Positions 1-34,341 of a stretch of DNA of 34,341 bases are shown here, piece by piece. The position numbers and the translations under genes are program-made. Below the pieces are notes generated by a model. The model ran no database searches. It was not told the origin of the DNA and was given only the letters and a program-made list of their open reading frames with translations. How positions within the stretch are numbered: position 1 is the first letter of the stretch; every line of letters begins with the position of its first letter. The DNA is taken from the IMG/VR virus record IMGVR_UViG_3300010885_048004, positions 1 to 34,341 of that record, one strand, 5' to 3'. The stretch comes from a virus.

Positions 1-147
1 CCTCCCACTGCTAACTACTGCTTCCCAATTTATCGTCCATCGGCACCCGTGGTAGGGCTTGCGATGCGCATCGGCCTGACGTTCTGGCGTCAGTGATCCT
101 TGGGATAGGACTGCTGGGCCTTGACCTGCCCAGCATCAGGTTGACAG
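1..147. other. Gene-free left edge rich in short hairpins
   Basis: No convincing gene is seen. The stretch holds several short inverted repeats: CTGGGC/GCCCAG (114-133), ATCC/GGAT (about 96-105), TGACG/CGTCA (77-92) and the palindrome GATGCGCATC (63-72). It lies downstream of the minus-strand gene ending at 148, so it may be that transcript's 3' UTR or part of a structured leader of a gene left of the window. No U-tract follows any of these hairpins, so a terminator is not supported. Confidence 0.4.
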
Positions 148-360
148 TCAATAAGACTGATGCGAATGACCAATGCGATACACCACAGTGCCACGGGGAA
201 TTTGGTCCTCGTCACCTTCCATGGTATATGCTTCAGGCAAGCATACACGGGACAGCTCACCATAACTGTAATAACCGCTTTCGGTCACTACCAGTTGGGC
301 GTCTGCGGGCAATGCACTCAATGCCGCCATCATGTCTGCTACTGTTACGAATGCTTCCAT
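148..360 (-). CDS. Small hypothetical protein, 70 aa
   Basis: Unrecognised small soluble protein. The ATG at 360 is chosen over one nine codons upstream because GGAGAG lies 5 nt before it. The N-terminus (VADMMAALSALPADAQLVV) follows a pattern frequent in phage small proteins: a short helix with a leucine ladder, then P-x-D-A and a beta strand. The 47-aa gene just upstream (372-515) shows the same layout (VKELIELLSKLDEESEIML), so the two may be diverged duplicates. They are 11 nt apart and probably co-transcribed. Function is unknown. Confidence 0.7.
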   Translation of the reverse strand: MEAFVTVADMMAALSALPADAQLVVTESGYYSYGELSRVCLPEAYTMEGDEDQIPRGTVVYRIGHSHQSY

Positions 361-371
361 ATCTCTCTCCT

Positions 372-515
372 TTAATCCAAAAACCACACTTCACCATCTT
401 TTACTTCTATATTACCGGACATTGTGCCCTCGTATTCTCCACCATTGGACGACAACATTATTTCAGATTCTTCATCCAACTTGGATAATAATTCTATCAA
501 TTCTTTTACTTTCAT
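372..515 (-). CDS. Small hypothetical protein, 47 aa
   Basis: Short reading frame of 47 codons, MKVKELIEL to the C-terminal EVWFLD. It has a strong Shine-Dalgarno (AAGGAG about 5 nt before the ATG at 515) and follows a textbook sigma70 promoter at 546-574. It is acidic, with an N-terminal helix followed by beta-prone sequence. Its layout resembles the gene downstream at 148-360. No known domain is recognised. The good ribosome site and promoter make it very likely expressed, probably early in infection if host sigma70 reads that promoter. Confidence 0.7.
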   Translation of the reverse strand: MKVKELIELLSKLDEESEIMLSSNGGEYEGTMSGNIEVKDGEVWFLD

Positions 516-545
516 TTTGATCTCCTTTTTGCTTTGTATGTCCAA

Positions 546-574
546 ATTATAGCAGATCGGCTAATTCTGGTCAA
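546..574 (-). promoter_or_regulatory. Sigma70-type promoter
   Basis: On the minus strand TTGACC (574-569), a 17-bp spacer and TATAAT (551-546), with TG one base before the -10 (TGCTATAAT, extended -10). It starts only a few bases after the U-tract of the terminator at 578-600 and reads into the small genes at 515 and 360. Confidence 0.85.
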
Positions 575-577
575 GAA

Positions 578-600
578 AAACCCTGCCGTCAGCAGGGTTT
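578..600 (-). terminator. Intrinsic terminator of the phasin-like operon
   Basis: Stem AAACCCTGC/GCAGGGTTT with loop TGACG on the minus strand, followed by TTTTTC. It lies 20 nt beyond the stop of the gene at 621-884 and is followed immediately by a sigma70 promoter, forming a terminator-promoter junction. Confidence 0.85.
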
Positions 601-620
601 CTAAAAGTAGTACTTGAGTA

Positions 621-884
621 TTACTTTTTGGCGGCAGCAGTGGCTGGTTTGAATGCATCAGCAAATTTGGTGAAGTCAAACTTCATTGCTTCCTGCACTT
701 TTTCAGTTGTGGCCGAAGCCATGGTAGTGGTGATGTCCAGCAGTGCCTTGGCAGTCATCTTGGCAGTTTCGCACTGGCTGTCGATCATGCGGATCATGGG
801 CCGGGCGATTTCTTCGTTGGTGATCACGGTGTTGACAAAAGTTTTTTGTGCAGTTTGCACAGTGTCGATTACAGAATTAAACAT
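621..884 (-). CDS. Phasin-like protein, 87 aa
   Basis: Small, helix-only, Ala/Thr-rich protein with a Lys-rich tail (PATAAAKK). Amphipathic helices and the segment FDFTKFADAF recall phasins, the proteins coating polyhydroxyalkanoate granules. This is pattern recognition from composition and layout, not a firm family match. It is shorter than bacterial phasins (about 110-190 aa). The ATG at 884 has AAGGAG 8 nt upstream, and the first 8 nt overlap the end of the preceding gene, which has similar character. The terminator at 578-600 closes the pair. A generic helical scaffold is the alternative. Confidence 0.5.
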   Translation of the reverse strand: MFNSVIDTVQTAQKTFVNTVITNEEIARPMIRMIDSQCETAKMTAKALLDITTTMASATTEKVQEAMKFDFTKFADAFKPATAAAKK

Positions 885-1182
885 TTTTTTTCTCCTTGTT
901 TGTTTCAGCTATGCTTTGTTGAACCAGGGCTTCCCAGCCAGCGTCAAACCAGTCAATGTTGAATGGGTTTACCAATTTGCGTACTTTGGTGTCCATCAGC
1001 GTTTTGCTGACTTCAGATACCATTTCCAATTGAGTTTCCAGTGCGGCTTGACAAAAAACCGTTTGTTTGGCCACATAATTGTGCCAGGCTTTGTTCAAGA
1101 TTGGATTGTCAATGTACTTGTCGATAAACTGTTTTTTACCATTTTGTATTGTGTCTATGGTTAGACTTGCTTGCTTGATCAC
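877..1182 (-). CDS. Phasin-like protein, 101 aa
   Basis: Helical protein with a C-terminal FNIDWFDAGWEALVQQ segment, the kind of aromatic tail seen in bacterial phasins, followed by a charged Lys-rich end. The start is GTG at 1182, with AAGGAG 6 nt upstream; no ATG lies nearby. It is translationally coupled to the second phasin-like gene through an 8-nt overlap. If the identity holds, the pair would act on polyhydroxyalkanoate granules of the host, affecting carbon stores. Its long leader (1183-1262) carries a TAAATA element and a hairpin. Confidence 0.5.
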   Translation of the reverse strand: MIKQASLTIDTIQNGKKQFIDKYIDNPILNKAWHNYVAKQTVFCQAALETQLEMVSEVSKTLMDTKVRKLVNPFNIDWFDAGWEALVQQSIAETNKEKKNV

Positions 1183-1207
1183 CGTGTTCTCCTTGACAGC
1201 GAGTTAC

Positions 1208-1262
1208 TAGATACAGGACCCGCCCCATGCGGCATCTTGTTGATCTATTATAGCATTATTTA
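1208..1262 (-). promoter_or_regulatory. Late-type TAAATA element, TATAAT box and leader hairpin
   Basis: Minus strand: ATAAATAA (TAAATA at 1262-1257), then TGCTATAAT with TATAAT at 1252-1247. Inverted repeat TAGAT/ATCTA (1243-1247 with 1208-1212) encloses CCGC/GCGG. The leader feeds the GTG start at 1182. No good -35 precedes the TATAAT, so which box is used is unclear. Confidence 0.5.
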
Positions 1263-1323
1263 TGAAAAATTTGTGCATTGCAACATTTTTGTACCGCCAA
1301 ATTGGAGTATTTTGGCTCAATGA

Positions 1324-2106
1324 TCAAATTGTTTTGCGCTCTATGTCATCCTCAACACAGTGTTCACCATATTGTATTTCAATCAATCGCAATGGAGAAT
1401 TGGTTTCATTGCACAATTGATGCCATTCGTTTGTGTCAATAAAGGTATGTTCGTGTACTTTGAGACTGCATTTGATTTCTTGATCAGTTGATGCAGTGTC
1501 CAAGGTGTAGACGGTGGCTTCGCCTTCGGACACAAACCAAAATTCAGCACGGCCATTGTGGCGTTGCATGCTCAAACAAGTTTTGGGCATGACTGTGAGT
1601 TCTTTGAGTTTGGTCTGTGGACCCACTTCGTGCAACACGCGATAGTAGCCCCAGGCTCGTTCAGTACGAGGTGCTTTCCATTCTTCCAAAATCCAACTGC
1701 TGGAGTTTATTTTGTTTTTGCCACCCACACCAAACACAAACTCCAGGTTGGGTAGATCAAGATCCATTTCTGGAATATTTTCTTTGGTCCTGTCACCGCC
1801 ATTGGCAAAAATAAATTTTGTATTGGGCATGGGATAATGTTGTATGGCCGTGAGTATGGCATCTCTGGCAGACCCGTCGCTGTCGTCAAATGTGATGACT
1901 TTGTCCACTAGATTTAGATTTTCCAATATGGACAACCTATCTTCCAGTCGCATGAATGGACGGCCTTTTTTTCTAGCCAACCACTTGTCGGAATTCACGC
2001 CGATCACCAGGCGGTGGCCCAGTTGTTTGGCTGCTTTGAAATATTCAATATGTCCCTTGTGCAAGGGATCAAACCCGCCGGTCACTATTACGATCTTCAT
2101 CAACAT
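1324..2106 (-). CDS. Nucleotidyltransferase-cupin fusion, 260 aa
   Basis: Two domains. Residues about 1-135 are a cytidylyltransferase-like nucleotidyltransferase with the signature GGFDPLHKGH (residues 10-19, the HxGH class) and GVNSDKWLARKKGR, as in RfaE-C or glycerol-3-phosphate cytidylyltransferase. Residues about 165-260 look like a cupin of the mannose-6-phosphate isomerase type II kind (TVMPKTCLSMQRHNGRAEFW ... GEATV ... WHQLCNE). The pairing suggests making or trimming a nucleotide-activated sugar or polyol for surface glycans; the substrate is unknown. Start: ATG at 2106, two bases after the stop of the desaturase gene; an in-frame ATG at 2100 is an alternative. No Shine-Dalgarno is visible, so coupling is likely. 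Confidence 0.75.
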   Translation of the reverse strand: MLMKIVIVTGGFDPLHKGHIEYFKAAKQLGHRLVIGVNSDKWLARKKGRPFMRLEDRLSILENLNLVDKVITFDDSDGSARDAILTAIQHYPMPNTKFIFANGGDRTKENIPEMDLDLPNLEFVFGVGGKNKINSSSWILEEWKAPRTERAWGYYRVLHEVGPQTKLKELTVMPKTCLSMQRHNGRAEFWFVSEGEATVYTLDTASTDQEIKCSLKVHEHTFIDTNEWHQLCNETNSPLRLIEIQYGEHCVEDDIERKTI

Positions 2107-2108
2107 AC

Positions 2109-2813
2109 TTATTGGCGCAGTTGAACCAACCCTAGTTTTTTTAACAACACAACGTAGAACCAACCAATGTCAAACTCAAACCAGCAACGGCTCAGTTTGG
2201 GGTTAGCAGGTTCAAGATGATGATTATTATGAAGCTCTTCGCCGCCAACGACAATGCCAACAGGAAACAAATTTCTAGACTGATCACGTGTTTCGCCATT
2301 TCGATACCCCCACCAATGTGCAACACCATTTATTACTCCGGCAGCCCAGAATGGAATCCAAATCATCTGAACACCCCAACACAACAGGCCCCACCAGGAG
2401 AAACAAATTAAATTTATCAACAACAACAAAGTGATTCCCAAAAAGTTGTGCTTGGAATACACATTGCGTTCAATCCAATCGTCCGGAGTACCAACACCGT
2501 AGGTGTCAACCATGAGTTTGTCTTTGGCAGCGTTGTGATACAGTCCGGCCCCAGTAAAAAATACTCTTGCAATTCCATACACATGCGGACTGTGCGGATC
2601 GCCCGACACATCACTGAATCTATGATGTTTTCTATGTATGGCCACCCATTGTTTTGTGATCATGCCAGTCGTGAGCCAAAGCCAAAAACGCATGAAATGT
2701 GCCAGCACTGGATGAAATTCTAATCCTCGATGAGCTTGGCTGCGATGTAGATACAGGGTGACACAGATTATGGTAATGTGCGTCATTATTAATATAGCAA
2801 TGATTGTTGTCAT
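2109..2813 (-). CDS. Fatty acid desaturase, delta-9 type, 234 aa
   Basis: Membrane-bound di-iron desaturase of the acyl-lipid/acyl-CoA delta-9 class, which introduces a cis double bond into fatty acyl chains. The three histidine boxes are all present: HRSQAHR (23-29), HRKHH (60-64) and HNNHH (195-199). Hydrophobic stretches lie at about 4-22, 42-56, 124-147 and 150-170. The family is usually 250-300 aa, so this is compact. ATG at 2813 is preferred; a GTG directly upstream is possible. There is no clear Shine-Dalgarno. It sits just upstream of the nucleotidyltransferase-cupin gene. Membrane remodelling of the infected cell is the likely role, inferred. Confidence 0.9.
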   Translation of the reverse strand: MTTIIAILIMTHITIICVTLYLHRSQAHRGLEFHPVLAHFMRFWLWLTTGMITKQWVAIHRKHHRFSDVSGDPHSPHVYGIARVFFTGAGLYHNAAKDKLMVDTYGVGTPDDWIERNVYSKHNFLGITLLLLINLICFSWWGLLCWGVQMIWIPFWAAGVINGVAHWWGYRNGETRDQSRNLFPVGIVVGGEELHNNHHLEPANPKLSRCWFEFDIGWFYVVLLKKLGLVQLRQ

Positions 2814-2854
2814 CACTTACTTAGTTGTATATTTTTTGTAGTAATAATTGGCTA

Positions 2855-2947
2855 TCAGTAGTAATAGCGATGGCCCCGGAGATATGCATTGGCTTGGTGT
2901 TCTCGATTTTTGATCATGGCCATAATCACTGCTCGTAAAAATTTCAT
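2855..2947 (-). CDS. Very small basic protein, 30 aa
   Basis: Thirty-codon frame beginning MKFLRAVIMAMIKNREHQAN and ending in a YYY run. Its ATG overlaps the stop of the preceding 53-aa gene by 4 nt (ATGA), the same coupling used by longer genes here. It is basic and amphipathic, possibly membrane-associated. No family is recognised. The start/stop overlap is the main support. Confidence 0.5.
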   Translation of the reverse strand: MKFLRAVIMAMIKNREHQANAYLRGHRYYY

Positions 2948-3105
2948 ATTGACCCGCGTTCTTGATCTCGAAAATACTGGCGTTCCCAGTGTTCTACATC
3001 AGCGGCGTTTTGTGGATTGCGACTGGCGATGTAACGTTCCAGTCTGCTTTGGTAATCGCTGGTAGGGAATATCTCAGCCCAGCGTTTTAGTAATGTTTCT
3101 AACAT
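2944..3105 (-). CDS. Small hypothetical protein, 53 aa
   Basis: Frame MLETLLKRWAEIF to the C-terminal RDQERGSI. The segment YIASRNPQNAADVEHWERQY resembles small phage and proteobacterial proteins that carry a helical N-P-x-(N/T)-x-A-D-V-E-x-W motif (recalled, not checked). A good Shine-Dalgarno (AAAGGAAA) lies 5 nt before the ATG at 3105. It is preceded by a TAAATA element and a leader stem-loop, so it probably heads a late operon running through the 30-aa gene and the desaturase. Confidence 0.65.
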   Translation of the reverse strand: MLETLLKRWAEIFPTSDYQSRLERYIASRNPQNAADVEHWERQYFRDQERGSI

Positions 3106-3127
3106 GGTTTTTCCTTTAAATTTCTCA

Positions 3128-3162
3128 ATGAGATAATCTCATGGTTTCTACTGAGATATTTA
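3128..3162 (-). promoter_or_regulatory. TAAATA element with 5' stem-loop
   Basis: Minus strand GGTAAATATC (TAAATA at 3162-3157), then a perfect palindrome ATGAGAT-A/T-ATCTCAT at 3142-3128, flanked by CTCA/TGAG that can extend the stem. It lies in the leader of the 53-aa gene starting at 3105. Confidence 0.6.
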
Positions 3163-3214
3163 CCATGCTTCTGATCAAATATTATTAAAGTTAACGGACT
3201 ATGATTGATTTGGC

Positions 3215-3220
3215 TAAATA
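3215..3220 (+). promoter_or_regulatory. TAAATA element
   Basis: Plus strand GGCTAAATATT, 19 nt before the ATG at 3240, with AAGGAG between them. It is back-to-back with the minus-strand element at 3157-3162, making this a divergent late-type control region. Confidence 0.6.
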
Positions 3221-3239
3221 TTTTTAAGGAGATTTTATT

Positions 3240-3581
3240 ATGGAATACATTCTTGGAATTTTATTTGTAGCAGTCGTAGGGTATTTGCTAACACAAAAAC
3301 GCAAATCTGATGATTCATTACATCCGCTGGATGCCGCAACCAAACCCAAAGCATCTTGGCCATTTCCCGGTGGCGAAGTTGGTGAAGGCAAAATTCATGT
3401 CAAAGTTGCAGATGTTGTTGAAAAAGCAACAGAAGAAGTCAAAACCGTTGAAGCCAAAGTAGAAGCAGTTGTTGAAGAAGTCAAAGTGGTCGAAACAGCA
3501 GTGGTTGAACAGGTCAAGAAAACAGCGACCAAGGTCAAGGCCGTTGCTAAAAAAACACCTGCTAAAAAGAAATCAACTTAA
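3240..3581 (+). CDS. Single-pass membrane protein with Lys/Ala/Val repeat tail, 113 aa
   Basis: N-terminal membrane helix (about residues 3-17, LGILFVAVVGYLL) followed by KRK, a short linker, then from about residue 55 a tract built from V-E/K-x-V-E-A-K-V repeats predicted to be a long charged helix, ending KKTPAKKKST like histone H1-type tails. AAGGAG lies 10 nt before the ATG. It converges on the minus-strand membrane gene and overlaps its 3' end by 9 nt. The positively charged tail would face the cytoplasm and could bind nucleic acid or act as a membrane tether. Function is not known. Confidence 0.75.
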   Translation: MEYILGILFVAVVGYLLTQKRKSDDSLHPLDAATKPKASWPFPGGEVGEGKIHVKVADVVEKATEEVKTVEAKVEAVVEEVKVVETAVVEQVKKTATKVKAVAKKTPAKKKST

Positions 3582-3863
3582 CAGCATCCTTGCTAGGCCA
3601 ACGCTATCTATTGTTGTCAACAACATGTAATTGGCCAGCATGCCAAAACTTTTTCTAGTATAGGCAGCCCAAGCATACATGGCACAACCACCGATCCACA
3701 CAGGATACATAGCCAAAAGAGGTGGGGTTGGAACGGTGAGTGCCATGGTAACTGAGCAACCAATACTGATAGCCCAAGCCAAGAGCTCAACAGCAAACCT
3801 AATGCGATTAGTACGATAGTCATTTCGTATCCATTCAAAAATTCCAGCTAGTATATCAGGCAT
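3573..3863 (-). CDS. Small multi-pass membrane protein, 96 aa
   Basis: MPDILAGIFEWIRNDYRTNR followed by three hydrophobic helices (about residues 23-42, 45-64 and 71-93) and almost no other soluble part. The ATG at 3863 overlaps the uvsE stop by 8 nt, which favours it over an in-frame start 27 codons upstream inside uvsE. The helix spacing and the small polar residues in the helices suggest a small transporter-like or holin-like protein, but no family can be named. The 3' end overlaps the convergent plus-strand gene. Confidence 0.7.
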   Translation of the reverse strand: MPDILAGIFEWIRNDYRTNRIRFAVELLAWAISIGCSVTMALTVPTPPLLAMYPVWIGGCAMYAWAAYTRKSFGMLANYMLLTTIDSVGLARMLLS

Positions 3864-4881
3864 TGTTTTTCCATTGGTTGTACAGCATTTCACTGGCCAA
3901 GTTTTTGCCTTTGGCTTCGACCTGTATGTCCCACTGATCTGCAAAGGTCAAGGCCCATTCATTCACAGCAGTATTCCACATAAAATCCGAGTGCGCTCGT
4001 AATTTTTGTTTTTTGTAGCCGGCATTGAGCAAGGCTGAGAGGTCTGGTTTGTCTGAGGAGCTGTGTCCCACAAGAACATCTTCGCGGCTTATACTGTAAT
4101 GTACAACCGGACGTACCCCACGCCACGAATCGATCACACGAAGTAGTCGATCGTCGGTGGCTTGAATGTACTCTCCTGTACGGATCCAGTGATGGTGTAT
4201 GTCGAGTACGAGGGCGCAGTCTCGGGCAAGTTCAAGGCTGGCGTCGATTCCCCAGGAGTTTTCGTCGTTTTCGATTGTGATGCAGTTTCGTGCTTCGGGG
4301 CTGAGTCTTTGGAGAGCATCTCGGATGCCGGCTGGACCACGTTTGCCTGAGATGTGGACATTGATTTTGAAGTCCTGGAAAGTTTTGCCATAGCCCATCC
4401 ATCTAACCATGTCAGCATGATATTCAAACTCCTCTATTGATCTTTCAACAATACCTTCATTTTCAGACGCCAGTACACAGAACTGTCCTGGATGAAAACT
4501 TAGTCGCACACCCAAGCGTCTTGCAGTCTCGCCAATGGGCGCAAAAATTCGTTCACAGTGGTCTTGAATTTCCGAGCGTTGCCACCAGGCTTTCCAGTCT
4601 TTTTCGGTATAGCCCTGTAACATTTCACTGCCCAGTCGTACCATTCTGCGTTCGGGCGGCAGGGTGGCCACACGCTCAATCAACCGTACAGCGGCTCGGG
4701 TGTTGTGGTTCATGATGTCCCACTGACGTTGCTCGGCGTCGTCACGATGTTCGCGGAGCCAGCGCATGGTAGTGCTACGTCCGTTGAGATCTCGATCAAC
4801 AGCGTTCACTTTCATGCCTCCACATTCCGAAGGATCATTTAACCATTTGCAACAAAAACCAATGCGTTTTAGTGTAGTCAT
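3856..4881 (-). CDS. uvsE: UV-damage endonuclease UvsE/UvdE, 341 aa
   Basis: TIM-barrel endonuclease that nicks DNA 5' to UV photoproducts and starts alternative excision repair. Family motifs seen: RIGFCCKWL at the N-terminus, RLSFHPGQFCVL (about 126-137), INVHISGK (173-180), ITIENDE (201-207), VLDIHHHW (225-232) and VVHYSISRE (259-267); these supply the His/Glu/Asp metal ligands. Length fits the family (about 300-350). The ATG at 4881 follows the -10 box by only 6 nt, so transcript start and start codon nearly coincide and no Shine-Dalgarno exists. A 9-bp inverted repeat covers the -10. The downstream small membrane gene overlaps it by 8 nt. Confidence 0.92.
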   Translation of the reverse strand: MTTLKRIGFCCKWLNDPSECGGMKVNAVDRDLNGRSTTMRWLREHRDDAEQRQWDIMNHNTRAAVRLIERVATLPPERRMVRLGSEMLQGYTEKDWKAWWQRSEIQDHCERIFAPIGETARRLGVRLSFHPGQFCVLASENEGIVERSIEEFEYHADMVRWMGYGKTFQDFKINVHISGKRGPAGIRDALQRLSPEARNCITIENDENSWGIDASLELARDCALVLDIHHHWIRTGEYIQATDDRLLRVIDSWRGVRPVVHYSISREDVLVGHSSSDKPDLSALLNAGYKKQKLRAHSDFMWNTAVNEWALTFADQWDIQVEAKGKNLASEMLYNQWKNNA

Positions 4882-4916
4882 GTTGCTATTATACAGCAAC
4901 ATGTATTTGTTGTCAA
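4879..4916 (-). promoter_or_regulatory. Consensus sigma70 promoter with palindromic operator-like site
   Basis: TTGACA (4916-4911), a 17-bp spacer and TATAAT (4893-4888) on the minus strand. The arms CATGTTGCT (4903-4895) and AGCAACATG (4887-4879) form a perfect 9-bp inverted repeat centred on the -10, running into the uvsE start codon. This looks like a repressor operator. The -35 overlaps the stop codon of the upstream gene. Confidence 0.85.
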
Positions 4917-5470
4917 TCGGGCGCCAACGCCAATGCAGCGGCCATGGTGTCCACAGTGAGATTGGGGAAATTAGACAATTCGGTTGCCAGGTCACCAGGA
5001 TGATCAATTGCTACCCATTGTGTCTGAGCATAATCCATTATGGCCTGGCGAAATAGGTTGCGATGATGTCGGAACTGATTGGCACGTACTTTGTCCGAAT
5101 CAGGGCGTAAATTGGTAAGGTTCCATCCCAACAGCAACACTATGTCGCTGGTACTAGCCGCTAGGTGCAAGGCCACAATTTCTTCTTGCTGAACCACATC
5201 ATGCACAAATTCGCCGGCGTACAGTCGAACTCCTGCGGGCCTGTGTAATGCAACATAGACCGAATTGGGTATGTAAAAATTACAATGAGCTTGAAACTTT
5301 CTTCGCACCAATTCGGCTGCTTTGGTCTGATCATGACAGATCACGTTGTCTGTTTGGTAAGCTCGCCAACTGCGCCAACTGCCCCACAGTGGCCCAATTT
5401 TTTTAAGGTCATCTATGTTTTGTGTGGGATCTAAATCTACACCGTCAGCCAGCACCCAACTGATGTTCAT
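4913..5470 (-). CDS. Hypothetical protein, 185 aa
   Basis: The ATG at 5470 overlaps the stop of the tail-fibre-like gene in an ATGA junction, so translation is probably coupled; an in-frame start 16 codons upstream lies inside that gene and is less likely. The protein has a conserved-looking, Trp-rich N-terminal part (GPLWGSWRSWRAYQTDNVICHD), a beta-rich centre (LHRPAGVRLYAGEF) and a C-terminal alpha/beta part with a hydrophobic strand (SDIVLLLGWNL). No catalytic signature is recognised. Position behind a virion gene suggests an assembly or structural role, but this is only context. Confidence 0.7.
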   Translation of the reverse strand: MNISWVLADGVDLDPTQNIDDLKKIGPLWGSWRSWRAYQTDNVICHDQTKAAELVRRKFQAHCNFYIPNSVYVALHRPAGVRLYAGEFVHDVVQQEEIVALHLAASTSDIVLLLGWNLTNLRPDSDKVRANQFRHHRNLFRQAIMDYAQTQWVAIDHPGDLATELSNFPNLTVDTMAAALALAPD

Positions 5471-6519
5471 CCGGCACTCCGGAGCGACTTCCACCGATGT
5501 GCTCCCAAGCACACCCAAGCAAACACTGCGTCATCTTTGGGGTCAGAATTGAACACAATATCGCCTTTGGTTCCGGCCCAGCCCGGAACCATTGTGGCAT
5601 GACTGATGCGATTTGCACCAACCTGCAGTTGTTTTATCTTAGTAAGACCTTCTGCAGAAATTTCAATTTGTGCAACACGGTTTACTCCAATTGCAACACT
5701 CTGTGCAAGATTGGTACCAATGTAGGCCGAGTTGGTTGCAGTTTTGCCAATGGTCAAATCAACTTCTTCGTCTACAATGTGCAGTGCCATTTCGGGACTG
5801 TTGGTGTTTACACCTATGCGTTTGTTGTCCACTGTCAAGGTCTGATTGTTGAATGTGGACTTGCCCTCTACGTCTAGTGTGCGCAATGTGCCGGTCTGTT
5901 GTATATTGGTATCAGTTATGGTGCTGGATAATGTGGCACCATCGACCAATAGATTCCCACAAACTGCAATGGATTCAAAACTGATGCCGTCGGTACCTAT
6001 GCGTTCAGCCACCTGTTGGGTCAACTGGTCTTTCCAGACCTCGGTCAATTTTTCCAAAGTTTTTTCACTGATGCCGTCGGCCAGTTGTTGCCAACTGACA
6101 TTGTCTATGTTGACTGTTCCTCGTACCACTAGATCCTGAATCACAGCCACATTGACCACTCGCAAATTTTTAGTAACCAGTTGGTTTTCTACCACAGTGT
6201 CTTCGTCGGTGATGGTAAGCTGGCATTCCGTTGCTTGATCTTGAATTCCAGTGCTGGAAAAGTCATTCAATAGGGTTTGACGGAACAGTGTCATGTTGTC
6301 GTCGATATGACGCCGGATGATGGGATCATTGAGATCTAGTTCAGCAATTTGTGAAGTCACACGTTTGACCACTGCTTGATTGACTTGCTGTTCAATTTTG
6401 GCCAGCCAGGCCGGATCTGTTCCTAATTCTTGAATGGCAGTTAAAATTTGTTGATTGACTGCTTGGTCAATCATGCTTTTGACTGTGTTGGGATCTAAAA
6501 TAATGGTAGGGCTAGTCAT
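5467..6519 (-). CDS. Tail-fibre-like virion protein, 350 aa
   Basis: N-terminal helical, coiled-coil-prone region with Gln/Val-rich heptads (about 1-80), then beta-repeat sequence (about 105-260: LVTKNLRVVNVAVIQDLVV, LRTLDVEGKSTFNN) and the phrase NKRIGVNTNSPEMALHIV, typical of phage fibre and appendage proteins. The C-terminus GDIVFNSDP ... WVCLGAHRWKSL is a common fibre end domain. Together these indicate a trimeric tail or neck fibre component. The ATG at 6519 has AGGAGA 5 nt upstream, and the gene overlaps the amidinotransferase gene by 8 nt. Which fibre it forms cannot be said. Confidence 0.75.
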   Translation of the reverse strand: MTSPTIILDPNTVKSMIDQAVNQQILTAIQELGTDPAWLAKIEQQVNQAVVKRVTSQIAELDLNDPIIRRHIDDNMTLFRQTLLNDFSSTGIQDQATECQLTITDEDTVVENQLVTKNLRVVNVAVIQDLVVRGTVNIDNVSWQQLADGISEKTLEKLTEVWKDQLTQQVAERIGTDGISFESIAVCGNLLVDGATLSSTITDTNIQQTGTLRTLDVEGKSTFNNQTLTVDNKRIGVNTNSPEMALHIVDEEVDLTIGKTATNSAYIGTNLAQSVAIGVNRVAQIEISAEGLTKIKQLQVGANRISHATMVPGWAGTKGDIVFNSDPKDDAVFAWVCLGAHRWKSLRSAG

Positions 6520-7435
6520 GTTGTCTCCTGATGTCTAAAGTAACACAATGAAATCCACCGCCCAGGGTCCTGCTGTGACTCAGTGTAAGAGGAATGGTGT
6601 CTATGCCTTTGGAGTTTAGCAATTTGATTATTTCCGTTTGTGCAGCATCAACAATCACAGTTTCCGGATCCAGCACCAACATGTTCATCGCAATCCATTT
6701 GCTCGCATACGGATATTGATAAAAATCCTGGGGCACAATCTGACTTTCTTGTACATAAACACATTCCCAATCCTGCAAGGCCTTGGGGCAGTTATCTTTG
6801 TTTACACGGCTGCCATTCAACAGCACCAGGCCTTCACGCAGGGGTGTGATGGTCGAGTCAATATGTACACCCGAATAAAAATTTACCAATTCAATCTTGA
6901 TGGCCGGAAACTGTGCGCACAACCATTCGTATGCAGCTCGATTTCCCGATGCTGACTCCAGGAACAACCAGGTGTTGCCCAGTCTGCAGATGTTGGCCGC
7001 ATCCAGGGTCATGCCCGAATCTCTGGGCATGGTCAACACTGATCCAGCACCTTTCAACAACTGTGAATAATTGTCTATTTCTTGATTGCGGCACGGATAC
7101 ATCATGTTACAATCAACTATGGTGTTGCCGGCTACCAACAGTCGGTCTCGAGGACAATAGTTGTACATACCATTGTTGGCCACAAAATTCATGGGGTTGG
7201 GTCTATGCACCACAGCACCATACCGAGCCAATGTTTCGGCCAATAGATCCAATTCTCTATTGGCCTGATCAACAATGTGTTGCGGCACTGGGCCTGCTGG
7301 TGCTGGAGTAGCAGTCCATCTACTGTTGCGAGCTTCTTCGGCAAACACCGGGTCGGTCATGGGCCAGTTGGCCTGGGTAGCTGATCCTACCACAATCGCT
7401 TTCAGCGGATCCCATTCGTTACGGCTATCAATCAT
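6512..7435 (-). CDS. Amidinotransferase-family enzyme, 307 aa
   Basis: Member of the guanidino-group modifying superfamily (arginine:glycine or inosamine-phosphate amidinotransferase, arginine deiminase). Catalytic elements are recognisable: Asp145 in GMTLDAAN, His191 in GVHIDST and the nucleophile Cys297 in GGGFHCVTLD; RDRLLVAGNTI (96-106) also fits. It probably transfers an amidino group from arginine to an amine acceptor, which cannot be identified here. The ATG at 7435 overlaps the preceding gene by 8 nt; a start 45 codons upstream would lie wholly inside that gene. It shares an operon with an oxygenase-like protein and a fibre gene, so modification of a small metabolite or surface component is conceivable. 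Confidence 0.85.
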   Translation of the reverse strand: MIDSRNEWDPLKAIVVGSATQANWPMTDPVFAEEARNSRWTATPAPAGPVPQHIVDQANRELDLLAETLARYGAVVHRPNPMNFVANNGMYNYCPRDRLLVAGNTIVDCNMMYPCRNQEIDNYSQLLKGAGSVLTMPRDSGMTLDAANICRLGNTWLFLESASGNRAAYEWLCAQFPAIKIELVNFYSGVHIDSTITPLREGLVLLNGSRVNKDNCPKALQDWECVYVQESQIVPQDFYQYPYASKWIAMNMLVLDPETVIVDAAQTEIIKLLNSKGIDTIPLTLSHSRTLGGGFHCVTLDIRRQHD

Positions 7436-7949
7436 CAACGTGTCCTGTAATTTGTAATGTATATCTGTGGTCCAGTCCCAAGTTGGCGGCCATGTGTGGA
7501 GTATCGTAGGTCCATTCCAACACAGTACCGGCACGCCATTCAACAATTGGGTTGCCCTGGATCTCAGCATAGTGTCCCGGTTTCCAATCTTCTAAAAACA
7601 CAATGGCTCTGCGTATGGTATGTTCACGACCTGCAAGTCCAAATAGCTCTTTGTATTTGACATACAGGTCGCCGTGAGTGGGCAATACTGTGCCAGTGGA
7701 CATACGATAATAACTGGTGCCAATATTGTGCCAACCGTGTTCGGCATAGATGTCAATAAATTTCTGATTCCAGGTAGGTTGTGTGCTACGCATGTCGCAC
7801 ATGGCGCCTGTAAATTTATCAGAGTAGCCTTGATCCAACCAACACTGCATGGACTCAGGGTCATTGAAAGTTTCTGTCACATAATTGAGTGTTTTGTATT
7901 CATCATCCCAAAACGGATAAAGTTGGTAACGCTGATAAGAGTTGGTCAT
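7428..7949 (-). CDS. Putative 2OG-Fe(II) oxygenase, 173 aa
   Basis: Double-stranded beta-helix protein with an apparent iron triad: His92 and Asp94 in THGDLY, His152 in DTPHMAANLG, and Arg162 in HRYTLQITG as the 2-oxoglutarate-binding residue. The order and spacing match hydroxylases of the aspartyl/prolyl hydroxylase type. The substrate is unknown. It heads an operon with the amidinotransferase and the fibre-like protein. The start is ATG at 7949; GGAGA lies about 20 nt upstream, and a three-codon frame (MQK, then stop) ends in an ATGA overlap with the start codon, which might aid reinitiation. Divergent from the plus-strand gene at 7989. Confidence 0.7.
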   Translation of the reverse strand: MTNSYQRYQLYPFWDDEYKTLNYVTETFNDPESMQCWLDQGYSDKFTGAMCDMRSTQPTWNQKFIDIYAEHGWHNIGTSYYRMSTGTVLPTHGDLYVKYKELFGLAGREHTIRRAIVFLEDWKPGHYAEIQGNPIVEWRAGTVLEWTYDTPHMAANLGLDHRYTLQITGHVDD

Positions 7950-7976
7950 TTTTGCATGGTTGTGTTGTTCTCCACG

Positions 7977-7982
7977 TAAATA
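7977..7982 (+). promoter_or_regulatory. TAAATA element, 6 nt from the ATG
   Basis: Plus strand ACGTAAATATGATTC then ATG at 7989. There is no Shine-Dalgarno, and with T4-like late promoter spacing transcription would start at or next to the ATG. Confidence 0.6.
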
Positions 7983-7988
7983 TGATTC

Positions 7989-9284
7989 ATGAACATTCCT
8001 TTAGACCGACTGTATTGCTACATCGAAAACCTGGCCGAACAGATACGTGGAGACCGTGTAATAATTTATCGTTTTTGGCCACACGGTTCAAAAAATATCA
8101 ATCATCTGAATAATCTGCGCAATTTTGACAAAGAAACCGATCTTGATGAATGGTGCAAAAAATTAATAAATCCTTCCATTTGGTGCAATGACCAAGAACC
8201 ACTGGATCACGAATACTACAGTAAAAATCTAAGACTGAGTGATTCTCCATATTCAAGGCCACCCAAAAATCTAAATCATTCTCGAAACATCTTTGAAAAA
8301 TCTCTGTTGTTGCACAGCGAACAGAGATCTCAAAATGTCAAACAGTACGAAGCCGATGGAGAACTGATACCAGTGTACTATTGGAGTCATGCAATCATAG
8401 CAAGAGATTGGTTTAGGTATGCCGAACACGAACAGTTCTGTACTAGTTCAAAAAAAACTTTTTTAATCTATAATCGTGCCTGGAGCAACACTAGAGAATA
8501 TCGTTTGCGATTTTCAGACCTGTTGATCGACCATGACTTGTTGCAAGTCTGTCAGACCAATTGCAATGTGATAGAACCTGAGTTGCAGATTCATTATAAA
8601 AATTACCCGTTTAAAAATCCCTACTGGAAACCTAAAAATAATTTAGAAGATTTTTTGAACCCTACCATGGCCTTTTCAACCAGCAGTGCTGATTTTGATA
8701 CAGACGATTATAATTCAACCGATGTTGAAGTTGTACTCGAAACCCTGTTTGATGATGATCGATTGCACTTGACCGAAAAGAGTTTGAGGCCCATTGCCTG
8801 CGGTCAACCATTTTTATTGGCCGGTACTCAAGGCAGCCTGGCCTACTTGCGTAGTTATGGATTCCGTACTTTTGACACAGTATGGGACGAAACCTATGAT
8901 ACCATAACGGATCCCGAACAAAGACTACAGGCCATCGTAACAGTCATGCAAACTATTACCAACTGGAGCGATAACGAGCGAACAGATCGACTGACTCAGG
9001 CCCGAAAAATTGCTGATCATAATCGACAGTATTTTTTTAGCAAACAATTTTTTGATCGTGTAGTTGATGAATTAAAAACAAATTTACAGTCAGCATTTGC
9101 TGATCTTGAACAGTGCAACAACTATCAATTCTGGATTGATCGATGGACAGCACTGTTGAAAGATCCTGCGGTAGTTGCTGGTATGGAGAATCAACTGGAT
9201 TGCCGCCAGTTGCCCAGCCAAGCCCGTGTAGAATTTGTAATGTCAGTGGCTGGTCGTAGACTAGAGAAAAAATCTAAATTATGA
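7989..9284 (+). CDS. Glycosyltransferase-like protein, 431 aa
   Basis: Long protein with no clear signature in its first 250 residues. The segment LHLTEKSLRPIACGQPFLL, followed by GTQGSLAYLRSYGFRTF and VWDETYD, matches the C-terminal sugar-nucleotide-binding layout of GT10/fucosyltransferase-like families (E-K-x-x-R-P-I-A-x-G-x-P). A role in modifying virion or host glycans is therefore likely but unproven. It is AT-richer than many neighbours. The start lacks a Shine-Dalgarno and sits 6 nt behind a TAAATA element. Its stop overlaps the next start (ATGA). It leads the plus-strand island that interrupts the minus-strand gene run. Confidence 0.6.
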   Translation: MNIPLDRLYCYIENLAEQIRGDRVIIYRFWPHGSKNINHLNNLRNFDKETDLDEWCKKLINPSIWCNDQEPLDHEYYSKNLRLSDSPYSRPPKNLNHSRNIFEKSLLLHSEQRSQNVKQYEADGELIPVYYWSHAIIARDWFRYAEHEQFCTSSKKTFLIYNRAWSNTREYRLRFSDLLIDHDLLQVCQTNCNVIEPELQIHYKNYPFKNPYWKPKNNLEDFLNPTMAFSTSSADFDTDDYNSTDVEVVLETLFDDDRLHLTEKSLRPIACGQPFLLAGTQGSLAYLRSYGFRTFDTVWDETYDTITDPEQRLQAIVTVMQTITNWSDNERTDRLTQARKIADHNRQYFFSKQFFDRVVDELKTNLQSAFADLEQCNNYQFWIDRWTALLKDPAVVAGMENQLDCRQLPSQARVEFVMSVAGRRLEKKSKL

Positions 9285-9646
9285 AACTGTTGATTGCTGT
9301 GTTATTTTTACTGGCCTCTGCGCCATCGTTGGCCGACACTCGCGAATGGACCACCGAAGAACGAGTTTGGGGCACAACTGCTGGCGTACTGCTGTTGAGC
9401 GATTGGGCCACCACCAGAGACATGACTCATAGGTACGCTGAAAACTATCGTGAGATCAATCCGCTGTTGGGCGCACACCCCAGTGGGGCACGAGTAAATT
9501 TGCATTTTTTAATTGCGGTCCCGGCTGTGTATCTATTGGCAGATCAGATGCCCGAGCATCGCAAGGAGATACTACAGGCAGTCAGTGCAGTGGAATTGTT
9601 TACGGTGGGCAACAATCTCCGAATTGGATTACGGTTTCGATTCTGA
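9281..9646 (+). CDS. Secreted or membrane hypothetical protein, 121 aa
   Basis: N-terminal signal peptide (MKLLIAVLFLLASAPSLA, predicted cleavage after SLA-DT). The mature part has two hydrophobic helices (about 35-45 and 74-90), a conserved-looking DWATTRD ... EINPLLGAHPSGARVN block and a C-terminal strand IGLRFRF ending in phenylalanine, as outer-membrane-associated proteins often do. The ATG overlaps the preceding stop (ATGA). Similar small envelope proteins occur in proteobacteria (recalled). The export signal implies action in the host envelope during infection. Confidence 0.7.
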   Translation: MKLLIAVLFLLASAPSLADTREWTTEERVWGTTAGVLLLSDWATTRDMTHRYAENYREINPLLGAHPSGARVNLHFLIAVPAVYLLADQMPEHRKEILQAVSAVELFTVGNNLRIGLRFRF

Positions 9647-9674
9647 TAAATCGACGTCAGCAAAATGTATGCTG

Positions 9675-9680
9675 TAAATA
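9675..9680 (+). promoter_or_regulatory. TAAATA element, 6 nt from the ATG
   Basis: Plus strand CTGTAAATACTTGAT then ATG at 9687. Same spacing as at 7977-7989, again with no Shine-Dalgarno. Confidence 0.6.
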
Positions 9681-9686
9681 CTTGAT

Positions 9687-10478
9687 ATGAAATTTGCCTT
9701 TGATTTAATTTCCGACCTGCATGTGGAAACATGGCCCAACTTTGACTGGACTGGGCAAGCCACTGCACCCTATTGTGTAGTAGCCGGCGATGTGGCTCGT
9801 GACAGAACTGTGTTGATCGATGCATTGACACACCTGGGCCAATGCTATCCGGGCGGTGTATTCTATGTGGACGGCAATGAAGAACACCGACATTATTATG
9901 AAGACCTCAACGACAGCTATCAAGAACTGTATGATAAAATTTCTAACATACCCAATGTGGTGTACCTGCAGGACAATGTTGTGGTGGCCAATGGCGTGGC
10001 CATCCTGGGGTCCAATGCCTGGTGGACCTATGATTTTGATCCAGGCATGACTGTTGATCAGTCCATGCAACACACCCGTGAATATTTTCAAATCAGTCGT
10101 ACAGCCGTGGCCAATGTAAACAACATGGCCTGGAACGATGCAGCTTACCTTAGAAACAGCATAAAAAAATTACAGACACATGCCGAAGTACGATCTATAG
10201 TTGTGGTCACTCACACTGTGCCTGCACCGTGGATAATCAAACACGACCTAGATCTAGTCAACACCTGGAGATTCAACGGCATGGGCAACAGTCACATCAC
10301 CCGATCCATCGACGAGGACACTGAACACAAAATGCAAACCTGGTGTTTTGGTCATTACCACAAACCAGTTGATCAGGTACAGGGCGGAATACGCTATATC
10401 AGCAATCCACGTGGACGAGGCAATACGCCCTGGAGCCAACCAGCCTATTATGCCAAACGTATAGAAATAGATGTTTAA
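9687..10478 (+). CDS. Calcineurin-like metallophosphoesterase, 263 aa
   Basis: Metal-dependent phosphoesterase with the family blocks in order: DLHVE (10-14, usual D-x-H), GDVA (34-37), GNEEH (63-67, usual G-N-H-D/E), a THTVP block (about 175) and GHYH (about 217). The third block reads GNEEH instead of GNHE, so the usual His is displaced by two positions. Substrate could be a nucleotide, nucleic acid or phosphoprotein. The ATG at 9687 follows a TAAATA element by 6 nt, with no Shine-Dalgarno. The 3' end overlaps the convergent clpS gene by 4 nt. Confidence 0.85.
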   Translation: MKFAFDLISDLHVETWPNFDWTGQATAPYCVVAGDVARDRTVLIDALTHLGQCYPGGVFYVDGNEEHRHYYEDLNDSYQELYDKISNIPNVVYLQDNVVVANGVAILGSNAWWTYDFDPGMTVDQSMQHTREYFQISRTAVANVNNMAWNDAAYLRNSIKKLQTHAEVRSIVVVTHTVPAPWIIKHDLDLVNTWRFNGMGNSHITRSIDEDTEHKMQTWCFGHYHKPVDQVQGGIRYISNPRGRGNTPWSQPAYYAKRIEIDV

Positions 10479-10783
10479 ACTGTTTCTGGTTCCAGTTTGA
10501 TCTGTAACGGATAATTGTTGTTGCGAGCTTGCAGCGTGACTTCGATGCCTTTTTGTTCGGCTATTTCATAGGGCAACACAGCTACCACAGCTGACCCAGT
10601 TTCGTGTATGTCTACAGTAATTTTTTCGGCAGTTTGCTCAGTATAGCTAAAAGAATCGATCAAAGTTTCGATCACAAATTCCATTGGGGTAGTATTGTCG
10701 TTGAGATATATGAGCTTGAACATAGGCGGCTCAGTGAGTCCCAAATTTATTTGTGTTTTTACTGCTGCGTCTGCTTGCGACAT
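10475..10783 (-). CDS. clpS: ClpS-like N-degron adaptor, 102 aa
   Basis: Adaptor that binds N-terminal destabilising residues and delivers proteins to ClpAP. The pocket residues follow E. coli ClpS: YLNDNTTPMEFV matches N34-D35 and T38-P39-M40, and His in DIHETG matches H66. E. coli D36 is Asn here. The length (102) is typical (about 106). The N-terminal 20 residues, which in ClpS regulate ClpA, are present. No clpA is in the window, so it must use the host ClpA or work with the phage ClpX. Start ATG 10783 with AAAGGA 6 nt upstream; the leader has a stem-loop and a TAAATA element. It forms a late-looking single-gene unit. Confidence 0.88.
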   Translation of the reverse strand: MSQADAAVKTQINLGLTEPPMFKLIYLNDNTTPMEFVIETLIDSFSYTEQTAEKITVDIHETGSAVVAVLPYEIAEQKGIEVTLQARNNNYPLQIKLEPETV

Positions 10784-10800
10784 CTCAAATCCTTTAAAAT

Positions 10801-10832
10801 AGTGGAGAGCTGGATGCCCTCCACTGTATTTA
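10801..10832 (-). promoter_or_regulatory. TAAATA element with 5' stem-loop before clpS
   Basis: Minus strand TGTAAATACAG (TAAATA at 10832-10827). It is followed at once by the inverted repeat AGTGGAG/CTCCACT (10825-10801), so the transcript would begin at or inside a stem-loop, ahead of the ribosome site. Confidence 0.65.
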
Positions 10833-10839
10833 CATTATA

Positions 10840-11298
10840 TTACTCTTTGTAAGAAATTGCAATGGTCTTTGGTTTGGCTTCTTCGGGAATTTCTCGACGC
10901 AAGTGAACACTCAAGATACCTAGTTCAAGATGTGCATTGCTGATTTCTACATAATCGGCCAATTGAAATTCTCTACGGAAGCTGCGCTCGCCAATGCCTT
11001 TGTGCAAGTAAATAGCAGTACTATCTTCGCTGTTCACTGTCTCGGTAGCATGTCGACCTTCGATGATCAAGGTTTTCTTGTCCTTGGTCACAGAAAGATT
11101 GTCGGGCCCAAAGCCAGCCACAGCCACACTGATCATGTACTCATCATCATTGATTTGCACAATGTTGTAGGGCGGATAGTTGGTGTTGCTTTGTTGAGCA
11201 TTTACACGCATGAGATCATCAAACATGTTATCAAAACCGATACCAAATTTGTGAAGTGCGGGAAGATCGAATGTACGAAGGGTTAGAGTTTTTGTCAT
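10840..11298 (-). CDS. Hsp20/alpha-crystallin small heat shock protein, 152 aa
   Basis: ATP-independent holdase chaperone. The alpha-crystallin domain spans about residues 42-140 (PPYNIVQINDDEYMISVAVA ... GILSVHLRREIP). It contains the conserved G-I-L-x-V-x-L end motif, and P-x-x-I-x-I near the C-terminus (PKTIAI), matching the I-x-I/V oligomerisation tail. Length fits IbpA (about 140). Hsp20 genes are common in T4-like cyanophages. ATG at 11298 with AAAGGAG upstream, a leader hairpin and a TAAATA element. It neighbours clpS, rpsU and clpX, giving a proteostasis cluster. Confidence 0.92.
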   Translation of the reverse strand: MTKTLTLRTFDLPALHKFGIGFDNMFDDLMRVNAQQSNTNYPPYNIVQINDDEYMISVAVAGFGPDNLSVTKDKKTLIIEGRHATETVNSEDSTAIYLHKGIGERSFRREFQLADYVEISNAHLELGILSVHLRREIPEEAKPKTIAISYKE

Positions 11299-11329
11299 TT
11301 GTTTTCTCCTTTATTAAGCAAGATGACTA

Positions 11330-11375
11330 GTTGTCGGTAGACCCCACCTGGGCATCTACAACAGTATTTATTATA
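11330..11375 (-). promoter_or_regulatory. Overlapping TATAAT/TAAATA element with leader hairpin before hsp20
   Basis: Minus strand TATAATAAATAC (TATAAT 11375-11370, TAAATA 11370-11365), then an inverted repeat with outer arms GTTGT/ACAAC (11362-11330) and inner arms GTAGA/TCTAC. No -35 fits the TATAAT, favouring the late-type reading. Confidence 0.6.
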
Positions 11376-11388
11376 CTACAGATCTGAA

Positions 11389-11649
11389 TTATATTTTGTT
11401 ATTTAGGTCAATCACCATGCGATATCGGCTCAATTGAGAATCCTGTCCCGGATTCCATGTCATGTTCCAAAACGAATAAAATTCGTCTCGATCAAATGTA
11501 AAACGCACTGTGTATTTTATGGTTTTTTCTCGATATGCAATGCTGTAGCGTTGACTCCAGTTTTGCATTTCTTGTCGCACAAGAGTTCGAAAATCATCGG
11601 CTGTGTAAAAAGCGTCAGGCCCGTCGGGTAATTTGAACTCTATGTACAT
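11389..11649 (-). CDS. Hypothetical protein, 86 aa
   Basis: The start ATG at 11649 shares its A with the stop of rpsU (TGATG), so translation is coupled; the longer frame starting at 11697 lies inside rpsU and is rejected. The protein starts MYIEFKLPDG and has aromatic, charged alpha/beta sequence with no cysteine cluster or membrane helix (WNMTWNPGQD, RYRMVIDLNN). No family is recognised. Being last in the clpX-rpsU operon it may be co-expressed with the proteostasis genes. Confidence 0.65.
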   Translation of the reverse strand: MYIEFKLPDGPDAFYTADDFRTLVRQEMQNWSQRYSIAYREKTIKYTVRFTFDRDEFYSFWNMTWNPGQDSQLSRYRMVIDLNNKI

Positions 11650-11870
11650 CAGTAGAGTTTTTTGGGCAACGCCTGTTCGCGTAATTTTTTCTGCCAACGA
11701 CTTTTAGCTGCACCCTTTTTACGTTTGCGTTTTGTAGTGGGTTTTTCGTAAGTTTCTTTTTTGCGAACATCTTCCAGCAGTCCGGAAGTGGTTATTTTTT
11801 TCTTAAATTTGCGCAGAGCTTTTTCTACATTTCCGTCGACCACTCGTACTGTATTTTTATATTCTTTCAT
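11649..11870 (-). CDS. rpsU: Ribosomal protein bS21, phage-encoded, 73 aa
   Basis: Small basic protein matching bS21, the 30S subunit protein close to the anti-Shine-Dalgarno end of 16S rRNA: VRVVDGNVEKALRKFKKKIT at the start, then a Lys/Arg-rich tail (KRKRKKGAAK). Length is typical (about 70). bS21 is one of the ribosomal proteins found repeatedly in large phage genomes, where it may bias host ribosomes towards phage mRNA; that role is inferred. Its ATG overlaps the clpX stop (ATGA). Confidence 0.92.
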   Translation of the reverse strand: MKEYKNTVRVVDGNVEKALRKFKKKITTSGLLEDVRKKETYEKPTTKRKRKKGAAKSRWQKKLREQALPKKLY

Positions 11871-13066
11871 GTGTTTTCTTGCAATAGCAGTGTTGTAGGC
11901 GTATTTACTAGATTTTTACTAATAGTGATGCGCAGTATGTCCATGGCCCGATAGGTGGGCAAATCAAACATGTGCGGCAATAAAATACGCTCTAATTCGC
12001 TGTGTAATCCACGAGCTCCGGTTCGAGTGGTCAATGTTCGATCAACAATGAGATCCAAGCTGTCAGCATCAAATTCAAGTTTCACATTGTCTTTGTCAAA
12101 TAACCATTGATATTGGCTTATCATGTTGCCGTTGACCTGCGTCAAGATACTGATCAACTGTTCACGGTCAAGGTCTTGCAAACTCACACAGTTGCTGAAT
12201 CGTCCAACAAATTCTGGTATCATACCGTAGCGAACTAGATCATCCGGAGTCACTTCCATGGGCTTTGTATGTTTGGCACTAGATAAGTTGGCACCGAATC
12301 CAATAGAAGTACCTTGCACACGATTTTGTACTATTCGATCCAGGCCTACAAATGCGCCGCCGGCTATAAACAAGATGTCGGTAGTATCAATTTCCACTGT
12401 TTCGGTACTATTTTTCTTGTTGCCAATGGCCGGAACGCGACACTTGACACCTTCTACCAGTTTGAGCAAGGCCTGTTGTACGCCTTCGCCAGACACATCT
12501 TTGGTTACCACTGCGCTTTCGCTACGTCGAGCAATTTTATCTACTTCGTCTAAAAATACAATGCCATGCTGGCAACGTTCTATGTCACCGTCGGCAGCAG
12601 CATACAATCGAGTAATCATGCTTTCCACATCATCGCCCACATATCCAGTTTCGGTCAAACAGGTAGCATCGGCTATTACAAAAGGCACATCAAGATAACG
12701 AGCCAGGGTGCGGGCCAACAGGGTCTTTCCGGTGCCAGTGGGGCCAATCATGAGTATATTGCTTTTGTCCAACACATGCTCTTCGTCGCTTATTCGCTTG
12801 TAGTGATTGGTTATGGCCACACTGAGTACCATTTTGGCCAAGTCCTGACCAATCACAAATTGATCAAGATAATCTTTCACCGACCGAGGATCGGGCACAG
12901 CAACTTGATCAGTTTTGGATTGGGTTGATTTTTTATTGTCTTTTAGTAAATTACCACAAAGGTCCACACACTCGTTGCAGATAGCCACAGTATGGCTGAC
13001 TATTAATTTACCAACTCGATCTTTGTGCTTGTCACAAAAACTGCAATGATCAACTGTTGTACTCAC
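11867..13066 (-). CDS. clpX: ClpX AAA+ unfoldase, 399 aa
   Basis: ATP-dependent unfoldase. Seen: an N-terminal zinc domain (C8-x2-C11, C30-x2-C33), Walker A GPTGTGKT (108-115), pore-1 loop GYVG (141-144), Walker B VFLDE (170-174), sensor-2 GARGL (350-354), and the IGF ClpP-docking loop (255-257). The segment equal to the E. coli RKH loop reads NKKNS (216-220), so the His is missing and ssrA-tag recognition may differ. E. coli ClpX is 424 aa. No clpP is in the window. Start is GTG at 13066, one base after the stop of the upstream membrane gene. Operon order is membrane protein, clpX, rpsU, unknown. Confidence 0.95.
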   Translation of the reverse strand: MSTTVDHCSFCDKHKDRVGKLIVSHTVAICNECVDLCGNLLKDNKKSTQSKTDQVAVPDPRSVKDYLDQFVIGQDLAKMVLSVAITNHYKRISDEEHVLDKSNILMIGPTGTGKTLLARTLARYLDVPFVIADATCLTETGYVGDDVESMITRLYAAADGDIERCQHGIVFLDEVDKIARRSESAVVTKDVSGEGVQQALLKLVEGVKCRVPAIGNKKNSTETVEIDTTDILFIAGGAFVGLDRIVQNRVQGTSIGFGANLSSAKHTKPMEVTPDDLVRYGMIPEFVGRFSNCVSLQDLDREQLISILTQVNGNMISQYQWLFDKDNVKLEFDADSLDLIVDRTLTTRTGARGLHSELERILLPHMFDLPTYRAMDILRITISKNLVNTPTTLLLQENT

Positions 13067-13067
13067 G

Positions 13068-14678
13068 TTAGCCCTGTTTTGTGTTGTTTAATCGTTGTTC
13101 TATGCTTTCTCGTTCAGCATTGCTCAAAAGTTCTGGGTCATACTCGCCACTACTGATTTTTTCAATCAAATGATCTATGTAGGAATCATTATAGGCATGC
13201 TGATCGCTAAGTTCTTTGTCTACTTCGATCCAACCATTTCCGTTGAATTTAAATAACTGGCTAGGCAAGCGATCAACTCGCAAAAACATATCGCCTTTTT
13301 TTGCATCTAGAGGAAACTGAGTGCCAAATCCTCTGACTTCTCCGGCCAACTGTGATCCAGCATTGTCTGCTTCTAGGCGTAAAGTATCTAGTTCACTGTT
13401 TCGTGCCCGTGCTTCAAGCACCGGATTAACAAATCGTTCTATCAATTGTTTGCGTTCTCGGTCGCTGATGGGCAGACTATTAATGTGTTCTTCTTGGTGC
13501 CATGGTAAAATATCAATTTCTCCAGCCTGGTGTTGTGCATGATATGTTCGTTCATCTGCATCCGGTTGCCCTGACATAAAATGATTCTTGGCCAACTGAT
13601 GCAATTGATCATCTGGATGTACATCGGGGATTGAAATGTTTACTGTTGCCTCTGTTGTCACAACCGATTCGGTTACAGCCTGTTTGATCTGATCAAACTC
13701 AGCAACAATTTCTTCCACATCCGCTTCAGTCAATGGATACGGAGTTGTACCATCATACATCCAGCCTGGTGGGTGCGGATCTTTTGGTTCTTCGTCAAAC
13801 AACTTACTGGTCTCAACTACCTCTCCGGTGGGCAGTTCTGGTTCTGCGGTTGCACGTAGTTGTGCAACCTGCTCATCTGTTAATGGTCCATCATCGGCCT
13901 CGTAAGCAGGTTGCAATCTACGTTCACGTTCCCACTTTAAACTCTCTGTGGCCGCCAACACCATCATGATGGCCAATGGATCAAACACCACAACCAATAT
14001 GATGATGACCCAACGCACAGCACGTTCTAATACATTGGCGTCCGGGTTGTCTCCGTAGATCAACGCCGCGATATACTTGATTGGCCCAACTTCTGCTTCG
14101 ACTTTACGTACCTCGGCGGCAATAGGCGCACGGGCATCCGTAAGTTCTGCAATGGACTTCTGCGACTGTAGTATTTCAGCTTGAAGTCTAACACGCTCTT
14201 TCTGCTGGGCTCTTCGCAAAGCCACAGCCTTGTCGGCACCTTTTTCATCTGCTGAGCGGCCCAATACCGAGTCCACTCCCTCATCCATCTGTTTAAGTGC
14301 CTTACGGTTTGCTTCAATATTTTCCTTTTGGGTCTTGATTTTTTCATCATATATTGCAATTTTACTTTGTACATCACCGCTGATTAAATTTTGATCACTG
14401 TGTGCTTTTGATAGGAAACCAAAGATGCCCATTGATGTTATGACCATCAGCATGCCCACAGCAGGCACCAGGTATATTTTCATCAGCAGTCGGCACCGTG
14501 GCCAGTACTCGTGCAACCATACTGTGACAGTGACCTTGGCCACTTCCAGGATTGACCCCATTATGATAATGGGTATGACTGCTGACGCAAAAATAGCAGT
14601 AAGGCCCAAGATACTGTACCAGGCCGCGACCATGCTCAAAGACAGCGCGGTTAACAATGTGAAATAACTGAGGAACAT
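13068..14678 (-). CDS. Membrane protein with coiled coil and large soluble tail, 536 aa
   Basis: Three membrane helices at about residues 3-22, 24-46 and 70-90, a charged coiled-coil region (about 105-200, NIEANRKALKQMDEG), a fourth helix (about 218-245, VRWVIIILVVVFDPLAIMMV), then about 290 hydrophilic, acidic residues. The middle domain would lie outside the inner membrane and the tail inside. I recall similar proteins in marine T4-like phages but cannot name a function. Start ATG 14678 has no Shine-Dalgarno and lies 5 nt behind a TAAATA element that overlaps the preceding stop. The gene is one base from clpX, so the unfoldase may act with it. Confidence 0.75.
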   Translation of the reverse strand: MFLSYFTLLTALSLSMVAAWYSILGLTAIFASAVIPIIIMGSILEVAKVTVTVWLHEYWPRCRLLMKIYLVPAVGMLMVITSMGIFGFLSKAHSDQNLISGDVQSKIAIYDEKIKTQKENIEANRKALKQMDEGVDSVLGRSADEKGADKAVALRRAQQKERVRLQAEILQSQKSIAELTDARAPIAAEVRKVEAEVGPIKYIAALIYGDNPDANVLERAVRWVIIILVVVFDPLAIMMVLAATESLKWERERRLQPAYEADDGPLTDEQVAQLRATAEPELPTGEVVETSKLFDEEPKDPHPPGWMYDGTTPYPLTEADVEEIVAEFDQIKQAVTESVVTTEATVNISIPDVHPDDQLHQLAKNHFMSGQPDADERTYHAQHQAGEIDILPWHQEEHINSLPISDRERKQLIERFVNPVLEARARNSELDTLRLEADNAGSQLAGEVRGFGTQFPLDAKKGDMFLRVDRLPSQLFKFNGNGWIEVDKELSDQHAYNDSYIDHLIEKISSGEYDPELLSNAERESIEQRLNNTKQG

Positions 14679-14682
14679 AGAT

Positions 14683-15000
14683 TTATTTACCGGGTGGTAT
14701 ACGGACTGTGACGGCTAGTTTAACGGCCAACCAAGATGTAATGGACACATCGGGCACGTCAAACCAAACCCAGAGAGTCTTGAGGTCGTCCCAGATCAAG
14801 CCTTCCAGTCGACGTCGAACATGACTTTGGCCCCGCCAGTTGTTGGCACCATACACTTGATTGAGTTCGCGAATAACTGCATACCATGTGGCAATGTCAC
14901 GCAGTTCCACTTGAATACGGTGCATGACCAAGGGCGTTAATTTAAGAGAGTCAAGGGATTCAAACGTACTCAACGCAGAGGTTTCAATTTCAACAGACAT
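14683..15000 (-). CDS. Hypothetical protein, 105 aa
   Basis: No recognised family. The sequence is alpha/beta with a Trp-rich centre (YGANNWRGQSH, IWDDLKTLWVWFDV) and a hydrophobic C-terminal strand. AAAGGA precedes the ATG at 15000 by 6 nt. It is read from the sigma70 promoter at 15203-15231 through a long structured leader (15001-15202). Its last codons contain the TAAATA element used by the next gene. Confidence 0.65.
   Translation of the reverse strand: MSVEIETSALSTFESLDSLKLTPLVMHRIQVELRDIATWYAVIRELNQVYGANNWRGQSHVRRRLEGLIWDDLKTLWVWFDVPDVSITSWLAVKLAVTVRIPPGK
14684..14689 (-). promoter_or_regulatory. TAAATA element, 5 nt from the ATG
   Basis: Minus strand CCGGTAAATAAATCT then ATG at 14678. 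It overlaps the stop codon of the upstream gene. No Shine-Dalgarno is present. Confidence 0.55.
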
Positions 15001-15202
15001 TACTATCCTTTACACTGTTTTTATCTATATGGGCATACTCCACTGGGTATCAACCAGTGTTTTGACCTGTTGCCAGGTCTAGCCAGTGTCTCATCCTACG
15101 GGATTTCCACCTACAATGTGCCACGGCACACAACAGAACCGGTTAAAGATCTTTTTCTGCTGCATCCATTAGGCCACCCAATCTCCCTGGTCATGCAAAG
15201 CT
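15001..15202 (-). ncRNA. Structured leader or small RNA upstream of the gene at 15000
   Basis: Gene-free transcribed stretch of about 200 nt behind a consensus promoter. Hairpins on the minus strand: TGTGC-CGTG-GCACA (15130-15117), GACCTG with a GCAA tetraloop and CAGGTC (15079-15064), and CACTGG-TTGATAC-CCAGTG (15059-15041). A second CACTGG copy (15088-15083) can compete for the same CCAGTG, enclosing the tetraloop hairpin. That gives two exclusive folds, as in regulatory leaders. No U-rich terminator follows. A 27-codon frame starts at 15194, 8 nt after the -10, with no ribosome site. It matches no riboswitch that I recognise. Confidence 0.4.
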
Positions 15203-15231
15203 ATTATACTGTGACTGTCAGGTGTTGTCAA
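15203..15231 (-). promoter_or_regulatory. Consensus sigma70 promoter
   Basis: Minus strand TTGACA (15231-15226), a 17-bp spacer and TATAAT (15208-15203). The -35 lies inside the 3' end of the upstream gene (15218-15685). It drives the structured leader and the gene at 15000. Confidence 0.85.
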
Positions 15232-15685
15232 CAGATTTTTTAGTTAATGCGCACACCAGGAGAAACTGCTCGTAGGCCAGTCGCACAGCAGGATTGGTTA
15301 AGAGTTTTTCGGCTTCCTCTTGCATGGCTTTTATGCCAGCTTCGGCAATGTCTCTACTACTGCCAACTTCAATGGTGTAGATGTCATCACCCATGGATTT
15401 GTTTAGCCGTTGCCAGGCACGTTGTTGATCGTGTGTGAGTTCTTTACGACGTGGTCGTATCTCGCTGGCCCGGCGTACCGCTTCTGACATCTTTTCCTCA
15501 GCCACACGGCCAGCGGCAATCATAGGAGCATACGCAGGATCAATGTTGTAGCGTGTGCTGGTGCCACCAGGATAACACATGATCAAATGATTGCCTTTGG
15601 GCATGGCATCCATGAGTTCGTAGTCGTGCTCCATCACAGGCACATACCTGCGACCACGTTTTTCGTAGTAGATTTTTTTGGTCAT
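15218..15685 (-). CDS. Conserved phage-type hypothetical protein, 155 aa
   Basis: Basic N-terminus (TKKIYYEKRGRRYVPV), a glycine block HLIMCYPGGTSTRYNIDPAYAP and helical remainder (QQRAWQRLNKS; AGIKAMQEEAEKLL). I recall proteins of this layout in marine T4-like phages, but no function. The ATG at 15685 has only a weak GGTGG upstream, inside the end of the preceding gene (stop at 15692). Its last codons contain the -35 of the next transcription unit. Confidence 0.75.
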   Translation of the reverse strand: MTKKIYYEKRGRRYVPVMEHDYELMDAMPKGNHLIMCYPGGTSTRYNIDPAYAPMIAAGRVAEEKMSEAVRRASEIRPRRKELTHDQQRAWQRLNKSMGDDIYTIEVGSSRDIAEAGIKAMQEEAEKLLTNPAVRLAYEQFLLVCALTKKSVDNT

Positions 15686-15691
15686 TTTGCG

Positions 15692-16426
15692 TTACCACCT
15701 ATTGGGAAAATGAATTGTGCCCGTCCAGAGATCAGAATAATTTTGTTTTTGCATCAATCTATCATTGACTGCATTGACCCAAGATTTTGTTTTGTCACTG
15801 ACTGTATATTCATTAAGTACCTTAACAATGTATTCTAAATAATTTGCTGGCAATGGATGCAAATCTCGATTACCGGGTCTTTTTGGTTTGCTTTTCCAAT
15901 CCGAATTAAAAACTGTTTCAAATATACTGGGTCTTATACTCGAAATAGTTGATTGGTACTGCTCAAGTATGGAACTGATATTGTCGATGGGAGAGACAAA
16001 ATATTGGTCTAAATTGTCGATGGGCACCATTGACATAAACACATGAGGAATATCATATGACTCTAACATTTTCTTTGCAGAATGTACAAAGGCCAAATCT
16101 CGTATGAGATATCCTTTTGGGTCAGCAAAGTTTTCAACGAATTCCTTGTTATATGTGCCTTGTGTATAAATGTTGCCAGGGACTATCCACTTGTTATTAA
16201 CATATCTATCTTCTCTGGCCACATTGGTCCACATGACTGCAACTAAATCATTTTTGGTGATTGAATTTTTAATCAAACATTCATTTAATGAATTAAAAAT
16301 AAATTGATTGCCTCCGCCGGGCTTTCCCCAATTTTCAAAATAATCAAATTCTTTTCCAAGTATATCTGCCCACGTAGGCCAACGGTATTGAGTAAAACTA
16401 CAACCGAATGCAAATAATCGTTTCAT
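15692..16426 (-). CDS. SGNH/GDSL hydrolase-like protein, 244 aa
   Basis: N-terminal FAFGCSFTQY carries the nucleophile Ser in a G-C-S-F-T version of the GDS block, and NRDLHPLPANYLEY supplies the Asp/His pair (D-x-H-P) of the catalytic triad. NWGKPGGGNQFIF and VMWTNVAREDR fit the oxyanion Gly and Asn blocks. Such enzymes remove acyl or acetyl groups from glycans or lipids. The gene is visibly AT-richer than its neighbours, which may indicate separate origin. There is no strong Shine-Dalgarno before the ATG at 16426. It follows the gene at 16438 by 11 nt. Confidence 0.75.
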   Translation of the reverse strand: MKRLFAFGCSFTQYRWPTWADILGKEFDYFENWGKPGGGNQFIFNSLNECLIKNSITKNDLVAVMWTNVAREDRYVNNKWIVPGNIYTQGTYNKEFVENFADPKGYLIRDLAFVHSAKKMLESYDIPHVFMSMVPIDNLDQYFVSPIDNISSILEQYQSTISSIRPSIFETVFNSDWKSKPKRPGNRDLHPLPANYLEYIVKVLNEYTVSDKTKSWVNAVNDRLMQKQNYSDLWTGTIHFPNRW

Positions 16427-16437
16427 AATAGATTTTC

Positions 16438-16710
16438 TTAGTCATACACTTCCCAGGTCTTGGTTTCGTAGTTCCAGTGGCGGCAGTCGTAGAAGTGTAG
16501 TTCAACATCAAACCCTAATACGCCCAGCATGATTCTCACACCACCATGGTCACCCGCGGGCTTGAAATTAAAATCTACATTGAAGATGTGATTGGTACGA
16601 TATCCATTGAATTCTACGACCTTGTTCTTGCCAATGAATTTACTTCGAGTCCAAAGAATGGTCCAGGTGTTGCTTAATGGATAGTATACGTTAAAGTTTA
16701 AATTGATCAA
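16438..16710 (-). CDS. Hypothetical protein, 90 aa
   Basis: Beta-rich, aromatic protein (INLNFNVYYPL, FNGYRTNHIFNVDFNF, HFYDCRHWNYE) with no enzyme signature. The start is TTG at 16710 in a TTGA overlap with the ligase stop, with GGAG 7 nt upstream; no ATG is available nearby. Translational coupling to the ligase gene is likely. Function is unknown. Confidence 0.65.
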   Translation of the reverse strand: MINLNFNVYYPLSNTWTILWTRSKFIGKNKVVEFNGYRTNHIFNVDFNFKPAGDHGGVRIMLGVLGFDVELHFYDCRHWNYETKTWEVYD

Positions 16711-18083
16711 ACTTTTTCTCCGGCTTCAAAATCTCTGAAACGTAAGAACCTTGGGAATCTCAGGCTGTATGATCCGTCTTGGTTTTGCGTAACTGCGTCA
16801 GCTTGCACTTCCACCAAGTGACCAACCAGGTCTGCCCGGCTATTCCAATACTCATCACGATCGCTATCAGACAGGCCACTGCCAACATTAACTCGTATGT
16901 GTCTTCCATTGTCATCTCCTTCACAGATTATAGCACCCACTCGACCCAGGTTGCGACCTGTGCCTTCTTCAAAGCCCACAATGCTCAAGTCAACTGTGAT
17001 TGTGGGTTTCCATTTCATCCACGAGTCGGTGCGTTTGCACAGGTAAGGTGCGTCCATGCTTTTGATCATGATACCTTCAAAGCCTTCAGCAACACAATCT
17101 TGGGCATAGCGGTTCATGATATCATGTCCTTCGGCTGTGTCCAAATCCACATCCAGGCCGTTCATGATACGCAAACAATCAGTTTCCATCAACTGGCTTC
17201 GAGCTGACTCTAACCACTCAATGCGTTTGTACTGTTGCAAATTGCAGTGACCTTCTTTCAGTGCATCTAGCGGGATAATGTCAAAGATATGATACACCAT
17301 GCCATCAGTGACAGCATCTGATTTGCGGTGTGCTTGTTTCATCAGTTTCTGAAAACTCTCACCCACAATCTCGCCGTCTAGTACAAAATGCCCACCTGTA
17401 CCTCGACCATACTGGAATGCTCCACGCTGTTCCAAGATTGCTTCTGCAATGTGCGGAAAGTTTGCAAACTCTTTGCCATTACGGCTAAACAACGAACACG
17501 AATTGCCCGACACCACAGCCAACACACGCACACCATCCAGTTTGCATTCCAGGCGTTTGATGCCTTTCAACTTCTTGGGCTGATCGGTTGAGTCTTGTGC
17601 CAGTTGGCAACTGAACACAGGAATCCGCCACTCTGTTCGGCCCAGCACTTTGTTTAGTGTTTTCTCACTGATGCCGCATCGCAGGTCTTTGGTGATAACA
17701 CGTCTGCAGAGATTGTTCCACTCCACCGAGTCAAACTGTTTCATGCATTCCGCAATGGCATCTCTAGCACGATGGCCAGATATCGATCGGGTGCGCAGGC
17801 CTTCCAACAGACCCCAGAACACTGGCCAAGGGTTTTCGGCATGTTCAATGCCTGAACTCTCGGGCACCTGCTTCACATGAAACGTGTAGAAAGGATTGTA
17901 GGCTTGATAGCAGTTGAACAAGAAACACTGCGCATTGGCGCTGCCCAACTTTGCTGCCATCAAGGCTTTTTCAATCACACGCTCTTTGTGCAAGCGGCTA
18001 TCTGAACTTTCGAGATCTCTTATCCAGTCTGCGGCCACGGTGATTCCATTGAACTGCTCGGCAGTAAAGTCTATCGAGTGCAT
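16707..18083 (-). CDS. ATP-dependent DNA ligase, 458 aa
   Basis: Seals nicks using ATP. Nucleotidyltransferase motifs: I at CKLDGVR (Lys181 carries AMP), III at FVLDGEIV (233-240), IIIa at YHIFDIIP, IV at EGFEGIMIK and V at WMKWKP. A helical N-terminal domain (1-165) and an OB-fold C-terminus follow the T4 gp30 layout (T4 ligase is 487 aa). It supports genome replication and repair. The ATG at 18083 directly follows TAAATA with no gap and no clear Shine-Dalgarno. The lipoprotein gene stops at 18095, so this may be read from further upstream. Confidence 0.95.
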   Translation of the reverse strand: MHSIDFTAEQFNGITVAADWIRDLESSDSRLHKERVIEKALMAAKLGSANAQCFLFNCYQAYNPFYTFHVKQVPESSGIEHAENPWPVFWGLLEGLRTRSISGHRARDAIAECMKQFDSVEWNNLCRRVITKDLRCGISEKTLNKVLGRTEWRIPVFSCQLAQDSTDQPKKLKGIKRLECKLDGVRVLAVVSGNSCSLFSRNGKEFANFPHIAEAILEQRGAFQYGRGTGGHFVLDGEIVGESFQKLMKQAHRKSDAVTDGMVYHIFDIIPLDALKEGHCNLQQYKRIEWLESARSQLMETDCLRIMNGLDVDLDTAEGHDIMNRYAQDCVAEGFEGIMIKSMDAPYLCKRTDSWMKWKPTITVDLSIVGFEEGTGRNLGRVGAIICEGDDNGRHIRVNVGSGLSDSDRDEYWNSRADLVGHLVEVQADAVTQNQDGSYSLRFPRFLRFRDFEAGEKV

Positions 18084-18089
18084 TATTTA
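18084..18089 (-). promoter_or_regulatory. TAAATA sequence abutting the ligase ATG
   Basis: Minus strand GAGTAAATAATGC: TAAATA (18089-18084) is immediately followed by ATG 18083. Transcription with late-promoter spacing would start inside the gene, so this may be chance. Confidence 0.25.
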
Positions 18090-18094
18090 CTCGA

Positions 18095-18814
18095 TCAGTT
18101 GGTAAGAGTAGCTTGTCCGATCACTGCTCCGGGTTTTTTCAACGCATCAGCACGTCGAGTTCGATATTCCTCATTGTCCACTGGCAACAGATTCAATGTT
18201 GAAGAGTTGCCAGTGGGGGCAACCACAGAAACTTCGGCACCTTTTTGTTTGATTACAGGTGCCTTTTCTAACAAATTGTCGCCTTGAGACATGCTGTCTA
18301 ATTCTTTGAATGCGTCCTTGGCCGATGACTTAGACGCTTTGTTATTGTTGCCGGCCACTGGCAATGCAATCAACACATAGGTCCTAATGCGATTGCCCTC
18401 GGCGGTGTGTTTCATTTCCACAGTTTCTACACCCGAAATATCTACATCTGCACACATGCTACGGATAGCCATTTCGCTTTGCTCGGTGCCGGCATCTCCG
18501 CTGTCGGACTTGTACATCTTGGTCTGACTGCGCACTTTGCCGCCGGCACTGGTACAAATTTTACTGTAAGCAATGGTCTTGGCCTTGATGTCAGCAAATC
18601 CAAAATCTGTGCTGGTGGCGGTGCCGTTTTCAAACACATAGCCAGACGCCCTGGGTAGTTTGCTCATCCACTCAGGCGCTTGTGACACAGCCGCACTCAT
18701 CTGAGCCGTTTGTACAGCATTTTGGGCACTGTATTGCGCACTGTAGTTGGGATTGCTTGTGCCACAGGCTGTCAAAAGACTTGCCACGGTTGTTGCGATT
18801 GTTAATTTTTTCAT
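18095..18814 (-). CDS. Exported lipoprotein, 239 aa
   Basis: Signal sequence MKKLTIATTVASLLTAC with lipobox L-T-A-C, so the Cys would be lipidated. The mature part has a low-complexity Asn/Ala/Gln linker, a central domain (PEWMSKLPRASGYVFENG ... IAYSKIC ... MCADVDISG) reminiscent of LPP20-type lipoproteins, and a Lys/Ser-rich tail. The ATG at 18814 is preferred over one 21 codons upstream because GGAG lies 7 nt before it and the signal peptide begins there. It is one of three adjacent exported proteins. A superinfection-exclusion or envelope role is possible, but this is inference. Confidence 0.75.
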   Translation of the reverse strand: MKKLTIATTVASLLTACGTSNPNYSAQYSAQNAVQTAQMSAAVSQAPEWMSKLPRASGYVFENGTATSTDFGFADIKAKTIAYSKICTSAGGKVRSQTKMYKSDSGDAGTEQSEMAIRSMCADVDISGVETVEMKHTAEGNRIRTYVLIALPVAGNNNKASKSSAKDAFKELDSMSQGDNLLEKAPVIKQKGAEVSVVAPTGNSSTLNLLPVDNEEYRTRRADALKKPGAVIGQATLTN

Positions 18815-18863
18815 TTGGGTACTCCAAGTTAAGATTACGATAAATTCAATTGTACTACAACTT

Positions 18864-19427
18864 TCACCATTTGTCAACCACTTGCCACTCGTTATCGTGC
18901 ATACGACAAATAATGCCTTGACGACTCAGTAGATCTCCGGGTTTGACTTCGGGCTCAACAAACCAACGGCACACAGTGGATCGGTATCCAAATTTGGATG
19001 GAAAATTTGGATGTGGTAATACTTCGCTTTCTTGTAAAAGATCACCAATTGATACTTTGCGCACCTGAGGGATTTTTTGGTCAGTACAGACCATATTTTG
19101 TTCCATGGCCAATTGGTTGCCCGATGCCTGACTCAAAATTTGAGTACGGCCCTGATCTATAGCGGCCTTGCACAACAGAGATTCACTCAGTGTTTTGGGA
19201 CCAACTTTTTCTCCCTCGACCGTGATCCATTCGCCATTGACCTGAGCTCGAAAGTTCACTATGCATTTGTTTTGGGTGCCTGAGATTGGTACCACCAGTG
19301 GCTGGACATCGGCCACCGAAGTGATTTTCAGTGCAGTCTTAGCGGTTATGGCCGCTCGCACATAGCAATCAGCCTGCGCAGTGGCGGCCGTGCCCACGAT
19401 TGCGGCCAGTATTATTTGACGGTACAT
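18864..19427 (-). CDS. Exported hypothetical protein, 187 aa
   Basis: Signal peptide MYRQIILAAIVGTAATAQA with a likely cleavage before DCYV. The mature protein has six Cys residues spread in pairs suitable for disulphides (for example C-Y-V, N-K-C, L-L-C, V-C-T, V-C-R, I-C-R), fitting a periplasmic location. It overlaps the upstream lipoprotein gene by 16 nt. ATG 19427 is preferred to one six codons earlier because of the signal peptide and the GAG-containing site just upstream. Function is unknown. Confidence 0.7.
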   Translation of the reverse strand: MYRQIILAAIVGTAATAQADCYVRAAITAKTALKITSVADVQPLVVPISGTQNKCIVNFRAQVNGEWITVEGEKVGPKTLSESLLCKAAIDQGRTQILSQASGNQLAMEQNMVCTDQKIPQVRKVSIGDLLQESEVLPHPNFPSKFGYRSTVCRWFVEPEVKPGDLLSRQGIICRMHDNEWQVVDKW

Positions 19428-19723
19428 GCTGATCTCAATCCCCATAAAGCGTTTTTCAATTGCCGATAATATTTAAAATCGGCTTCGGTATACGGATAGT
19501 GTTCGTGGTATTGCTGGTACTCAACTAATTTGCGTTCCAGCATTTCGATCTGTGTCCTGGCATACAGGCAATCGGGCCTAAACAAATCCATGGCCTGATA
19601 TGCTGGGATATAGACCGCGGCCGGTGTCGCCACAGGCGGTGCAGTAGTTGCCGCACAGCCTGTCAGAATTGCTACGGCTGTCAGCCCTGCCAAATTACTT
19701 GCGATTTTGAAAACGATATTCAC
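19412..19723 (-). CDS. Small lipoprotein, 103 aa
   Basis: Signal sequence ending in lipobox L-T-G-C (FKIASNLAGLTAVAILTGC), then a Pro/Ala/Thr linker and a helical domain with two Cys (RPDCLYART, GLRSACTVK). GTG at 19723 gives the best signal-peptide length; longer frames to 19759 or 19822 would overlap the 52-aa gene further and lack a ribosome site. The start is therefore uncertain. It is co-transcribed from the promoter at 19883 and is the first of three exported products. Confidence 0.6.
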   Translation of the reverse strand: MNIVFKIASNLAGLTAVAILTGCAATTAPPVATPAAVYIPAYQAMDLFRPDCLYARTQIEMLERKLVEYQQYHEHYPYTEADFKYYRQLKNALWGLRSACTVK

Positions 19724-19853
19724 GTTTGAGCCACCATTTGTAACGACGGAAATATTCATCAAATGCCAAAATTGATTCGTGATAGTCTGCATGCTCATCT
19801 TTGTTTTGCAACCAGAGCTCATGTAACCAATGCCGAAAGGGACTGTGTTTCAT
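19695..19853 (-). CDS. Small basic phage protein, 52 aa
   Basis: Frame MKHSPFRHWLHELWLQN to EYRFQNRK. The block EYFRRYKWWLKREYR is typical of a small protein found in T4-like phages (recalled). A Shine-Dalgarno (GAGG) lies 5 nt before the ATG at 19853. It overlaps the next gene by 29 nt in another frame. It is first gene behind a consensus sigma70 promoter. Function is unknown. Confidence 0.7.
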   Translation of the reverse strand: MKHSPFRHWLHELWLQNKDEHADYHESILAFDEYFRRYKWWLKREYRFQNRK

Positions 19854-19882
19854 TGTGTCCTCATTTTAGTTCCTATGCCCGT

Positions 19883-19911
19883 ATTATAGCAAAATGAACA
19901 TTTTAGGTCAA
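19883..19911 (-). promoter_or_regulatory. Sigma70-type promoter with extended -10
   Basis: Minus strand TTGACC (19911-19906), a 17-bp spacer and TATAAT (19888-19883) preceded by TGC. It drives the 52-aa gene and the three exported proteins behind it, probably early in infection. Confidence 0.85.
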
Positions 19912-19931
19912 TCTATTAATTTGTTGTGTTT

Positions 19932-20261
19932 TTACAACGAATTTTGAGTGGGCTTTGTAACTATTTCAAATTTGACACTGCATTCTTCAAGATAACGGAA
20001 CCAAAATTGCAACCAAATTTCATCATGGCCTTTGCCCTGTTGTGCAGTATGTTCGTCTTTCCAGATATAAGAGTTGTTGACTGGATCAACCTCTAGGTTG
20101 CCTTGCCGCACTGCAACCTGTCTGAGTCCAAATTGTCGAGTCTCTGCCAACTGAAACTCTCGCTGTTCGGCATTGGACAGTGTTTTGATCCATGCATGCA
20201 ACGACAACACAGGCGCAGTGTCATTGGTTGATGAATAGACGAATTCTTGTTGAACTTTCAT
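19932..20261 (-). CDS. Hypothetical protein, 109 aa
   Basis: Soluble alpha/beta protein with a Trp-rich C-terminal half (YIWKDEHTAQQGKGHDEIWLQ, FWFRYLEE). No catalytic or binding signature is recognised. The ATG at 20261 has only an A-rich region upstream and no Shine-Dalgarno; a TAAATA element lies 23 nt before it. It stands alone between a sigma70 unit and the tail-tip genes. Confidence 0.6.
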   Translation of the reverse strand: MKVQQEFVYSSTNDTAPVLSLHAWIKTLSNAEQREFQLAETRQFGLRQVAVRQGNLEVDPVNNSYIWKDEHTAQQGKGHDEIWLQFWFRYLEECSVKFEIVTKPTQNSL

Positions 20262-20346
20262 TTTTGTTTACATGCGTTTGATAATATTTACACAAAGCCA
20301 ATTGCCGCGACAACCATAATCTAAATTGTACATAATCACTAATCAT
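20221..20346 (-). CDS. Possible small protein, 41 aa
   Basis: Frame MISDYVQFRLWLSRQLALC to LFINQ, overlapping the start of the 109-aa gene by 41 nt. The basic amphipathic helix (Leu/Trp/Arg/Tyr) looks protein-like. The ribosome site is weak (AGGCG, 11 nt before the ATG) and the late-type element lies inside the frame, which counts against it. Kept as a low-confidence candidate. Confidence 0.3.
   Translation of the reverse strand: MISDYVQFRLWLSRQLALCKYYQTHVNKNESSTRIRLFINQ
20285..20290 (-). promoter_or_regulatory. TAAATA element
   Basis: Minus strand GTGTAAATATTATC, 23 nt before the ATG at 20261. Confidence 0.45.
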
Positions 20347-20382
20347 GTTACAACAACGCCTACTGCGCCCAAACTGTTGACA

Positions 20383-21372
20383 CTATCCGATCACTTTCTG
20401 CTCGGATGCCTCCGCCACTGTGTACTGCACATTGCCCAAATTGGCCACCGGTTGTGGATATTGATCACTTATGGTAATATCAGTTTGTATTCCGGCTGTG
20501 CTTAATCGTGTTTGATTACGAGCCTGTCGCATGGTACTAAGTATGGCCTGTCCGCCTTGTGTGCTAGTCACTGCCACACTCTGCAACACATAAGCCGGAC
20601 CGCCTTCGACTATGTTTAGACCGTTTGTTGACAGACCACTGACCAGGCCCCACGGTTGTTGTCCGGCCACTAGATTGGCATACACTATTCCGGCTGCAGC
20701 TATATTGGCATTTTGATTTACCAACTTTTGAGAAATTACATCAAAGTAAGCAGTGGTGGCCGCTACCGGCGCTGGATAGGCTGCCGCTATGGTGCCCACA
20801 ACCGAAATCATGGCTGGATTTAATCCGTCGGCAAATGCTCGATTTGCAGCAGCACCAGGACTGCCGCCACTGTATGAGCCGGCACCGGGCAACCCAGATG
20901 GAATGATCACGGTGTACACCGTGGTGTTTCCGTAACTTGATTCATGGGTATAGTCTCCGGCTATGCAATTTTCCATCACAGTGTACACACCATTTACCGA
21001 ATTGGTCAATGCAGTAAAATCACCAGCTGATGTCATGCTGTTGAGAATCACGGTGGTGTTGTTGAGCGGCTCAGTCACGTTGTTGCCGGCAATAGTGCCA
21101 ATTAGATCAGTCAACAACAACAAGCCACGTGCGCCAGAACCGGTGGCCAACGTGGTTTGATAGAATGAGACCACGTTGGCCGGCAAAGGTCCGGTCAGTG
21201 CATTGATACTGTCAAGACCCACATTGCTTTCAAGAGTGAGTGTGGCATTGGCCAGCAACGGCAGTGTGGTATTGAATACTGACTTGACCTGTTCCAGCGA
21301 AGCTTGTATGCCTTTGCAGGCCAAGGCTTGATCTGGTGGAATAATTTGTTGCAATTGGCTGTAGGTACTCAT
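20383..21372 (-). CDS. Virion structural protein, tail-tip region, 329 aa
   Basis: Ala/Gly/Thr/Asn-rich sequence without Cys clusters or enzyme motifs, typical of phage structural proteins (TLPLLANATLTLESNVG, GSYSGGSPGAAANRAF). Its ATG overlaps the stop of the upstream protein of similar composition (ATGA). The two lie directly downstream of a PAAR tip protein, so baseplate or spike-complex components are likely. No specific T4 homologue can be assigned. Confidence 0.6.
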   Translation of the reverse strand: MSTYSQLQQIIPPDQALACKGIQASLEQVKSVFNTTLPLLANATLTLESNVGLDSINALTGPLPANVVSFYQTTLATGSGARGLLLLTDLIGTIAGNNVTEPLNNTTVILNSMTSAGDFTALTNSVNGVYTVMENCIAGDYTHESSYGNTTVYTVIIPSGLPGAGSYSGGSPGAAANRAFADGLNPAMISVVGTIAAAYPAPVAATTAYFDVISQKLVNQNANIAAAGIVYANLVAGQQPWGLVSGLSTNGLNIVEGGPAYVLQSVAVTSTQGGQAILSTMRQARNQTRLSTAGIQTDITISDQYPQPVANLGNVQYTVAEASEQKVIG

Positions 21373-22343
21373 ACTTTGGATGGTGGTAAGTTTTGCAACG
21401 GATTGCCGGTCAATGGAGCCAGTACCGAGGCTGGCAATTCAGTGGCCAATCTACTGTTGACTGCGCCAAGACTGTTGATATAAATGCCACGAAACCCATT
21501 GGCTGTGGGCGCAGTCAGTGTGTTAAAACTTCTAGGAAATATTTTTAACGGATTTAACAAATCGGCCATGGTGGTAATGCCGGGTGTGGTCACACGCAAC
21601 AGATCCAACACCTGTTGTAACTCACTGCCGGTGACCTGTGTCATGGCCAAATAGATCAAATGTTGTTGTTGATCAGTAAACGAACTGTTGGCTATATCTT
21701 CCAACAGCGAGGCCGGAATACCCACATTCAGCAACAGTGTGTTGACTGCCGGTGTGGCACTTGAAACTGATGCCAACTGTTGTAGCAGTGCTGCTGGGCT
21801 GCCAAAATTGTTGAGGTTAGCTAGATCGATGGCTTGCCCCAACTGTTTGAGATCAGCACCAAAGGCTGCAAAGGCTTGGCTAACTGAACTGAGGCCACCG
21901 GTGCTGAGATTATCTTGCGACACAAACCCAGTGGTGGTGCTGAGACTGTTGGCATTGAACATGGTCTTGAGCAATTGATTGTTTTGATTCACATAGGACT
22001 GTGCCAATGAAAAGACTTGTTCAAATTTGCCCAGGTCACCACCGCCCAGCAACAGGTTGTTGGCCGATTCAACAGTACCGGTCATGGTGGCATTGCCCAG
22101 ACTACTTTGGTAGGCCAATGGCACTGCATTGACCAGGGCCGGAAATGTATCAGCCACAATGTTTTGATCTACGTAGCCCGATTGTGCAATGTTGGCAAAT
22201 CTTAACACCACTGCAACCGATTGATAACTGCTGATTGCGTTGGAAAGATCAGCATTGGCATCGATAGGAACTCCACCTACATTTCCTAGGATACCGGCAC
22301 CGGCGATGAGGTTAACACTACTGAGTGCGCCCGCATTGAACAT
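21369..22343 (-). CDS. Virion structural protein, tail-tip region, 324 aa
   Basis: Helical, Ala/Leu/Asn-rich protein (LSNAISSYQSVAVVLRFANI, ATPAVNTLLLNVGIPASLLE) with the low Lys content common in structural proteins here. The ATG at 22343 sits at the stop of the PAAR gene, and the 3' end overlaps the next structural gene by 4 nt, giving a three-gene coupled unit. The two large proteins could hold the PAAR tip or act as effector-like cargo. Function is inferred from context only. Confidence 0.6.
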   Translation of the reverse strand: MFNAGALSSVNLIAGAGILGNVGGVPIDANADLSNAISSYQSVAVVLRFANIAQSGYVDQNIVADTFPALVNAVPLAYQSSLGNATMTGTVESANNLLLGGGDLGKFEQVFSLAQSYVNQNNQLLKTMFNANSLSTTTGFVSQDNLSTGGLSSVSQAFAAFGADLKQLGQAIDLANLNNFGSPAALLQQLASVSSATPAVNTLLLNVGIPASLLEDIANSSFTDQQQHLIYLAMTQVTGSELQQVLDLLRVTTPGITTMADLLNPLKIFPRSFNTLTAPTANGFRGIYINSLGAVNSRLATELPASVLAPLTGNPLQNLPPSKV

Positions 22344-22633
22344 TATCTTGCCCGAACGTCAGAACTGCCGGCACTTCGACTGTGGCCACAAAGGTCCCGG
22401 GCACCGTCAATGACCAATGGTTGTCCATTGGCAAACACTGTTTGTGCCGTGCCGCCAACTGCAATGACTCCAAAGCAGTGCAACGGGGCTTGGGGACTGC
22501 ATCCCATATGCGGAGTGTATGGAGTAAACGGAATAGCAGCCGGACGGCCGTTGACCAACACATTGTTGTGGCCAGGCCCAATGGCTATGCCACCGCCTGA
22601 ATTTGGATCTCCTACTCGTTGCACTCCCGACAT
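22343..22633 (-). CDS. PAAR-domain spike tip protein, 96 aa
   Basis: PAAR repeat protein that sharpens the tail spike and helps pierce the outer membrane: repeated Pro/Gly-His turns (GPGHNNVLVNGRPAA, FANGQPLVIDGA) and His/Cys positions able to bind a metal (YTPHMGC, PLHC, DLCGH). Length is typical (about 90-100). GGGATAA lies upstream of the ATG at 22633. Position ahead of two structural proteins supports a contractile tail with a T4 gp5.4-like tip. Confidence 0.9.
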   Translation of the reverse strand: MSGVQRVGDPNSGGGIAIGPGHNNVLVNGRPAAIPFTPYTPHMGCSPQAPLHCFGVIAVGGTAQTVFANGQPLVIDGARDLCGHSRSAGSSDVRAR

Positions 22634-22637
22634 GGTG

Positions 22638-22940
22638 TTATCCCATTATGATTGATGGTTTGCGCACTGCTTTGATGCCAGTGGTGGCTTCCAGGTAATG
22701 ATCACTAACTTCTTCTCTGGTATGGCAAATCATTGCTACCGCTGTTTTATTTATAGTCACATCTTGCTTGGGGTCGCCGGTGAATATGGTATAAATCAAC
22801 TGTATGCCTTTTTCAGTGGGCACAGCACTGAGTGGTTGCGAAATCACATAGCCGTTGTCGTTGATGTCTATTACCCGGCCTACGATTTCGTCGGCATTGG
22901 TCAATTTAAATGTGTACACTTGGTTTTTTTCTACTTGCAT
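22638..22940 (-). CDS. Sm-like small beta-barrel protein, 100 aa
   Basis: Sequence VYTFKLTNADEIVGRVIDINDNGYVISQPLSAV has the G-x-x-V-x-G/R-x-V strand pattern of small beta-barrels (Sm/Hfq-like), a layout I recall from T4-like cyanophage proteins, followed by further strands and a basic C-terminus (GIKAVRKPSIIMG). ATG 22940 with AAGGAT 4 nt upstream is preferred over one 11 codons earlier that would overlap the glutaredoxin gene. RNA binding is possible; no direct evidence. It sits one base from the glutaredoxin stop. Confidence 0.55.
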   Translation of the reverse strand: MQVEKNQVYTFKLTNADEIVGRVIDINDNGYVISQPLSAVPTEKGIQLIYTIFTGDPKQDVTINKTAVAMICHTREEVSDHYLEATTGIKAVRKPSIIMG

Positions 22941-22941
22941 G

Positions 22942-23166
22942 TTATCCTTGAAGGTGTTGGCGTAATTCTGCAAATCCGCCTATGTAATTATCATCTAGAA
23001 AAATCTGCGGCACTGATCTTGCGGTGGGCACTGACTCCAACAGTTGCTCACGGGTCCAGTCTTGACTGATATTGCGTACTTCATATTCAATGCCCTTCAT
23101 CTCCAGCAGGCCTTTGGCCTGCTCACAAAAGGTGCATTGGTCCTTGCTCCAGATTATTGCTTTCAT
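22942..23166 (-). CDS. Glutaredoxin, 74 aa
   Basis: Thiol-disulphide carrier with active site C11-T-F-C14, the cis-Pro loop VPQIFLDD and GGFAEL, as in NrdH/Grx proteins. It can reduce the C-terminal Cys pair of the adjacent ribonucleotide reductase. A good Shine-Dalgarno (AAGGAAAA) lies before the ATG at 23166. The frame runs open upstream, without a stop, into the remnant at 23167-23217, giving an apparent fusion interrupted by one TAA. Confidence 0.93.
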   Translation of the reverse strand: MKAIIWSKDQCTFCEQAKGLLEMKGIEYEVRNISQDWTREQLLESVPTARSVPQIFLDDNYIGGFAELRQHLQG

Positions 23167-23268
23167 TTTGTTTTCCTTTTTCTTAAAAATTAAATCCCAG
23201 CGGTTGTCAAACTGAGTTTAACTGACACTGAATGGTCTGGGACTGCTTCCTTTTCCACCATCTGACAT
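23167..23268 (-). pseudogene. Ochre-interrupted small GKGSxPRP-type gene, in frame with glutaredoxin
   Basis: ATG at 23268 with AGGAG upstream gives MSDGGKGSSPRPFSVS, then TAA (23220-23218). The same frame then continues TQFDNRWDLIFKKKENK straight into the glutaredoxin start. G-K-G-S-x-P-R-P followed by F-D-x-x-W-x-x-I-F is a small-protein family pattern I recall from phages and bacteria, so the TAA looks like a nonsense change (for example from CAA). It may equally be leaky readthrough, giving a fused form, or a 16-residue peptide may be made. It lies between nrdB and glutaredoxin. Confidence 0.6.
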
Positions 23269-23280
23269 TTTAGACTCCTG

Positions 23281-24381
23281 TTACAAGTCAGGTAAATCAT
23301 CGTAATCTAACTCTTCCGACATAACCCCCAAAACATAATTGGTACTCTCTGTTTCCTGTAAGGCCGATTGTTTCTTCGATGTGTCCACATGCTTCATAAA
23401 CCAAGGAATGGGTGTGCTACGAGGTGCAGGTTCCTGGTATTTGATGCCAATTTCTTTGAGTGCGCCCACTGCTGTGTAGTCTACAAAGTCTTTGAGAATG
23501 TTGGCGTTGAGTCCGATCACAGGACCTTTCTGGAACAAGTAGTCAGCCCAGGCTTTTTCTTCACGGATCACATCCAAGTACAGTTGATACACTTCGGCTT
23601 CACATTCGGCTCGGGCCACAGCAAAGCGTGGATCTTCTTTGACCACTTGATTGATAATCCAAGCAGTCCAATCCCGGTGCAGAATTTCGTCTTGCAGGAT
23701 CAGGCTGATGATGTTGCCGTTGCCAATAAAGATGCGGTTCTCAACCATGGCTAATGATGTAGCAAATGAAACCATGAAGCGGAATGCTTCCAGTGCGTAT
23801 GATGCATTCAGTGCCAACCAAATTGCTTTGACGTGCGCGGCTTCTTTAACAGGAACTTCCAGTTCCTTTTCACAGTTGACCATGTGCAAGTGGTCATAGT
23901 AGTTGCCCACACTGGATGCCATGTCCACAATCTCTTTGGTGTCGTGAATGGTGTTGAACACATCCTTGGGCACGTTGTAGATGTTGCGAATGATGTGACT
24001 GTAACTACGGCTATGGATGTTGGTTTCAAAGAAACTCCAGTTGTACATCAAGGCTTCCAGTTCAGGTATGCTGACCACAGGAGTAAACACCTGTGCAGGT
24101 CCACGGCCTTGCAAACTGTCTAGTGCTGTTTGACGCAACAGGTTTGAAGTAAAGATATGTCGCACAGTGTCACTTGATTCTTTGAAGTCGTTGGCATCTT
24201 TGGTCAAGGACACTTCTTCGGGAATCCAAAAGAATCCACGTGCTTCTTGTTCAAACTTCACAAGTTTGTTGTACTTGACTTCTTCAAAGCGTTGGATTGT
24301 GACAGGCCCTGCAGGGTCAAGAAACATCTTGCGATGCAAATAGTCAGTTTTGGTGGCTAGGTTATATTGTGCTTGGCTCAT
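23281..24381 (-). CDS. nrdB: Ribonucleotide reductase class Ia small subunit, 366 aa
   Basis: Di-iron/tyrosyl-radical subunit. Ligand positions: D88 (ALDSLQGR), E119 and H123 (FFETNIHSRSY), E198 (ALEAFRF), E232 and H235 (DEILH); the radical Tyr is Y127 in SRSYSH. Between E119 and H123 there is one extra residue compared with E. coli (E-T-I-H). The C-terminus LDYDDLPDL is the acidic tail that docks on NrdA. The ATG overlaps the nrdA stop (ATGA). Length is close to E. coli NrdB (376). Confidence 0.97.
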   Translation of the reverse strand: MSQAQYNLATKTDYLHRKMFLDPAGPVTIQRFEEVKYNKLVKFEQEARGFFWIPEEVSLTKDANDFKESSDTVRHIFTSNLLRQTALDSLQGRGPAQVFTPVVSIPELEALMYNWSFFETNIHSRSYSHIIRNIYNVPKDVFNTIHDTKEIVDMASSVGNYYDHLHMVNCEKELEVPVKEAAHVKAIWLALNASYALEAFRFMVSFATSLAMVENRIFIGNGNIISLILQDEILHRDWTAWIINQVVKEDPRFAVARAECEAEVYQLYLDVIREEKAWADYLFQKGPVIGLNANILKDFVDYTAVGALKEIGIKYQEPAPRSTPIPWFMKHVDTSKKQSALQETESTNYVLGVMSEELDYDDLPDL

Positions 24382-26699
24382 AATTTACAACTTTCACAGT
24401 CTTCTACATCATCAAAGTTGATGGCTTCTAGTGGGGCATCTTCTTTGTCTGCTCGGGCGCCTTGTTTGTTAATTAGGCTGTAATAAAATGTTTTGATGCC
24501 CCAGTGATGTGCTTGCATCAAGTTCTTGGCAATCAGCGTGGTGGGCACTTTGCGATCTGGCCAGTGTGCAGGATTGTAGAATGTGTTTGTAGATATTGAC
24601 TGATCAATGTATGCTGCCAACACAGCAGCAGTTTTCAAATAACCCACACAATCCTTTTGCGCCCACATCATTTGATATCGGTTCTTGAGTCTGTGATACT
24701 CAGGTACAACTTGTGTAAGGCTACCTGCTTTGCTTTCTTTCACAGAGATAAGACTCATGGGCATTTCAATACCATTGGTGCTGTTGATAACAACACTGCT
24801 AGATTCTACAGGTGCCACTGCCATCAAGGTGGCATTGCGCACACCATAGGCTCGCATGTTGCCACGCAGGGTGTTCCAATCTAATCCAGGGTCAGGCGTG
24901 AAGTCTGTTAACTCATTCACACCCTGAGCTCTGCGTTCCCAGGGGAATATGCCTTGTCCATAACGTGTCTTATCACTATCTTTGCAACGACCACGTTCTT
25001 TGGCCAGTTCCACTGTGGCTTCGGTCAGGTAGTAGGCTTGATGTTCCATCCACGTCTTGACTTCAGCCAAGGCGTCCCGTTCTCCGTAACGGAGGCTGCG
25101 TTTGGCGTGCCAGTAGGCAAGGTTTGTGATTCCAATTCCCAAGGGCTGGATCTCGTCGTTTGAGAGTTGAGACTGGATGGAGAGAAAGTCTTGATAGTCA
25201 AGTATGTTGCATAGACTACGCTGTAAAATGCGGCAAGCACGGCGCATATCTTCTGGGTTACGGAACGCACCCCAGTTGATCGAGCCCAGTGTGCAAAGAG
25301 CGATACGACCATCACGGTCATCCAGACGTTTAAAGGGTTTAGTAGGAAGAAGTATTTCACAGCAAAGGTTACTCTGGTAAATGGTATGATATTCAGGATT
25401 GAATGGGCCTTGGTTCATCACATTGTCAATGAACACAAGATAAATGCGTCCGGTGTCAGTGCGTTCTTTTAAAATGCCTGACTTGAACACTTCTTCTGCG
25501 GCCATTACTTTCTTTCGAAGTCCGCCCTGATTTTCGTAACGGACATATAATTCTTCAAACAGTTTTGTGTTTGAATAAAAGGCTTCATACAGGTCAGGTA
25601 CTTGGTTTGGATCAAAGAATGTTATGTTCTCTCGGTTTCGGAATCGTCTCCAGAAGAACGCTGAGAGCACCACACCGTAGTCCATGTGTCTGACTCGAGT
25701 CTCTTCAGTACCTTGATTGTTTTTGAGCACAATGAGGTCATCAAACTGCAGATGCCATATGGGGTAGAATACCGTGGCACTTGCATTGCGGATACCTCCT
25801 TGTGAGCAACTACGTAAATCACCAAACCACTTCTTGAGGAACGGTATCATACCAGTGTGCATGATCTCTCCGCCACGGATAGGACTGCCTAGTGGACGTA
25901 GTCTACCAATCTCCAAACCAATGCCAGCACGTTTGCTGGCATACTTGGCCATCATCTCACCAGAAGCGAATATACTATCAAGATCGTCGTCACTCCTGAT
26001 AAGCACACAACTACTAAACTGTTTAGTAGGAGTGCCGAGCCCTGCAAGCACAGGTGTAGCAAGAGTAAACAAACCATCACTGGCGGCTTGATAATATTCT
26101 TTGATATAACGCATTCTAGCTGAGTTAGGCTCTTCTTTGTGAAACACTGTAGCCGCGGCCACCATGTATCTAACTTGTGGAGTTTCATATGTTTGTCCTG
26201 TGCTACGATTCTTTACTAGATATTTTTCAATCAACTGTTCTACTGCGGCATAACTGTAGGATTCATCCTTGGCATGATCAATCAAATCGTTCATGCGGTT
26301 CCAGTCGTCCTCTGTGTACCACTCCAACAATTCGGGAGTGTACAGGCCAGTGGCCACGTTGGTCTTTACAATTTCATACAGGTGCGGAGGGTCATATGAG
26401 CCGTAGACGTCTTTGCGTAGCATGCTGAGTCGTTGCTTGCCGGCCACGAACTGATAATTGGTGTGCCCCACATCGGGATTTGACTCTACGTCAATCAGGT
26501 CCACCATGGCACGTAGGGTAATACCGTCAATTTCTTTGGTGGTGATACCATCATAAAAATGCAACTGTGCTTTGATCTCCACCATGCTCTGACTGACATC
26601 TGCTATTCCTGCACAAACTTTGGCCACTTGTGCTTGCCATTTCTCAATTTGCAGTGGCTCTCTGGTGCCACTTCTTTTTACAACTGTAATTTGTGTCAT
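24378..26699 (-). CDS. nrdA: Ribonucleotide reductase class Ia large subunit, 773 aa
   Basis: Makes dNTPs from ribonucleotide diphosphates. Landmarks: an ATP-cone at about 5-95 (VVKRSGTREPLQIEKW), C231 (QFSSC) and C469 (LCTLGS) as the redox pair, the radical site N444-L-C446-x-E448, the Tyr pair (TFYYSL) and the C-terminal relay C768-x2-C771. Length equals the E. coli enzyme (761) closely. The full ATP-cone suggests dATP control is kept. Start ATG 26699 with GAGAG upstream. Operon order nrdA, nrdB, remnant, glutaredoxin. Confidence 0.97.
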   Translation of the reverse strand: MTQITVVKRSGTREPLQIEKWQAQVAKVCAGIADVSQSMVEIKAQLHFYDGITTKEIDGITLRAMVDLIDVESNPDVGHTNYQFVAGKQRLSMLRKDVYGSYDPPHLYEIVKTNVATGLYTPELLEWYTEDDWNRMNDLIDHAKDESYSYAAVEQLIEKYLVKNRSTGQTYETPQVRYMVAAATVFHKEEPNSARMRYIKEYYQAASDGLFTLATPVLAGLGTPTKQFSSCVLIRSDDDLDSIFASGEMMAKYASKRAGIGLEIGRLRPLGSPIRGGEIMHTGMIPFLKKWFGDLRSCSQGGIRNASATVFYPIWHLQFDDLIVLKNNQGTEETRVRHMDYGVVLSAFFWRRFRNRENITFFDPNQVPDLYEAFYSNTKLFEELYVRYENQGGLRKKVMAAEEVFKSGILKERTDTGRIYLVFIDNVMNQGPFNPEYHTIYQSNLCCEILLPTKPFKRLDDRDGRIALCTLGSINWGAFRNPEDMRRACRILQRSLCNILDYQDFLSIQSQLSNDEIQPLGIGITNLAYWHAKRSLRYGERDALAEVKTWMEHQAYYLTEATVELAKERGRCKDSDKTRYGQGIFPWERRAQGVNELTDFTPDPGLDWNTLRGNMRAYGVRNATLMAVAPVESSSVVINSTNGIEMPMSLISVKESKAGSLTQVVPEYHRLKNRYQMMWAQKDCVGYLKTAAVLAAYIDQSISTNTFYNPAHWPDRKVPTTLIAKNLMQAHHWGIKTFYYSLINKQGARADKEDAPLEAINFDDVEDCESCKL

Positions 26700-26721
26700 C
26701 TTACTCTCGTTATGATTTTTG

Positions 26722-27135
26722 TTATTGTATTTGATACAGTGCTAACCGACGGACTGTTTGCGTTCTCTGTTTGTTATTTAAGATTGAATCTTTGTTCCAA
26801 TTAAGTATATATTTTTCTTTGTCCAACAGGACTAAATTATCTCCCGACTCAGTCAAAATCAATTCAGCATCAGCCATATCTATGCGATCTAGCAAACTTA
26901 TAGTATACAGCATTCCCAGTGCTCGTGCAAGATCACAATAGATATTGTCGCTCAAAAGTTGCCATGGGTCCGGCCAAGTGGGTTGATCATCCCAGTGTAG
27001 ATAATACGGTTGCCAGGGAGACTGAAACCACCAACTGTTGATATTGGTCAGTGCCGATTCGACCGAACCGGTCTCACAGTGAGTTCGCAGATGGTTCCAG
27101 CTTTCCAATCTAGGACCAAAGGTCTTGGGCCACAT
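26722..27135 (-). CDS. Hypothetical protein, 137 aa
   Basis: Trp-rich protein (NSWWFQSPWQPYYLHWDD, PTWPDPWQLLSD) followed by a helix (CDLARALGMLYTISLLDR) and a beta part (LVLLDKEKYILNW). Its ATG shares a base with the stop of the tail spike gene (TAATG). I recall similar proteins next to fibre genes in marine T4-like phages; an assembly chaperone or adaptor role is only a guess. Confidence 0.65.
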   Translation of the reverse strand: MWPKTFGPRLESWNHLRTHCETGSVESALTNINSWWFQSPWQPYYLHWDDQPTWPDPWQLLSDNIYCDLARALGMLYTISLLDRIDMADAELILTESGDNLVLLDKEKYILNWNKDSILNNKQRTQTVRRLALYQIQ

Positions 27136-28901
27136 TAGTTGTAGTAGGCAATGGTGTAGTTGATGGTGGCATTGGTGCCAGCATTGGAAGATACATAATT
27201 TAACGAAAGGGTACTGCCAACTTGAGCAAAACTCAAAATTATTCCGGTGCCTGAATTGTCTATATATTCGTCATTGTACGAAAGCGGGGCGGTCACTGCC
27301 GAAATGGTACCGGTGCGTATGGCCGATGGCGAGCGGAATATGGTGTAGTTGACCGCAAACGCTGTTGCGCCGCTGACTGTGAGACTAAAAACTGTACCTG
27401 AAAAGTTATTTTGCAAAGTAACTTGTTTTCCAGATTCTTTTGTCCAGGTACCCATCTGCAATTGAGCCCCATTGGTTGTGGCTATGCTGAGAGTGCCGTC
27501 GATGTTGATGCGACTAAATTGACCAGCATCAGCATCGTTGCGAGCAAACATATCACCAATGCTGACATTGTTATCGCTCTGTATCTCAATGATGTCACTG
27601 GCTGGATAGCCGGCGCCCAGGAAGTGATTGCCCACATCATAGAACACATTGTATCCAGTGGCACTCATGCTGGCTGTGCCAAACACAACGCCTTGAACAT
27701 ATATGTTGTCAAAGAAATTGTGTACCAACCGAACTCCGGTGATTGAACTGGCACTTTCTCCGGTCATCTCTTCAGACGCAGCAGTTTGGCTTATGGAAAC
27801 TGTATAAGATCCAACCCCGCCTTTGTAGCCCGAAATAAATCCAGTGATCACAGTATCAGCAGTGACAAATGACCCATTCACTGTTTGTCCAATTTCTATT
27901 GTACCGCTGGTCAATCCGGTCACAGTCAACGTGGTGCCTGAAATTGAGCCAACAAACTGTGATGTCAATCCCCACACAGCACCTTGATACAAGGTGTCAA
28001 ATTGAGAATTTGCGATTGTGATTCCAGTCACTGCTTGATTGGTATTGACTCCGTAAACAGTGCCGGTGAATATACATTCGTCGGCCACGTTTTGTCGGCA
28101 TACATAACTGTCAGAACTGGCCAATTCAAATGCTGCTGTGGCAGCAATGTTAGTGTTCAATGTACTGGTAGTCTTGGGGCCCACAAAACTGGTTTTTTCG
28201 AAACGACAATTGGTAGCATCTTGTAACAAAAACACACTGTAGGCCGGATTGGCATTTTGAAATCCCATGTTGGAGATTGTTATAAATGTTGGCGGAGTAG
28301 CGCCGCCTGTTCCTATTTCGTCTCCGGTCTGTTGCAAGCTGTCGGCAGTACGTGCAGTATAACCTATAGCAGAAGAATCCAGTTGTATAACACTGTTGTT
28401 GATGCCTTCGCCGTACAAGGTTGCATAGGAAGGAATCTTGATTTCTCCAGTTACACGGTATACCCCGGCTGGAAAAAATAATGCGCGACGTATTTGTGGG
28501 TTGCTTTGTCTACAAAACAACTGATACAATGCTCGATTGATAGCATCGGTACAATCCACAATGCCATCTCCGACTGCGCCAAAATCCAACACAGTGGCCC
28601 ATTGGTCCAGCCAATTTTGAAGACTGAGTGTGATAGGAGTGCCCGGAGTAGGGCCAGTCTGTACTGCATATCCAGCAGCCAGGCCTTCGTAAGTGTAAGT
28701 GGTAGATAAATTTAAAATGTCGCTGAATTCAGTTAAGATTTCAGTGTTGCCAACCACAGGAGCACCTTCTTCCAAGGTGCCATTGCCGATCCATAGTTGG
28801 CGTGTATCTGTTGACCAGCCCAGTTCTGCACCGGCCAGTTGCGGTAAATTTTCCGATAGACCTTTACGGTTTGTAATTTGAGAGATTTGTACTATTGCCA
28901 C
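27135..28901 (-). CDS. Tail spike with pectate-lyase-like beta-helix, 588 aa
   Basis: The N-terminus [24 protein letters not shown] is the particle-binding layout of phage receptor proteins ([14 protein letters not shown]). Then [21 protein letters not shown] (about 104-124) is the start of a pectate-lyase-3/right-handed parallel beta-helix. A short inserted Ig-like repeat follows ([20 protein letters not shown]). The C-terminal 120 residues are Ser/Thr/Asn-rich. Such spikes bind and often cleave surface polysaccharides. Start GTG 28901 with AAGGAA upstream and a TAAATA element 24 nt before it. Confidence 0.85.
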
Positions 28902-28920
28902 AGCGTGATTCCTTCGGGTA

Positions 28921-29637
28921 TCACATATTTAGCAAGTAATACTGTTCGACCTTTTTCCACCATAGATCGCGATAGTGCTCAAATTCTGCACCTGCCAGCA
29001 CAAATTCCTGATACTCGGGCGGTTTTGTCATGTTCATCTGCTCATCCAGCTCGGGCTTGACACACATCAAGATCACGCCTTTCTGTATCTTGGTACCGTG
29101 CAGTTCGTTGTGTGCTTCTGCATAGGCACACAACTGCATGAAGTAATCATCAATCCACTCTCGTTTTTTAGGTTTATTGGTTTGTTTATAGTCCAAGATG
29201 GCTTCCGCATTCAAGTGTATGCCTGCGCCGTCTGTGGTGCCTGCGTACACACTGGGAAAATACAGTGGAACTTCAATGCCCCAAAACTCACTGACATTTT
29301 TTAATCCATGTTCTACCACAGTGTGTGCCATGGCATGGCTGGCCCAGCTGAACGGGTTTGTTCCACGTTCTTTGATCACACCATCTCGGACATACTGTTC
29401 AAGATATGTGTGCATGCGGGTGCCACGATTGGCAGCTTCTGTGGTGATCTGTTGTGCCTGTTCATGTCCCACTCGATTGCGCCAGTTTTGCAAGGCCTGT
29501 TTCTTTTCCTCACTTTTGGTAGCTTCCAGGATTGTGGTCACCGACGGTAATTTTTTTCCGTCGGGTGTGGCATACAGTCTGCGTCCGTTGATGTTTTCTC
29601 GCGGAATGGGCTGATAGTCGAATCTTGGATTGTACAA
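28921..29637 (-). CDS. PD-(D/E)XK nuclease, 238 aa
   Basis: RecB/Cas4-type nuclease core: DGAG with the first acidic residue (TTDGAGIHL), then D-Y-K in [12 protein letters not shown] as D-x-K, and the helix Q-motif [13 protein letters not shown]-terminal PSVTTIL plus [10 protein letters not shown] matches the helical lead-in. It lacks the four Cys of Fe-S-containing Cas4/AddB, despite standing next to Fe-S genes. The start is an unusual TTG at 29637, two bases after the iscA stop; the frame is closed by a TAG four codons upstream and no Shine-Dalgarno is seen. Role likely in DNA processing or recombination. Confidence 0.8.
28926..28931 (-). promoter_or_regulatory. TAAATA element before the tail spike gene
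   Basis: Minus strand TTGCTAAATATGTG, overlapping the end of the nuclease gene, 24 nt before the GTG start at 28901. Confidence 0.55.
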
Positions 29638-29639
29638 TG

Positions 29640-29963
29640 TTAAACTCTAAAACTTTCTCCGCAGCCACAGCGGTCACGTTCATTGGGGTTGGTAAATTCA
29701 AAGCCTTCGTTGAGGCCTTGGCGTACATAATCTACCTGTGTGCCACGCAGGTATACATCGTGTTTTTTATCTACCAGTATGCAAAAATCTGGCTGTGCAT
29801 AATTTATAGTGCTGGCGTCTGACACATATTCTTTGACATATTCCAGCACATAGGCCAAGCCCGAACAACCAGTGGTTTTTACTGCCAGGCGTATACCAGC
29901 ATAACCTTTGGCCTGTGTTAATTTTTTTATTTTTGCTTGTGCTGTTTCAGTTAACGAGATCAT
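29640..29963 (-). CDS. iscA: A-type Fe-S carrier IscA/ErpA-like, 107 aa
   Basis: Iron-sulphur carrier with the three family cysteines C33 (TGCSG), C99 and C101 (RCGCGESF). Length and spacing match IscA/ErpA/HesB (about 107). It receives clusters from IscU and passes them to target enzymes. The frame overlaps the end of iscU by 17 nt. No strong Shine-Dalgarno precedes the ATG at 29963, so coupling is likely. It is followed by the nuclease gene. Confidence 0.93.
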   Translation of the reverse strand: MISLTETAQAKIKKLTQAKGYAGIRLAVKTTGCSGLAYVLEYVKEYVSDASTINYAQPDFCILVDKKHDVYLRGTQVDYVRQGLNEGFEFTNPNERDRCGCGESFRV

Positions 29964-30330
29964 GCTTTTTTCGATAATCGTCTACTGCGGCCTTTATGGC
30001 ATCTTCAGCAAGAATGCTACAATGAATCTTGACTGGTGGCAGTGCGAGTTCTTGAGCAATCTCTGAATTTTTAATAGTTGCGGCCTCGTCAAGCGTTCGT
30101 CCTTTAACCCACTCGGTAACAAGAGAGGATGAGGCAATGGCACTTCCGCAGCCGTAAGTTTTGAATCTAGCATCTACAATAATTCCATCTTCCACTTTGA
30201 TTTGCAACTTCATCACATCACCACAAGCCGGTGCTCCTACCATGCCTGTGCCAATGGTATCGTCAAGCTCAAACTTGCCAACATTTCGGGGATTTTCATA
30301 GTGATCAATTACTTTTTCAGAATAAGCCAT
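29947..30330 (-). CDS. iscU: Fe-S cluster scaffold IscU, 127 aa
   Basis: Cluster scaffold with C36, D38, C61 and C104 (GAPACGDVM, TYGCGSA, KIHCSILAE), His103 and the HscA-binding motif LPPVK (97-101), plus the N-terminal HYENPRNVG. Length is identical to bacterial IscU (about 128). The full ligand and chaperone-motif set suggests it works with host IscS and HscA/B. ATG 30330 with GGAG upstream; its leader has a TAAATA element and a hairpin. No iscS is in the window. Confidence 0.95.
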   Translation of the reverse strand: MAYSEKVIDHYENPRNVGKFELDDTIGTGMVGAPACGDVMKLQIKVEDGIIVDARFKTYGCGSAIASSSLVTEWVKGRTLDEAATIKNSEIAQELALPPVKIHCSILAEDAIKAAVDDYRKKHDLVN

Positions 30331-30346
30331 TTGGGTCTCCTAGAGT

Positions 30347-30373
30347 TATTGTAACACAATACGGCTGTATTTA
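30347..30373 (-). promoter_or_regulatory. TAAATA element with leader hairpin before iscU
   Basis: Minus strand TTGTAAATACAGC (TAAATA 30373-30368), then the hairpin TATTGT-GTT-ACAATA (30361-30347) ahead of the ribosome site. This gives iscU, iscA and the nuclease their own late-type start. Confidence 0.6.
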
Positions 30374-30385
30374 CAACCTTTTTGA

Positions 30386-31282
30386 TTAAACAGGTGTGAG
30401 CATGTATTGAGTACGGGCTTCTTTTTTACTAACAGCAGCTATGCGTTTCATTTCAAGATTGCTGGGACAAAATTTGCATTGATCTATCACTTGATCTATT
30501 TGTGATAAAAATTGTTCGCCACGAGTCTCGTAATCATCGGCTGTCAACGGTTGGTACGAGTTGATCAGTGTGCGATCAGAATCTGACAATGCCAGCTGAT
30601 GCTGTTGATCAAATTCTGGAAACAGTGCAACTGGGCCGCATTTGTACAGCTTTCCGCGGATGAAATGATAATTCTTGTATCGAGCAAATCCGCATTTGGC
30701 ATGTGCCACAACCGGATCACTGTTGTGCAAGGTGAATGCGCCCTGGTCCGTGACTTTTACAGCACTTTGATAAAAGTCATACTGTATCCACAGTGGAATT
30801 TTTGTTCCATATTGGTCTATCCACATCATGTCGGCCTTGAACGTGTTCAATGGATGATTACCGTTGATTCGCATCACCTCACCTTTCAAGAACTGACGCA
30901 CTTCGCGATCAAACTCATCCACTGTGTCAGGATTGTGCCAACTGATGCCCATCCAATTGCCGTTGACCTGTAGTGCTTCATATAGGCCTCGCACCTTGTT
31001 GATTCTAGTACCGTTGCTGAGTATCTGCACATTTCTGTTAAACACTCGATTGATGCCATATACCCAATCTAAGATGTCAGGATTCAACAGTGGCTCGCCA
31101 CCCAAGATCACTATTTGATCAATGTCCACATATTGTGCCCACTGTTCATAAACTGATTCATAGTCGGCCCAGCGTTGCCAATTGGAAAAATTAAAATTGT
31201 TAAAACGATTGCAACCATCGCAATTTAAATTACACACATTGGTAATATAAAACTCAATTTTTTGAAAAAAGTGTTTGCTCAT
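30386..31282 (-). CDS. Radical SAM protein with C-terminal Cys cluster, 298 aa
   Basis: Radical SAM enzyme: 4Fe-4S site C17-x3-C21-x2-C24 (VCNLNCDGC) and S-adenosylmethionine motif GGEP (61-64). A C-terminal region with CGFARYKNYHFIRGKLYKCG and CKFC looks like a SPASM/twitch auxiliary cluster site. Substrate unknown; peptide or tRNA modification are typical. It needs a reduced 4Fe-4S cluster, and iscU/iscA lie directly downstream. ATG 31282 without a Shine-Dalgarno; an alternative TTG lies 11 codons upstream in the leader hairpin. Preceded by TAAATA and a strong stem-loop. Confidence 0.85.
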   Translation of the reverse strand: MSKHFFQKIEFYITNVCNLNCDGCNRFNNFNFSNWQRWADYESVYEQWAQYVDIDQIVILGGEPLLNPDILDWVYGINRVFNRNVQILSNGTRINKVRGLYEALQVNGNWMGISWHNPDTVDEFDREVRQFLKGEVMRINGNHPLNTFKADMMWIDQYGTKIPLWIQYDFYQSAVKVTDQGAFTLHNSDPVVAHAKCGFARYKNYHFIRGKLYKCGPVALFPEFDQQHQLALSDSDRTLINSYQPLTADDYETRGEQFLSQIDQVIDQCKFCPSNLEMKRIAAVSKKEARTQYMLTPV

Positions 31283-31297
31283 GTTTTGGAGAATTAA

Positions 31298-31328
31298 AAT
31301 GGTTGTGGTCCACAACCATTGATATTTA
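31298..31328 (-). promoter_or_regulatory. TAAATA element plus strong 5' stem-loop before the radical SAM gene
   Basis: Minus strand TCGTAAATATC (TAAATA 31328-31323), then the inverted repeat AATGGTTGTG/CACAACCATT with loop GAC (31320-31298), followed by TTTTAATT. The stem could serve as a leader stem-loop or a weak terminator of the gene at 31338. Confidence 0.6.
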
Positions 31329-31337
31329 CGATTGTCG

Positions 31338-31682
31338 TTATGACTGACGACGTTTCATTGCTGCTTTGGCATTTGAATCCACCACTGCTTGAGCTTGGTC
31401 CACACTCATACCGGTATTGGCTTCGGTATCGCCTTTCCAGTGTAGTACATCAGAGCCAGGCTCCAGTGGTTGTAGTATATTGCTCAAGGGCGGTTGGGCA
31501 ATAAGTTCGCCTAGGTTGTCAGGTGTAACATTTACACCTAGGCTTTTGGCTAGATTGATAAAGGAAGTCTGACTGAACGGCTGTGTGGCCGATTCGTCAT
31601 CCATTCGATCCTTCAACAAGGTACTCAGTGCTGCCAGTTTGCGTGTGTCAAGACCAGACTCAGCTACTTCACGTATTAACAT
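31338..31682 (-). CDS. Hypothetical protein, 114 aa
   Basis: Helical, polar protein (LIREVAESGLDTRKLAALST, FINLAKSLGVNVTPDNLGEL) with a Gln/Ala-rich basic C-terminus. Its ATG overlaps the stop of the coiled-coil protein at 31682 by one base (TAATG), so it is probably made in a set ratio with it. Paired with that protein it may be a virion assembly factor. Not recognised. Confidence 0.65.
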   Translation of the reverse strand: MLIREVAESGLDTRKLAALSTLLKDRMDDESATQPFSQTSFINLAKSLGVNVTPDNLGELIAQPPLSNILQPLEPGSDVLHWKGDTEANTGMSVDQAQAVVDSNAKAAMKRRQS

Positions 31683-32518
31683 TATCTACGTTCGCGACCC
31701 AGTCCAACATCGGCCGGTTCTTGTTCAGGTTCTTCTAGATCTGGTCCAGGTTCCATTGGTACACCATCTGCTGGTTCAGCAGTCATGTCAGGTGCCTGAC
31801 CAGCAGCCATATCAGCGCCTGGCACCACAGGTGCCTGACCGGTTACCACACCCAATGCTGTTTCCAACTGTTGCTTGCTGGCTTGTAAATTTTGTACCAA
31901 TCCGGACAATGCTGCACTGGCATCACCGTTGAATTGTGCGCTTTGATCTACACCAATTTCATTCTTGATTTGATCAACCAAAGCTGGCAAATCTTTGAAC
32001 TGCATGCTGGTCACTTGTTCGATCATTTTTTGCACTTGGTCCACCATGTCTTGCGATGCCAACACTACCTGTGCCTGTTGAATCTCACTGGCTTCACGCA
32101 GACGACGAGCACGGCGGCCTTCTACCATGGCCATCATGGTTGGATCATTCATTTCTTTTTGCAGTTGAGCAATCTCAGCCTGCTTGGCTTTGATGGCGTC
32201 TTGAATTTGACGTTTCTTTTGCTGAACTTGTGCCGCCTCCATGCCGGCCTGTTGTTGAGGATTAGCAGAAGGTGCAGCAGCAGTTGCGGCCAATGCCTGT
32301 TCCATCATGACCAATTTTAGATAGGCAGGATTGCGTTCACTGTTGTGAAATTCGCTGGTGTGTCGATGTTCGGCTATGAGTCCGCGCACACGTCGCAACA
32401 TGCTGCGTGCCTGCGTCGCAGAAATAGTGTCAAACGCAATGCGTTTGCCAAAATAGCTTTCGAAAACCTTAGCGGTTTGCTTTGTTGGATTGGCCGCGGC
32501 CAGTTCTTGCAGTTTCAT
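31682..32518 (-). CDS. Coiled-coil virion assembly candidate, 278 aa
   Basis: Long helical protein: basic N-terminal block (MLRRVRGLIAEHRHTSEFH, ERNPAYLKLVMMEQAL), a coiled coil rich in Gln/Lys/Ala (about 95-180), a helical domain (DMVDQVQKMIEQVTSMQFK) and an acidic, Pro/Ala/Met-rich tail. I recall a similar layout in T4-like cyanophages, possibly linked with head assembly. ATG 32518 is preferred over one 14 codons upstream because GAGG lies 8 nt before it. It overlaps the upstream gene end by 50 nt. Confidence 0.65.
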   Translation of the reverse strand: MKLQELAAANPTKQTAKVFESYFGKRIAFDTISATQARSMLRRVRGLIAEHRHTSEFHNSERNPAYLKLVMMEQALAATAAAPSANPQQQAGMEAAQVQQKKRQIQDAIKAKQAEIAQLQKEMNDPTMMAMVEGRRARRLREASEIQQAQVVLASQDMVDQVQKMIEQVTSMQFKDLPALVDQIKNEIGVDQSAQFNGDASAALSGLVQNLQASKQQLETALGVVTGQAPVVPGADMAAGQAPDMTAEPADGVPMEPGPDLEEPEQEPADVGLGRERR

Positions 32519-32966
32519 TCTCAAATCCTCTTTGTTGACAATATTTAGCCCATTTGACATAATTGTTCAATTGGTTTTCTAGAACTTTTTTATGTATGAT
32601 TTTGCTTTCTAATTTGGTCAGAATGGTTTCGCGCTGTTCGGGATTTTTACTGCGATCTCCAATAGCAGCCCTTACAGTGATATCGTTGGCCAACATTGAC
32701 CATTTGGCATCAGTGCGCAACAGTTCTCGGGCAGTGTTGTAGGCATAATTTTTGTCGGCAATGCACCAGCTGAGAGCTGTACGGGTGCTGCTGAATACCC
32801 CTACATCTGAATCATTGCACACAACTCGGTAGCCTGGTCGTAAAGGCACAATACGGTATTTTCCAAACACTTCGTATTCGCCTGATTCGTTTTTCCAGAT
32901 CAAGTTGGGCATGCTCTTTTTGAACTCCTGATTGAATATGCGTTCAAAGTCGCTGTCTGAATTCAT
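32469..32966 (-). CDS. Conserved phage-type hypothetical protein, 165 aa
   Basis: ATG 32966 sits in an ATGA overlap with the stop of the upstream small membrane gene, preferred over one nine codons earlier. The protein has a beta region (YEVFGKYRIVPLRPGYRVV) and a helical C-terminal half with many Arg/Asn (ARELLRTDAKWSMLANDITV, QLNNYVKWAKYCQQRG). No family is recognised. It is coupled to the gene before and overlaps the next by 50 nt. Confidence 0.65.
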   Translation of the reverse strand: MNSDSDFERIFNQEFKKSMPNLIWKNESGEYEVFGKYRIVPLRPGYRVVCNDSDVGVFSSTRTALSWCIADKNYAYNTARELLRTDAKWSMLANDITVRAAIGDRSKNPEQRETILTKLESKIIHKKVLENQLNNYVKWAKYCQQRGFENETARTGRGQSNKANR

Positions 32967-33226
32967 TTGATTGCGTAATGCATTATTAACCAACCGCAGG
33001 TGGCAACTAAAAATCCAATTATGCCTATGCCCCAGCCTATGATTTGATCAGTGCGTTTGTCAGCCATGTTTGACACATTGTGTTTGACCTCTTTGACCAT
33101 GGTGCAAAGGTCAGCAATATTGTCACTCAGTGCTGTTATTTTGTTTTCCAAGGCATTATAGCGTTCAGCACACAGTTCTACATGTGCCTCCAGGCTCTTT
33201 TTTTCAATATCTGTTGTTTCCACCAT
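32963..33226 (-). CDS. Coiled-coil protein with C-terminal membrane helix, 87 aa
   Basis: Helical N-terminal 60 residues with heptads (NALENKITALSDNIADLCTM) and a C-terminal membrane helix (WGIGIIGFLVATCGWLIMHY). This topology, soluble coiled coil then one helix, is shared with XhlA-type and some holin-associated phage proteins. A lysis-accessory or membrane-anchor role is possible but unproven. Shine-Dalgarno AGGAAA before the ATG at 33226; leader with TAAATA. Confidence 0.65.
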   Translation of the reverse strand: MVETTDIEKKSLEAHVELCAERYNALENKITALSDNIADLCTMVKEVKHNVSNMADKRTDQIIGWGIGIIGFLVATCGWLIMHYAIK

Positions 33227-33256
33227 TTTGTTTTCCTAGTGTGCATCTATCGGGCA

Positions 33257-33688
33257 CTATGAATTATTTATGGTTAAGGGGGCAAACCAAATGTTTTGTT
33301 TTGGTCCTTGAGTTACCAAAAACGATTCGATTTCGGCACGGTCATTGAGGCCCAACAACATGGGCACTCCGTCAGCATCGGTGCGCAGAATCAGCACTGG
33401 ATCCGATCCAGGCCCATAAACTCCGTCAGCTTCGGTTTCAAATTCAAACATCCAGTGTGTGCCGGTTTGGTCTGCGATAGGATCGGTCAGTGCAAACAAC
33501 TGTGTTCGTAGGCTCAAGATCTGTGTGATTGTTTCCCAGTTGCGTTGTTGATTGCGGCTGCGATTCCATGACTCTACATCATGTATGGCTTGACCTGCAC
33601 TGTCGTGAAATGGCATACGGCTCTGTTTACAATGACCAGTTACACCAGTGGCAGTGATGTCAAACAGGGTCTGGCAAGCAAACTTCAT
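33257..33688 (-). CDS. Hypothetical protein, 143 aa
   Basis: Mixed alpha/beta protein with a basic, polar N-terminal part (MPFHDSAGQAIHDVESWNRS), a helix (NWETITQILSLRTQLF) and a beta-rich acidic second half (HWMFEFETEADGVYGPGSDP). AGGAAA lies upstream of the ATG at 33688. Recalled as conserved in marine T4-like phages; function not known. A TAAATA element for the next gene overlaps its stop codon. Confidence 0.65.
   Translation of the reverse strand: MKFACQTLFDITATGVTGHCKQSRMPFHDSAGQAIHDVESWNRSRNQQRNWETITQILSLRTQLFALTDPIADQTGTHWMFEFETEADGVYGPGSDPVLILRTDADGVPMLLGLNDRAEIESFLVTQGPKQNIWFAPLTINNS
33265..33270 (-). promoter_or_regulatory. TAAATA element with weak leader stem
   Basis: Minus strand CCATAAATAATTC, overlapping the end of the gene at 33257. 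It is followed by a TAGTG/CACTA inverted repeat before the ribosome site of the gene at 33226. Confidence 0.5.
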
Positions 33689-33939
33689 TTGGGTTTCCTA
33701 CTTAATTCATATAGTATTTCAACTTGTTCGCATAAATGATCAAGTTCTGCATTGTCTCGACGTGCTTGAAAAATTTCTACCCAACGTTTTGATCGCTCTA
33801 AATCTTTAAGTTCTTGTTGAAGGTTAGGATCTTGATAATGTAGTTCTCGTTTGGATTCCCCGGGACGGCGAGCATACACAGTGCGACCACCGTCTGGACT
33901 TTCAAACACTGTTAATTCTGTTATTTTGCTGACCATCAT
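33685..33939 (-). CDS. Hypothetical protein, 84 aa
   Basis: Charged protein with a beta start (TELTVFESPDGGRTVYARRP) and a helical second half (QQELKDLERSKRWVEIFQARR). Two ATGs lie in tandem (33939, 33936) and no Shine-Dalgarno is present. TAAATA lies 7 nt before the first ATG, and a sigma70 promoter lies just behind that, so the mRNA would have a very short leader or none. Overlaps the next gene by 4 nt. Confidence 0.65.
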   Translation of the reverse strand: MMVSKITELTVFESPDGGRTVYARRPGESKRELHYQDPNLQQELKDLERSKRWVEIFQARRDNAELDHLCEQVEILYELSRKPK

Positions 33940-33946
33940 AATAGAG

Positions 33947-33984
33947 TATTTACGTTATTATAGCAAAGGCTGTATTAAAGTCAA
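33947..33984 (-). promoter_or_regulatory. Tandem sigma70 promoter and TAAATA element
   Basis: Minus strand TTGACT (33984-33979), a 16-bp spacer and TATAAT (33962-33957) with TGC in front, then ACGTAAATACTC (TAAATA 33952-33947). Early- and late-type signals share one site, 7 nt from the ATG at 33939. The -35 follows the terminator at 33988 directly. Confidence 0.7.
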
Positions 33985-33987
33985 CAA

Positions 33988-34010
33988 AAAAGCCCCTTTA
34001 AGGGGCTTTA
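33988..34010 (-). terminator. Intrinsic terminator
   Basis: Stem AAAGCCCCTT/AAGGGGCTTT on the minus strand followed by TTTTTTG. It lies just behind the stop at 34014 and abuts the sigma70 promoter, the same junction design as at 546-600. Confidence 0.85.
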
Positions 34011-34013
34011 GTT

Positions 34014-34241
34014 TTACGCTTGGTCTACAAACTTTTTGAGTTCTTCCGCCTTGCTTACAATATCTGTGCTAGACGGAAAATCTGGTAAAGTTGGAAACGG
34101 ATGCGTTCCACGATTAGCATCGGTTAACTTAGAGTGATACTCATCAGTTAATGCTTGGCGTGTTTGGTAAACTGGCGTTTGAAGAATTTCTTTAGCCAAG
34201 TTAAGAAGTTCGAGACGAATCTCGTAAGGTGTTTTGCTCAT
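34014..34241 (-). CDS. Conserved phage-type hypothetical protein, 75 aa
   Basis: Starts MSKTPYEIRLELLNLAKEIL, a start pattern I recall from several T4-like phage small proteins, and ends with helical SKAEELKKFVDQA. Strong Shine-Dalgarno AGGAGAAA before the ATG at 34241. It is last gene of its unit, closed by the terminator at 33988-34010. The leader holds a stable hairpin and a TATAAGTA box. Function is unknown. Confidence 0.75.
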   Translation of the reverse strand: MSKTPYEIRLELLNLAKEILQTPVYQTRQALTDEYHSKLTDANRGTHPFPTLPDFPSSTDIVSKAEELKKFVDQA

Positions 34242-34273
34242 GTTTTTCTCCTGTGTATGTGTGTGTCGTTCCG

Positions 34274-34322
34274 GTCCCGCCCTATGCAGGACAAGATTGC
34301 TACACGAGCATGTTTACTTATA
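34274..34322 (-). promoter_or_regulatory. Late-like TATAAGTA box and leader hairpin
   Basis: Minus strand TATAAGTA (34322-34315), one base from T4 late TATAAATA, then a 7-bp hairpin GTCCTGC/GGCGGGAC family (34292-34274) ahead of the ribosome site at about 34250. The leader resembles that at 1208-1247 (both contain GGGGCGGG or AGGGCGGG). Confidence 0.45.
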
Positions 34323-34341
34323 CTTGTAAAATCCAGTCAAC

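Follow-up and report, generated by a model that had tools for sequence, protein, structure and literature searches.

TAAATA elements and gene starts in the window

The window analysed here, IMGVR_UViG_3300010885_048004, is a 34-kb linear viral contig (34,341 nt, a fragment). Its T4-type genes encode NrdA/NrdB, DNA ligase, ClpX, a ClpS-like adaptor, Hsp20, a NifU-like protein, a tail-fibre-like protein and bS21. The genes for ClpX, the ClpS-like adaptor, Hsp20 and bS21 form a cluster at 10475-13066 (-), and in Salicola phage SCTP-2 (L257), too, ClpX and ClpS are found downstream of the gene homologous to 13068-14678. The window gave no hits in Rfam and tRNA scans. No close DNA-level relative of the window was found among cultured phages; many viral contigs carry homologues of the four window genes described below, several of these contigs being 220-364 kb long. 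The hexamer TAAATA, the core of T4-type late promoters, was located relative to gene starts, and the features concerned are as follows.

7977-7982 (+): candidate late-promoter core TAAATA, N6 before ATG 7989
7989-9284 (+): gene, 431 aa, predicted leaderless mRNA; first after a divergent neighbour, 39-nt intergenic region
9675-9680 (+): TAAATA core, N6 before ATG 9687
9687-10478 (+): metallophosphoesterase-like gene (phrog_1649), predicted leaderless
13068-14678 (-): 536-aa gene, weak virion-structural match (phrog_11591), predicted leaderless
14684-14689 (-): TAAATA core, N5 before ATG 14678; shares bases with the stop codon TAA (14683-14685) of ORF 14683-15000, which lies upstream
33685-33939 (-): conserved 84-aa gene, no function assigned, predicted leaderless
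33947-33952 (-): TAAATA core, N7 before ATG 33939
33957-33984 (-): sigma-70-like promoter TTGACT-N16-TATAAT, in tandem with the late TAAATA of the 33939 gene
33989-34009 (-): intrinsic terminator AAAGCCCCTTAAAGGGGCTTT with T tail, just upstream of the 33939 gene promoters
3215-3220 (+): TAAATA, 19 nt before ATG 3240, Shine-Dalgarno AAGGAG
11649-11870 (-): phage bS21 gene (PF01165)
11902-11907 (-): TAAATA, 31 nt before the bS21 start (31-nt predicted leader)
28926-28931 (-): TAAATA, 24 nt before GTG 28901, Shine-Dalgarno GAAGGA; 24-26 nt in all four relatives
30373 to start 30330 (-): TAAATA, 37 nt, Shine-Dalgarno AGGAG
32547 to start 32518 (-): TAAATA, 23 nt, Shine-Dalgarno AGAGGA

As an earlier note on this DNA had reported, the ATGs at 7989, 9687, 14678 and 33939 lie 6, 6, 5 and 7 nt after TAAATA, and none of the four sites has a Shine-Dalgarno (SD) sequence. 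From the shuffled TAAATA frequency, about 0.04 genes in the window would be expected to have TAAATA 4-7 nt before their start; the probability of at least four is about 1e-7, or about 7e-5 if the TAAATA rate is inflated five-fold. The same note had called the spacing fixed. It is short at all four sites, but varies from 4 to 7 nt among relatives, with no single value. The start at 14678 was restored from the conserved N-terminus of the homologues, our simple gene caller having placed it at 14483.

Homologous sites were counted after removal of identical sequences. The product of the 7989 gene matched no PHROG or Pfam family, and both of its close homologues (L002 and L003) also have TAAATA-N6-ATG. 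Of 10 distinct homologous sites of the 9687 gene, 8 have TAAATA at a distance of 4-6 nt from the ATG. Two genes had larger families: TAAATA was present at 4-8 nt in all 59 sites of the 13068-14678 gene (36 of them at 5 nt), with protein identity down to about 49%, and at 4, 5 or 7 nt in all 62 sites of the 33939 gene, so that a spacing of 4-8 nt is kept at all 121 distinct homologous sites of these two genes.

At the 33939 gene, a terminator, a sigma-70-like promoter, TAAATA and the ATG are stacked within 71 nt (33939-34009, -), a tandem early/late arrangement. The early transcript predicted from the sigma-70 site would likewise have a short leader without an SD. Some homologues, for example L142 and L168, retain TAAATA and have no sigma-70 promoter. 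In L142, L143, L145, L148, L168 and L173, a terminator-like GC-rich hairpin with a T-rich tail (GCCCCGCAAGGGGCTTTG) lies directly before TAAATA-N4-ATG, no more than about 45 nt ahead of the match and with no sigma-70 promoter between hairpin and TAAATA.

The remaining TAAATA-preceded genes of the window bear out the description that their spacing is about 19 nt or more, usually with an SD; the exceptions without a clear SD are 20290 to 20261 (23 nt) and 19475 to 19445 (24 nt). The gene with the GTG start and good SD listed above, 24 nt from its TAAATA, encodes a pectate-lyase-like tail fibre (27135-28901, -). TAAATA at 18083-18089 (-) is followed immediately by the DNA ligase ATG (0 nt) and fits neither spacing class.

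Spacing classes in related phages

The tally of TAAATA-to-start spacing covered four near-complete relatives of 220-360 kb, which are freshwater T4-like phages, with 1,366 called genes. Starts were taken from our own simple codon-usage caller, which used neither TAAATA nor SD. The distribution is bimodal: 88 genes have TAAATA at 4-7 nt (short class), 8 at 8-14 nt and 102 at 15-30 nt (long class), corresponding to 22, 1.1 and 6.4 genes per position. Observed and expected numbers were 88 vs 1.3 at 4-7 nt (a 68-fold enrichment), 8 vs 2.4 at 8-14 nt and 96 vs 4.0 at 15-26 nt. The peak at 5-7 nt that the earlier note had looked to a genome-wide tally to reveal is thus present in the four relatives. 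Counting without gene calls, TAAATA-N4-7-ATG exceeded a reversed-pattern control in 15 of 15 related contigs (413 vs 154 in sum). The near-empty interval at 8-14 nt is what would be expected of a promoter if genes either dispense with a leader or need one that can hold an SD. About half of the close TAAATA promoters in the freshwater phages sit at the AUG.

An SD of at least four bases precedes 76-86% of long-class genes and 42-48% of genes without TAAATA, compared with 0-12% of short-class genes, whose lack of SD is partly by construction, because TAAATA occupies the SD position; short-class starts are thereby without SD whichever mRNA carries them. The start codon is ATG in 87 of the 88 short-class genes. 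In raw counts, ATG was enriched at 4-7 nt after TAAATA (142 vs about 40), and GTG and TTG at that distance showed no enrichment. Enrichment confined to ATG fits the AUG requirement of leaderless translation.

The class of a gene is conserved among orthologues. Among orthologous pairs in which both members have a close TAAATA, 48 were short/short, 65 long/long and 10 mixed (Fisher P 1e-22, which is descriptive only as the pairs are not independent). Spacing was identical in 34 of the 48 short/short pairs, against a null mean of 13 and a maximum of 23 in 2,000 draws. Among the short-class families are those of the portal, of a gp25-like baseplate wedge protein, of several virion structural proteins and of the window's metallophosphoesterase; the long class contains tail sheath, a baseplate wedge protein, bS21 and the gp55 homologue found in relative G001. 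The portal gene has a spacing of 7 nt in three freshwater phages and is leadered in the cultured Xanthomonas phage XacN1 (22 nt) and Stenotrophomonas phage RAS14 (20 nt), which indicates that the design can change between clades.

Promoter geometry and the late sigma factor

In the textbook case of T4 late transcription, the mRNAs have leaders that contain ribosome-binding sites. The late box of T4, TATAAATA, extends from -13 to -6 (PMC1524935), so that +1 is the sixth base after TAAATA and an N5-ATG arrangement places +1 on the A of the start codon. The base signature of +1 was taken from long-class genes and is thus independent of the short class. In these genes, A peaks at offset 6 in T4 (0.58), in XacN1 and RAS14 (0.57) and in Aeh1, Moby, X1 and S-PM2 (0.58), and is raised at offsets 5, 6 and 7 (0.51, 0.45 and 0.47) in the freshwater phages. 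The spacing of the short class tracks this signature, being N5 in 12 of 14 XacN1 and RAS14 genes, 7 from XacN1 and 5 from RAS14, and N4 to N7 in the freshwater group. The spread of 4-7 nt in the latter must mean either that +1 is flexible or that some mRNAs have leaders of 1-2 nt.

The bases flanking TAAATA are alike in both classes, and the two preceding bases are not conserved as TA, TAAATA thus representing a reduced TATAAATA. A comparable relaxation of the late box has been described in other T4-like phages and in Aeh1, whose late promoter is CTAAATA from -12, without the first TA of TATAAATA (PMC1524935). No -35 element was detected in either class, -35-like matches occurring at 2% of short-class, 4% of long-class and 7% of control sites. 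With the same flanks and no -35 element, one promoter type seems to serve both classes. An opposite-strand gene lies upstream of 25% of short-class genes vs 7% of genes without TAAATA, as expected of promoters.

A search with T4 gp55 found a homologue in 8 of 10 relatives; the window fragment itself shows none. The G001 homologue matches phrog_12791, 'sigma factor for late transcription', at 3e-73. The homologues of G001, G002 and G005 are about 300 aa long, vs 185 aa for T4 gp55, and have an N-terminal extension. The promoters described here resemble those of T4 (gp55/gp33/gp45) in the TAAATA core, the predicted +1 about 6 nt downstream, the gp55 homologue and the use for virion genes. They differ in that TA before TAAATA is not conserved and in that T4 has no gene at 4-7 nt, vs 21 at 15-30 nt. 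Genes at 4-7 nt were also absent from Aeh1 (200 kb examined), Moby and S-PM2, the zero for S-PM2 being weaker than the others because this genome was poorly called (128 genes), and X1 has one; all of these phages have the 15-30 nt class. The short-spacing design is thus not general to T4-like phages. Aeh1 is a close parallel, being T4-like with its box reduced as here, but has no leaderless-spacing genes in the region covered. Among cultured phages, the short class was found in XacN1 (9 genes) and RAS14 (5 genes), almost all at exactly 5 nt.

Predicted leaderless late mRNAs and alternative readings

Given the two spacing classes, the difference in SD, the AUG specificity, the conservation among orthologues and the gp55 homologue, TAAATA is very probably a gp55-type late promoter from which portal, baseplate and other virion genes would be transcribed without a leader. 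The 5' ends themselves, the dependence on gp55 and the route of leaderless translation are predictions from these patterns. Host RNA polymerase carrying the phage gp55 factor would initiate on the first base of the AUG or no more than about 2 nt away, yielding leaderless mRNAs for a conserved subset of late genes, on which initiation would occur from the 5'-terminal AUG. In the remaining late genes this promoter would lie at a distance of 15-30 nt or more from the start, with room for an SD. Since TAAATA sits at the SD position, the AUG of a short-class gene would hardly be used on read-through or early mRNAs and would be active solely as a 5' end. The promoter would in this way double as a late-only translation switch for short-class genes, a consequence to which we give slightly less than even odds. 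More speculatively, one late sigma factor may run two translation programmes by promoter placement, with leaderless AUGs silent until gp55-directed transcription starts there and possibly read by altered (bS21-exchanged or 70S) ribosomes, so that the place of the promoter alone would decide when virion genes are expressed and by which route they are translated. For the 14678 gene, with the upstream stop a few nt away, translational coupling without a leaderless mRNA could contribute.

A late promoter adjoining the start codon also restricts translation to the late mRNA in T4 gene e and I-TevI, where an inhibitory leader hairpin is escaped only by late-initiated mRNAs (PMC3014915); these genes use a hairpin and keep their SD, which is absent here. 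Leaderless phage mRNAs are known. The lambda cI mRNA begins at its AUG (PMC9031893), though this is a single mRNA for a lysogeny regulator, whereas the class predicted here comprises late virion genes served by a phage sigma factor. In the large Thermus phage phiYS40, most middle and late mRNAs are leaderless (PMC3594737); host and transcription setting differ, and two designs coexist under one late promoter here. The phiYS40 programme also involves changes in IF2 and IF3 levels that would favour messages of this kind. In the open-access literature, subscription journals being mostly outside the search, no earlier description came to light of late genes that lack leaders and are driven by a T4-type late promoter. 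Comparative sequence gives the predicted class strong support. If the prediction is true, it would represent a new way of joining late transcription to translation in a widespread giant-phage group, and would offer many naturally paired late mRNAs, leaderless and leadered, that share one promoter. SD-based gene finders may misplace short-class starts.

A different emphasis is that leaderless late mRNAs exist and are preferred, or spared, by ribosomes that the phage bS21 has retuned. The window and 12 of 14 related contigs carry the gene for bS21, which has its own TAAATA promoter (at 28, 28 and 24 nt in three relatives), and this suggests that it would be expressed late; a link between the expression of bS21 and late replication has been reported for another phage group (PMC9723584). 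Sequence searches with bS21 returned distant, mixed matches only and gave no host. However, the short class occurs in XacN1 and RAS14, which lack bS21, and in SCTP-2, which has it, TAAATA-N4-7-ATG is not enriched (66 vs 75 in the control); half of the late genes, with many non-late genes, still rely on an SD. These phages reject bS21 as a requirement for the short class, and we consider a retuning role improbable. Of the interpretation in the earlier note, the computations support a predicted leaderless class distinct from a leadered, SD-bearing one, in a T4-type late-promoter geometry; they do not support the connection with bS21.

Could TAAATA next to the ATG instead be an A/U-rich translation-initiation element, such as a standby or bS1 site on longer mRNAs with 5' ends further upstream, and not a promoter? 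The 5' ends of short-class coding regions show little structure, and an A/U-rich leader can stand in for an SD. Such an element would hardly account for the exact hexamer, the gap at 8-14 nt and the second, SD-associated peak at 15-30 nt, nor for the similar flanks of the two classes, the excess of short-class genes that follow an opposite-strand gene and the intrinsic terminator just upstream of the 33939 gene, all of which make this account unlikely.

It is very unlikely that the TAAATA sites are host sigma-70-type -10 elements, with mRNAs that are leaderless but early. The TTGACT-N16-TATAAT promoter at the 33939 gene does overlap the region, but is separate from TAAATA and missing in the homologues named above; -35-like matches are no commoner than in the control, and short-class genes include portal and baseplate proteins. 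With no -35 element, host sigma-70 promoters in general were rejected, the one at the 33939 gene being additional.

Leaderless late mRNAs from a gp55-type promoter are the preferred reading over a coincidence of composition and gene-start calling, to which we give almost no credence: the phages are moderately AT-rich (41-46% GC) and TAAATA in the window is only slightly above shuffles, but the 68-fold enrichment is confined to 4-7 nt and to ATG, is gene-specific and is conserved in spacing across diverged homologues, and these counts refute chance. An artefact of upstream TAA stop codons was rejected as well, as hexamer and spacing persist in differing contexts and away from stops.
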